Below are positions 1 to 48,064 of a DNA stretch of 48,064 nt, in pieces. The first letter of the stretch is position 1. Each line of letters opens with the position of its first letter. Source of the DNA: Cytophagaceae bacterium (lineage in GTDB: Bacteria > Bacteroidota > Bacteroidia > Cytophagales > Flexibacteraceae); contig JAIXYP010000023.1 in NCBI GenBank assembly GCA_027490155.1, positions 1-48,064 of the forward strand, in the 5' to 3' direction. The notes below the pieces were generated by a model. That model searched no databases. It was not told the DNA's origin and saw only the letters and a program-made list of their open reading frames with translations. The position numbers and the translations under genes were made by a program.

Positions 1-1730
1 AAGACCACCTGGCCAAGGGCATTAACTACCTCAACGGATTGGACTTTGGTCCAGATTTCGGCGGGGGCTTTGATTTTGGTTAGTTGGCTTGCTGGGTTGG
101 GGTAGAGGGTGATTTGGGAAAGGAGTTGGGCAGTTGAAAGATGAGTTAGATTGTAATAATAATTACGAACACATACTCCATCGAAGGCCCTAGCCATATA
201 GTTTCCGTTTCGCTGAGTAACTAATCGGCAACTAGTATCGTTTTGAAGTAAAACGCCATCTAAGTACCACTGATATTTACTTGTGTTGTAACACCTCGCA
301 ATCAAGGTGTCATCAATAGCCCTAAGGCTTTCACTTGTGCTGTCTTTATTTAGCGTAATTTTAAATAGATATGATCTATTTCCGAAAACAGGAAAATTGT
401 TATCTCTAACAAAAATTGTTTTCTTAATTTCTAAACTGGGACCATTGAAAGTAGTATCTGACCAACTTAATGTCGTACTATTGTTAAACCCTATAGATGC
501 ATTGAAAAAAGTTTGATTTGACTGTGGAATGAGGTCATCTCTGCCATCCAAAAAGTTCAATAATGATCCAATATTTGGATCATTAAATTTCAAATAAATA
601 CTGCGATTTCTGTTGCATGCACTAACATTGATCGCAATTGTTCCAGAATCTTCAATAGCAATACGTTGGATGTAATTGTTCATCCGTTTTGTTTCACTAG
701 GTGAAAAGTAGGGTAGTCGATTCCCATCTAATACATAAACGAAAACTATAAATTCCCTTCCGATTTCGCCTGCCAATACCATGTTGCCATTCAGATTTCG
801 TCTATATTCTTTGACGCGACAAAAAATCGAGAACTGGTTGTCTGGGGCAGGAAAGCGTTGAAAACCTCCGAACTTAGAAGGGCGAAAAGAAAATACTCCT
901 GTGGAGTTATCGAACTGTACATCTGGAATAGCATTGCTATTATTAGCGACAGGTTGAAAGGATGCAATAGGAAAATTCGAGCTATAGCTTCCTGGACCAT
1001 ATCTACCTGAGGTATTTGGGATAACAGTCGTATCTACAACAGCACCCCCAGTATAATTTGCATAGGTAGCGTTGGTGTTGCAGGTAGTCCTTGGTGCTTC
1101 TAAGGTATAGACTAAAGAGTCACCATCATAATCGAAAGCACGCATTGAATGCGAGTACTGTTGATAGAAAGGGACACGTGGACATGGCGGGATAGCTTGA
1201 TTAAACACAGGTGAATTGTTCTGGGCAAAATCTAGATTATTCAGAATAGCCTCAAGATAAACGGTACTAGGGCTACCAAAGGCGATATTTGCAGATCGTG
1301 GCCTATTACCATCTGAATAGACAAAGCACCAATCAGCTCTTCTAGAGGGTAGTGTTATATTAAAATTAAAGGTATGAACTAACACACTTGTTGGCAATAT
1401 AGGATATGATGGATTAACTCCACTTGTACATCTATAATATGCAGGATAATTTTGGTGATAAATCTGCTGGGTATCAACGCGCAAAACCGGGATAGGAGCA
1501 ACCGTTACCATTGAGGGACCACATCGTCCTGCTCTAACTTCAATCTTTTCAGTACCTAATCTGTTGTCAGCACAGTCCGTAAACAACCTTAAATATACTC
1601 GATAGGTTAAATTTCTTTGATGAATATAGATAATATCTCCCCCTAAAATAGTGCCGCCATAACTCTTAAATGAGGAAGCAAGAGAAATAAATAACAAAAT
1701 ACTAAGAACAAACTGTGAAAGATTCTTCAT
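1..1730 (-). CDS. T9SS type A sorting domain surface protein (3' end cut by window edge)
   Basis: An open frame runs without a stop from an ATG at 1730 to the left edge (576 codons seen, perhaps 40 missing). The start MKNLSQFVLSILLFISLASS is a typical signal peptide. The mature N-terminus (GGDIIYIH, LTYRVYLRLF, DC) resembles the GGEI-Y-x-DC opening of many Bacteroidota secreted proteins of unknown function. Near the C-terminus an Ig-like segment (YQWYLDGVLL) precedes the sorting domain (ITLYPNPASQ, VEVVNALGQVVL). It is a paralog of the gene just upstream on the same strand (1755-3623), 24 bases away, so the two are probably one operon. Its codons look clearly more AT-rich than the paralog's, except in the sorting domain. 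Expected location is the cell surface after T9SS export. The passenger's function is unknown. Confidence 0.85.
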   Translation of the reverse strand, partial: MKNLSQFVLSILLFISLASSFKSYGGTILGGDIIYIHQRNLTYRVYLRLFTDCADNRLGTEKIEVRAGRCGPSMVTVAPIPVLRVDTQQIYHQNYPAYYRCTSGVNPSYPILPTSVLVHTFNFNITLPSRRADWCFVYSDGNRPRSANIAFGSPSTVYLEAILNNLDFAQNNSPVFNQAIPPCPRVPFYQQYSHSMRAFDYDGDSLVYTLEAPRTTCNTNATYANYTGGAVVDTTVIPNTSGRYGPGSYSSNFPIASFQPVANNSNAIPDVQFDNSTGVFSFRPSKFGGFQRFPAPDNQFSIFCRVKEYRRNLNGNMVLAGEIGREFIVFVYVLDGNRLPYFSPSETKRMNNYIQRIAIEDSGTIAINVSACNRNRSIYLKFNDPNIGSLLNFLDGRDDLIPQSNQTFFNASIGFNNSTTLSWSDTTFNGPSLEIKKTIFVRDNNFPVFGNRSYLFKITLNKDSTSESLRAIDDTLIARCYNTSKYQWYLDGVLLQNDTSCRLVTQRNGNYMARAFDGVCVRNYYYNLTHLSTAQLLSQITLYPNPASQLTKIKAPAEIWTKVQSVEVVNALGQVV

Positions 1731-1754
1731 GATTAGGTTTTTTTTGAAAGGTTA

Positions 1755-3623
1755 TTACTCCACCACCAACACCTTTCCAACACCTAGCCCACCAAAGCGC
1801 AGCCAATACTGCCCACTTTTTAGGCCAGTTAAGGGCAAAGTCATTTGGCCATCGTCATCTTGTTGCGCTGGCTGGCTCAAGACCACTTGTCCAAGGGCGT
1901 TAACTACCTCAACTGATTGGACTTTGGCCCAGATTTCGGCAGGGGCTTTGATTTTGGTGTGTTGGCTGGCTGGGTTGGGGTATAGGGTGATGGACGCTTG
2001 AAGCTGAGTAGCTGAAAGTTGGGTGATCACAGAATAGAAGCCACTAGTAACGCAATTTTGGTCTGTGACCCGGACTCTATATTTGCCGTCCTGACTAAAT
2101 AGAATGCTAGAATTGGTTGCATTTGGGATGGGAGCCCCATTGAGAAACCATTGATATAGTGCGCCTGGTATGTTAGGTGTGGTCAGTTGATTCCCGACGG
2201 CTGTAACTTGTGCACCGGCACTATCCCCATCAACCAATAGTCTTAGGAGGTAGGATCGGTATCCTACCATCGGAATATAGTCATCTGTGATTCTGATTGG
2301 TAACTCAAAACTGGCCTTGGTAGAGCCAGTCAATGGCCCTAGAGACAGGGACAGCTGTGCACCAATGGTATTCTGGCCCACCATACTGATGTTATTGACA
2401 AATCCCGGCCGTTGCCGACTGTCATACCAGATGGAAACATTGCTGCCGACATTGGGGTCTCGGAACGGAACTAAAACGGTTTGGCTATTACAACCCGCAA
2501 CTCGCACCTCAATAGTTGATGAGTCTAGCAGCAACACCCGAGCCAAAGGATTAAGGTTGGTTGCTCTACCGTTATCAAGCAAAGGTGGGCGGTTAGCACC
2601 ACAATCCCGCACGGTTACAAAGAACTCTTGCATGGTTTCGCCTACCAATACGGCAGGCCCTGTACCCAAGCGTCGGTATTCTTGCACCTTGACAGCCATT
2701 GCATACCGATTGATGCCATCAAAACGATTGGCTGTAGGAGTGTGGAACCTAGGTCTGAAGGACAATCCACCTGTTGACCTATCAAGCCGAAACGTATTCA
2801 CGATACGGGACGGATTCGGGATCAGATCAAAGGACTGGATCGGGTTGGTAGCCGAATAGGTCCCGGCTGGTAGCTGACCCAATAGATTGGGTACTTGGTT
2901 GGTATCAATATAAAACCGGGCCGGATAGTTGGCATAGGTCGTTCTGGTCGAACAGGTTAACATCGGTTCGAACATCGAATAGGCCAAGGAGTCCCCATCA
3001 GGGTCAACTGCTGCAAAAGACCGATAATAGGGTTGGTCTACACATATATATGGGTTGGTATAGTCGACAGCATTGATTTGGGCCGAAGTATTACTCAGGA
3101 CGTCAAGATTATTGAGCCTAGCCTCTAAATAATGATTACCGTTGCTGCCATTGCCCAAATTGCCTATGTCGGCCCTGGCGCCACTTGCATAGCTGAAACA
3201 CCAATCCGCCCGACGGCTAGGCAGGGTTACTGTCCAGATGTAAGTTGCCATCCTAAAATTGGTGCGGGTCTCAGGATACTGTGGATTAATTGCACTGGTG
3301 CAGACAAATCGGCTTGGATAGCTTGGTGGATTGTTTGATTGTGTATCTAGCCTCGCCGGACTGACGAGTGGTGTCCTCATAACCACATTGCCACATCGAC
3401 CTTCGGATACGTCAATGCTCATTGACCCCATATTGATGCCTGCACAATCATAATACAGGAACAGGGTCACCCGATAGGTCAGGCCTGAGATGTGGGTGTA
3501 GGTGATCGATCCGCCGCTGTCATAGGCGGCATACAATTTGGGCGTTCCGATCAGGAATAACGTGAGTATTAGTATCCCTAACGGTATCGCCTGTTTCGTT
3601 CTAAATAATGACCTCATATCCAT
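1755..3623 (-). CDS. T9SS type A sorting domain surface protein, tandem paralog
   Basis: This 622-residue protein has a signal peptide (about residues 1-32, ending KLYAA), the GGSITYTHISGLTYRV N-terminal motif followed by YYDC, a long beta-rich passenger with many cysteines, an Ig-like segment (ALYQWFLNGAPIP, about 490-500), and a C-terminal T9SS type A sorting domain starting at ITLYPNPASQ and ending GKVLVVE. It matches the partial downstream paralog along its length, including LPSRRADWCF, YDGDSL/DPDGDSL and VKEYRR/VQEYRR. The start could also be the ATG two codons later. A perfect two-part inverted repeat sits directly before the start codon (3624-3661). The family is common in gliding and surface-rich Bacteroidota, with no proven role; adhesion is only a guess. 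Confidence 0.88.
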   Translation of the reverse strand: MDMRSLFRTKQAIPLGILILTLFLIGTPKLYAAYDSGGSITYTHISGLTYRVTLFLYYDCAGINMGSMSIDVSEGRCGNVVMRTPLVSPARLDTQSNNPPSYPSRFVCTSAINPQYPETRTNFRMATYIWTVTLPSRRADWCFSYASGARADIGNLGNGSNGNHYLEARLNNLDVLSNTSAQINAVDYTNPYICVDQPYYRSFAAVDPDGDSLAYSMFEPMLTCSTRTTYANYPARFYIDTNQVPNLLGQLPAGTYSATNPIQSFDLIPNPSRIVNTFRLDRSTGGLSFRPRFHTPTANRFDGINRYAMAVKVQEYRRLGTGPAVLVGETMQEFFVTVRDCGANRPPLLDNGRATNLNPLARVLLLDSSTIEVRVAGCNSQTVLVPFRDPNVGSNVSIWYDSRQRPGFVNNISMVGQNTIGAQLSLSLGPLTGSTKASFELPIRITDDYIPMVGYRSYLLRLLVDGDSAGAQVTAVGNQLTTPNIPGALYQWFLNGAPIPNATNSSILFSQDGKYRVRVTDQNCVTSGFYSVITQLSATQLQASITLYPNPASQHTKIKAPAEIWAKVQSVEVVNALGQVVLSQPAQQDDDGQMTLPLTGLKSGQYWLRFGGLGVGKVLVVE

Positions 3624-3661
3624 AGCACAAGGCCCTGTGGATACTCCTAGGGCATCGTGCT
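3624..3661 (-). promoter_or_regulatory. Leader hairpin abutting a start codon
   Basis: Nested inverted repeat: AGCAC (3624-3628) pairs with GTGCT (3657-3661) and GCCCT (3632-3636) pairs with AGGGC (3649-3653), with a symmetrical three-base internal loop and a 12-base apical loop. On the minus strand it ends at the base before the ATG at 3623. There is no T-run after it, so it does not look like an intrinsic terminator for the upstream esterase gene. It could hold back ribosome loading; this is inferred from position only. Confidence 0.4.
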
Positions 3662-3761
3662 AGTAAACATAGGATAAATGACTGTATAATGCAAAACAAA
3701 AATAGTGATAAATATTAGCGAGGGTTACAGAATACAAGCACCCATCAACCAACCATTGCCT

Positions 3762-4559
3762 CTACTGCGCCCACATCCAGTCAAGCCAAAGTGGGTTGCT
3801 GTAGGCTGCCACCCAGCTGTCATGTTGGACGCCAGGGAGCTCAGTATAGACAATCTTGCCACCTCTGTCACGTAGGGCATCAACCAGCCGGCGGCTGAAC
3901 CCAACCTTGACGGCCTTATCTGCATCACCATGGAACAACCATAAGGGTGTTTTGCCCACCCTATTGTAAAGGTCAGGATGGACACCGCCACAAACAGGTA
4001 GCGCTGCCTTGAAAATTTTTGGGTAAAAGGCGACAAACTCAAGCGTACCAAAGCCACCCATTGACAGGCCGCTAATGTATTGGTGTTTGCTGTCAATTTT
4101 ATACACCTGCCCGAGCTGCTGCAATAGTCCGTTGACCATCTGGAGGGGGCGGGTAGGTTGCTTGGGCATCTGGAAGGAGGCTGAGTCGCGTGCAAAAACT
4201 AGGTGGGACCAAGACTTGCCTTTTGGGCATTGAGGTATCACGTAGATGAATGGATACTTGCGCCTGACTGCACCATTGTTGACCAGCGGCAAAAAGTGTT
4301 TGAGCTGGGCTTGGTTGTCCATCCCTCGCTCGCCAGAACCATGCAGCAAAACCATCAGTGGATAGGTGTTGCCTGGTTGGAAGTTATCAGGAAGCACCAA
4401 CTGATAGGGTAGGGTGTCAGTGAGGCCTGTTTTGTTGTCCTTCAGGACATAGGCACCTGATTTAAACTCGATCGGTAGCTGATTTTCGGACTGTGCCATG
4501 GCCAAAGGGGCTATCAGGGCGAACAAATAAACCAAGAGGGTGCTTTTGATGTGGGTCAT
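3762..4559 (-). CDS. Secreted alpha/beta-hydrolase (esterase/dienelactone hydrolase-like)
   Basis: A 265-residue protein with a signal peptide (cleavage near LAMAQ, residue 23). The alpha/beta-hydrolase fold is shown by an oxyanion motif LLHGSGERG (71-79), nucleophile elbow GLSMGG (Ser166), acid motif HGDAD (Asp214) and catalytic His246 in VQHDSW. This arrangement fits the phospholipase/carboxylesterase and feruloyl-esterase-like group often annotated as prolyl oligopeptidase family or putative esterase. No T9SS sorting domain follows, so it is probably periplasmic. It ends 138 bases before the T9SS paralog pair and is divergent from the PorE-like gene. The substrate cannot be told from sequence. 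Confidence 0.85.
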   Translation of the reverse strand: MTHIKSTLLVYLFALIAPLAMAQSENQLPIEFKSGAYVLKDNKTGLTDTLPYQLVLPDNFQPGNTYPLMVLLHGSGERGMDNQAQLKHFLPLVNNGAVRRKYPFIYVIPQCPKGKSWSHLVFARDSASFQMPKQPTRPLQMVNGLLQQLGQVYKIDSKHQYISGLSMGGFGTLEFVAFYPKIFKAALPVCGGVHPDLYNRVGKTPLWLFHGDADKAVKVGFSRRLVDALRDRGGKIVYTELPGVQHDSWVAAYSNPLWLDWMWAQ

Positions 4560-4860
4560 TAGTAGGATATGGACGTTGTTAGGATTGTACCCAAAACGAA
4601 AGTCAAGTTAGGGATAGTATAGCAGCAACCATGGGCACATGGTTAGATAATTTAGACACCTAAAAGTTATCTCAACTAAGGGTGCTGGCCAAATAGTTGG
4701 CTATTGAAGCTAGGCAAATAAGCCCAAATATTATCTTTTTCGCAATTTAATCTGCTAATATTGAGCTATTTCCTGTTTTAAGGTCTATATTGCCCTGTTA
4801 GATAGGATAGGTTTACGGATATATGACCGTAGCCTATTGTTAACAGACGGCAAAATACTA
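4560..4860. other. Divergent intergenic region, esterase / PorE-like gene
   Basis: No gene is supported here. The AT-rich stretch lies between two divergent coding regions and must hold both promoters. On the plus strand TTG (4761-4763), a 22-base gap, then TATATTG (4786-4792) approximates the Bacteroidota -33/-7 pattern. I see nothing convincing on the minus strand. Confidence 0.4.
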
Positions 4861-6858
4861 ATGGTGTTGCACAAGTTGCGCTTTTTCTGGGGATTGGTTT
4901 TAGGTCTACTCCTGACGGGAGCAGCCATGGCGCAATCTCCTGAAGATAAGCAGTTTGTGGTTAGGTCGTTTGACGAAGTGGTCAAGGAGCGCACGTCCTA
5001 CGAACCATTCCACTTCCAGTTCCCGAACCTGAACCGTGTCTTCAGTTATCGGGACCCTGCTAAGCTCAAGAAAATCCTAGAGCTTGAGCGTGAAGGTAAG
5101 TTCTACGAAATGCTGCCCCTAATGGAGCAATATGTCGGCAGCTTCGGTATCCAGAATTTCTATAACGAGACCCGCATGCTTTGGCGCCTTGGCCAGCTTT
5201 ATGAAAAGCTAGGGCAGGAGTCAAAGGCCAAAAGCATGTATCGCCTGATCCTGAAACACCATCGGGGTACTGTCGATACCCTACGTAGGTATTATGACAA
5301 GCTCAATGCGGGATTTGCGGACAACTATGTATCGCTCAAGTTCTATTATGACTTAGTGGAGTACCGCAAACATATTGATACGCTGAGGCCACCGCGTGAG
5401 GTCTATATCAACATGGGTGAGGGCATCAATAGCAAAACAGAAGACTATGGCCCAGCCCTTTCTGCTGCAGATGATACCCTGATTTTCAGCTCTAAACGTA
5501 ACCGGCTTGATAATGGGCGGGTGAACGAGGACTTATTCTTCAGCACCCAGAAGTATGGTTACTGGATGGATGCCGAGCCGATTAAGGAGCTCAATAGTAA
5601 GTATAACGAGGGTTCAGCCATCGTCAGCAAGGACGGCAAACGGGTCTATTTCACCCGCTGTGATGCGCCAGAAGGCTATGGCAATTGTGATATCTACTAC
5701 GCCGACTGGGATGCGCGCCGTAAGATCTGGACAAACATCACCAACCTAGGCGCTAATGTCAATGGCAAAGGTTGGGACTCGCAACCTGCCTTGAGCCCCA
5801 CTGAGGATACGCTCTATTTTGCCAGTAATCGCCTTGGTGGATTTGGCATGAGTGATATCTGGTTTTCGGTAAGGTCTGAAGGGACTGATTGGGGCATCGC
5901 CCAAAATATGGGCCCAGTGATCAACACCCGCAAAAACGAGGCTAGCCCTTTTATGTTCCGTGAGAACAACGTACTGTACTTCAGCAGTGATGGGCATATT
6001 GTCAACTTTGGCAATTTTGACATCTATAAGTCCTACCTCAGGGGTGGGCGCTATCAGGAGCCACGCAACATCGGTCCCTTGGTCAATGGTGGGGGTAATG
6101 AGTACTACTTCACGATCGATAGCAAGGCAAAGAACCTCTATTATGCCCGCAGCGAGGATAGTACTGTCCGTAATTTGGATCTCTACAGCTTTGCGCTACC
6201 GATGGATGCGCAACCACGTGCCACTACTGTCTTTGGGGGGCGCTTGACTGATAGCACAGGCAAACCTTTTGCCGGCATCGTATCGGTGATCGATATTGAC
6301 AACGGCATTGAGGTGGCACCTAAGTTCTTGCGCCCAGATGGTAGTTTTGATTTTGACTTGATCAATAACAATAACTACTTGCTGATTATCCAGGGGGATG
6401 AGTTCTTCCGGATTGAAGAGAAGTTTTTCCTCAAGACCGATACATTTATCGACCGAAGGGCCCGTAGTATCAAGAACGTCAAGATCAGTTTCCCATCTTT
6501 AGAGTTCCTAGAGGCTAGTGCAGAGATTTTGCCTAGTATGTATAATGACCTCAACAATATCCGGAACTTCCTGCTCGATAACCCGAACTGCAAACTCAAG
6601 ATTGACGGACATACTGATCAGAAGGGTAACAAACAGGACAATCTATTACTGAGCAAACATAGGGCAGAGGCCATCAAAAAATACTTGATGGAAACTGGTC
6701 AGGTCAAAACTCGGCGGATTGAAGCAAGTGGTTTTGGCAGCGCCAAACCGCTGATCCTGAACGAGAAAACGGATGAGCATAGGCGTATCAACAGGCGCGT
6801 CGAGTTTACGATCATCGTCGAGCAGCGCAGTGGGGATATAATCAAGGTGTCAGAGTAG
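4861..6858 (+). CDS. porE: PorE-like OmpA-family protein, probable T9SS component
   Basis: The 665-residue protein has a domain order matching PorE of Porphyromonas gingivalis: signal peptide, TPR-like helices (about 60-150, around LWRLGQLYEKLG), a PD40-type beta-propeller (about 195-445, with repeats such as DDTLIFSSKRN and EDTLYFASNRLGG), a carboxypeptidase-regulatory-like domain (about 450-520, GGRLTDSTGKPFAG) and a C-terminal OmpA peptidoglycan-binding domain (about 550-660, IDGHTDQKGN, LSKHRAEA). The length is also close to the family's. PorE is known to tie the T9SS outer-membrane complex to peptidoglycan. I chose the ATG at 4861; a TTG at 4837 would only add residues before the signal peptide. 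The signal ends in AMAQ with no lipobox cysteine, whereas the P. gingivalis protein is a lipoprotein. Related PD40-OmpA proteins outside T9SS exist, so the symbol is tentative. Confidence 0.75.
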   Translation: MVLHKLRFFWGLVLGLLLTGAAMAQSPEDKQFVVRSFDEVVKERTSYEPFHFQFPNLNRVFSYRDPAKLKKILELEREGKFYEMLPLMEQYVGSFGIQNFYNETRMLWRLGQLYEKLGQESKAKSMYRLILKHHRGTVDTLRRYYDKLNAGFADNYVSLKFYYDLVEYRKHIDTLRPPREVYINMGEGINSKTEDYGPALSAADDTLIFSSKRNRLDNGRVNEDLFFSTQKYGYWMDAEPIKELNSKYNEGSAIVSKDGKRVYFTRCDAPEGYGNCDIYYADWDARRKIWTNITNLGANVNGKGWDSQPALSPTEDTLYFASNRLGGFGMSDIWFSVRSEGTDWGIAQNMGPVINTRKNEASPFMFRENNVLYFSSDGHIVNFGNFDIYKSYLRGGRYQEPRNIGPLVNGGGNEYYFTIDSKAKNLYYARSEDSTVRNLDLYSFALPMDAQPRATTVFGGRLTDSTGKPFAGIVSVIDIDNGIEVAPKFLRPDGSFDFDLINNNNYLLIIQGDEFFRIEEKFFLKTDTFIDRRARSIKNVKISFPSLEFLEASAEILPSMYNDLNNIRNFLLDNPNCKLKIDGHTDQKGNKQDNLLLSKHRAEAIKKYLMETGQVKTRRIEASGFGSAKPLILNEKTDEHRRINRRVEFTIIVEQRSGDIIKVSE

Positions 6859-6968
6859 CTTTTGTTTCGCACCTAGGGTTTGATGGTGTTGCATCTCAGA
6901 CCTGAAGTTGCCATATTCGCCTTTGTAATTTTAGGTGAGGTAAAACCTCTAACCAAACTAACTGACGA

Positions 6969-9353
6969 ATGAAACGCTTTACGAACCTCATGATTTTGTT
7001 GTTGGGGCTTGCTGTCAAGACCATTGCACAGCCGACCAACAACCCCTACATCTCGTTCTACCCTAACACGCCAAACTCGCATTGGACACAAGTGCTCAGG
7101 TGGAACAATGTATTTAACGTTAGCATATACGGTGCTGTGGCTAATGATAATCAGGATGACTTGCCTGCCATTAAACAAGCCATTGATGCTGCCAATCAGT
7201 CTGGTGGTGGGATCGTTTATTTCCCGACAGGTGTTTACAATGTCTCGGACTCCTTGATCTTGAAAGCTGGTGTGGTACTCAGAGGAGACGACCCAACTGG
7301 TATTACATCAGCAAAAGTGGCAGGCTTCCAACCCCCAAGCAGACTTGAGTTTCCTCAGTACATCTTTGACACTACGGCTTTCGGTGGTGCCGGTTATCCT
7401 GTTACGTCTGCATTCAAGACGATTACCAACACCCCAGATGCTCGAAACATTGGGGTTGTCAACCTAGACATCAATAGGGCTGGTATTGAGTTTCATCCGC
7501 TGTTTGATTCAGTCGGAATGGCTAGTCATCCGGGTGGTACCACCCCTAATTACCAGCCACTCGGGAATCTTCGTAACGTGATCGTATTCGGAACGAGGAC
7601 CAACAACGTGGCCTATCCTGATCCTCGCTTGCCTGCACTTTATAGTGGACCTAATCAGATGAGGCCATGGCAGCGGTTCTTCTACAACTTCGTTTCTAAT
7701 ATTGACGTTTATGCGCGTGAAAACGCCATCATCGCCAATAACCGAATCAACGATCATGTAACCGATAGCTATGATCAGCCAGGTTACAAAGTCCGCAACA
7801 GATGTACATCATGTAATAATTATCGCAACGTCGGCCAGCCAGGAAATGGTACTGTCAACGCTGTAAACTACATCGAAGTCCTTTCGGGAGAGCATGCACG
7901 TTTTGACTACTCTGCCCATTACGGCATTACGCTGAACCGCAATAAGAAGATCATTCAGAACGGTAACCGGACAATTAAGCCAATGATATGGTACCCGGAC
8001 GCATATGAAGAGCCATCGCTTTATGCTAAAGGTTTCGTAATTGACGACAATTGGGTTTACAAGACAGATAGGGTAGGGATCTGGTGCGCTGGTTACGGAT
8101 TGAGAATCAGGCGCAACATTATTCGTGATACCGCTATCAACGAATCACGAACCTGGGCAACGCCCAAAAAACGCATTCTCAACACGACAGGAACTGAGAT
8201 TCAGCGGAACTATTCGGCAACTTACGAAAACCGTGGCATCGACTATGGTGGTGGAGATATACTTATAGAGGATAATGAAGTACTTGTTTCTGCAGCTGAT
8301 TTCCCTGAAAGTGGTCAATATGGCTCTATCGATGGAGAAGGTATTATGGACCAAGGAAATGGCGGTGGTACAAACCCTAATGGGGTCACGATCAGGAGGA
8401 ATAAGGTCGCATCCAATCGTGATGACTGTACCAATCCTACCATTGGCATTTACCGCACTGAAGGGGCTCATAATATCATCTATCAGGATAATGAATTTAC
8501 TGGTAACAGCCGTTGTTTGCAAGTGGACGCCAACAGAACTGGTGTGCCATATCCGATGACCAATGTCTTGGTAACTGGCAACAAGAATGTCAAAAACCTG
8601 CAAGTAAGGGCCTTAGGCGGTGGTCGTAATGCTGTCGTCCACGGCAACGAAGGCACAACAGGTGGCGGCACTATGTTTCTATCTTGTTTTGTCAGGGAGT
8701 TCAACAATGTAGCCTTAACCCTTGCCACGGCTGGTTGTGCGCCTGTCCAAGCAGGATCACCCGACTCTACAGACTATCCAACACTTAGGATGGCAGACCC
8801 TGCGGATAGCGTTTTATTAAGTGCATCAAGGCCAGTGTACACGCTAAAAGCTCATGTCACCAATAGCCAACCTGACTCCGTCGTATTCTATCTTGATGCT
8901 GTTACACGCCTCGGAGTTGGTACAGTTAACTTTAACGGTGACACCGCCACTTTTGACTGGACAATGCCAACAACAGACGGTCAGTACAAGATATCGGCCA
9001 ATGCCTATCGTACGGTTACCGGGGTTCTTGCAGAAGGAAAGTCTAACATAGGCACCATCACAGTTGATGACGGAGATGCGTTTACGAACAACCCTCAGGA
9101 CGTCATCGTGAGTATCAATAACTCAGTCCCGACTGTTGCACCCATCCGTTTGTATCCTAATCCTGCCAAAGCAGAGCTTTGGGTTTCGGGTATTGATGAC
9201 GCAACCAAGCTCACTATAATTGACAATCTCGGACGTCATCTTGGTACAGCCCAAGGAAACAGACTAGATATCGGTCAACTTCCACAGGGTACGTATACAC
9301 TCCGCATTGAATCAAAGTCTTTAGTGCGATTCAAGCGTTTCATTAAGGAGTAA
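6969..9353 (+). CDS. Secreted parallel beta-helix protein with T9SS type A sorting domain
   Basis: 794 residues. The signal peptide ends near KTIAQ (residue 21). Next comes a pectate-lyase-3 / glycoside hydrolase 28-related opening (VSIYGAVANDNQDDLPAIKQ then GGGIVYFPTGVYNVSDSL, about 50-95), which is the classic start of a right-handed beta-helix, followed by many short Asn-rich rungs to about residue 600. An Ig-like segment (about 620-700) precedes the sorting domain (IRLYPNPAKAELW to the end, RFIKE). Such proteins usually bind or cleave polysaccharide; no catalytic residues can be assigned with confidence. It lies 110 bases after the PorE-like gene with no terminator seen between, so they may be co-transcribed. 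A strong hairpin terminator follows. Confidence 0.87.
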   Translation: MKRFTNLMILLLGLAVKTIAQPTNNPYISFYPNTPNSHWTQVLRWNNVFNVSIYGAVANDNQDDLPAIKQAIDAANQSGGGIVYFPTGVYNVSDSLILKAGVVLRGDDPTGITSAKVAGFQPPSRLEFPQYIFDTTAFGGAGYPVTSAFKTITNTPDARNIGVVNLDINRAGIEFHPLFDSVGMASHPGGTTPNYQPLGNLRNVIVFGTRTNNVAYPDPRLPALYSGPNQMRPWQRFFYNFVSNIDVYARENAIIANNRINDHVTDSYDQPGYKVRNRCTSCNNYRNVGQPGNGTVNAVNYIEVLSGEHARFDYSAHYGITLNRNKKIIQNGNRTIKPMIWYPDAYEEPSLYAKGFVIDDNWVYKTDRVGIWCAGYGLRIRRNIIRDTAINESRTWATPKKRILNTTGTEIQRNYSATYENRGIDYGGGDILIEDNEVLVSAADFPESGQYGSIDGEGIMDQGNGGGTNPNGVTIRRNKVASNRDDCTNPTIGIYRTEGAHNIIYQDNEFTGNSRCLQVDANRTGVPYPMTNVLVTGNKNVKNLQVRALGGGRNAVVHGNEGTTGGGTMFLSCFVREFNNVALTLATAGCAPVQAGSPDSTDYPTLRMADPADSVLLSASRPVYTLKAHVTNSQPDSVVFYLDAVTRLGVGTVNFNGDTATFDWTMPTTDGQYKISANAYRTVTGVLAEGKSNIGTITVDDGDAFTNNPQDVIVSINNSVPTVAPIRLYPNPAKAELWVSGIDDATKLTIIDNLGRHLGTAQGNRLDIGQLPQGTYTLRIESKSLVRFKRFIKE

Positions 9354-9380
9354 CTGAAGTAGATAAGAAGGACAAAACAG

Positions 9381-9408
9381 AAGGCCCGCAGTTATTGTGG
9401 GCCTTTTT
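9381..9408 (+). terminator. Intrinsic terminator after the beta-helix gene
   Basis: AGGCCCGC / GTGGGCCT stem (one mismatch) around an AGTTATT loop, followed directly by TTTTT. It begins 28 bases after the stop codon. Confidence 0.85.
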
Positions 9409-9540
9409 GTATTGTCATCGGACATGGTCGCCAGATTGTTTTGCCTGTCCCTGCAAGGTCCATCCTGACTGCCGAATATTAGCTTCGTCAAACTAGAATC
9501 AATCAATTTCCGCCATAGGTCATGCTGCAATCGATAAAAC

Positions 9541-9576
9541 AAAAAAAGCCTCAACAGTAATGTTGAGGCTTTTTTA
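9541..9576 (-). terminator. Terminator downstream of tRNA-Pro
   Basis: Perfect 10-bp stem AGCCTCAACA (9547-9556) / TGTTGAGGCT (9561-9570) with a GTAA loop. A-run and T-run flank both sides, so it works on either strand; on the minus strand it lies 18 bases beyond the tRNA 3' end. Confidence 0.8.
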
Positions 9577-9588
9577 TTGACTTGGTAG

Positions 9589-9662
9589 TCGGGATAGCAG
9601 GATTCGAACCTGCGACCTCCTGCTCCCAAAGCAGGCGCGATACCGGGCTACGCTATATCCCG
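9589..9662 (-). tRNA. tRNA-Pro (anticodon TGG)
   Basis: The minus strand folds as a complete cloverleaf: acceptor CGGGATA / TATCCCG, an anticodon stem CCTGC / GCAGG closing the loop TTTGGGA with anticodon TGG, and a T arm GCAGG-TTCGAAT-CCTGC. The discriminator base A is at 9589. The following bases are CTA, so CCA is not encoded and must be added after transcription; the CCA-adding enzyme gene is the next gene on the other strand. A TATATTTG box lies upstream. Confidence 0.95.
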
Positions 9663-9701
9663 AATCCGTCAGCGAACGTTTCCGTCTTCTTGATCGGGAT
9701 G

Positions 9702-9709
9702 CAAATATA
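9702..9709 (-). promoter_or_regulatory. -7 box of the tRNA-Pro promoter
   Basis: TATATTTG on the minus strand is an exact match to the Bacteroidota -7 consensus TAnnTTTG, about 40 bases upstream of the tRNA 5' end. A matching -33 element is not clear. Confidence 0.5.
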
Positions 9710-9722
9710 GCAGGTGGTTTTG

Positions 9723-9730
9723 TACTTTTG
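9723..9730 (+). promoter_or_regulatory. -7 box of the cca promoter
   Basis: TACTTTTG is an exact match to TAnnTTTG, 25 bases upstream of the cca start codon. It is only 13 bases from the oppositely oriented box of tRNA-Pro. No good -33 element was seen. Confidence 0.5.
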
Positions 9731-9755
9731 CACCTGAGTCAAAAAAAATATTTTC

Positions 9756-11285
9756 ATGCCCCGTCCTTCCTTTACCGTCCAGCCGTCATACGGTGCTGAG
9801 CTGCAGAAGCTACCACTGTTTGTCAAACTGGCCCAAAGTGCTACTGTGGCGGGGATTGAGGCATACGTCGTTGGAGGTTATGTGCGTGACCTTGTATTAG
9901 CGCGCCCCGTCAAGGATGTGGACATTGTCTGCCTGGGGGATGGTGCAGGCCTAGAGCTAGCGCAACACTTTGCAGCCCAACATCCGGGTAGCAGTAGGGT
10001 GGTCTTTTACAAAAACTTCGGGACGGCTAGCCTCCATTATGATGGGTATGATGTCGAGTTCGTTGGGGCTAGGCGCGAAAGCTACCGTCATGATAGCCGG
10101 AAACCCATCGTCGAGAATGGCACCATCGCTGAGGACCAAGCACGGCGTGACTTCACGATCAATGCCATGTCCATCAGCCTAGGGGCAAGCAATTTTGGCG
10201 AGTTCATTGATCCGTTTGATGGGGTAGAGCACCTTCGGCAAGGCCTGATAAAGACACCGCTGGACCCTGAGGTAACCTTCAGCGATGACCCTTTGCGGAT
10301 GCTACGTGCCATTCGGTTTGCAGCCAGGTTGGGCTTTGACATCGATGCCGACACTTTTGCCGCCATCATCAACAATGCCGAGCGGATCAAAATTGTCTCT
10401 GCCGAGCGCATCATTGACGAGATCAACAAAATCGTGATGACTGCCAAGCCAAGTTATGGGTTCAAGCTATTGCTGATCAGTCGCTTGTTGGATATCATCT
10501 TCCCAGAGCTCGTTGCTCTTCAGGGTGCCGAAAACATTGAGGGCAAAAGCCATAAGGACAATTTTTATCACACCCTTGAGGTGCTGGATAACGTCTGCCA
10601 GCAGAGTGACGACCTGTGGCTCCGCTGGGCTGCCATCCTGCATGACATCGCCAAGCCAGCCACCAAACGGTATGTCCAGGGGCATGGCTTCACGTTCCAT
10701 GGCCATGAGGAAAAAGGTGCACGCATGGTGCCAGGCATCTTCAAGCGGCTGAAGCTACCGATGCACGAGCCTATGCGGTTTGTCCAGAAGCTAGTCAGGA
10801 TGCACTTGCGCCCTATTGGCTTAGGCAAGGAGACGGTTACTGATAGTGCCATCAGGCGCATTATGGTTGACGCCGGCGAAGACATCGAGGCCTTGATGAT
10901 CCTTTGTAAGTCGGATGTCACGACCAAAAACCCAAATAAGGCCCGTCGCATCATCCAAAACTTTGAGAAGGTGGTCGAGAAGATGGCCTTGGTCCAGGAT
11001 GCTGATGCGCTCAGGAACTTCCAGCCTGTGATCACGGGGCAGCACATCATGTTGGCCTTTGACATCCCTCCTAGCCCTATCATTGGGCCAATCAAGATGG
11101 GGGTTCGGGAGCTGATTCTGGATTGTGTGATCCCGAACGAAATCATCCCCGCATATCAAGCCATGCTCGAGATTGCGGCCAAGGAGGGACTTTTGCCCAA
11201 GCGTACCTATGAGGAAGTGATGGCGCTAGACCAGCTAGCCTTAGCCGCAGATGCTGCAACAAAAAGCCCGGCCTTAGTTAGCTAA
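9756..11285 (+). CDS. cca: CCA-adding enzyme (tRNA nucleotidyltransferase) with HD domain
   Basis: 509 residues. The class II nucleotidyltransferase head is clear: VVGGYVRDLVL (38-48), the metal-binding DVD (54-56), and RRDFTINAM (130-138). A tRNA-binding region with DDPLRMLRAIRFAARLGF (about 178-194) follows, then an HD domain with HD at 296-297 and further histidines in GFTFHGHEEKGA. The enzyme adds or repairs the 3' CCA of tRNAs in the cytoplasm. HD-containing bacterial family members may also hydrolyse 2',3'-cyclic phosphates, which is not shown here. It is divergent from tRNA-Pro, which lacks an encoded CCA. The last codons form the left arm of a bidirectional terminator. Confidence 0.95.
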   Translation: MPRPSFTVQPSYGAELQKLPLFVKLAQSATVAGIEAYVVGGYVRDLVLARPVKDVDIVCLGDGAGLELAQHFAAQHPGSSRVVFYKNFGTASLHYDGYDVEFVGARRESYRHDSRKPIVENGTIAEDQARRDFTINAMSISLGASNFGEFIDPFDGVEHLRQGLIKTPLDPEVTFSDDPLRMLRAIRFAARLGFDIDADTFAAIINNAERIKIVSAERIIDEINKIVMTAKPSYGFKLLLISRLLDIIFPELVALQGAENIEGKSHKDNFYHTLEVLDNVCQQSDDLWLRWAAILHDIAKPATKRYVQGHGFTFHGHEEKGARMVPGIFKRLKLPMHEPMRFVQKLVRMHLRPIGLGKETVTDSAIRRIMVDAGEDIEALMILCKSDVTTKNPNKARRIIQNFEKVVEKMALVQDADALRNFQPVITGQHIMLAFDIPPSPIIGPIKMGVRELILDCVIPNEIIPAYQAMLEIAAKEGLLPKRTYEEVMALDQLALAADAATKSPALVS

Positions 11286-11301
11286 CTAGTAGGCCGGGCT
11301 T
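11264..11301 (+). terminator. Bidirectional terminator overlapping the end of cca
   Basis: AAGCCCGGCCT (11264-11274) pairs perfectly with AGGCCGGGCTT (11291-11301). The intervening bases (TAGTTAGCTAACTA) are themselves palindromic, so the stem can extend. The stop codon of cca (11283-11285) is inside the hairpin. The A-run at 11260-11265 gives a T-run for the convergent DinB-fold gene. Confidence 0.8.
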
Positions 11302-11325
11302 CTTAAAGGTCAATATGCCGAATGA

Positions 11326-11799
11326 CTACACACCTAGGTCATGCAGACGGGCATAGGTTATAAAGTCCGTATTGATCGGTTTGATGCCAGCCAGACGTAA
11401 CATACGGGCGATCTGGGCACGGTGGTAAGTCGCATGGTTGATCGCATGGCCCATAATGTCGATGACAGGCGTTTCGTAATAGTCGCCTTGGGTATTTTTG
11501 TAAGCGATCCGGCGGTGGTAGTCGGCTTCAGTGAGGGTCGGGATCATCGCTAACCAATCTTCGCCTGCCAATTGCGCTACCTCGCGGCAACGTGGATAGT
11601 CGTAGACCTCCCAAACGCCATTGACACGTGCAGGGCGGCCCTGGATTCGGCTTACCCATATCTCCATAGCTGCTAGGTAGTGGCTTGTGGCGACCAAAAC
11701 CTCTTGGTCTGTGACCTTATGTTGCTCTAGCAGGGTCAGGAGCTTGTCATTGGCCCACATGTTATAGGTGTAGAGTCGCTTGAAATAGTCGTTCATCAT
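11326..11799 (-). CDS. DinB-fold protein
   Basis: 157 residues, the usual size for a DinB/YfiT four-helix-bundle protein. It starts MNDYFKRLYTYNMWAND, and the three expected metal-ligand histidines are present: His40 in TSHYLAAMEIW, and His122 and His126 in HAINHATYHRAQIARML. Family members include metal-dependent thiol transferases that use bacillithiol or mycothiol; bshC elsewhere in the window makes that plausible, but the substrate is unknown. A second in-frame ATG lies one codon in. It converges on cca and shares its terminator. Confidence 0.88.
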   Translation of the reverse strand: MMNDYFKRLYTYNMWANDKLLTLLEQHKVTDQEVLVATSHYLAAMEIWVSRIQGRPARVNGVWEVYDYPRCREVAQLAGEDWLAMIPTLTEADYHRRIAYKNTQGDYYETPVIDIMGHAINHATYHRAQIARMLRLAGIKPINTDFITYARLHDLGV

Positions 11800-12037
11800 G
11801 GCTGAGGGTTGGCACTTAGGCCCAAGGGAATATTAAGTATGGTAAGGTTTGGGGGCGCAATGTCCTAAATTTTTGGCTTGCTTGGATGGTCCGCTAACCA
11901 GAATACTGATGTGTCTTGGCGCTGCAACTCGGGTTGAGACTGTCATTTAACTATCAATGGGTCACCTAAAGCTAGGATCCTGACCGCTCATAAATCCTTG
12001 ACAAAGAAAAGGTTGGCAAATTTGTTAACTTGGCAGC

Positions 12038-13003
12038 ATGACCACTAACACAGACAATCAGGGGCAATATGCCCAACCTCTCCAGACAATTCTTGGGGCA
12101 GGCGGACCAGTAGGCGTTGAGCTTGCCAAAGCCTTAGCGCAGTACACAGACAACATTCGGCTCGTTAGCCGGAATCCGAAAGCAGTCAATCCTACCGACC
12201 AACTTTGGCCAACCGACCTAAGTCAACCAGGCCAAATAAGAGAGGCCGTTCGCGGATCGGCTATCGTCTTTGTTACAATAGGGTTTGCCTACACAGCCAA
12301 GAATTGGGCCAAGGTATGGCCTCCGTTCATGGAAGCGACCATCGATGCCTGCCTTGCCGAGGGTGCCAAACTTGTGTTTATCGACAATGTCTACATGTAC
12401 GAACCTTCAGCGGTTCCTCACATGACAGAATCTAGCCCGATAGGCCCCAAAAGCAAAAAAGGAAAGGTGCGGGCCGAGCTTGTGCAAATGATCCAGACTG
12501 CAATGAAGTCAAAGGGGCTTCAGGCGATCATAGCTCGCTCTGCTGACTTCTACGGTCCAGTTCCCCAAACCAGTGTCTTTGTGGAGTCCATCACCAAAAA
12601 CATGAAGGCTGGCAAAAAGGCCCAGTGGTTTGCCTCAGCTGACAAAAGGCACAACTTCACCAATACGGTCGATGCTGGCCGAGCTACTGCTTTGCTAGGC
12701 AACACCCCAGATGTCTATGGCCGCACCTGGCATTTGCCTACTGATCCTAACCAGATCACAGCGAACGAGTGGGTCAACCTTGTGGCCAAACTACATGGTG
12801 GCAATACGGGCGTACAGGTTCTACCTACTTGGATGATGCCCATTCTGGGATTGTTTATCCCCATCCTTAGCGAGTTCTATGAGATGGTCTATCAGTATGA
12901 CCAAGACTACTTTTTTGATAGTTCGGCATTTGCCAAACGTTTTCCAGACTTCAAGATCACTTCAAAGGAGGAGTCCATTAAACAAAGCTGGGACATAGCT
13001 TAG
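12038..13003 (+). CDS. NAD(P)-dependent epimerase/dehydratase-like protein (atypical SDR)
   Basis: 321 residues with a Rossmann opening TILGAGGPVGVELAKAL (about 18-34), an arginine in RLVSRNPKA suited to NADP binding, and later DNVYMYEP and KGKVRAELVQ, which sit where the SDR active-site Tyr and Lys are expected. The C-terminal part has SADFYGP and a substrate-binding lobe. This is the NAD-dependent epimerase/NmrA-like group found singly in many Bacteroidota; the substrate is unknown. It is monocistronic, with a hairpin terminator that overlaps the 3' end of nth. Confidence 0.85.
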   Translation: MTTNTDNQGQYAQPLQTILGAGGPVGVELAKALAQYTDNIRLVSRNPKAVNPTDQLWPTDLSQPGQIREAVRGSAIVFVTIGFAYTAKNWAKVWPPFMEATIDACLAEGAKLVFIDNVYMYEPSAVPHMTESSPIGPKSKKGKVRAELVQMIQTAMKSKGLQAIIARSADFYGPVPQTSVFVESITKNMKAGKKAQWFASADKRHNFTNTVDAGRATALLGNTPDVYGRTWHLPTDPNQITANEWVNLVAKLHGGNTGVQVLPTWMMPILGLFIPILSEFYEMVYQYDQDYFFDSSAFAKRFPDFKITSKEESIKQSWDIA

Positions 13004-13043
13004 TTGGCTAGAGCACCATCCGATCAACTACTAAAGTTGTACC

Positions 13044-13087
13044 AAATCAGCCTATAGTATTTACCCTGCTGTTGGCTGATTTTTTTA
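13044..13087 (+). terminator. Terminator after the SDR gene, inside the 3' end of nth
   Basis: AAATCAGCC (13044-13052) pairs with GGCTGATTT (13074-13082), followed by more T. The 21-base loop holds the last codons of nth, whose stop codon is at 13047-13049. Confidence 0.65.
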
Positions 13088-13736
13088 CTTCCGCCTTCTG
13101 CGCCTTGGCCCAATAGGGGCAAACGTTGCCGAGCCCACAACTGCCGCATTGCGGCTTGCGGGCCATGCAGGTGTAGCGACCGTGCAGGATAAGCCAATGG
13201 TGGGCCAGATGTACTTTGTCCTTGGGCAGGTGTTTCATCAACTCTAGCTCGACCTGCAAAGGGGTCGTAAGGTTGGCCTTGACCAGACCAAGTCGTTTGC
13301 TAACCCGGAATACATGGGTGTCAACGGCCATGGCTGGCTGACTATGGATAACCGATACAATGACGTTGGCGGTTTTGCGGCCCACACCAGGTAGTTTGAT
13401 CAAATCTTCGACCGTGTTTGGCACCTCTCCCCTGAAATCATGCTGCAACATCGTGGCCATACCTACCAAGTGTTTGGCCTTATTGTTGGGGTAGGAGATG
13501 GAACGGATATACCCAAATACTTCATCAGAATCCGTAGCGGCGAGGCTTTTAGCGTCAGGATAGCGTGCAAATAGGGCAGGGGTCGTGAGATTTACCCTTT
13601 TATCGGTGCACTGGGCACTCAGGATAACAGCCACCAAAAGCTCAAATGGGTTATTGTAATGCAGCTCCGTTTCGGGGGCTGGCATGGCTTGTTCAAAGTA
13701 GGCCAAGACGATACCGTAACGTTCTTTTTTGGTCAT
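13047..13736 (-). CDS. nth: Endonuclease III (DNA glycosylase/AP lyase)
   Basis: 229 residues. The helix-hairpin-helix LPGVGRKTANV carries the catalytic Lys121, and the catalytic aspartate is Asp139 in VDTHVFRV. The [4Fe-4S] ligands follow the Nth spacing C-x6-C-x2-C-x5-C (Cys190, 197, 200, 206). The enzyme removes oxidised pyrimidines and cuts at the abasic site during base excision repair. The C-terminal tail (about 20 residues, KAQKAEVKKS) is slightly longer and more basic than usual. It lies upstream of nothing on the minus strand until the T9SS region far left, and follows smpB by 120 bases. Confidence 0.96.
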   Translation of the reverse strand: MTKKERYGIVLAYFEQAMPAPETELHYNNPFELLVAVILSAQCTDKRVNLTTPALFARYPDAKSLAATDSDEVFGYIRSISYPNNKAKHLVGMATMLQHDFRGEVPNTVEDLIKLPGVGRKTANVIVSVIHSQPAMAVDTHVFRVSKRLGLVKANLTTPLQVELELMKHLPKDKVHLAHHWLILHGRYTCMARKPQCGSCGLGNVCPYWAKAQKAEVKKSANSRVNTIG

Positions 13737-13856
13737 GACGTAGATGCACCTCTAGGATGGTCAGGGTTGACCACTTGGCCTAGGGCTTTGCTTAAACGAA
13801 TGGTGCTGACTTGTTGTTTGGTGCCTAATGCTTGTTTACAGCCTTAATATGTGGTG

Positions 13857-14318
13857 TTATCCACGGCGCATTTCGCGCTCAATGTCTCGGGCCTTGATGT
13901 CCTCACGTTTGTCAAAGAGTTTTTTGCCTTTGGCAGTGGCTATCTCTAGTTTCGCTAGTCCTCTGTCGTTGATAAAGAGGCGTGTTGGGATAAGGGTCAT
14001 CCCTTGGTCCTTGAGTGCACGTTCGATCTTCTGGATTTCCTTTTTGCTTAGCAGGAGTTTACGGTCCGCCTTCGGATTATGAGGATTGAAGCTCATCTTC
14101 TCGTAGGGGCTAATGTGTAGGTTCACGACATAGACCTCGCCATTATGTACTTGACAGTAAGCGTCCTGCATGTTGACCTTCTGCATCCGGATAACCTTGA
14201 TTTCAGAACCGCGAAGGACCATACCTGCGACATAAAAATCGAGCAGGTTGTACTCGTGGCTTGCCGCCTTGTTCCGAAGGTTGACACTTCGTTCGATCTT
14301 GAGTTTGTTACTGGCCAT
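13857..14318 (-). CDS. smpB: SsrA-binding protein SmpB
   Basis: 153 residues, the normal size. The start is followed by NKAASHEYNLLDFYVAGMVL (the usual NRKA-x-HEY-x-YEAGI-L motif), then GSEIKVIR, a conserved HISPYE segment, and ends with a basic tail (KGKKLFDKREDIKARDIERE) that contacts the ribosome decoding centre. It binds tmRNA for rescue of stalled ribosomes. No tmRNA gene is recognisable in this window. It is divergent from rfbC and 120 bases upstream of nth on the same strand. Confidence 0.97.
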   Translation of the reverse strand: MASNKLKIERSVNLRNKAASHEYNLLDFYVAGMVLRGSEIKVIRMQKVNMQDAYCQVHNGEVYVVNLHISPYEKMSFNPHNPKADRKLLLSKKEIQKIERALKDQGMTLIPTRLFINDRGLAKLEIATAKGKKLFDKREDIKARDIEREMRRG

Positions 14319-14469
14319 ATTGGTTTGCGCGTGGAAGGGAATGGAGAGAGGCCCTAGGGGCAGCTACATGGCAGCCAAGCACGACAATAAAGGGGCCTGC
14401 AAAAGGGGTGCGAAGTTGCTAAAAATATAGGGCCTTGCCAAAAGATATGGTCTATTGCCTAGTTATTGG

Positions 14470-14477
14470 TAGTTTTG
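14470..14477 (+). promoter_or_regulatory. -7 box upstream of rfbC
   Basis: TAGTTTTG matches TAnnTTTG exactly, about 80 bases upstream of the rfbC start. No good -33 partner was found. Confidence 0.35.
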
Positions 14478-14555
14478 TGCCTTGTTGGTATAGTATGGCC
14501 TCTGGGCAATCAAGCCCTGATCATTTCTGTGTCAGCAGACAAACACCTTTATTGC

Positions 14556-15095
14556 ATGGAGATTAAAGAGCTGGGCATACCAGGGATTTTGGAGATCACA
14601 CCCCGCATTTTTCCGGACCCGCGTGGTTTCTTTTTTGAGTCGTACAACGAGGCCGCCTTTGCAAAACATGGCCTCCGGATGCACTTTAGGCAAGATAACC
14701 AGAGTTTTAGCAGGGCAGGCACCGTCCGTGGTCTTCACTTTCAGCATCCACCAGCCGCTCAAGGAAAACTCGTCCGGGTTTTGTCAGGTCGTGCCCTAGA
14801 TGTTGTTGTGGATATTCGCAAAGGTTCTGCAACGTTTGGCCAGCACCTAACCATCGAGCTGGATGCCGAGCGCCAGAACATGGTCTGGGTCCCCGAGGGA
14901 TTTGCCCATGGCTTCGCTGCGCTGACTGACGTTGTGTTTTTTTATAAGTGTACTGACGTTTATACCCCAAGTCAGGAAGGTGGCTTGCTCTGGAACGACC
15001 CTGCTCTCGGGATCAACTGGCAGGTCTCAGATCCGGAAGTTTCGGTCAAGGATGCAATTTTGCCGCCATTTGCCGAAATGATTAGCTATTTTTAG
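14556..15095 (+). CDS. rfbC: dTDP-4-dehydrorhamnose 3,5-epimerase
   Basis: 179 residues when started at the ATG at 14556, which matches the family; the longer frame from a TTG at 14466 adds only an unrelated leader. Hallmarks are FPDPRGFFFESYNEAAF, FRQDNQSFSRAGTVRGLHFQ (catalytic His in RGLHFQ), VVVDIRKGS and WVPEGFAHGF. The enzyme performs the third step from glucose-1-phosphate to dTDP-L-rhamnose. rfbA, rfbB and rfbD are not in the window. The 107-base gap to the export genes, same strand, suggests a shared role in surface polysaccharide. Confidence 0.95.
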   Translation: MEIKELGIPGILEITPRIFPDPRGFFFESYNEAAFAKHGLRMHFRQDNQSFSRAGTVRGLHFQHPPAAQGKLVRVLSGRALDVVVDIRKGSATFGQHLTIELDAERQNMVWVPEGFAHGFAALTDVVFFYKCTDVYTPSQEGGLLWNDPALGINWQVSDPEVSVKDAILPPFAEMISYF

Positions 15096-15202
15096 ACCCG
15101 AATATTGCGTTATTGTTAACAAGCTCGATTCTCCCCAGAGTGTTGGTTACCTTTCAGTAGCCAACCAGTATCAAGGTACTAATCGGCAAATACCCTTTCT
15201 AC

Positions 15203-16066
15203 ATGGCTCGTGCTAGCCTTTGGCTTATAGTTTTTTTGGTTGCAGGTCTCAGCTCCTGCAAGTTTTACAAACGTGACATCCTCTTTCGTAGTGATGGAAC
15301 GCCAGATACTGTGTTGGTAGCTGCCCAACAAAAGTTGGCACGTGTCAACTTCCAGATTCAGCCATTTGACTGGATTGATGTTAAGGTTTACAGCAACGGA
15401 GGTGAATCGTTGGTTGATCCTAACTCAGAGTTCGGCAAACAGGTCGGTGTCTCTGGTGGTGGGGCCATGAGTGGGGCTGGAGGAAATGCACAAATGGCTT
15501 TGACCCCAATCCTTCTCGGAACCATTAATATGGGGCGCTACTTGGTTAACGCCGATGGTGATGTTAGCCTGCCACTTATTGGTCGGCAAAAACTGGCCAA
15601 TCTGACCTATCGCCAAGCAGATAGCTTGCTGGCTGAGAAGTACAGCAACTTTTATGAGGATGCCTTCGTTATTACCAGGACCGCCAACCGGCGATGTATC
15701 GTTTTGAGCGGCGGTGGAGGCTTAACCTTGACAGCAGGATTTACCTCAGGACGTATGGTGCCATTGACAGATGAGGGAATCTCGCTCATCGAGGCCATAA
15801 CGATTTCCGGAGGTGTCCCTGCTTATACTGACATGTCCAAGATCAAAGTCATAAGAGGAGGTGACCTCAAGAACCTAAAGGTAGAGACCATTAACCTCCA
15901 ATCGATGCAAGCAATGGCTAGTGCAGATACGCGTGTCTTTCCTAATGACATTATCTACATCGAGCCAGTGCGTCGTCCTGTGATTGATTTCCTGCGGGAC
16001 GTAACGCCATTAATCTCGGTCCCGCTATCTATCCTTACCGTACTCCTCCTCATTTACCGTCCCTAG
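15203..16066 (+). CDS. Polysaccharide export lipoprotein (Wza-like)
   Basis: 287 residues with a lipobox (AGLSSC, Cys19). The Poly_export domain starts near VNFQIQPFDWIDVKVY; DGDVSLPLIGRQKLANLTYRQ is the typical family motif (about 125-145), followed by an SLBB-like region (LTDEGISLIEAITISGGV) and PNDIIYIEPV. The C-terminus has a hydrophobic stretch (about 265-285), the expected membrane-crossing helix. A Gly/Ala-rich insert (SGGGAMSGAGGNA, about 85-97) is unusual. It would form the outer-membrane export channel with the co-oriented Wzc-like kinase 23 bases downstream. Confidence 0.9.
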   Translation: MARASLWLIVFLVAGLSSCKFYKRDILFRSDGTPDTVLVAAQQKLARVNFQIQPFDWIDVKVYSNGGESLVDPNSEFGKQVGVSGGGAMSGAGGNAQMALTPILLGTINMGRYLVNADGDVSLPLIGRQKLANLTYRQADSLLAEKYSNFYEDAFVITRTANRRCIVLSGGGGLTLTAGFTSGRMVPLTDEGISLIEAITISGGVPAYTDMSKIKVIRGGDLKNLKVETINLQSMQAMASADTRVFPNDIIYIEPVRRPVIDFLRDVTPLISVPLSILTVLLLIYRP

Positions 16067-16089
16067 TCTGACCCTAACCGTTTTTACTT

Positions 16090-18528
16090 ATGCAGTTTAA
16101 CAGCAACATGTCAGGCGCCAACCTCAACCTGAGCGGCAATAATGGCCAGGCTGAGGACGAGGAATCGGGCTTAGGCAGGATAGACTTTGACAAACTCCTG
16201 CCCATTCTGAACAAGAGTCTTGGCTGGATCATCTTGTTTATCTTATTCTCTGCTGCCTCAGGCTATTTATACCTGCGGTACACGCGCCAATTGTTCGAGA
16301 GCAGCTCTGTCCTCAAACTAGAGGTACGGGAAAAGGCCAACATCAAAAATATCTATAACGCAGTTACCTCAGGCGATGCAGAGGCCAACACCCAGACCCT
16401 TGCTGGGGAGATCGAGCTCATCAAGTCTCCTGTTATCTATGCCAAGGTCATTGACCGCATGGATCTCGATGTGACATATCAACTACGTGGTAGCCTACTC
16501 TTGACTGAGCTTTATCAGCAGTCACCATTTCGGGTAGAGTATGAGATGATCAAACCAGGTATACTGGACATCCCTATCGACTTTGAGTTTCTGGAAGGTG
16601 CCAAAAAGTACAAGATGGGCTACAAGTTTGGCCAGGAAACTGCCTTTGGCGAGTTCGAGTTGGGCAAGCAATACCAGAATCCATACTTCCGGTTCAGGAT
16701 CACTAAAACCAAGGATTTCAAGCCAGAAAGTGTTGGTTTCAAGTACAACTACACCATTAATAGCCGCGAGGCCCTCAATCGGTATCTAGAGTCCAATCTG
16801 TCTGCTAGGGTGCTCAATGCACAGGCAAACACTATCATAGTTTCCTTTAAAGACTACAGCCCAGCCAAGTGCCAAGACATTGTCAATAATGTGGACTCGG
16901 TTTACCTAGACGTAACGCTTAGCAAAAAGAACCAAGTAGCCGAGCAGACGCTTGCCTTCCTTGATAAACAACTGGACAGCACACGCCAGATGTTGAGTGG
17001 AAGCGAGGCCCAGATGGAGTCCTTCCTCCGTAGCAACAAAGGCGTATTGGACCCTAAGACCAATATGTCGAAGCTGATGGAAAAGCTGGACCTTTTGGTC
17101 GAGAAAAAACTCGAAGTGAAACTCCAGCTCTCTACACTCAACGAGATTGAGAACTTGGTAATCCATAAAAAAGAGGTTGGCCAGTTTCTGCCAATGCTAC
17201 GTTATGCCAAGGACCCTGAGCTATCGGCACTGGCCAAAGAGCTAAGCGCAATGCTCGAGAACCAAGACCGTGTTTTGCTAAGCTACAAAGACAACACTAC
17301 TGCCAACAAAGCCAATACCCTTAAGGTAGACCGCAAACGCGTAGAGGTGCTAGAAGCATTGACAGCGGCCAAGGAGTTCATGAACAACGAAATGAGCCAA
17401 CTGGACGAAAAGATCAACGAGTTAGAGTCCTCATTTAACGGCATGCCGAGCAAGGATACCCAGCTTAATCGTCTGAAAAGGTTTTATGACCTCAACGAGA
17501 AGTTCTACCTCAGCTTGATCGAGAAAAAAACTGACTTTGGTATTGCCAAGGCAGGTACCGTGCCTGATTTTCAGGTCCTGCAACCTGCCAATCTGCCTAC
17601 CATCGCTATCAGCCCACAGAAGGGTAATATCTATACCATGTGGCTCGTGATTGGTCTTGTGGCGGGTATCGTATTGGTTGTCGTGCGTTACATCCTTCAG
17701 GATACTGTAGTGGCAATGCGTGAGATCGAGAAAACCGTCCCAGCTCCTTTGCTAGGTGTTGTTCCGGTTTATACCAAGGAGCGTCTGAAAGTGGCTAAGC
17801 TAGTTGTTGATAAAAACCCCAAGAGCTCTTTGTCTGAGTCCCTTAGGGCCATCAGGACCAATATTGACTTCTTGACTACTGGCAAGGACAAGAAAAAGAT
17901 TATCTCCGTAACCAGCACAGTGGCTTCTGAAGGTAAAACCTTTATCGCAGTTAACTTGGGTGGTATCTTGGCCCTTAGTGGTCTCAAGGTGATCCTGATT
18001 GACCTTGATATGCGGAAACCTAAGTTGCATCAGGCTTTTGACTTGGTTAACGACCGTGGCATGAGTACCCTGCTGATTGGTCGGAATACGCTAGAGGAGT
18101 GTATCTGCCCTACTTCTGTCGAAAATATCAGCGTTATTCCTGCTGGCCCAACGCCGCCTAACCCGTCTGAGCTATTGCTACGCCGTGAGTTGGATGACCT
18201 CATCGTAACCCTGCAAGAGACTTACGACATCGTCCTGATTGACTCCCCGCCAGTAGGTCTCGTTACGGATGGTATCATCATCATGCAGAAAGTGGATCTG
18301 CCGATTTATGTTGTACGCAGTGAGTATAGCAAACGCGTATACCTCAAGAACATTACCAAGCTGGTCAAAACCAATGGTTTCCGGAACCTATCTGTTATCC
18401 TGAACGGTATGGACAAGTTCAAGACCTATGGCTACGGCTATGCTTATGGCTATGACTATTACACCGACGATGACATCCCGAACGGATTTGATATGTCATG
18501 GCTGAAGGGTATCTTCGGTAACGGCTAG
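16090..18528 (+). CDS. Wzc-like polysaccharide co-polymerase / tyrosine autokinase
   Basis: 812 residues. An N-terminal Wzz domain follows a membrane segment (about 44-62); a long coiled-coil-rich periplasmic part runs to a second membrane segment (about 515-540, MWLVIGLVAGIVLVVV). The cytoplasmic BY-kinase has Walker A in SVTSTVASEGKT (Lys616), Walker A' in VILIDLDMRKP (Asp640) and Walker B in IVLIDSPPVG (Asp718). The tail carries seven tyrosines between 780 and 791 (YGYGYAYGYDYY), the autophosphorylation cluster that controls chain length and export in Wzc. It is 23 bases after the Wza-like gene and followed by a terminator. No low-molecular-weight tyrosine phosphatase gene lies near. Confidence 0.95.
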   Translation: MQFNSNMSGANLNLSGNNGQAEDEESGLGRIDFDKLLPILNKSLGWIILFILFSAASGYLYLRYTRQLFESSSVLKLEVREKANIKNIYNAVTSGDAEANTQTLAGEIELIKSPVIYAKVIDRMDLDVTYQLRGSLLLTELYQQSPFRVEYEMIKPGILDIPIDFEFLEGAKKYKMGYKFGQETAFGEFELGKQYQNPYFRFRITKTKDFKPESVGFKYNYTINSREALNRYLESNLSARVLNAQANTIIVSFKDYSPAKCQDIVNNVDSVYLDVTLSKKNQVAEQTLAFLDKQLDSTRQMLSGSEAQMESFLRSNKGVLDPKTNMSKLMEKLDLLVEKKLEVKLQLSTLNEIENLVIHKKEVGQFLPMLRYAKDPELSALAKELSAMLENQDRVLLSYKDNTTANKANTLKVDRKRVEVLEALTAAKEFMNNEMSQLDEKINELESSFNGMPSKDTQLNRLKRFYDLNEKFYLSLIEKKTDFGIAKAGTVPDFQVLQPANLPTIAISPQKGNIYTMWLVIGLVAGIVLVVVRYILQDTVVAMREIEKTVPAPLLGVVPVYTKERLKVAKLVVDKNPKSSLSESLRAIRTNIDFLTTGKDKKKIISVTSTVASEGKTFIAVNLGGILALSGLKVILIDLDMRKPKLHQAFDLVNDRGMSTLLIGRNTLEECICPTSVENISVIPAGPTPPNPSELLLRRELDDLIVTLQETYDIVLIDSPPVGLVTDGIIIMQKVDLPIYVVRSEYSKRVYLKNITKLVKTNGFRNLSVILNGMDKFKTYGYGYAYGYDYYTDDDIPNGFDMSWLKGIFGNG

Positions 18529-18555
18529 TCAGATTAACACCCTAGCTCATTAAAG

Positions 18556-18588
18556 AAGCACTCTTCCATATTGGTCGAGTGCTTTTTT
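18556..18588 (+). terminator. Terminator after the wzc-like gene
   Basis: AAGCACTC (18556-18563) pairs with GAGTGCTT (18577-18584), with a 13-base loop and a run of six T. Confidence 0.85.
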
Positions 18589-19012
18589 ATTTGTGATGAT
18601 ATGTAGCGGCCGAGGTAAAAGGCAGTGGTATCAGGTGCTGTACGGCTCAGGATACTTGTGGTCAAGCCTTTTAGCAATTTTGACAAGTAGGGCAACAATC
18701 ATGATCAATGAACAGTACAACCTGTTGATGCTATTGCTTTGAGGTGGACAATATTTGGATTTTTTGTGCTGAACAGGCCATTATTGTTGCCAATCGGCAG
18801 TTTGCTGATGTATTTTTGTGGTTGGCAGGCAACTATCCTTACATAATGTTTGTCTCCTTATTGTCTGTGCTAGGCTGTTCTGGAAATGTAAGTTTACGTT
18901 ACCGACAACCACAAGCCAGATCCCTAAGCCAAAAGAGGTACCAACCTGCGTCCAAAAGTGTGGTTGGCTTATCTGCTGATATTTTGCTTTCACTTCCTCT
19001 TCAGGATACTCT
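18589..19012 (+). other. Intergenic region without a supported gene
   Basis: About 420 bases between the polysaccharide module and the YceI-like gene. A GTG-started frame (18744-19025) reads through here but lacks any family motif and would overlap the next start, so I do not call it. No clean promoter or repeat was recognised. Confidence 0.5.
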
Positions 19013-19672
19013 ATGCAAATCCTAAATACAGCCTTGAGGCCACTCAAGACCATATTAAAGCTTTGGCTAGCTTGGTTTTTGTCCCCAGCTGACGCCTCAC
19101 GACCAACTCTCCTACAGCTACCGATCCGTGTCAGTGCCAGCCGATCCATTGTGGCGGGTTTCATTTTGACGGTGGTCATGGCTGGTGGTCAGAATGCCTT
19201 TGCCCAGTCCTACACGGGGACAGATAATGCCAGGATCATGATCCTGACCACGGAAGGCGAACGGTCGTTTACCTCCAATAGTTTTTATTCGGGCATCTAC
19301 GTCGATGGTGGGGCTATGACCCTCAAAGCCAAGGCTAGCACCTTTTTGCAAGGGCTCACCCGGGAGGACTCTGTGCTGTTTGCCTCCATCTTTAATGTCA
19401 GCGGCAATCCTGTCATCCAGCTAGAGGCACAGTTCCCCAAGGACTTTAAGTTGTCTCGAGGCAATCAATCCAAAACGGTAGATGTCCAAGGCTATATGAG
19501 GATAGGTGGGGTTAAGAAATTTGTAACTTATCCCATCACCCTAAGCTACAATGGTGAGAAACTTAGCTATCGGTTCGACACCATGGTCGATGCCAAGGCT
19601 TGGGGACTTATCATCCCCGAGGATCAAAAGAAGCGTGTCACAGGCATGATTAGAATCTCCGTTTTCAACTAA
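19013..19672 (+). CDS. Secreted YceI-like protein
   Basis: 219 residues from the ATG at 19013. Residues 1-42 are polar and unlike a normal leader; the hydrophobic signal segment is VAGFILTVVMAGGQNAFAQ (about 46-64), so a later non-ATG start (for example GTG at 19151) is possible. The mature part ends with GYMRIGGVKKFVTYPITL and AWGLIIPEDQKKRVTGMIRISV, which resemble the closing strands of YceI-family lipid-binding lipocalin-like barrels. It lies 20 bases before the large type B T9SS protein and is probably in its operon. Family assignment is tentative. Confidence 0.65.
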   Translation: MQILNTALRPLKTILKLWLAWFLSPADASRPTLLQLPIRVSASRSIVAGFILTVVMAGGQNAFAQSYTGTDNARIMILTTEGERSFTSNSFYSGIYVDGGAMTLKAKASTFLQGLTREDSVLFASIFNVSGNPVIQLEAQFPKDFKLSRGNQSKTVDVQGYMRIGGVKKFVTYPITLSYNGEKLSYRFDTMVDAKAWGLIIPEDQKKRVTGMIRISVFN

Positions 19673-19692
19673 CCTTCCTATCGCCAATACTG

Positions 19693-22221
19693 ATGAAACT
19701 AGCACAACAAAACGGGCTGCTCGTCTGGGGACGGTTAGCAATTATGGTCCTGATGATCGGGATGAGTTATGTCCTGAGCGCCCAAACCATCCGCAATCCG
19801 CAAACCGTATGCCCCTATGATACAACTAGGCCACCATGTTCGGTTACGGGCCTGACAGCCTGCCCTGCCGGATACCAGTTCAAACACCAGCAGGATTGCT
19901 GCGGTGCGGTACGTCTCTGCAAGGATACCAACACTGTTTATGGACAGTATGGCGGAAACCCCGCCAGTCGCATCAACGCCAATGTCTGCGGCGAAGGTTG
20001 CAAAGCTGCTGAGATTAGCGATGTTAATAGTTGCCTAACCTCGTCAGAAAATCAGACTTCTTGGTACATCTTTGAGGTGCGCCCGCTGCCAGATGGCGGC
20101 CGGAACGTGGGGGATTTTGCAGGTTACCTTAGGATGAAAATCCTCCCTTGTGACTTGCCACCAAACTCGGCTACTTGTGGTACGCCAGCCAACCCTTGTG
20201 ATTGTGATCGGGTTACTGCAACCCGGCCAAATGTCTTTAACGACAACGGAAATGGCAGTATTGGTGATACTGACTATGACTGGATCTTGTACGAAGTAAC
20301 CCACTTCCCACGTGGTGCTGACCTAACAGCTGCCTGCCCGTTAATGCCACGTGTGCCTGACATTACTGGCAATCGACCACGTACCAGGCCTTGGATACGC
20401 GCTTGCAACTTCTCTGGGGACAGAGGCCCTACTGGGCTTTATGATCCGGGCCGTACGCCTGGTGGAGGTGACTCGTCTGTAAATGCTTCAGGTAATCGTT
20501 ATCTCACCCCAATTAAGGTCTATGTTGGCCAGCGGTTTATCCTTGCAGTTGACAACTTCAGCACTAATATCAATGGCTACAAGATCGACTTTACAGGTCG
20601 GGGTAATCGTTTTGTGTTTCCTCCACGCTTCGGTGTGCCCGATCCTTGGCCATCTGCCACTGTTGTGCCACCTAGTGGGGCAATTAAGCTAGATACAACG
20701 ATCGATGTCTCGACATGTGCCGAGAACGTCATCCGTATCCGGTTCAACCGTGCCATTCCGTATGACTCTGTCCGTTTGGGTCGTTTCTCGATCCGGAACC
20801 CCAATGTGCCACCCGTCAATATCCTTAGCATCAAGCCAGATCCGGCTGATACTGTATTGGGCTTTGCACGCCGGTTTATCCTGACGACAACCCAGCTATT
20901 CAGCAGTACTACCTATCGTTTGATCCAAAACTTCCCGATTGCTGATCCTTGTGGCAACCAAGACCAGCTTGACACTACTGACTTTATCGTCAAGCCATTT
21001 ACATATTTTGACACCATTAAAACTGTTTGTCAGAATCCTTTTGCCATCCCACGTTATGGCAATAGCCTCAAGACGGTGACCGTCAGGTCCAAGATCAGCA
21101 AGTCAGTCCAGTTTGACAATGCCAATTATCGGTACGAGTGGAAGGTGTTTGCAGGCCTTTCTGGCACGGACTCCGTTTTCGTAACGATCCCCACGACTAC
21201 TGGCAATGATAGTATGAGGGTTCTGCCTCCTGTTCTGACCAATAATATTAACACCAGGCTAGGGCCTGCTTTGGTCTATACGCCGACCTCAAGCAATGCT
21301 ACCTATCGTGTGCCCATTCGCCTCAAGTCCTTCATCAGCACTGGGGTTTGTGTGGACTCGGCTAGGGGTATGATCACCGTCAATGCCGTGCCTTCTTTTG
21401 GGCCTGACTCAATCAATGTCTGTTTTGGGGATCCGATTAGGTATGCTGTTGCCCCTAATGACACAATCGGTAGGAAGTTCACTTGGCGCAGTGCTATCAG
21501 GCGCAATTGGGCACCAACTGGTGGTACCCTTTCCTATACTTCTGATACCCTTGCTTATGATGTAGTAAATGCCCAGGTCGATGATAGGCGCACGGGTTGT
21601 ACTTACTTCACCAAGCCGTTCAATGTCCAGACTGCTCAGCGATTTTTCCCTGCCTTTTCTATCGATACCGTTTCGCTAACTGCCAACACCTACCCGATGA
21701 AGGTAAGGCTCAATAACCTAACCAAGCGCCAAAGTGTGGATAATCGACTGATCCCGATCCAGACCCGTGGTTTGTCTTTCAGGTGGGATATGGGTAATGG
21801 CGACCGAGTAGTGACAGCAGGGCGTGATACTGCCTATTATACCTATTTATCCCAAGGCACTCAACGTGAGGGTACGCAATACAGCATCAACCTCGAGGTC
21901 TATGATACCTTAGCTTATAAGGTGACACCAAACTGCGTGGTCAGCCGTGTGGAGCAACCAATTGTGGTCTTCAACCCGCTTTTGCCGAACGTAATCACAC
22001 CTGGCATTGCCGACGGAGCAAATGACAACTTGTTTGTCACTGGTATCAGCAAGGATGCTAATCTGCGGCTCTATAATCGCTATGGTGTGCTACTCTATAA
22101 TGTCGAGGGTTATAAAAACGATTTCACAGCAAGCAACTATGCTGCTGGCACCTATTACTACATCCTTGACGATAAGTTAACAGGCAAACGCCTGACTGGC
22201 TGGTTAGAGGTGATGCGTTAG
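19693..22221 (+). CDS. Large surface protein with T9SS type B (CHU_C) sorting domain
   Basis: 842 residues. A signal peptide (ending YVLSAQ, about residue 30) is followed by a cysteine-rich N-terminal region (CPYDTTRPPC, QDCCG, CGEGC), then a region of Ig/PKD-like beta domains with repeated short Asn/Thr-rich strands. The C-terminus is the gliding-motility-associated type B sorting domain: LLPNVITPGIADGANDN, LRLYNRYGVLLYN, YAAGTYYYIL, ending WLEVMR. It is exported by the T9SS and shown on or released from the surface. The passenger region does not match anything I recognise. It sits between the YceI-like gene (20 bases upstream) and a terminator. Confidence 0.88.
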   Translation: MKLAQQNGLLVWGRLAIMVLMIGMSYVLSAQTIRNPQTVCPYDTTRPPCSVTGLTACPAGYQFKHQQDCCGAVRLCKDTNTVYGQYGGNPASRINANVCGEGCKAAEISDVNSCLTSSENQTSWYIFEVRPLPDGGRNVGDFAGYLRMKILPCDLPPNSATCGTPANPCDCDRVTATRPNVFNDNGNGSIGDTDYDWILYEVTHFPRGADLTAACPLMPRVPDITGNRPRTRPWIRACNFSGDRGPTGLYDPGRTPGGGDSSVNASGNRYLTPIKVYVGQRFILAVDNFSTNINGYKIDFTGRGNRFVFPPRFGVPDPWPSATVVPPSGAIKLDTTIDVSTCAENVIRIRFNRAIPYDSVRLGRFSIRNPNVPPVNILSIKPDPADTVLGFARRFILTTTQLFSSTTYRLIQNFPIADPCGNQDQLDTTDFIVKPFTYFDTIKTVCQNPFAIPRYGNSLKTVTVRSKISKSVQFDNANYRYEWKVFAGLSGTDSVFVTIPTTTGNDSMRVLPPVLTNNINTRLGPALVYTPTSSNATYRVPIRLKSFISTGVCVDSARGMITVNAVPSFGPDSINVCFGDPIRYAVAPNDTIGRKFTWRSAIRRNWAPTGGTLSYTSDTLAYDVVNAQVDDRRTGCTYFTKPFNVQTAQRFFPAFSIDTVSLTANTYPMKVRLNNLTKRQSVDNRLIPIQTRGLSFRWDMGNGDRVVTAGRDTAYYTYLSQGTQREGTQYSINLEVYDTLAYKVTPNCVVSRVEQPIVVFNPLLPNVITPGIADGANDNLFVTGISKDANLRLYNRYGVLLYNVEGYKNDFTASNYAAGTYYYILDDKLTGKRLTGWLEVMR

Positions 22222-22252
22222 GCGAATTCTCCGTTTAATTTTAATCCAAATG

Positions 22253-22289
22253 GGGTAGGTCAGCAGATGTTGGCCTGCCCAATTTTTTT
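22253..22289 (+). terminator. Terminator after the type B T9SS gene
   Basis: GGGTAGGTCAGC / GTTGGCCTGCCC stem with several G-T pairs (22253-22264 and 22269-22280), followed by AA and seven T. Confidence 0.75.
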
Positions 22290-22418
22290 GTTTTAAGTTG
22301 TTTTGCATACAGCAAGCTCTTACCATTCCAGATTCGATCCTGTAGGCTTCAGATTTAACTAAATCTCACTAATTTGCGTCTAGTGAACACCACTTAACCT
22401 TAAAACTGTGAACGCTTT

Positions 22419-25400
22419 ATGTACAACTACCTCCGAATAAAGGTGTGCATGTCCCTTATGCTATTGATGGCTATAAGTCAGTCATCAATGGCATTGACCC
22501 CACCTACCGTTAAGCCGGGACAGCGTTGTGGCTACGGCCCTGTAACGCTCATTGCAACTGGTGCCCCCGCTGGTGCCTCATACAAATGGTACCGATCTGC
22601 CACCGCGACGGACTCTTTGGCACAGACCTCAGATTCTGCCTATGTCACCCCTGCCTTGACAGCCAGCCCAACAACCTTCTGGGTCTTGATTGATAGCGCT
22701 GGTATCAAAACAACTCGTGTCCCTGTTGTCGCAACTATTCTGGCTGCACCACTAGACTTAGCGATCAAACAGCTAAAGCCAAGGGATAGTTATTATCTAT
22801 CCTATCCATTTGACGGTAGTCTATTGGACGCAAGCGTGCTGCGGAACAATGCCTCAGCGACAACGAACGCTAGTTTATCTTACGTTCAGGACAGGAACGG
22901 AAGGCCAAATGCTGCCTTGAGGATGAATGGTGGTACCTTTGCTGGCCTTAATACACTTAACAACTTTGGGCCGATCCAGGCAGTTACGATTGATTTTTGG
23001 ATGTTGGCTAAGCCTCAAACAGGTCAAGTGAGGATCCTGACTGGCAGTAACTCTCGCTCAGCGGTCGGTAATAACCGAGATAGGCAAGTGCTTCTGAATA
23101 CCAATGGCAAACTCACCTTCTCGACTTTTAACACCATCCCGGACAACTTTGAGGCCAATAAGGTAGTCACTGATAGTGTTTGGCATCATGTCATTATCAC
23201 TGGTCAGGCCAATGACCGTGTCCGGATCTACATTGATGGTGTCAAATATCTTGATTTGGCTACTGCTAATAACTGGGAGGGCTATGGTGTCTTTTGGCGC
23301 CTAGGTTTTGATTCTCAGGATGGGAACTCTCGTTCGTTTGTTGGGTTGCTTGATGACTTCAAGATGTATGACTATGCCGCTTCGCCTCAAGAGTTGGAAG
23401 GGGTGCTAAGCCCAGGGCCAACCCTGACGCAAAGTGCCTCTCAATATTGTGGACAAAGTGCCGCTCCTGTGACTTTTTCGTTGACACAATCTCAGGCAGG
23501 TGTCATCTATCGCTTGTTTGACCAAGCCTCAAACCTTCGGTTGGATACCGTCATTGGGAATGGTAATGCGGTTGCTTTGGTGGCACCTGCACCTACTACT
23601 ACCACAAACTATCGCATCGTTGCCACAAGTGTCGCCAATGGCTGTGTCACAACACTCGACTCGGTCCTTCGGGTAGCCATCGGTACAACGCCAGATACAC
23701 TGATTCCGTTTGAAGTTACCTCATGTAAGCATGGGTCTAGCTTGTTAACTGTGCGGGTAGGCCTTGGCGAAACAGCTGTTTGGTATGGATCTGCTACGGC
23801 AACAGTCCCTTTAGGTGTCGATACCATTTTTAGTACTCGTTCTTTAGGTGTGCTCGATACGGCAAGATATTATGTTGCTCGGCGCACAGCTTCTGGTTGT
23901 GAAAGCAATAGGGTAGTAATCATGGCGACTTCCAAAAGGGCGCCCTTGACAACTGTGAAGGTGTCGCAGTTTGCGCATACTAGGCTCAAGTTTAACCAAG
24001 GTAGTCTCCTTGATCTTGGCACCGCTGCAAACGATGGTGTGGTGAGCGTTGGGACCAAACGTGACACAACTGATAGGAATGGCAAGGCTAAATCAGCGCT
24101 GTATTTTGATGGTACTAGTCGCCTGACCACAACCAGGTCTATATCAAATCCGCAGAATTTCACGGTGACGATTTGGTTTAAGGCCAACTCTATCCCTAGG
24201 TCAGGTATACAGTCCTTACTGTCCTTTAATAATTCGCAAACAGGAAATGGTAGCAACTATGACCGAACCATTAACATTTTACAGGATGGCAAACTAGCGT
24301 TTTTTGTCTATCCTGGTGGTACCATAACAAGTCGCATTTCATACGATGATGACAACTGGCATCATATAGCTGCACGCAGTTCGGCAGCAGGGACGGAGCT
24401 ATTGGTCGATGGTCAGCTTGTGGCACGTAACCCAGGAATCACTTCGGCCCAGACATACAATGGTTTTTGGCGCTTGGCCGAAAATGCTGGCGGCCAACGA
24501 TTTGTTGGGTCGCTTGACGAGTTCAATTTCTTCCCTAGGGTACTCACAGATACTGAAGTAAGGTCACAAATGGGAGATCAAATATCGGTGAAGCAAGGGC
24601 CAAATAGTTTTTGTTTTGGTGGCGGGGCTTCGACCGTCCAGCTTGACCAAGTGCAAGCCACCGCCCGTTATTGGGTTCTTCCGCTGGGGCAAGCACCAAC
24701 TGGTGCTGGTTTAACGCCGACTGGTGATAGCCTATTGGTGCCACTTAATATTACTGCCAGCACACAATACCAGATCACTGCTAAAGACACCTTGACTGGC
24801 TGTGTTGCTGAGTTTGTAGATACCCTCAACTTTGCAGTTGCTCCTGCGGTGCCTCAGCCAATTGCTCGGGATACCAATGTTTGCGGCTCGATAGCCACCA
24901 CCTTGAGGGCGGCTGGCAGCATTGCAGGCGAGACCTACCGTTGGTACCTAGACGATGTTACAACTCAACCGATTCTGAATGGAGCTAATCCGATCATTAC
25001 AGCCACCTTGGCTGCTACGGCTCTGCCAATTGGTGACTCCTTAGTGCGGTATGTAGCAATCAGGACAGCTCAAGGCTGTGAAGGCCCACGCAAACGTATT
25101 GTTGCCCGCTGGTATGCCAACCCAACTGGTGTTGTTATCACCCCAAGTGGTGGCCAAACCATCTGTACAGGTGATAGTGTGCAATTGACTGCTCCTTCAG
25201 GATTTAGTAGCTATGTCTGGTCAGGTGTGCCCGGAGGTGGTGTTGACTCAACGATCTGGGTCAAAACTGCAGGCACATATTCAGTACGGGTGCGGAATGC
25301 TGCTGGTTGCCAAGGCCAGTCTGCCAATGTGGTGGTCACTGTCACTCAAAGGCCAGTAACACCGGTGATCGCACTGAATGGAAACGTCTTAACAGGCACC

Positions 25401-25817
25401 ATTACTGGTGGTACCACAGGACTCACATACCGTTGGTATCGTGATGGTGTCCTGACCAACCGAACAACCCTTACGCTCAATCTCACCCCTGCTGATCAAG
25501 GCGTATGGCAACTTGTGGCCGTCCGGAACACTTGTACCTCGGATACCAGTAATGCCGTTACCTATACTGTTGTAGGTTTGGCTGGGGCCCAGGATAAGTC
25601 AATTTTGGTTTATCCCAATCCGACGACTGGCAAAGTCATGATGGACCTAACCTCAGGCGTTGTTTTTTCCTCGGCTACTGTGGCTGATCTAACTGGTAAA
25701 CTGCTGCTGAGCTCTGACTTACCAACTTTGGATATTTCTGCCCTGCCTGCCGGGGTCTATCATCTGACGATCCAGACAAACCAAGGCAGGGTTTTGCGCA
25801 GGTTGATTAAGGAATAG
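22419..25817 (+). CDS. LamG-repeat surface protein with T9SS type A sorting domain
   Basis: 1132 residues. After a signal peptide (about 1-25) come an Ig-like domain (YKWYRSATATDSL), a first concanavalin A/LamG-like domain (about 130-325; FDGSLLDAS, HVIITGQAND, VRIYIDGVKY, VGLLDDFKMYD), Ig-like linkers, a second LamG-like domain (about 505-710; TVTIWFKANS, WHHIAARSSA, VGSLDEFNFF), three further Ig-like domains, and a type A sorting domain (VYPNPTTGKVMMDL to RLIKE). The LamG folds suggest binding of carbohydrate or other glycan ligands at the surface. A -7-like sequence TAATTTG lies just upstream. Cysteines are scattered in pairs across the Ig domains. A terminator follows. Confidence 0.9.
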   Translation: MYNYLRIKVCMSLMLLMAISQSSMALTPPTVKPGQRCGYGPVTLIATGAPAGASYKWYRSATATDSLAQTSDSAYVTPALTASPTTFWVLIDSAGIKTTRVPVVATILAAPLDLAIKQLKPRDSYYLSYPFDGSLLDASVLRNNASATTNASLSYVQDRNGRPNAALRMNGGTFAGLNTLNNFGPIQAVTIDFWMLAKPQTGQVRILTGSNSRSAVGNNRDRQVLLNTNGKLTFSTFNTIPDNFEANKVVTDSVWHHVIITGQANDRVRIYIDGVKYLDLATANNWEGYGVFWRLGFDSQDGNSRSFVGLLDDFKMYDYAASPQELEGVLSPGPTLTQSASQYCGQSAAPVTFSLTQSQAGVIYRLFDQASNLRLDTVIGNGNAVALVAPAPTTTTNYRIVATSVANGCVTTLDSVLRVAIGTTPDTLIPFEVTSCKHGSSLLTVRVGLGETAVWYGSATATVPLGVDTIFSTRSLGVLDTARYYVARRTASGCESNRVVIMATSKRAPLTTVKVSQFAHTRLKFNQGSLLDLGTAANDGVVSVGTKRDTTDRNGKAKSALYFDGTSRLTTTRSISNPQNFTVTIWFKANSIPRSGIQSLLSFNNSQTGNGSNYDRTINILQDGKLAFFVYPGGTITSRISYDDDNWHHIAARSSAAGTELLVDGQLVARNPGITSAQTYNGFWRLAENAGGQRFVGSLDEFNFFPRVLTDTEVRSQMGDQISVKQGPNSFCFGGGASTVQLDQVQATARYWVLPLGQAPTGAGLTPTGDSLLVPLNITASTQYQITAKDTLTGCVAEFVDTLNFAVAPAVPQPIARDTNVCGSIATTLRAAGSIAGETYRWYLDDVTTQPILNGANPIITATLAATALPIGDSLVRYVAIRTAQGCEGPRKRIVARWYANPTGVVITPSGGQTICTGDSVQLTAPSGFSSYVWSGVPGGGVDSTIWVKTAGTYSVRVRNAAGCQGQSANVVVTVTQRPVTPVIALNGNVLTGTITGGTTGLTYRWYRDGVLTNRTTLTLNLTPADQGVWQLVAVRNTCTSDTSNAVTYTVVGLAGAQDKSILVYPNPTTGKVMMDLTSGVVFSSATVADLTGKLLLSSDLPTLDISALPAGVYHLTIQTNQGRVLRRLIKE

Positions 25818-25854
25818 AGCTTGGCTTGCCCTAGGGACTAATCGTGATAAAGAG

Positions 25855-25880
25855 TGGGAGGCCAATGGTCTCCCATTTTT
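25855..25880 (+). terminator. Terminator after the LamG protein gene
   Basis: TGGGAG (25855-25860) pairs with CTCCCA (25870-25875) around GCCAATGGT, followed by a T-run. Confidence 0.8.
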
Positions 25881-25979
25881 TATTCATTATGGCAGGATAT
25901 GGATAAGAGTTTGATGTTTTGTTTGCATCTGGGGGCACTTTGCGTGTATATTGTCTTAAACTAAAAAACTGACCTCCTT

Positions 25980-26354
25980 ATGGGACTATTTTCGGGCCTG
26001 ATGGGCCATGCCTCTGCTATTGATCTTGATCAGCTCAAACAAGAGTTTGCCCCACTGCTCATCCCGGGCGAGAGCATCGAGGCTGGCTTCAAAGTCATCA
26101 GGGATATGTTTGTGTTTACCAACAAACGCCTCATCTTGGTGGACAAACAAGGCATCACAGGTAGTAAAACAGAGTTGGTATCGATCCCCTACAAATCGAT
26201 CGAGTACTTTTCGAAGGAAAGCGCGGGTATCCTCGATCTTGACTCTGAGCTTAAGATATGGGTCCGCGGAATGCATGAGCCAGTCAGTAAAAAATTTGGC
26301 CGTAATGACAACGTCAACGCCATCTACCAGATCCTGAGCAACTATGTCCTATAG
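25980..26354 (+). CDS. PH-domain (bPH) protein
   Basis: 124 residues, a single domain. The motif FVFTNKRLILVDKQGITGSK followed by TELVSIPYKSIEYFS and LDSELKIWVRG is the bacterial PH (bPH_1) pattern, with a C-terminal helix (VNAIYQILSNYVL). There is no signal peptide or membrane segment, so it is cytoplasmic. The family's role is unclear; some members are linked with stress. It lies 45 bases before nuoC on the same strand. Confidence 0.88.
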   Translation: MGLFSGLMGHASAIDLDQLKQEFAPLLIPGESIEAGFKVIRDMFVFTNKRLILVDKQGITGSKTELVSIPYKSIEYFSKESAGILDLDSELKIWVRGMHEPVSKKFGRNDNVNAIYQILSNYVL

Positions 26355-26399
26355 GGCCATTTAAGGTTCTGTAACCAATGCAAAATTTTACAATTGATC

Positions 26400-26945
26400 A
26401 TGACCTCACCCATTAGCAACGACCAGCAACAACCTTTCACGGTACAGGAGGTCGTTTTGGCTTTGTTGGCTTCGCTCGAGGTCCTGCCTTTGCAGGTAGG
26501 TGGGGCAGATGGGCATCCTCAAATTCACCTTGAGGTGGAGCAGTTGCTCAGAGTAAGTGACCATTTACGGACTGATCCATCTACCTATTTTGATCATCTG
26601 AGTTGCCTTACAGGCCTTGACCTTGGGCCTAACAAACATACGGGCCTTCAGGAGCTGCAGGTAGTTTATACACTTTATTCGATCCCGCATCAGCATTGGT
26701 GTAGCCTATATGTCACAACAGAGCGTGATGGAGCTGTGCCAGTGCCGAGTGTCGGGAGTATCTGGCCTGGGGCTTGGTGGCACGAACGTGAAGCCTTTGA
26801 TTTAGTAGGGATTAACTTCAGCAACCACCCTGACTTACGTCGCATCTTGCTACCCGCGGACTGGGAGGGGCATCCTTTGCGTAAGGACTATCAGCAACAA
26901 GCGCAATATCATGGGCTCGAATTGCTGTATCGGAAGGAGGACTAG
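26400..26945 (+). CDS. nuoC: NADH-quinone oxidoreductase subunit C (NuoC)
   Basis: 181 residues from the ATG at 26400 (a TTG two codons earlier is less likely). The NuoC signature is plain near the C-terminus: WWHEREAFDLVGINFSNHP then LRRILLPADWEGHPLRKDYQ. The N-terminal part has the expected VVYTLYSIPHQHWCSLYV strand pattern. It would sit on the peripheral arm of complex I. No other nuo gene is in the window, which is unusual because nuoC normally lies in a nuoA-N operon, and there is no fusion to nuoD. Confidence 0.9.
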   Translation: MTSPISNDQQQPFTVQEVVLALLASLEVLPLQVGGADGHPQIHLEVEQLLRVSDHLRTDPSTYFDHLSCLTGLDLGPNKHTGLQELQVVYTLYSIPHQHWCSLYVTTERDGAVPVPSVGSIWPGAWWHEREAFDLVGINFSNHPDLRRILLPADWEGHPLRKDYQQQAQYHGLELLYRKED

Positions 26946-27050
26946 TGTAGGGGGCGACCCTTGTTCGCGGAAGTGACAAAGGCCTGAACGTTTGTTTTTT
27001 TTCGGCACCTTTGCACCCGACCACTACCTGAAACCACCGACACCAATCCT

Positions 27051-28661
27051 ATGGCCTACACCAAGCGCCTAATCCCGATAGCCCAGACGGGCAAATACCC
27101 TGCTGCGCTATCCGACTATCTTGATGGTAAACTAGCTGGCCACCAGCTCTATCAGCATGAGCCCAACATCAATGGGTTGGCACAGGCCATGGGTGCGAGA
27201 CTGCAAGCTGCGGGCAAACCACGCCTAGGTCGGGATACCTTGGTTAACGTCCTGACAGAGCAATATAGTTCCATTGAACTATCTGGTAATGAGCGATATA
27301 ATATCGCCCTACTCCGCAAACCAACTACCTTTTGTGTCACTACGGGGCACCAGCTCAATTTGTTTTCGGGGCCGCTTTATGTACCCTTTAAGCTCATGTC
27401 TGCCATCAACTTGTGTAGGCAGCTGAAGGAGCGCTATCCCACGCATGACTTTGTGCCTATCTACTGGATGGCGACCGAAGACCATGATAAGGATGAGGTG
27501 GATCATTTTAACATGTTTGGCAAAAAATACCAATGGCATACCGATCAAACAGGCCCTGTTGGTCGTTTTGCCTGGCCCCCAGCTGAGGAGTTTTGGCAAT
27601 CGTTACCGCAAGATATCCCCGCAGATGCCATTGATGCCTATCGCAACGCAACAACATGGGCAGATGCCACTCGGGAACTATTCCACCATTGGTTTGGGCA
27701 CCTTGGTCTCATCTGTCTTGATCCTGATGATCTGCGTTTGAAGCAGGCCTTCGTCCCGATTGCCCTGCAGGATGCAATAGAAAGTGCCACCAAACCTGCC
27801 CATGATGCTGGATCGGCTCGGTTTGAGACTTCGGGGCATAAGCCACAGGTCAACGCTCGGCCTATCAACTTGTTCTACATGGGTGAAGTTGATGGGCGCA
27901 TGGTGCGTGAACGGCTAGTCCGAGAGGGCGATCAATGGTTGGTTTTGAATACCGACCTGTCGTTTGACGAAGAGGCCCTACGATCCCATATTACAGATCA
28001 CCCAGACTATTGGAGCCCCAATGTTGTATTAAGGCCGCTATACCAAGAGGCCATTTTGCCCAACATCGCCTATTTGGGTGGTCCTGCCGAGGTAGCCTAT
28101 TGGCTCCAGACCGCTGACCTGTTTACCCTATACAAGTTGCCGATGCCGGTGGTGCTGCCACGTGCTTTGGGGCAGATCAATACCAAAGCTGTGCTTAGCC
28201 GATTGCAAAAGGCCAATCTTCGTTTTGAGGACTTCTTGCTATCCAGCAGCCAACTGAAGGCTTTAATTTTGGCCCGCCAAGCAGGTAGTGGGCAGGTCAC
28301 GATGCACCAAGAGTACCAGCTCATCAACCAGGCATTCGTCACCATGCGCAGCAAGGCCAACGCTGCCGACCCAACACTTGCCTCTTTTGTTGATGCGCAG
28401 GAAGCCACGGTCCTCAAGACGCTCGAAAACGTCGAGAAGCGCATAAGCAAGGCCATGGAAAAACGACATGAGACCCTAATCACCCAAGCCCTCAATCTCC
28501 GTGATAAGGTATTCCCGAATGATGGCCTGCAAGAAAGATCAGAGAATATTCTGGCCTACCTGATCAACAACCCTGGTCTCTGGGATGAGCTAACCTCCCA
28601 GCTGGATCCGTTGGCTTTTGCCCTCCATGTCTTTGACGAACAAGATCAACCAATAGCGTAG
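27051..28661 (+). CDS. bshC: Bacillithiol biosynthesis cysteine-adding enzyme BshC
   Basis: 536 residues, the usual family length. Diagnostic motifs include VTTGHQLNLFSGPLYVPFK (about 97-115), FVPIYWMATEDHDKDEVDHF (about 137-156), a central NVVLRPLYQEAILPNIAYLGG with GPAEVAYW, and LPVVLPRA-type sequence. The enzyme is proposed to join cysteine to glucosaminyl-malate, the last step of bacillithiol synthesis. bshA and bshB are not in this window. It is 20 bases upstream of the alkyltransferase-like gene, suggesting an operon. Confidence 0.95.
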   Translation: MAYTKRLIPIAQTGKYPAALSDYLDGKLAGHQLYQHEPNINGLAQAMGARLQAAGKPRLGRDTLVNVLTEQYSSIELSGNERYNIALLRKPTTFCVTTGHQLNLFSGPLYVPFKLMSAINLCRQLKERYPTHDFVPIYWMATEDHDKDEVDHFNMFGKKYQWHTDQTGPVGRFAWPPAEEFWQSLPQDIPADAIDAYRNATTWADATRELFHHWFGHLGLICLDPDDLRLKQAFVPIALQDAIESATKPAHDAGSARFETSGHKPQVNARPINLFYMGEVDGRMVRERLVREGDQWLVLNTDLSFDEEALRSHITDHPDYWSPNVVLRPLYQEAILPNIAYLGGPAEVAYWLQTADLFTLYKLPMPVVLPRALGQINTKAVLSRLQKANLRFEDFLLSSSQLKALILARQAGSGQVTMHQEYQLINQAFVTMRSKANAADPTLASFVDAQEATVLKTLENVEKRISKAMEKRHETLITQALNLRDKVFPNDGLQERSENILAYLINNPGLWDELTSQLDPLAFALHVFDEQDQPIA

Positions 28662-28681
28662 ATCCCATCCAATCACTAGCT

Positions 28682-29644
28682 ATGGAAGCCCAATCCTCAA
28701 ACCCACAATATGCCAATAGCTATGTGGCTCGCCGTTGGTTCCATCAGCTTTTCCGGTTAATGCGGAAGATTAAGGCTGTGCCTACCATGGCTCATATGGA
28801 GGAGGTCAACCTTATGGCCGCGGAGGACCTATGGCTAGACAGAGATGCGGTGGTGGCGCAGCTTGCGACCTGGATGGGAATGACGATAGAACAATATCTG
28901 GCAACGAAGCATCTTTTGCGTTACTTATGGCCAATAATTAAGGGAAGTTCCGATGAGGTTGACACGCAGTTTGAGTTATTCGGTTCTTCGGACCCAATAA
29001 CGGCCTTGAAGCCGATAGCTCCTGCTGATTTGCGGTACGGCCCAAAACTAGAATGGGTTAAGTCAGATAAGGCGAAAACCCCATTTATGGCTACATGGTA
29101 CCAAAAGATGGAGACAAAATTCGGGCTTATCTTCATCGCTAAGACCGAAATCGGAATCTGTTCCCTCCAGTTTCTGGCGCCTGACAATATTGGATCATTA
29201 AATGAGATTCTGGGCATTCAGGAGTATCTTGATCAACTTGAGATTCGGCAAGGCCCTTCTGAATTTATACAACAAGCAGATGATTTGTTTGACTTGGTGG
29301 TTTCATACATCAATGGCCCAGGCTATGCAGCAGACAACCGACCAACTATCCCGATCGATCTAGAACGAGGGGATAATTTCCGGTGGGTTTATGACTACCT
29401 ATCTGACCTACCTCTAGGCCAAGTTACAACTTACGGCACCATCGCCGAGGCCCTGATGAACCGCAATGCAAGCCAAGCCGTTGGGGGCATGATGGCGAGC
29501 AACCCGATTGCCTACCTATTGCCCTGCCACCGTGTGTTACCACTGCACTCTAGCACGGACACCTTGGTGGGTGAATACCGCTGGGGTGCAGATTTGAAGG
29601 CGTTGTTGGTGGGGTGGGGATCGTACCTAGCTACAGCTTTCTAG
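28682..29644 (+). CDS. O6-alkylguanine-DNA alkyltransferase domain protein (Ada-like)
   Basis: 320 residues. The C-terminal half is an Ogt/Ada alkyltransferase: ATWYQKMETKFGLIFIAKT and IGICSLQFL match the ribonuclease-like lead domain, and FRWVYDYLSDLPLGQVTTYGTIAEAL then NPIAYLLPCHRVLP give the active-site Cys282. The first 80 residues contain a short helical segment resembling one half of an AraC-type HTH (VAQLATWMGMTIEQYLATKHLLRYLW), as in Ada, but no zinc/phosphotriester-repair domain. It probably repairs alkylated guanine and may be a truncated Ada-type regulator. Its stop codon overlaps the 3' end of the convergent lipoprotein gene by 14 bases. Confidence 0.85.
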   Translation: MEAQSSNPQYANSYVARRWFHQLFRLMRKIKAVPTMAHMEEVNLMAAEDLWLDRDAVVAQLATWMGMTIEQYLATKHLLRYLWPIIKGSSDEVDTQFELFGSSDPITALKPIAPADLRYGPKLEWVKSDKAKTPFMATWYQKMETKFGLIFIAKTEIGICSLQFLAPDNIGSLNEILGIQEYLDQLEIRQGPSEFIQQADDLFDLVVSYINGPGYAADNRPTIPIDLERGDNFRWVYDYLSDLPLGQVTTYGTIAEALMNRNASQAVGGMMASNPIAYLLPCHRVLPLHSSTDTLVGEYRWGADLKALLVGWGSYLATAF

Positions 29645-30350
29645 TATTGGTATCGCTTTTTTTGTCTGATTCTTCTTTGAGTTGGTTATTAATTTCCACA
29701 GCATCTTTAGAGATTTTTCCTCGTAATTGCACTAGTATATCCTTAATGGCCTCAAGGTTTGTGGCACGAAGCACACTTAAATTTGACCACTCGCAAAAAA
29801 TACAGGTATTATTTTTACGCAAAGAATTAAGTCTATATCTTTTTAATTCAGTACCAGATAGACCAGTAATTACTGCTTCGATCTCTAGTTCTTCTTTAGC
29901 CTCCATATATGGAGCGCCAAACAAGAATGGTACACTTAGGAGTATTGCAGAAGGAATAAAAAACGGAGATGGTCCAAATTTGAGTTCTCCTTGCGTAATT
30001 CTGAGTGTTAGTTTCCCAAGCGGTTGTTTGGTCGATGTTGAAATATTGTCTTCAACTTCCGATGTCAGCAATACCATTGCATCATCCGAATAGACAGTGA
30101 CTTGTTCATAAATCCTAACAGGACTTCCACCATTCTCATACTCCGGGATTACCTGCGGCCCTGTGTTTACTTTACTATAGAAGGTGTTAAACGAGAACCG
30201 ATTAATGTCAGCCTTGATGGGCAACAAACGGACAGCTATTTCTGGGCCAGTGACCCTTAGGTCAGCCATCTGCACAGACCTGCAAGAGGCCAGCATCGAG
30301 AGTAAACTAAGGACTATAATAACCTGTTTGATCAATGCTGAGATGGTCAT
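29631..30350 (-). CDS. Hypothetical lipoprotein
   Basis: 239 residues, starting with a lipoprotein signal (LSLLSMLASC, Cys23), then two probable beta-rich stretches, one central hydrophobic segment (FFIPSAILLSVPFLFGAPY, about 129-147) and a Lys/Glu-rich tail. I do not recognise the family. It reads clearly more AT-rich than its neighbours, which fits foreign or relaxed origin. A TAAGTTTG box lies just upstream on the same strand. It converges on, and overlaps by 14 bases, the alkyltransferase gene. Confidence 0.75.
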   Translation of the reverse strand: MTISALIKQVIIVLSLLSMLASCRSVQMADLRVTGPEIAVRLLPIKADINRFSFNTFYSKVNTGPQVIPEYENGGSPVRIYEQVTVYSDDAMVLLTSEVEDNISTSTKQPLGKLTLRITQGELKFGPSPFFIPSAILLSVPFLFGAPYMEAKEELEIEAVITGLSGTELKRYRLNSLRKNNTCIFCEWSNLSVLRATNLEAIKDILVQLRGKISKDAVEINNQLKEESDKKSDTNTRKL

Positions 30351-30361
30351 ATCTTTTTTTT

Positions 30362-30369
30362 CAAACTTA
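30362..30369 (-). promoter_or_regulatory. -7 box of the lipoprotein gene
   Basis: TAAGTTTG on the minus strand matches TAnnTTTG exactly, 12 bases upstream of the start codon, implying a very short leader. Confidence 0.35.
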
Positions 30370-30630
30370 GGTAATTTTTGGGTTGCTCGTTCAGGTTCTT
30401 GTTTTCAGGACAAATATCTTAATGTAGCCAAGGCTGCTTTTGTTGCTTATGAGGACTTGCCTAGTTCATTGTGGGTACAAAATGATCTCCTTCATCCTTA
30501 GTTATGAGATGTTTGGTTTTTCTTAGGAAGACTCATCCTGCTGCCACCGTCCCTCTTTTCTGCTTACCTTTACTCATCCCAATGCCTAGTAGTTGTGTTT
30601 TTGCAGCTCCCACTAGCCTTGGTAGCCTAG

Positions 30631-31365
30631 ATGCCCTCATCCGTCGGAGATACGTTACGCACAGTTGCAGACACCCTAGCCAATAGTCGGCTTCCTGATG
30701 GTGGGCCCCGCTACGTCGAAACGGACCTTAGTCGGCACCCGATTGTTGAGCCCTTTAATACAGTAACAGCGGTCTTTTTTGCGCTCATTGCCTTGGCTTG
30801 GCTTTTTCAGCTGCGGGCAGAGCAGCCAAATAGGCTGCTCAAGATTATTTCAGCGGTTATATTGTTGATGGGTGGTATCGGTGGCACCATCTTTCATGGG
30901 ACACGTAGCCATTGGTTTTTCTTGATGCTAGATGTTGTGCCAATCATGATCCTGATCATTGGCTACAGTTTTCATCTATTCTACAAACTCAAGATGATGG
31001 TCTTTGCAGGCATACTGATGTTCCTGATTTTTGGTTTAAGACTTTCGGGTGGAGCTTTAGGGATAAGCCAACAGGCCCAGATCACCCTAGGTTATGGTAT
31101 GTCGGGTTCGCTAATCCTCATCCCGCTTGTGCTAAGCCTTAGCCGTCAAAAGTGGCATCATTTAGCATGGGTCATAGGGGCATTGCTTAGCTTCGTGACG
31201 GCATTGTTGTTTCGCTTAGCAGATAGTGCCCTGCCTGGCACGGATTGGCTTCAGGTTTTCCCGATGGGCACGCACTTCTTGTGGCATACCTTCGGTGCCG
31301 TGGCAACGGTGCTGCTGATTATGTATTGGTACTTGTCTGATAAGCTATCTTCCCAGAGGGTATAG
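30631..31365 (+). CDS. Ceramidase-like multi-pass membrane protein (CREST superfamily)
   Basis: 244 residues with about seven hydrophobic segments. Conserved polar residues match the alkaline ceramidase/PAQR-like CREST superfamily: Glu40 in VEPFNTVTAVFF, His89 in TIFHGTRSH, Asp101 in LMLDVVPI, Asp198 in FRLADSA, and His215 and His219 in GTHFLWHTFGA. These histidines and aspartates bind a metal in characterised ceramidases, so an integral-membrane amide hydrolase acting on lipid is likely; sphingolipids do occur in Bacteroidota. The ATG at 30631 follows an unusual 280-base leader with no gene. ComF follows 51 bases downstream. Confidence 0.75.
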   Translation: MPSSVGDTLRTVADTLANSRLPDGGPRYVETDLSRHPIVEPFNTVTAVFFALIALAWLFQLRAEQPNRLLKIISAVILLMGGIGGTIFHGTRSHWFFLMLDVVPIMILIIGYSFHLFYKLKMMVFAGILMFLIFGLRLSGGALGISQQAQITLGYGMSGSLILIPLVLSLSRQKWHHLAWVIGALLSFVTALLFRLADSALPGTDWLQVFPMGTHFLWHTFGAVATVLLIMYWYLSDKLSSQRV

Positions 31366-31371
31366 TCAAAT

Positions 31372-31379
31372 TAGCTTTG
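31372..31379 (+). promoter_or_regulatory. -7 box upstream of the comF-like gene
   Basis: TAGCTTTG is an exact TAnnTTTG match about 40 bases upstream of the start, suggesting separate transcription from the ceramidase-like gene. Confidence 0.35.
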
Positions 31380-31416
31380 CGATCGAAGATTATCGGGTAT
31401 TTGGGCAGCAATAAAT

Positions 31417-32154
31417 ATGATGAGGATGGGCACTTATATCAGCCAGAAGATAGGGTTTGGGGATCTTAAGCGCACCTTGTTCAATCTGATCTGGCCAGAG
31501 GTGTGCCAAGCTTGCGGTGTTGGGCTCTTGACGGATGAAAATACGATTTGCCTACGCTGTTTGTCCACCTTGCCATTGCCCAATTTGCGCCTTGCAGACC
31601 AAGATCCATTCTCTTTATCAGGGCTCACAGGTCTGCCACTTGTTAGTGTCCATAGCCTTATGGCCTTCCGCAAACATGGCCTCGCCCAGCGGTTAGTCCA
31701 TAAACTTAAGTACGAGAACCAGCCGGAGATCGGGGTGTATCTAGGTCGGTTATTAGGTCAGGAACTGCTGAAGCTTGGATTTCCTGATCATCCTACCATG
31801 TTGGTGCCAGTTCCGTTGCATCCTAAACGGCAAAGGGCACGAGGTTATAACCAAGCCATGATGGTAGCAAAAGGTCTAGCTGAAGTGTTATGTTATGAGG
31901 TCCTAGATGCTGTCTTGATCAGGCCACAGGTAACGGAAAGCCAGACAAGTAAAAGCAGAGGTCAACGCTTGATCAATATGCAACAGGCCTTTGAGGTGCC
32001 AATCGGCATGAAGCTCGACTTACCAATTGAGAACTATCATTTCCTGATCGTGGATGATGTTTTGACGACAGGTGCCACGGTAGGCAGCTGTGCTCGTGTG
32101 CTCTTTGCGGCAGGTGCTGACAAAATTTCGGTCTTGACCTTGGCCATTGCCTAA
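31417..32154 (+). CDS. ComF family phosphoribosyltransferase-like protein
   Basis: 245 residues. The N-terminal zinc knuckle has CxxC pairs (Cys30/Cys33 and Cys45/Cys48), followed by LVHKLKYENQPEIGVYLGRLL and PVPLHPKRQRARGYNQA, the usual ComF motifs, and the PRPP-loop IVDDVLTTGAT (211-221). ComF is a DNA-uptake helper in competent bacteria, but widespread homologues have no proven role. A second ATG (31423) is a possible start. It is followed 75 bases later by the ferredoxin reductase. Confidence 0.93.
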   Translation: MMRMGTYISQKIGFGDLKRTLFNLIWPEVCQACGVGLLTDENTICLRCLSTLPLPNLRLADQDPFSLSGLTGLPLVSVHSLMAFRKHGLAQRLVHKLKYENQPEIGVYLGRLLGQELLKLGFPDHPTMLVPVPLHPKRQRARGYNQAMMVAKGLAEVLCYEVLDAVLIRPQVTESQTSKSRGQRLINMQQAFEVPIGMKLDLPIENYHFLIVDDVLTTGATVGSCARVLFAAGADKISVLTLAIA

Positions 32155-32229
32155 TGATCAAATATCATTGCAAAGAGGAAATCTGGATATTGCCATTTCC
32201 GATCTTTGCTGACCCATTATCTGTTGCTC

Positions 32230-33309
32230 ATGGACAATCGTCAAACATCGATGGAATGGTCAGGTCAAACCCCATTAATGGCCTATCTGACGGTCGAGGT
32301 AGTCACATATCTACAGCCAGATGTCGTTCTGATTAGATTCCAGGAGTCGCCATGGGGCTTTGAAGCGGGTCAATTCATCACCCTGGAGCTTAGGACTGAC
32401 TACCAGCAAACGGTATATCGAAGGTCGTATAGTTTGGTTAATCTGCCTGGCGAGCCACTCCAGATTGTCGTCAAGCGGCTGCCCAATGGGCTTGCTAGTA
32501 ACTATTTATTTGCCCAGGCACGGCCTGGACTTCGGCTATTGGTTCAGCGGCCCACTGGTATGTTCACCCTGAGTAACGGAAATCCTGATCATGCTACACT
32601 GGTCTTGGCAGGTGCAGGATCTGGTCTCACACCATTGTTTGCAATACTACGGGCGGCCCTTAAGTCTGATCAATATCAAACAATCCATTGGCTGGTAACT
32701 GATCGAACGTTGGAGGCTAGTTTATTTTATGAAGAGGTGGAGCAACTGGCTATCCAATATCCTGATCGACTCAAGCTAACCTACTTTATCACTTCTAGAG
32801 AGTTGCCAAAGGCGGATTTTCAGCAGCCGAACCAAATCTACTTCGGAGGCCACCTAAGCAACTCGGTCTTTGAGCAATGGCTGAAACAGCAGGCCACATA
32901 CCTATCTGGCACGGATTTCTACTTATGTGGTCCCGCTGCCTTGATGCAGGTCATTAAGTTTGAGCTTCGATATCTTGGGGTCTCAGCAGAGGCCATCCAT
33001 CAGGAGCAGTTTGTGATCCCGACCCGACCTGCATCTCAAAAGCAATATGCAGCCCAACCAGCAGAGATCGTCGATAAAGGACACTTTGAAATCTTGCCAA
33101 ACGAAACCTTGTTGCAAGCGGGACTACGTTCTGGATATGACCTGCCCTATAGCTGCCAAGCGGGTCAGTGCTCGGCTTGTGTTGCACGGTTAGTCAGCGG
33201 GCAGGTAGAGCACCAGTACAATGAGGTCCTGACGGATGCTGACCTAGCTAACGGGGCCATCCTGACCTGCACGGCCCACCCGCTAAACCCTGTGGTCTGG
33301 ACCTATTGA
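32230..33309 (+). CDS. PaaE-type ferredoxin-NAD(P) reductase with C-terminal 2Fe-2S domain
   Basis: 359 residues from the ATG at 32230 (a TTG at 32206 precedes it). The FAD-binding motif RRSYSLV (64-70), the NAD(P) motif AGAGSGLTP (about 125-133) and a late CGPAALM give the ferredoxin-reductase module. A plant-type 2Fe-2S domain follows, with ligands Cys309, Cys314, Cys317 and Cys347 (C-x4-C-x2-C-x29-C). This order matches PaaE/HcaD-type reductases that feed electrons to oxygenases; no oxygenase lies here, so a free-standing reductase role is likely. It follows ComF without a clear terminator. Confidence 0.92.
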   Translation: MDNRQTSMEWSGQTPLMAYLTVEVVTYLQPDVVLIRFQESPWGFEAGQFITLELRTDYQQTVYRRSYSLVNLPGEPLQIVVKRLPNGLASNYLFAQARPGLRLLVQRPTGMFTLSNGNPDHATLVLAGAGSGLTPLFAILRAALKSDQYQTIHWLVTDRTLEASLFYEEVEQLAIQYPDRLKLTYFITSRELPKADFQQPNQIYFGGHLSNSVFEQWLKQQATYLSGTDFYLCGPAALMQVIKFELRYLGVSAEAIHQEQFVIPTRPASQKQYAAQPAEIVDKGHFEILPNETLLQAGLRSGYDLPYSCQAGQCSACVARLVSGQVEHQYNEVLTDADLANGAILTCTAHPLNPVVWTY

Positions 33310-33385
33310 TTGATCATACAATACATAGACTTGCCAAATTGAAAAGGCTTGCGGATAGTGTCATCACGGCAAGTCCAAAACGACC

Positions 33386-33410
33386 GAAGCCTAGACTAGG
33401 TCTAGGCTTC
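33386..33410. terminator. Hairpin between two convergent genes
   Basis: Perfect GAAGCCTAGAC / GTCTAGGCTTC stem of 11 bp with a 3-base loop. No strong T-run on either side (AGTATTG and CTTCGGTCG), so terminator function is likely but not certain for either gene. Confidence 0.5.
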
Positions 33411-33455
33411 AGTATTGAAATAGCAAATGGTGCCCCAAGAATCGGAAAGCCAGAT

Positions 33456-35414
33456 TTACTGTTTGGTGATCCGTTGGAGGAATTGTTTGTTCTGGCCAAT
33501 GACCCGAACTTGGTAGGTACCTGCGGTAAGCCCAGATAAATTGAGTTGCAGCTCGCCCTCTTGGATGCCGCCAACAGATTGGCTCAGAACAACTTGACCT
33601 ACAGTGTTGAGTATTTCAACGGCGGTATACGTTTGGTTGTTTGGCAACTTGATATTAAGGGTGCCTGTCGTTGGGTTTGGATAAACAAAAACTTGTTGGT
33701 TGACCAAGCGAATTGGGGTAGAAACTGGCACTGTATTCTGGACCGAAGCAAAGTCAATAGCTAGGTTGTTGCCACCTCGGCTTTTGGCCACAAACCCGAT
33801 GCGGATGATTTGGTTCCGATAGGCGGAAAGGTCAACACCAAAAGTTTTCCAGGTATACGGAGTTACGTCTGGGTTGTAACGGGAAAATCTACCAACTGTT
33901 GCGTAATTCTGGCCATCCAAGGCGACCTGGATGAGGACTGAGTCTTGAAAAGTTGGCCAGTCGGAATCTTGGTTCATGCTGAAGGTAAGCCAAGCAGGCT
34001 CGTTGGTGGGCCAGTTGTTAAGGTTGAGGCATGGGGTGCTGGCACGTGCAATACTTCCTCTCGTTGAGGTTTGGAACGACGGGAAGAACAAAAAGCCAGG
34101 TCCTTGTTGGGTCCGGAACGGCGTGCTGAGTGAGTTGCCTGGGTCAAAGAACAGGGAGTCAACCGTCCATTGGTTGGTGCCTGCCAGAAGTTCGCCAAAC
34201 CAGCCCACCGGGATATTTTGTGAGGTTCTACCACCAAAATCAGTCGTCCAACTAGGGTAGATGGAGCTGTTGCCAGTGATGGAACTGAAAATGATGTTTT
34301 TGGTCAGGGTGTCGTTGCGCCGATTGGCAGGAGCTTCACCTGCAAGCTGGGCAAATACCTGGATGCTGAATACAGATCCGCTCGAAAGCGTGATTGGGGT
34401 AGGGAATGTCAACGTTGCATTTTCGCGGGCCTGAAGTGCTGGGCTGAAAGTAAATGTCTGCTGCACAGGGGCCCCGCCGTTTAGACGATAAGTGACGGGC
34501 AGGGAAGTAACTGGGTCGGAGCCAAAATTGCGGATGCTGAACTTGACAGAGTCAGTCACCGAAGCAATGCACAAGGAGCCTGGAACATTGGCTGGCTTCA
34601 GGATGTTGGTTACCGCAACGTCAATTGCAGCTGGTGGCCCAGTCAGCCAACTGAAGGAAAGCCCAGATGGTATGATAGTCCCGCTATTGATCCGGATGTC
34701 CTCGGTGGCATAAGTCGAGGCATTGGTGTTGGTGAACGATAAACCAGTACGTGCGTTGATGTCAGTGGTGTCACTGCCGCGAAGGCCGACCTGAGCGCCA
34801 CCATCGTTGGCAGTAGGTAACGACATGTTGCCATAGTTAACGGTGATGCCGTTATTGCTTTCGGTCAAGACCAGTTGGAAGTTAAGGTTGTCTGTCGCTG
34901 ATGAACCAGAATAACGTTCGTACTGGGCCCATTGAAGGGTAAAGGTCCTGTTAGGCGCCGAGCCTGTGCGGTGGGCTGTAAGACGACCATTGGTACGAGA
35001 GTGCAGGTCCATGTTGAAGGCTGCGATCATTGGGCCAAAATTGTAGCCCCTGATCGGAGATTCGAAGTTATAGAGGGCACTACCGCCAGAGGTTCCGAAG
35101 CCGCCAATACTGCTGCCGCCAGCGCTGAATGTAATGCTGTTTCCGGATAGGAATGCTATAAATCCATTATTGCCCACACCAACAGTATCATAGTCCCTAC
35201 CGTTATACCTGAACGGAAATCCAATCAGGACGTTGCTGTAATACTGGTCATCATCGTTGGCCGCATTAAGCTGGGTACCACCCGTTAGCGGGGTATAGGT
35301 GCTAATACTTTGGGTGAACTGATAGTCACGTTGCACCAGGTTCTGGGCAATGCCTAAGTTGCCGGCCAGAAATAGCATGATTGTGAGGACGGACTTGAGT
35401 ATTGTTTTCTTCAT
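33456..35414 (-). CDS. T9SS type A sorting domain protein, second tandem pair (copy 1)
   Basis: 652 residues. A signal peptide (ending GNLGIAQ, about 1-24) precedes an N-terminal domain with YYSNVLIGFPFRYNG and VGVGNNGFIAF. A CARDB-like domain follows (about 260-375; AIDVAVTNIL, SVKFSIRNFGSD), then a MAM/choice-of-anchor-like domain (about 380-575; TDFGGRTSQNIPVGWFGELL, VSLIQVALDG-type strand) and the sorting domain (VYPNPTTGTLNIKLPNN to the end, RITKQ). It is a paralog of the upstream gene (35620-37569) in the same order. Passenger binding partner unknown. A TATTTTTG -7 box lies about 65 bases upstream. Confidence 0.9.
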   Translation of the reverse strand: MKKTILKSVLTIMLFLAGNLGIAQNLVQRDYQFTQSISTYTPLTGGTQLNAANDDDQYYSNVLIGFPFRYNGRDYDTVGVGNNGFIAFLSGNSITFSAGGSSIGGFGTSGGSALYNFESPIRGYNFGPMIAAFNMDLHSRTNGRLTAHRTGSAPNRTFTLQWAQYERYSGSSATDNLNFQLVLTESNNGITVNYGNMSLPTANDGGAQVGLRGSDTTDINARTGLSFTNTNASTYATEDIRINSGTIIPSGLSFSWLTGPPAAIDVAVTNILKPANVPGSLCIASVTDSVKFSIRNFGSDPVTSLPVTYRLNGGAPVQQTFTFSPALQARENATLTFPTPITLSSGSVFSIQVFAQLAGEAPANRRNDTLTKNIIFSSITGNSSIYPSWTTDFGGRTSQNIPVGWFGELLAGTNQWTVDSLFFDPGNSLSTPFRTQQGPGFLFFPSFQTSTRGSIARASTPCLNLNNWPTNEPAWLTFSMNQDSDWPTFQDSVLIQVALDGQNYATVGRFSRYNPDVTPYTWKTFGVDLSAYRNQIIRIGFVAKSRGGNNLAIDFASVQNTVPVSTPIRLVNQQVFVYPNPTTGTLNIKLPNNQTYTAVEILNTVGQVVLSQSVGGIQEGELQLNLSGLTAGTYQVRVIGQNKQFLQRITKQ

Positions 35415-35475
35415 CGTTGATTCGAGTGCAAAGCCAAATGGATGGTTTGTCGACTAGGTCGGACTAGACTAGTAT

Positions 35476-35483
35476 CAAAAATA
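35476..35483 (-). promoter_or_regulatory. -7 box of the T9SS copy 1 gene
   Basis: TATTTTTG on the minus strand matches TAnnTTTG, about 62 bases upstream of the start at 35414; no good -33 element seen. Confidence 0.4.
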
Positions 35484-35561
35484 TGGAATAATGGGGAGAT
35501 AATGCCCGAAAATTTGGCTGACTGCCTGATTGGCGATTTCTTTATACTGCCCAGAATGCAA

Positions 35562-35593
35562 AAAGCCCACCAAAATCACTTTTGGTGGGCTTT
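35562..35593 (-). terminator. Terminator of T9SS copy 2
   Basis: Perfect 14-bp stem AAAGCCCACCAAAA (35562-35575) / TTTTGGTGGGCTTT (35580-35593) with a TCAC loop, followed by T-run on the minus strand, 27 bases after the copy 2 stop codon. Confidence 0.9.
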
Positions 35594-35619
35594 GTCAAAT
35601 CAATAATTGCTTAGATGCC

Positions 35620-37569
35620 TTATTGCTTGGTGATCCGTTGTTGGTATTGAACCTTGTTGCCCAAGACCCGAACTTGATATGCGCCTTTTGGCAGGCTGCT
35701 AAGATCAAGCTGAATGTTGCCTTGGCTGATACCACTTGCAAGGTCTTCTAGGACGATCTGTCCGACCATATTAAGGACCTCAACTTTGCTATACTGTGTG
35801 TTGGTTGGTAGGCTAATGTTGAGCAAACCAGTTGTTGGGTTTGGATAAACATCGACCGCACGTGTGCTGATGTTGTTAGCAAGCCCAACCGGTACAGTAT
35901 TCTGGACTCTGGCATAGTCAATTCCGAGGTTGTTGCCACCCTTGCTAATACCAACAAATGCTACGCGGATGACTTGGTTGCGATAAGCAGAAAGGTCAAC
36001 CCCAAAAGTGCTCCATTCCCAGGTGCTCAGGCTCGCATCATAACGACCAAAACCACCCACATTAGTGAAGTTCTGACCATTGACAGCCACCTGTACCAAT
36101 ACTGAGTCTGGACGTCCTGGTGTTTCGCCGTCTTGATTCATGTCGAAAACAAACCAAATGGGCTCGTTACTTGGCCAGTTATTCAGATTCAGACATTGGG
36201 TGCTAACTCTAGTCCGAGCGCCCGAAGTTGTATTGACCACGGATGGGAATACCAGCACCCCAGGTCCTTGGCGGGTAGCCAATGGTAAGCTCAATGAGGA
36301 GCCTGGGTCAAAAATTGCACTGTCAACACGCCAAGAAAGGTTTCCTGAAAGGTTTTCGCCGATCCAGCCAGTAGGATAGGTGGGCGAGGTCCGGCCATCA
36401 AAATCAGAGGACCAGAGCGGGTATATACTGGTGCTGCCCGAAAAGCCGTTGAAAGTCACTGTTTTTGACAAAGTGTCATTCCGCTGCGTTGCAGGAAGTT
36501 CTCCTGCCAGAGAACTGTAAACACGTACAGTTGTGCTTCCGCCTGCGGTTAGGGAAATAGCACTAGAGAATGTTAAGGTTGCACCTGAGCGTGATGCTAG
36601 TGGTGGATTAAATGTGAATGTTTCGGTAATTGGGCTTCCACCATTTACAGTGTAGGAAACTGGCACAGAGCTAACAGGATTCGTGCCGTTGTTAAACAGG
36701 TTGAATTTGACAGAGTCAGTAGCTGAAGAAATACAAGAGGTACCACCAACAGAAACTGGGCGCAAAACACCAGTGATCGAAACATCGATTGCTGCAGGAG
36801 GTGATGGAGACCAAGTGAAAAGGGTGCCAGAAGCAGGACCGGCACTTGCTGAGGTTAAGATACCATCGCGTGCATAGGTGTTTTGGCTGATCTGGGACCA
36901 CGTGCCCGATTGGCTCAATACGTCGGTAGTGTCATTACCACGCAGGCCAGACTGTGCACTTGCGTCCGCGCCTGTATAGGTTACAGAGCCGATATGAACA
37001 CTCAAATCGCCAGATCCCTCTGAAAGTATGATCTGGAAGTTGATGTTATCGCCAGTGTGGGTTGCGCCATACTTGCGGTAGTCTTTCCACTGGAAAACAG
37101 CTTTGCGGTTTGGGGCGCTTCCAGTCCGTGTCAGAGAAAGGACAGAGCCAGCGCCAACTGCTACATCACAAAGCAAGTCATAGTTAAGGCCAGCGACCAT
37201 TGGACCATAGCCATATCCTGCTGTTGCATTGTTAAAGTTGCTTAGGGAAATGCCAGTTGGGATAGAAGCACTAAGGATAGAGCTGCCAGTACCACTAGAT
37301 GTAATGTTATTGGTCGTAAAGGCCAAGAATCCGTTGTTTGCAACAGCAACTTTGCTGTAGGTCACGCCATTGTACGTGAAATCAAACCCGATGCTGATGT
37401 TTGGCCATACGTTATCATCTCCCGCTGTGGTGATGACCGTATCGCCACGCTCCTCTTGATACGGAACGTTGCCTTGGACAAAACGGTAGTCAGCTTTGAC
37501 GGTGTTTTGTGCATTGACTCCGAAGCCAAGGGCTAGGATCAGTGCAGCTGAAAGTAAGTACTGTTTCAT
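35620..37569 (-). CDS. T9SS type A sorting domain protein, second tandem pair (copy 2)
   Basis: About 649 residues from the ATG at 37569 (MKQYLLSAALILALGFGVNAQ); an earlier in-frame ATG at 37581 adds four residues. Same domain order as copy 1: VAVANNGFLAFTT, CARDB-like region (AIDVSITGVL, SVKFNLFNNG), MAM-like region (SDFDGRTSPTYPTGWIGE, VSLVQVAVNG-type strand), then VYPNPTTGLLNISLP to RITKQ. The two copies are about half identical across most of their length, so they arose by tandem duplication. Cell-surface location by T9SS is expected. Confidence 0.9.
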   Translation of the reverse strand: MKQYLLSAALILALGFGVNAQNTVKADYRFVQGNVPYQEERGDTVITTAGDDNVWPNISIGFDFTYNGVTYSKVAVANNGFLAFTTNNITSSGTGSSILSASIPTGISLSNFNNATAGYGYGPMVAGLNYDLLCDVAVGAGSVLSLTRTGSAPNRKAVFQWKDYRKYGATHTGDNINFQIILSEGSGDLSVHIGSVTYTGADASAQSGLRGNDTTDVLSQSGTWSQISQNTYARDGILTSASAGPASGTLFTWSPSPPAAIDVSITGVLRPVSVGGTSCISSATDSVKFNLFNNGTNPVSSVPVSYTVNGGSPITETFTFNPPLASRSGATLTFSSAISLTAGGSTTVRVYSSLAGELPATQRNDTLSKTVTFNGFSGSTSIYPLWSSDFDGRTSPTYPTGWIGENLSGNLSWRVDSAIFDPGSSLSLPLATRQGPGVLVFPSVVNTTSGARTRVSTQCLNLNNWPSNEPIWFVFDMNQDGETPGRPDSVLVQVAVNGQNFTNVGGFGRYDASLSTWEWSTFGVDLSAYRNQVIRVAFVGISKGGNNLGIDYARVQNTVPVGLANNISTRAVDVYPNPTTGLLNISLPTNTQYSKVEVLNMVGQIVLEDLASGISQGNIQLDLSSLPKGAYQVRVLGNKVQYQQRITKQ

Positions 37570-38056
37570 AGATCTGAACATGGGATGTCAGGGAAAGAGT
37601 TCTCAAGTGACAAGCTTTGAGATAGAAAACCTTAACATCGGTGTAAAATTAGCAATTTTTTAAACAACTGGATTGGCATTTGGGGCAATTTTATTTGCCT
37701 AAAGTACCTAAATACCTTTATGGATTGCCAAATCGGCATTTTATTGCCAAATCATGACCTCTCAATCGCTCGGATCTAGCTTCCTCACTAGGCAAGGCTA
37801 GTGGCCCAATCATGGTAACAGGTAGGATGGTTGGCAAGAGGTAATAAGGTTGAGTTAGATTCTCGGCGTAATTCGAAATCGCCTGCCAGAATACGTTGAG
37901 GCAAATAAGTTTGTCACAGGACTAGATTTTTTTGAGCGATTAATCGTGTTTGCATGTAACTAGTGCAATCAAATTGTCGGTCTGTTATCCAATCGTATTG
38001 ACCACAGGTTGCCTAACTTATCAAGCTTACCCTATCCCCCCCAAGGGGCATTGTCT
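37570..38056. other. Divergent region between T9SS copy 2 and oxyR
   Basis: No gene supported. It holds a direct repeat ATTGCCAAATC at 37724-37734 and 37743-37753, spaced 19 bases start to start, within a wider patch rich in TTGCC/GGCAA; a similar GATTGGCATTTG lies at 37671. This may be an operator for the divergent genes, for example OxyR or another regulator, but no binding motif was matched. Confidence 0.35.
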
Positions 38057-38956
38057 ATGTTTACACTCCAGCAGTTGCAATACGTATTGGCCCTAGAGGC
38101 CGAAGGAACCTTTGTTGGGGCCGCCGAGCTCTGTGGTGTGACGCAACCCACGCTGAGTATGCAGGTCCAGAAACTAGAGTCGGAGTTGGGGATTACCTTG
38201 TTTGACCGTGGCAGGCAGCCAATCAAACCGACACCAGAAGGAAAGGCATTGCTAGACCATGCACGGGTGATCAATGATGCGGCAGGGCAGTTTCAGGAAA
38301 TGGTAGCCGAGCTAATTGGTAAAATTGGTGGCAGGTTTCGGCTTGGGGTCATCCCGACGATTGCGCCCTATCTGATTCCGTCGATGGTGCAGCCATTTTT
38401 GGCCAAGTACCCAGAGGTGGAGCTTACTATCAGCGAGCACTATACGGCTGATATCTTGCCTATGCTGGAACTCGGCCGGCTCGATGCAGCCCTGATCGCT
38501 ACGCACGAAGATGCTCCGTGGATGGATAGTTTGCACCTGTTCGACGATGCTTTTGTTGCCTATGTTTCGCCAAGCTCAGAGCTTTACCGGAAAACAACCT
38601 TAACTGTGCAGGACCTAGAGCAAGAGCGCCTGTGGCTATTGCAGGACGGACATTGCCTCAAAGGGCAGGTTTTACAGCTTTGCCGGCTAGACAGGCAACA
38701 GGATGGCCCACAGGTGAAATACGAGGCAGGTAGCCTAGACACCCTTCAGCGTATGGTGGATCGGTATGGTGGGGCGACCTTATTGCCCTCGTTGGCAGTG
38801 GCGTCTATGGCTAGTCCGCAGCTTAAGCGTCTTCGTTATTTCAGAGATCCTGAGCCTAGTCGGCCCATCATTTTGGCGAGCCGGAAAAACAGCGGAAGGG
38901 AGCGGCTCAAGGAGGCTTTGGTCGAGATGATCAAGGATATCCGAAATGTTGGCTAA
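38057..38956 (+). CDS. oxyR: Hydrogen peroxide sensor OxyR (LysR family)
   Basis: 299 residues from the ATG at 38057; the frame from a TTG at 38009 only adds a short leader. The LysR winged HTH (LQQLQYVLALEAEGTFVGAAELCGVTQPTLS) is followed by the regulatory domain. The two redox cysteines are in QDGHCLKGQVLQLC (Cys200 and Cys209), equivalent to E. coli Cys199 and Cys208, with the conserved HC. On oxidation the disulfide switches DNA binding and activates peroxide defence genes. It has no adjacent peroxidase or catalase; the convergent neighbour is a large outer membrane protein. Confidence 0.93.
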   Translation: MFTLQQLQYVLALEAEGTFVGAAELCGVTQPTLSMQVQKLESELGITLFDRGRQPIKPTPEGKALLDHARVINDAAGQFQEMVAELIGKIGGRFRLGVIPTIAPYLIPSMVQPFLAKYPEVELTISEHYTADILPMLELGRLDAALIATHEDAPWMDSLHLFDDAFVAYVSPSSELYRKTTLTVQDLEQERLWLLQDGHCLKGQVLQLCRLDRQQDGPQVKYEAGSLDTLQRMVDRYGGATLLPSLAVASMASPQLKRLRYFRDPEPSRPIILASRKNSGRERLKEALVEMIKDIRNVG

Positions 38957-39007
38957 GATGTTTCTTTTAAAAAGTTGATAATTCAAAGTTACCAAACCCT
39001 GAAGAGG

Positions 39008-42000
39008 CTAGAAGTCGTATCCTAAGGTTAGGTAATAGGTAAGCGGGGTGGTGGTATTGTTGCGCAGCCCCTGGGCAACATCCAGCTTAAGGTAATAGCC
39101 CAAGAAGATGGTGCGAGCTCCAACCCCATAGCCTATCAGGAAGGGGTTGTCATAGTTAATAACCGTAATGTTGAATGGCCCATCCCGAAAAGCGCGGGTG
39201 TTAATGCTATTGTCGGTCGTAAAGGGGTTGCCACCTGTCCAGGCACTACCCATATCGGTAAAGCCTGTCAGCTGAAGGTGTCGCATGAAGTTGCTCGAGA
39301 TCGGACCACGGTAGAAAGCACGGATAATCGGTATGCGAAGCTCGGCACTGAACAACAAGTAACTATTGCCGGACATGGTGTTGTACTTGAAGCCCCGCAT
39401 GTTGGTTGCATACTGTGTGAAAAGCCAATCTGTTTTGCCATTAGGCCCACCTGAGGTTTCGTCTAGGATCCCTGTGCGCTCGGTGCTATTATTGATCCAG
39501 TTGTCCATGCCGCCGAGCAAGAACTGTTTAGGCGCATTGCCATAAGATGAGCCATAGGAAGCCCTTAGGGCCAGTACGATTTCGTTGTAGATTTTCTGGT
39601 AATGGCGGGCGTCAATATTGATGTTGGTGAAGGACCTTGACTTTTCGTTGATGCCCTCATAGTGCTCTAGGTTGGCCTTGAGACGGGTGCCTTGCAGGAT
39701 GTTAAGGCCTTGGCTCAGGGTGTTGTCGAAAACGTACTCTAGCTTGAGGCCACCGTATGGTACAACCACATCTGGCTTGGTGAGGGTAGGGACGCCTGCG
39801 CTGACAAGCTCGGTATAGCGCGTTGTGGCATAAAACGGCGAGGCTGATATACTGGACCTAATCGTTATCGGGTAGCTGACTGTACCAGAGACTTTATCTA
39901 GGACGTAACGATGGTTGTAGGTCTGGGTCGAGTTGCTGAAGAGTTTGCGATCATACCTTGCCTTGAGATCTAGATGGCGGGCTAGATATTGGTATTCGCC
40001 AAAAAGGATATTGCTCACGAAGTCCCCATACAGGGTACCACCACCGTAGATTTTATGATGTTCAAACAGGTCCGTCATGTTGGACTGGAGATGTACGCCC
40101 CAGCCTGCCAGCGGATTGATCTCGATGGATGAAACCACACTGGCAAAATTCATCCTATTCTGGGACTGATAAGGCCCAAATGCAAGTGATTTATCGTCCA
40201 GCTGTTGGGACTTGACCATATTAATTAGATCATCCTTGGCGCTAGGCTCTTGGTTTACTTTGGTGCCTTTTTTGGTGATGAGTGCCTTGTCATTGGCTAG
40301 GGCTGCTGGGCTGCTGATCCTTTCGGCTTCAAAGATGTAATTGCGAATGTCAATATCCTGAGGGCCGATGGTATCTCGTCTAATGAAGCGACGTTTAGTT
40401 GGTTTTGGATCAGGAATAGAGCCTGAATTTGCTCCGGGATCTTGCTGAGTTGCAAAGCTTGGCTCGGTAAAGCTTTGGCGAGGACCTTGTTGCGCCAATT
40501 GGCTGGTGTTAAACCCTGTCACCTGCCGGGCAGCTAGGCGTAGGCTCAGTCCAATTTGGTCAATACGAGGGGTCGTATGCGGGGTCAAGGAGCTGAATGT
40601 AGCCAAGGCTGGGCTGCGGTAAAGCTCGAGCTTGTCATCCCTTAGGGCAATTAAGACGAAAGGTTTACTAACATCCCTAATGTCGGTAACTGTAATGTCT
40701 TGCTGCCAATTACTTAGGGCTATGGTGTTGCCATTACGTTGCCGTAGGCCTAGGCCTAAAATGCCAGACTCATCTGTTAGGTAGAAAATGCCACCAGCTA
40801 CTGCGCCTTTGGCATTGGCCAAGACCATGGGTTGGGTTTCGTTATACCAAGTGCGGGTCAGGCGAACAAGGGGCTTGTTTTTGGCCCTTAGGTTGTATTG
40901 CCAAAGGTCAAAACTGTTGCTTATCTGGTCGGGGGTGCCTGTCCAATTTCGCAAGGTATCGCTCAGCCTGTTTGAGCTGAAAACGATAGCCGTATCCCCC
41001 ATCCACCTAGGGTCAAGGTCATCAAACAGATCTCTGGTCAGGTAGGTAGGCTGCTGTTTGCCTGTGGATAAGGTCATCAAGTGGGTCATACAATTGACGT
41101 CGGCACTCATGACTAGGTGTGTACCCTTGGCGTCTGTACGGACATCAAAGCTGTTAACCTGCTGCATGCCCAGAAGAGATTGTTTATCCGTTTTGGAGGT
41201 CAAAACATCATAATTGATCCATTGGAGTTTACCGTTCTGGCTCCGGATGATGTGCAGGACATCATTCCCCTGCCATGCAATTGCAGGTGTTTGGTAGTCC
41301 GGCTCTTGGTTGATGACACGATATCCACCTGACAAAATAGTTTTGCTATTGCCAGACTCGAGGTTGAGCAAACGGATAGAATAAGCCCCTATATTATTGA
41401 TGGTATAAGCGACGAATTTGCCGTCAGGGCTTTGGCGCATTTGGTGGGTGCGTCGGTTCGTTCCGAGTCGGTCTAGTACATCTTTATCGCTTAGGGCCGT
41501 TGTGAATTTGGCAGTTTGCTGGCCCTGCTCAATGTACCAGTCACGCCAATCTCGAATAAATTTCTGATATGGCACACCCAAGCTCAGCATGATGCTTTCC
41601 TCTTCGTCTCGTTGCAGGCGGGTCTGGTTCAGGACATTGCTGATGGCGGAGCGACCATATCTTTGTCCGATATAGTTCCAGATACTCTGGCCGATGATGG
41701 CTGCCTTCTCGCCCAGCATGTTGCTAGGTTGCCGGACATTACCACTCAAGAAGGCATCGCGCATATAGTTATCAAGCTCACGGCTCCAACCTTGGCTGGC
41801 ATACCGCACGGCCCCTCCCAAGAACCAGTCTGGCAGCAAAAGTAAATAGGTGCTCTGGACCATATCCTTGAGGCTACCACCATAAAGCATGTCGTAGCCC
41901 AATTTGCTTGCGACCCCCTCAGCAATGGCTTTTCGGAACTTAACTTGGCTACCTGGGTAGGCGATCTCGATCAGGGATTTGACGAAGTTGGTCCGCCCAC

Positions 42001-42493
42001 CAATACTATTGTTTTCTGCCTCGAGGCCAACGTTGCTTTGGAGCAGGTCAGCACGGCTGGTATATACATAGATCCGGATCTTATTATAGGGGGAGAAGCC
42101 CATCAGGTCGCCAATCCGGACGAACTCTTCCTCAGCATAGCGCGCCACATTGCGTGCCATACTGGCGCTGTCCTGATAGTAGTAAATGTCAAAATTGGTA
42201 CTGCTGAGGTATTGCCACCTGAAGGTCCGGTGTTGGATGCGGCTTTTGCCGAAGACTTCTTGTGCGGCCTGGCCACGTGCTTCCCAACTACCGGTCCCGA
42301 TGCCAAGCAAACCGAGTATTAGCCCAAGCACCAACGGAAAGCCCAGCGATCGTTGATTGTGGTGCAGGGTGGTAGACGACGACGTTATGTTTGAGTTGGT
42401 CTGGGTCAATTTGGGCAGAGGGGCACAGATGGGCACTTGGTGCAAAGTTCGGCAGAGATCATTTGGGAAAGCAAGATCAATAATCCCACCCAC
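39008..42493 (-). CDS. Large outer membrane protein: peptidase-like head, TolB-like propeller, beta-barrel tail
   Basis: The 1161-residue frame has no early ATG; its start is a GTG at 42493 or a later GTG/TTG, so the first 40 residues are uncertain. A signal-like stretch (about 49-70, PLVLGLILGLLGIG) precedes a domain like the peptidase-MA group (YYYQDSASMARNVARYAEEE). Where HExxH is expected the sequence reads AEGVA (191-195) and where the EG motif follows WF it reads GG (226-227), so catalysis is unlikely. Next comes a PD40/TolB-type propeller (about 330-590; QSPDGKFVAYTI) and a C-terminal beta-barrel (about 780-1161) ending in YDF, a BAM-recognised terminal Phe. Related long proteins in Bacteroidota are uncharacterised. 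Confidence 0.75.
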   Translation of the reverse strand: MGGIIDLAFPNDLCRTLHQVPICAPLPKLTQTNSNITSSSTTLHHNQRSLGFPLVLGLILGLLGIGTGSWEARGQAAQEVFGKSRIQHRTFRWQYLSSTNFDIYYYQDSASMARNVARYAEEEFVRIGDLMGFSPYNKIRIYVYTSRADLLQSNVGLEAENNSIGGRTNFVKSLIEIAYPGSQVKFRKAIAEGVASKLGYDMLYGGSLKDMVQSTYLLLLPDWFLGGAVRYASQGWSRELDNYMRDAFLSGNVRQPSNMLGEKAAIIGQSIWNYIGQRYGRSAISNVLNQTRLQRDEEESIMLSLGVPYQKFIRDWRDWYIEQGQQTAKFTTALSDKDVLDRLGTNRRTHQMRQSPDGKFVAYTINNIGAYSIRLLNLESGNSKTILSGGYRVINQEPDYQTPAIAWQGNDVLHIIRSQNGKLQWINYDVLTSKTDKQSLLGMQQVNSFDVRTDAKGTHLVMSADVNCMTHLMTLSTGKQQPTYLTRDLFDDLDPRWMGDTAIVFSSNRLSDTLRNWTGTPDQISNSFDLWQYNLRAKNKPLVRLTRTWYNETQPMVLANAKGAVAGGIFYLTDESGILGLGLRQRNGNTIALSNWQQDITVTDIRDVSKPFVLIALRDDKLELYRSPALATFSSLTPHTTPRIDQIGLSLRLAARQVTGFNTSQLAQQGPRQSFTEPSFATQQDPGANSGSIPDPKPTKRRFIRRDTIGPQDIDIRNYIFEAERISSPAALANDKALITKKGTKVNQEPSAKDDLINMVKSQQLDDKSLAFGPYQSQNRMNFASVVSSIEINPLAGWGVHLQSNMTDLFEHHKIYGGGTLYGDFVSNILFGEYQYLARHLDLKARYDRKLFSNSTQTYNHRYVLDKVSGTVSYPITIRSSISASPFYATTRYTELVSAGVPTLTKPDVVVPYGGLKLEYVFDNTLSQGLNILQGTRLKANLEHYEGINEKSRSFTNINIDARHYQKIYNEIVLALRASYGSSYGNAPKQFLLGGMDNWINNSTERTGILDETSGGPNGKTDWLFTQYATNMRGFKYNTMSGNSYLLFSAELRIPIIRAFYRGPISSNFMRHLQLTGFTDMGSAWTGGNPFTTDNSINTRAFRDGPFNITVINYDNPFLIGYGVGARTIFLGYYLKLDVAQGLRNNTTTPLTYYLTLGYDF

Positions 42494-42599
42494 AATTATG
42501 CTACCAAAAAATCTGGTGTTGGCACTTTATATTAACGAAATAGGTCAGGATTTATGATGTCCTTCTATTTGTAAGACTGCAAATTGACCAAGATGGTTG

Positions 42600-43697
42600 C
42601 TAAATTGTTTGTTTAGGGTTCTGCTTTTTGCGGAAGCGATCAGGCGATACAGTCATAGGTAATGCTTTGTTGTGTATGTAGAAATCCACCAGATGGTTTG
42701 CCAACCAAGGGGCAAGGCTGGTCCCTTTCGAGCCAAGACCGTTCAGGATTCCGATGCGATTGCAGCCCGGCAACAAACCAACTACTGGTCTGCGGTCTGC
42801 AATAGCAGGGCGAACGCCTGCTTGGTGACACAGCACTTGGTAAGTGGTCTTTAGGACCTGATCGAGCTCGGAACAAAGTTCTGCGAGGCCTTCGGGACTG
42901 GTTTCTGGTATTGGTTGGCGCCAGTTATAAGTGGCTCCTACACGCAGTCTGTTGGTGCCAGGTGTCCCCAGCAGATAGATGCCTTTGCTCACTGCTAGGT
43001 TAGGCCATTGCTCAGCAACTGAGTCATACTGTACCTCAATAATTTCGCCTCGGACGGGGCTAAACCGGATGTGGTCAAAGGCAGGCTCCTGACTGGCGCG
43101 ATAGCCTGTGCAGAATGTCGCAGACTGGTAGGGCTGTTCCTTCCAATAGACCAATCCGTTGGCTTCGGACAGATCACTAGGGCTGATGGAGCCAAGTTGG
43201 TACCGGCCCGCTTGCCATAGCCAATTGTGCATAGAGGTCATAAGTGTGGGTACGTCCACCCATCCACCTTGGCCAAAGACCATGCCTCCTAATGGTGCCT
43301 CGACTAGGTTTTGCAGCTCATTAGGTAGGTCAGTAGCAATAATATAGGTAGCATAATCAGGCTCGGCAGTTTTGGCTATGGCCGTATTCTGCTCTGCGAT
43401 GCTGCCAAATGGGCGGATGATCGGGGTGGGGTGGTAGAACGTTTTGCCTAGTAATGCTTGCCATTGTTGGTAGAAGGGGTGTAGGTGCTCAAAAACCTCC
43501 TCAGCCATCCAGGTCTTGACAAAGCGACTGCCAGTGATGGGGTTGAAGAGTCCTGCGGCTACTGCACTTGCGGCATCCCCGACTTCGTCGTTTAGGACCA
43601 AAAAAGGCTTGCCTGCCTGCTCGAAAGCAAAAGCTAAGGCACAGCCCGCAATGCCCGCTCCAATGATCAGATGTGGATGCCCCTGTGTTGCTGCCAT
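42600..43697 (-). CDS. FAD-dependent oxidoreductase (DAO family)
   Basis: 365 residues from the ATG at 43697; an earlier TTG at 43742 adds an unlikely leader. The dinucleotide-binding motif LIIGAGIAGCALAFAFEQAG (about 9-28) and the C-terminal FAD part (NGLGSKGTSLAPWLANHLVDF, about 325-345) define the DAO/glycine-oxidase fold; the QGGWVDVPTLM stretch resembles the oxidase domain of MnmC. The real substrate is unknown. It is 106 bases upstream of the propeller/barrel gene on the same strand and divergent from the response regulator. Confidence 0.88.
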   Translation of the reverse strand: MAATQGHPHLIIGAGIAGCALAFAFEQAGKPFLVLNDEVGDAASAVAAGLFNPITGSRFVKTWMAEEVFEHLHPFYQQWQALLGKTFYHPTPIIRPFGSIAEQNTAIAKTAEPDYATYIIATDLPNELQNLVEAPLGGMVFGQGGWVDVPTLMTSMHNWLWQAGRYQLGSISPSDLSEANGLVYWKEQPYQSATFCTGYRASQEPAFDHIRFSPVRGEIIEVQYDSVAEQWPNLAVSKGIYLLGTPGTNRLRVGATYNWRQPIPETSPEGLAELCSELDQVLKTTYQVLCHQAGVRPAIADRRPVVGLLPGCNRIGILNGLGSKGTSLAPWLANHLVDFYIHNKALPMTVSPDRFRKKQNPKQTI

Positions 43698-44018
43698 GAC
43701 TTGATTTTGGGCAGCAAGGTAAGGACTTGTCCTTGTTACCAAGTCATACCCTAGTGGATTGACTATTGATCGGACCTTCTATGGGTAAGGGTAATTGACA
43801 AAGGATGGCTAGGCCTTCCGTTTGCGGCCTTTGCGATACGTTAACAAGACCTTAGGCAACGATTGACAAATCAACTATGGTAGTCTGCTACATTTGTGCC
43901 ATGGGTTGGCAAAGATCTTTATCCGATTTCTGCCTACTTTAGCCCCATCCTTGTCAGGACTTCATAAGGCAAATCATCCCCGAAAAGCAATACCTCACCT
44001 ACACCCCTTCACCAAACC
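43698..44018. other. Divergent region, DAO oxidoreductase / response regulator
   Basis: No gene seen. The plus-strand promoter candidate for the response regulator is at 43863-43896. Nothing convincing was found on the minus strand. Confidence 0.4.
43863..43896 (+). promoter_or_regulatory. Promoter candidate for the response regulator
   Basis: TTG (43863-43865), a 23-base gap and TACATTTG (43889-43896), a near-exact Bacteroidota -33/-7 pair, about 120 bases upstream of the start codon. Confidence 0.5.
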
Positions 44019-44708
44019 ATGGCTCATATCTTTTATGTAGAGGACGATGAAAACTTATCTTTCATCACCCGCGAGAACCTGGAGCTTGGTGGCTTTGAGG
44101 TGTCCCATTTCGTGACAGGGTCAGCGGCTGCTGCGGCCTACAAACCTGGGGTCTATGACTTAGCAATTCTGGATGTGATGTTACCAGAGCTAGATGGTTT
44201 CGAACTGGCACGCCGGATCAGGCAGCAAGACACCCAAGTGCCGATCTTGTTCCTTACGGCACGTGGCCAAAAGGAGGATCGCATTGCTGGGCTCAAGCTT
44301 GGTGCTGATGACTACCTAACCAAACCCTTTAGCCTAGAGGAGCTGACGCTCAAAATTCAAGTTTTTCTGCGTCGGAGCAAAGTCCTACATGAGGCTACAC
44401 CTAGTCCTAACCAATGGTTGCGGATTGGGGCCCTCCAACTAGATGTGCCTAACCTGACACTGCATACACCCGAAGGCACCAATAGCCTGACCCAACGTGA
44501 GGCTGCTGTTTTAGCCTATCTCGCTAGCAGACCTAACCAAGTCCTACGGCGTGAAGCCATCCTGAAGGAGCTTTGGGGTGATGATGATTATTTTATGGGC
44601 CGTAGCCTAGATGTATTCATCAGCCGCTTACGTAAATACCTCGCTGCCGATGGCAATGTCAATATCGACACCTTACATGGGGTGGGATTTAGGCTTAATG
44701 TGAGGTAG
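44019..44708 (+). CDS. OmpR-family response regulator
   Basis: 229 residues: receiver domain with acidic pair Asp9/Asp10, phosphoacceptor Asp52 (ILDVMLPELDG), Thr80 and Lys102 (TKPF), then a winged-helix DNA-binding domain (LTQREAAVLAYLASRPNQVL, ILKELWGDDDYFMGRSLDVF, LHGVGFRL). No histidine kinase gene adjoins it, so it is an orphan here. Its targets are unknown. A terminator follows about 85 bases downstream. Confidence 0.93.
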   Translation: MAHIFYVEDDENLSFITRENLELGGFEVSHFVTGSAAAAAYKPGVYDLAILDVMLPELDGFELARRIRQQDTQVPILFLTARGQKEDRIAGLKLGADDYLTKPFSLEELTLKIQVFLRRSKVLHEATPSPNQWLRIGALQLDVPNLTLHTPEGTNSLTQREAAVLAYLASRPNQVLRREAILKELWGDDDYFMGRSLDVFISRLRKYLAADGNVNIDTLHGVGFRLNVR

Positions 44709-44783
44709 TGGGCTGTACTATGTTAATCGTATTAAAATAGTGGTGTGTTCGTTTATCGAAGGCACTCTTTCTACTAATCGGTT

Positions 44784-44820
44784 AAAAAAACTAGGCCACC
44801 TGATAAAGGTGGCCTATTGT
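44784..44820. terminator. Bidirectional terminator
   Basis: TAGGCCACC (44792-44800) / GGTGGCCTA (44808-44816) with loop TGATAAA. Flanked by A7 on the left, giving T7 on the minus strand, and TTGTTAT on the right. It can serve the response regulator and the convergent small gene. Confidence 0.75.
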
Positions 44821-44826
44821 TATGTG

Positions 44827-44928
44827 TTACTTTTTGGAACCAGCAGGTTGGTTATTTCCCCTGCCAGTACCTGATTTGTTGCCTGTAGTGCTTGGTCCGT
44901 TGTTCGGTCTAGGGGCTTGTTTTGCCAT
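44827..44928 (-). CDS. Small basic protein, 33 residues
   Basis: ATG at 44928 to TAA at 44827. The peptide is rich in Gly, Asn, Pro and Lys (MAKQAPRPNNGPSTTGNKSG at its start, ending PAGSKK); tiny Bacteroidota proteins with this TTGN/SG-rich style are familiar to me but have no assigned function. The frame stays open upstream to a TTG that would add about 25 residues. A good terminator lies just after it. Composition is distinct from random noncoding DNA, but this remains a prediction. Confidence 0.5.
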   Translation of the reverse strand: MAKQAPRPNNGPSTTGNKSGTGRGNNQPAGSKK

Positions 44929-45383
44929 CTTATCTTGCTGACGCCTTGTTTGCGGCGCCGATGTAAATGTCACTATGCAGGGTAGGGCCTCCAAACCAAT
45001 TGTCTCGTCATAAATCCGTTGTTGGAGGTTTTTTAATCTTGGGCTTATTTAGGTGCCATACCGAGTCGCCATTTCTAGCTTTTCGGGGTTGTGGAGGCCA
45101 TGGTCTTCTTTAATTGACCAACAAAAAAATCCCAACAGTTTAAACCTGCTGGGAACCTATGTCCTTGGTGGAGTTGGAGCTTCACGTTATCGAACTTGGT
45201 GGATGGCTTAACACAAGTGCGTAGATGTTAATGTTCAATTGAGTAGATACCAGGAGAAGCACTCCCTACGAACCATTCACACATCCTTTGGCACGTCCTT
45301 CGAACTAAATGGTTCCTATGCAACTAAGCCCAATCGAGACTTTAACCCTGTATGTGAACTTCTTGCACGACTTACATAGAAAA
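44929..45383. other. Gene-poor stretch before the adhesin 3' end
   Basis: About 450 bases with no supported gene, apart from a possible N-terminal extension of the small protein and a second hairpin at 45122-45154. Minus-strand bases near 45165-45200 look like a tRNA/tmRNA 3' end (GTTCGAT then CTCCACCA) but do not fold. Confidence 0.4.
45122..45154 (-). terminator. Hairpin terminator, minus strand
   Basis: TCCCA-A-CAG / CTG-C-TGGGA stem (45130-45138 and 45146-45154), one mismatch, followed on the minus strand by seven T. No gene is seen directly upstream of it. Confidence 0.6.
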
Positions 45384-45405
45384 GGAGCAGACCGTGACCT
45401 GCTCC
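45384..45405 (-). terminator. Terminator of the repeat adhesin gene
   Basis: GGAGCAG (45384-45390) / CTGCTCC (45399-45405) stem around ACCGTGAC, followed by TTTTCT on the minus strand, 27 bases after the adhesin stop codon. Confidence 0.75.
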
Positions 45406-45431
45406 CTTCGTTCGATTATGTCCTAGAAGAT

Positions 45432-48064
45432 CTATTGTTTGACCAGCTTGCCTATTGTTTGGTCGGCACCAGTCTTGAGACGATACTGATACAATCCAGC
45501 AGGTAGTTGGTTGAGATCAATGGTATTGATCGTGGTTCCAGACTGAACTAGCTTTCCATCTGCACCAAAAATCTCATATTCAATGGTACCATCGGCTCCC
45601 AAGATCATGACTTGGTCCTTAGCAGGATTCGGGAACAAGGTTAACTGCAACTTGTTCATGATAGGCAAATGCACCACCTGACTGAGCGTTGCCTTACCAT
45701 CCAGATCCACTTGGCGCAAACGATAGTAAGCAGATTGTTGGTGACGATCTTCGAATTGGTATTGGCTGAGGGTCGAAGTATTTCCGTTACCCGCCACAAA
45801 CCCAATTGAGTCAAATTGCTGTCCGTTGGTGCTGCGCTCGATGACGAAACCTGCGTTGTCCTGCTCCTGTGCCGTGATCCATTGTAGTTTGACAAATCCA
45901 TTAATACGAGAGCCAACAAAGCTCAACCAAGTTACAGGCAGTGGGTTATTGTCTCCGCTTGCTGTCCAGTCGCTAAAGCTGTTGGTATTGACCCATAGGC
46001 CATAAGATCCTACTGAAGCAGATAGGTTTTGTTTAGGTCCGACCTTTGTCCAGCTAGTTCCGTTATCTGGGCGACGCCAGACTTGAACACTTGCCATATT
46101 GTTGTTGTTCCGTGCCGATGGCAACCAGCTTAGTTTAATGCTGCGGCCAGAGGTTGGCTGACGATGAGCCCTGATTGACCATGTATAGCCGATACCAGAG
46201 AATGCGCCAAATGTAGCAGTTGCCTCACGACGCTCGACAAAAACGGTATCTAGGTCATCAGTGCCTGCTGCCAGCTGAATGCCCAATATATCTAATGAGC
46301 CCTGACCAACTTGGCGACCCATTGCACGTACACGTCCGATTATTCGGCTTGTTGCATTTTCGATTGGTTTGCTTGCAGTTGAAGCCAGATTCACCAGATG
46401 TGAACCTGCAACAATATTACCATTGGTCATCGTCAGGCTGTTACAGACATCCATGCGATCGCTAAGGACGACATGGTTACCATTGTTAATAACAAGGTTG
46501 CCAACTGCTACTTTGCCAATGGACTGCATCGAGCCACCGACAAGTTCTAGGGTACTTGCGCATCCTCCAGTAATAGTACCTGCACCCAACTGATTACCAT
46601 ACAGGGTGAGTTTATTGCTGCCAGTTATTGGCAATGTGATACCAGATGGGATGGTAATGTTATTGACAACTGCATTGCCGCCTACAACTGGCAATACAGC
46701 CGCATTGCTCCTGATCACAACGTTACTGTTTGTGGTCGGGATGCCACCGCACCAGTTACTAGGGTCGATCCAGTTATTGGAGTTGCCGAGCCAAGTACCA
46801 GCTGCGATGCTAGATACCATAACACTTGCGCTTGTCTGAACGCAGCCAGCAGGTGTGGTGGCTGTAACAGAATAGGTGTTGGTGCCATCAAGCACCACAA
46901 CCGAATTGCCCATTGTTCCGTTTGACCACAGATAGGTACAGCCGACGCAATTGGCTGTATTGGTGACCGTGATCGGGGTTCCTAGGCACGATTCTGACCC
47001 ATTAGCCATACTTAGCAATGGTTGTATCTGTGGATTGACAACCACTGTTACACTCTGGGTATTGGTGCAGCTGTTCGCCGTAGTCACGTAACTATAGACA
47101 ACAGAAACTGGTGCCGTAGTTGTATTGATCAGCGTTTCGTTCGGATTGCTGATTTGCGCTACAGTTACAGCCGCATTGCTGATTCCAGCTACTGCCGCAC
47201 GTGTCCAAGTAAAGGTGGCTCCTGCGGTGGCAGAAGTTGGACTGTAGGTAAAGGCTGTGCTGCTGCAGATTGCTGTTGGTGTTAGGGTGCTGCTAAGCGA
47301 AGGGGTTGGGTTGACCCGTACCGTGACGTTTTGCGTATTGGTGCAGCTGTTGGCAGTCAGGGTATAGATATAGACCACATCGATTGGTGCAGTGGTGTTG
47401 TTAACCAAGGCCCCAGTAGGGTTGGTGGTTTGTGCTGTCGTGATCCCTGCATTGCCTCCGATAGCTGCACGGGTCCAAGTAAACGTAGTACCGGCAATTG
47501 CAGATGTTGGCGTGTAGCTAAAGTTACCTCCTGCACATATAGCAGTTGGCGTTAGGGTGCTGCTGAGCGTTGGCCTAGGATTCACCACCACTGTTACACT
47601 CTGGGTATTGTTGCAGCTGTTCGCCGTAGTCACGTAAGTGTATACCACCGAAACAGGAGCGGTAGTTGTATTGATCAGCGTTTCGTTCGGATTGCTGGTT
47701 TGAGCTACCGATACTGCGGCATTGCTGATACCTGCTACTGCTACCCTAGTCCAAGTGAATGTTGCACCTGCTGTTGCAGAAGTTGGACTGTAGGTAAAGG
47801 CTGTGTTGCTACAAATGGCTGTTGGTGTTAGGGTGCTGCTAAGCGAAGGGGTTGGGTTGACCCGTACCGTGACGTTTTGCGTATTGGTGCAGCTGTTGGC
47901 AGTCAGGGTATAGACATATACAACGTTGATCGCCGATGTGGTTGCATTAGTTAGGACCTCACTTGGGTTAGTGGTCTGTCCGACTGTTACTGCCGCATTG
48001 CTAATGCCCGGTACTGTTGCTCTGGTCCAGGTAAATGTGGTACCTGCTGTTAGGCTAGTTGGCG
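45432..48064 (-). CDS. Repeat-rich T9SS type A adhesin (5' end cut by window edge)
   Basis: At least 877 codons; the frame stays open to the right edge, so the true start is outside. From the N-terminal side: PKD/HYR-like repeats of 90-92 residues (consensus STLTPTAIC, TFTWTRA, TTNPTE, VYxYTLTANSCTNTQNVTV), a further Ig-like domain (NGSESCLGTPITVTNTANC), a long stretch of short beta-rich turns like a parallel beta-helix (GNQLGAGTITGG, NGNIVAGSHLVN), another module with FVIERSTNGQQFDSIG and YYRLRQVDLDGKATLS, and the sorting domain (LTLFPNPAKDQVMIL to GKLVKQ). Long repeat-rich proteins of this type are usually adhesins or surface fibres. Confidence 0.88.
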   Translation of the reverse strand, partial: PTSLTAGTTFTWTRATVPGISNAAVTVGQTTNPSEVLTNATTSAINVVYVYTLTANSCTNTQNVTVRVNPTPSLSSTLTPTAICSNTAFTYSPTSATAGATFTWTRVAVAGISNAAVSVAQTSNPNETLINTTTAPVSVVYTYVTTANSCNNTQSVTVVVNPRPTLSSTLTPTAICAGGNFSYTPTSAIAGTTFTWTRAAIGGNAGITTAQTTNPTGALVNNTTAPIDVVYIYTLTANSCTNTQNVTVRVNPTPSLSSTLTPTAICSSTAFTYSPTSATAGATFTWTRAAVAGISNAAVTVAQISNPNETLINTTTAPVSVVYSYVTTANSCTNTQSVTVVVNPQIQPLLSMANGSESCLGTPITVTNTANCVGCTYLWSNGTMGNSVVVLDGTNTYSVTATTPAGCVQTSASVMVSSIAAGTWLGNSNNWIDPSNWCGGIPTTNSNVVIRSNAAVLPVVGGNAVVNNITIPSGITLPITGSNKLTLYGNQLGAGTITGGCASTLELVGGSMQSIGKVAVGNLVINNGNHVVLSDRMDVCNSLTMTNGNIVAGSHLVNLASTASKPIENATSRIIGRVRAMGRQVGQGSLDILGIQLAAGTDDLDTVFVERREATATFGAFSGIGYTWSIRAHRQPTSGRSIKLSWLPSARNNNNMASVQVWRRPDNGTSWTKVGPKQNLSASVGSYGLWVNTNSFSDWTASGDNNPLPVTWLSFVGSRINGFVKLQWITAQEQDNAGFVIERSTNGQQFDSIGFVAGNGNTSTLSQYQFEDRHQQSAYYRLRQVDLDGKATLSQVVHLPIMNKLQLTLFPNPAKDQVMILGADGTIEYEIFGADGKLVQSGTTINTIDLNQLPAGLYQYRLKTGADQTIGKLVKQ
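47036..48064 (-). repeat. PKD-like repeats with 546-bp higher-order period
   Basis: Single repeats are 270 or 276 bp (90 or 92 residues). They alternate between two kinds (TANSCTNTQNVTVRV with TAICSSTAFTY, and TANSCNNTQSVTVVV with TAICAGGNFSY), so the nearly identical unit is two repeats, 546 bp: the block at 47281 recurs at 47827 and the one at 47041 recurs at 47587 with few base changes. The array continues past the right edge. Confidence 0.85.

Follow-up and report, generated by a model that had tools for sequence, protein, structure and literature searches.

The window analyzed here, 48,064 nucleotides in length, corresponds to the entire contig C18 of a Cytophagaceae bacterium (genome G000). 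Its first part contains two neighboring genes on the reverse strand, termed A and B. Gene B (1755 to 3623) encodes a complete T9SS cargo protein of 622 amino acids, composed of a passenger (1992 to 3623) and a type A sorting domain (CTD) of 78 residues (1758 to 1991), and its ortholog in the sister genome G001, termed B', is 85% identical. Gene A is an open frame of 576 amino acids that extends to the contig edge (3 to 1730), and the contig end falls inside its CTD. The passenger of A occupies approximately positions 114 to 1730, with a linker of 12 codons (114 to 149) located upstream of the CTD, and positions 1 to 113 encode the initial 37 residues of its type A CTD. A spacer of 24 bases (1731 to 1754) lies between the B stop and the A start, which suggests that both genes may share one transcript. 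Judged by eye, the N-termini of A and B resemble signal peptides, and both proteins are putatively exported. Next to B is a gene for a protein of 265 amino acids (3762 to 4559), also present beside B' and used as synteny anchor, and a second tandem cargo pair (33456 to 35414 and 35620 to 37581) served as internal control; all three genes are on the reverse strand.

The remainder of the CTD of A was located on the reverse strand of contig C47 (71065 to 71185, within a match at 71065 to 71280). The final 96 bases of this contig (71186 to 71281) are exactly those of window positions 1 to 96, and C47 continues in frame to the end of the CTD; the joined gene is hence based on this 96-bp contig overlap and not on reads. 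No comparable exact overlap was found at the far end of the window. The completed CTD of A scored 37.1 bits with PF18962 (cut-off 27) and 31.4 bits with TIGR04183 (cut-off 23), whereas the domain as cut by the window edge reached 16.6 bits, under the cut-off. The corresponding scores for B were 33.5 and 29.1 bits. Both CTDs thus exceed the curated cut-offs for Por_Secre_tail and are placed at the protein ends, as in known cargo. The domain itself is ordinary in both proteins, and the oddity is the presence of the same CTD on unlike passengers, neither of which matched any Pfam or NCBIfam model. A 3' hairpin folds better than shuffled sequences (z -2.12), but was not listed by a terminator scan, and this element is therefore referred to only as hairpin flank.

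The passengers of A and B share only 35% identity, are saturated at synonymous sites (pS 0.835), and differ in GC content (0.38 for A and 0.49 for B), in agreement with the strong differences in passenger and base composition that had been noted originally. Among 140 cargo passengers compared, that of A has the second lowest GC content and is tied for the lowest GC3 (0.30). The CTDs have a GC content of 0.53 in both genes, and the reported identity of about 91% over 113 bases was reproduced (103/113, positions 1 to 113 against 1879 to 1991). Near-identity at the protein level was equally found, but the count of 36 of 38 residues has to be corrected to 35 of the 37 visible residues. Over the full CTD, with A completed from C47, 74 of 78 residues and 210 of 234 nucleotides are identical. 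The sharp drop in identity before the CTD is real: values per 20 codons were 0.83 to 0.93 inside the domain as compared to 0.56 in the 20 codons preceding it, and 0.25 to 0.55 in seven blocks farther upstream. Synonymous divergence per region revealed a trough in the CTD (pS 0.35, pN 0.026). Among codons for the same residue, 126 of 191 differed in the passenger as opposed to 19 of 74 in the CTD (P=3.7e-9), and low synonymous divergence is limited to this tract in otherwise saturated paralogs. The equal synonymous divergence of CTD and passenger that, according to the original prediction, would have spoken against gene conversion was not seen, which supports recombination at the CTD. None of 10,000 codon-column permutations yielded an equally similar 78-codon window, so that chance can be ruled out as the cause of this similarity. 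The description of the domain as "nearly fixed" was overstated, since its dS is still 0.47 (dN 0.026). This value is close to the dS of 0.53 between the CTDs of B and B', indicating that the event is old and was followed by ordinary purifying selection. The second tandem pair of the window showed no homogenization (passenger pS 0.75; CTD pS 0.68, pN 0.30).

Further information comes from the sister genome G001, whose assembly is 94% complete and consists of 390 contigs. In this assembly A was not found, the sole matches being B' and C'. As read from the sequence, the gene for the 265-residue neighbor (L055:4079-4876) adjoins B' (L055:5015-6880), and B' runs directly into the flank that follows A in G000; G001 thus carries a version of the locus that lacks A. 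Sites shared by two of the three sequences revealed that A is a conversion-tract mosaic, with a linker and 3' flank like those of B' and a CTD like that of B. The passenger contains 677 sites with B=B', 64 with A=B, and 60 with A=B'; the corresponding numbers are 2, 1, and 11 in the linker and 12, 28, and 7 in the CTD (P=3e-19 for CTD against passenger and P=2e-5 for linker against CTD). The linkers of A and B' differ at 6 of 36 positions, those of A and B at 16, and those of B and B' at 15. In the 74 bases following its stop, A resembles B', with 9 differences. The sequences flanking the tract on either side have therefore kept a different, orthologous history. Within the CTD, 24 nucleotide differences were counted within the genome as compared to 40 and 45 against the ortholog (bootstrap 0.99, but 0.81 for third positions only). 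The CTD tree grouped A with B at a support of 86/85, and B+B' (P 0.17) and A+B' (P 0.31) both remained acceptable under the AU test. Given that the dS between the two CTDs is hardly below that between B and its ortholog, the dating of the event to the time after the split is weak.

Homogenized CTDs were also detected elsewhere. In G000, 5 of 159 paralog pairs, A/B included, had a CTD pS of at most 0.37, the next value being 0.54, and the 154 pairs without a trough comprise the second tandem pair of the window. In G001, the CTD pS was at most 0.43 in 4 of 58 pairs, three of which had a passenger pS of at least 0.6. Tandem pairs of two other genera provide additional examples: in G006 the CTD and at least 30 upstream codons are 94 to 100% identical at a passenger pN of 0.45, and in G038 the shared tract, about 144 bases long and with 2 mismatches, terminates inside the CTD. 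In the triples of C68 and C43_15345, the closest pair by passenger was not the closest pair by CTD. Homogenized CTDs of G000 were found in 2 of 6 near pairs and in 3 of 153 far pairs; adjacency may therefore help but is not required, and the far pairs rule out a restriction to tandem neighbors. The trough of the pair C17/C44 was gradual rather than sharp, and constitutes weak evidence. The step in GC3 from passenger to CTD was larger in homogenized genes, both in G000 (median 0.136 in ten genes vs 0.011 in the other 131, P 0.005) and in G001 (0.16 in six genes vs 0.025 in 73, P 0.011). With respect to GC-biased conversion, homogenized CTDs were somewhat richer in GC at third positions, but the differences were non-significant (P 0.053 and 0.098).

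Several alternative explanations need to be weighed against these data. Purifying selection alone, holding an old shared CTD alike while the passengers diverged, is very improbable. The low dN of the A/B CTD, combined with its dS, implies that selection acted after the copies had parted, and the low-synonymous tract is coextensive with the CTD, its edges coinciding with those of the domain, so that selection on the domain would give the same picture. This explanation does not account for the low synonymous divergence of the CTD, nor for the fact that equally diverged paralogs have unlike CTDs. The comparison with paralogs elsewhere in the genome, which the original prediction had suggested as a check, sets the A/B pN of 0.026 against a median CTD pN of 0.50 in the 147 G000 pairs with a passenger pN of at least 0.35; values below 0.27 were found only in A/B and in C47_59431/C4_21895 (0.019). 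Paralog C, which has a related passenger, bears a different, type B-like sorting domain. Furthermore, constraint on the CTD does not exceed that on the passenger in orthologs: across 50 orthologous pairs of cargo genes from G000 and G001, the median pN was 0.044 for the CTD and 0.041 for the passenger (P 0.06), and the CTD pN clearly below the passenger pN that would mark strong purifying selection was thus absent. In these pairs, CTD pS was below passenger pS in 37 of 50 cases (P 0.0003; medians 0.39 and 0.45), so that a small part of the A/B trough is general; the lowest CTD-to-passenger pS ratio, 0.33, was even under the 0.44 of A/B. A general synonymous constraint on CTDs was rejected, as it is mild in orthologs and absent at the median in paralogs (ratio 0.99). 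Of the two causes originally offered, gene conversion or strong selection, recombination at the CTD has thus held up (pS 0.35 vs 0.835), whereas strong selection as the cause is contradicted by orthologs and paralogs. Even less probable is an assembly artefact, in which the contig end in the CTD of A would be a chimera with the CTD of B. The contig does end inside a repeat, and the CTD of A is split over two contigs, but the 24 differences between the two copies over 234 sites are far too many for sequencing error, the C47 overlap is exact across its 96 bases, the C47 flank behind the CTD of A is the orthologous flank of the G001 locus, and in G006 and G038 similar patterns are each contained within one large contig.

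A more serious but still doubtful alternative is a single event in this lineage, in which B acquired a foreign, AT-rich passenger at its 3' end. The native linker, CTD, and 3' flank would have become the end of A, a second CTD copy would have been left on B, and 10% drift would have followed with no later conversion. Such an event is compatible with the A-less locus of G001, with the similarity of linker and flank of A to those of B', with the unusual composition of the A passenger, and with the larger GC3 step in homogenized genes. It leaves unexplained why the linker of B is unlike both that of A and that of B', and why the G038 tract stops inside the CTD. In addition, an outside donor was not found: across 395 genomes of the phylum, with at most three candidates scored per genome, matches to A at E 1e-15 were limited to two genomes, this one and G038 (28 to 32% identity). 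As one particular form of recombination at the tag, this alternative partly coincides with the preferred explanation. In turn, A as a simple tandem duplicate of B was rejected, since whole-gene duplication would not give a saturated passenger next to a fresh CTD; support for the grouping of A with B in the passenger tree was only 87/85, and two other placements were not rejected (P 0.23 and 0.20). The proposed diversification of the passenger in place is unproven, and the absence of A from the G001 matches, together with its AT-rich passenger, indicates that A may be an import.

Short-tract recombination between T9SS cargo genes at the CTD best explains the A/B pair, with a probability of about 0.8. 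T9SS cargo genes would recombine with each other at their 3' ends: the diverged passengers may be too unlike to pair, leaving the CTD segment of about 230 bp as the only remaining part with sufficient similarity for homologous recombination, and gene conversion or crossing-over would persist in this segment alone. In the A/B pair, the CTD would have been homogenized near or after the split from G001, with the linker and 3' flank of A left untouched. Non-reciprocal conversion is the probable molecular route, its direction may have been from B to A, and the A unit may have been lost or imported through the same repeats. More tentatively, and less likely than not, the CTD may act as a recombination handle, through which units of passenger plus CTD can be acquired, deleted, or given a new tag, foreign passengers of odd composition take a native tag, and tandem arrays grow or shrink; the A unit would then be one such cassette, with its junction at the edge between linker and CTD. 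The contig break inside the CTD of A may stem from a mixture of cells, some of which carry the A unit while others lack it.

The potential material for such exchange is abundant, as the tag-type CTD matches listed for the four genomes scanned range from at least 95 to at least 150 per genome, where the list of one genome omits the CTD of A itself. If tags are re-copied among cargo genes, CTD trees need not follow cargo trees, CTD likeness is no proof of common descent of the whole protein, and proteins could become new cargo by being fused to a local tag that already works. Tag recombination may also account for some assembly breaks, and it predicts that whole cargo units can be lost by recombination between tags.

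A literature search retrieved no report of CTD recombination between T9SS cargo genes, but there are related systems. Gene conversion between paralogs typically leaves a short tract of high identity with low synonymous divergence and sharp edges, often in tandem neighbors. A and B share with it the short tract of high identity, the synonymous trough, the sharp edges, and the tandem position. A tandem example, as far as the accessible part of the source describes it, is that of mammalian TLR1 and TLR6 (PMC2077338). The A/B tract, by contrast, covers a secretion signal and no receptor or antigen domain, and the constant part is therefore homogenized without the creation of variants. According to the portion available of PMC5266723, surface proteins of Porphyromonas gingivalis undergo domain rearrangement and allelic exchange, and its gingipain-family proteins bear a conserved CTD of about 80 amino acids. 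These are likewise Bacteroidota T9SS cargo with modular recombination, but the exchange described there concerns adhesin and catalytic modules and alleles between strains, and that portion makes no mention of CTD conversion, whereas the exchange proposed for A and B concerns the CTD. Polymorphic toxin systems, in the available part of PMC3482391, exchange C-terminal toxin cassettes, and similarly join a constant and a replaceable functional part by recombination; in A and B it is the constant part that is C-terminal, and the replaceable passengers lack a match to the protein family models. Finally, the Cryophage, as covered by the accessible text of PMC7468147, possesses variable cargo genes with T9SS type A sorting domains, a likeness to A and B, but with the variation lying between phage genomes.

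Genes A and B are neighbouring type IX secretion system (T9SS) cargo genes on the minus strand of the window, which is an entire contig of a 3.99-Mb assembly in 69 contigs (G000). B (1755-3623) is complete, and A (3-1730) is cut off by the contig end, with 37 residues of its C-terminal sorting domain (CTD) retained. Over the visible part (window 1-113 vs 1879-1991), the two CTDs share 103 of 113 bases and 35 of 37 residues. Window 1-96 is identical to the final 96 bases of contig C47, and C47 extends the reading frame of A through to the end of its CTD. The completed A domain is identical to that of B at 74 of 78 residues and 210 of 234 bases, and both exceed the curated cut-offs for type A T9SS sorting domains. 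The passengers, the parts preceding the CTD, are homologous with 35% identity across the aligned part, and no Pfam or NCBIfam model matched them at E 0.01. Their GC contents are 0.38 (A) and 0.49 (B); among 140 passengers, that of A has the second lowest GC and ties for the lowest GC3.

The original prediction was of gene conversion, or strong selection, on the CTD while the passenger diversifies. Synonymous divergence along the two genes was the check it called for. Based on Nei-Gojobori counts, the A and B passengers differ with a saturated pS of 0.835 and a pN of 0.454, as compared to a pS of 0.35 (dS 0.47) and a pN of 0.025 in the CTD. This trough in synonymous divergence is real and located on the CTD, since codons for the same residue differ in 126 of 191 cases in the passenger vs 19 of 74 in the CTD (P = 3.7e-9), and none of 10,000 codon-column permutations yielded a 78-codon window this similar. 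The CTD copy is not a fresh one, because its dS is close to the 0.53 that separates B from B', its ortholog in the sister genome G001.

Of the 79 relatives listed, G001 alone belongs to the same genus. B' (L055:5015-6880) is 85% identical to B and adjoins the same neighbour gene. When A was used as query against this assembly (94% complete, 390 contigs), it matched B' and a third paralog, C, alone; given this completeness, the organism may still carry A elsewhere. At the locus itself, the stop codon of B' runs directly into the sequence that lies behind A in the window's genome (on C47); starting at the final base of the stop codon, the two differ at 9 of 74 positions. In G001 the locus therefore lacks A. 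Along the passenger, dS between B and B' is 0.09-0.56 in sliding windows as far as alignment codon 360, then rises to 0.97-1.6 in the windows covering codons 360-560, a jump that suggests another recombination breakpoint within the gene.

Comparison of A, B, and B' reveals a three-part mosaic. In the passenger, 677 sites support B=B', 64 A=B, and 60 A=B'; in the linker, the 12 codons just before the CTD, A=B' prevails with 11 sites (B=B' 2, A=B 1); the CTD favours A=B with 28 (B=B' 12, A=B' 7); and beyond the stop A=B' returns. These shifts are significant (CTD vs passenger, P = 3e-19; linker vs CTD, P = 2e-5). Since the patterns change at the linker, the CTD, and the stop, A is a gene with a B-like CTD between B'-like flanks, which looks like a conversion tract. 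The CTD appears to have been homogenised around the time G001 split off or later, whereas the passengers separated far earlier. This timing is less sure, because A and B as the closest CTD pair received a bootstrap of 0.99 with all sites and 0.81 with third positions, the CTD tree a support of 86/85, and the AU test rejects neither B+B' (P = 0.17) nor A+B' (P = 0.31).

Strong selection on the CTD, the other half of the original prediction, would also keep the two domains alike, but finds no counterpart among orthologs. Of the PF18962 matches, 149 of 150 listed in G000 and 87 of 144 in G001 entered the comparison, giving 62 reciprocal best passenger pairs, 58 usable and 50 with at least 75% identity. 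Median pN in these 50 was 0.041 for the passenger and 0.044 for the CTD, and median pS 0.45 and 0.39, respectively. CTD pS was below passenger pS in 37 of 50 pairs (P = 0.0003), but pN was not lower; the CTD is thus under a mild synonymous effect, without strong selection peculiar to it. A few ortholog pairs have a low CTD/passenger pS ratio, the lowest (0.33) lying under the 0.44 of A/B, so that this ratio alone is insufficient and it is the mosaic and the passenger saturation that make the case. In two ortholog pairs, G000:C7:102700/G001:C48:9910 (passengers 82% identical, CTD pN 0.455) and G000:C36:122549/G001:C11:2938 (75%, 0.417), the sorting domains are unlike, as if one species had its tag replaced.

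Loss of synonymous divergence in the CTD recurs. Among 159 G000 pairs with homologous passengers (141 genes), five have a CTD pS of 0.37 or below, the next lowest being 0.54: C47_59431/C4_21895 (passenger pS 0.76, CTD 0.19), C17_86828/C44_6052 (0.48, 0.20; a gradual trough), C53_36266/C7_70526 (0.68, 0.22), A/B (0.82, 0.36 in this alignment), and C68_12293/C68_13840 (0.61, 0.37). They comprise 2 of 6 near and 3 of 153 far pairs. Where passenger pN is at least 0.35 (147 pairs), the median CTD pN is 0.50, with values under 0.27 in A/B and C47/C4 alone. In G001, 4 of 58 pairs have a CTD pS of 0.43 or below, three of them with a passenger pS of at least 0.6. Passenger and CTD favour different closest pairs in the C68 triple (bootstrap 0.997 vs 0.867) and the C43_15345 triple (0.992 vs 0.951). 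Homogenisation is absent from the second tandem cargo pair of the window (CTD pS 0.68, pN 0.30). The CTDs of C26_1870 and C32_20 are 97.6% identical across 165 bases and diverge at the stop; their passengers are not comparable, because contig C32 starts there.

Because C32 starts within the end of its member of this last pair (G000:C26:1870 and G000:C32:1-457; L115, L125), this CTD repeat may also break the assembly. The far contig end of the window (47915-48064) lies in a repeat-rich gene and matches six other places of the genome (C44, C12, C6, and C18, the window itself) with 71-78% identity. In G001, the paralogs C104:2279 and C256:4817 (L221, L217; CTD pS 0.02, passenger pS 0.42) may be part of a larger duplicated segment, since each adjoins a member of another paralog pair. 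Genes with homogenised CTDs have much GC-richer third positions in the CTD than in the passenger (median step 0.136 vs 0.011, P = 0.005, in G000; 0.16 vs 0.025, P = 0.011, in G001), which could reflect AT-rich imported passengers or GC-biased conversion.

The phenomenon extends to other genera. In G006, which belongs to the same family, examination of 47 of the 126 CTDs listed revealed 8 pairs with DNA-level CTD likeness. Among these 8, the tandem pair C13:79424/C13:81281 has a passenger pN of 0.454 and a CTD pS of 0.05; the 30 codons upstream of the domain show 2 mismatches in 90 bases, identity per 20 codons inside it is 94-100%, and similarity stops at the stop codon. In G038, from another family of the same order, 42 of 95 listed CTDs yielded 19 such pairs. 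In one of the 19, the tandem pair C3:274813/C3:277465 (passenger pN 0.437, CTD pS 0.24), a near-identical tract (2 mismatches in about 144 bases) runs from about 11 codons upstream to mid-CTD, past which identity drops to 73-78%; selection on the domain would not readily account for a tract that ends inside it. Both samples were chosen by score and tandem position and therefore establish recurrence rather than frequency.

The most likely mechanism would be homologous recombination between the 3' ends of cargo genes, the sole part still similar enough to pair. Transfer was probably non-reciprocal, from B to A, because the immediate flanks of A, not those of B, are B'-like; ordinary purifying selection would have followed (dN/dS about 0.05). 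Crossing-over of the two 3' ends may have deleted the A unit in G001; alternatively, the unit may have been gained here, as a foreign passenger that became attached to a linker, tag, and 3' flank of native origin. The low passenger GC and GC3 of A lean towards import; however, searches of 395 phylum genomes and of G000 and G001 gave B and C as its nearest relatives, and more than one position for it is compatible with the passenger tree. The terminal sorting domain of paralog C (G000:C15:55622-58015; L092:4849-7242), a member of the same passenger family, is type B-like instead of type A (best match TIGR04131, 34.9 bits, 0.1 under the cut-off of 35), and tag and passenger have thus been separated before in this family.

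The nearest report found describes domain rearrangement and allelic exchange in P. gingivalis (PMC5266723), another describes variable T9SS cargo carried by phage (PMC7468147), and a third contains the term "concerted evolution" once, within a reference title (PMC7323717). A search by title and abstract start, which covered few subscription papers, listed none reporting that T9SS sorting domains undergo gene conversion or concerted evolution. As a mechanism, conversion between paralogous genes is well known; what seems new is the sorting domain as its target and its recurrence across cargo families.
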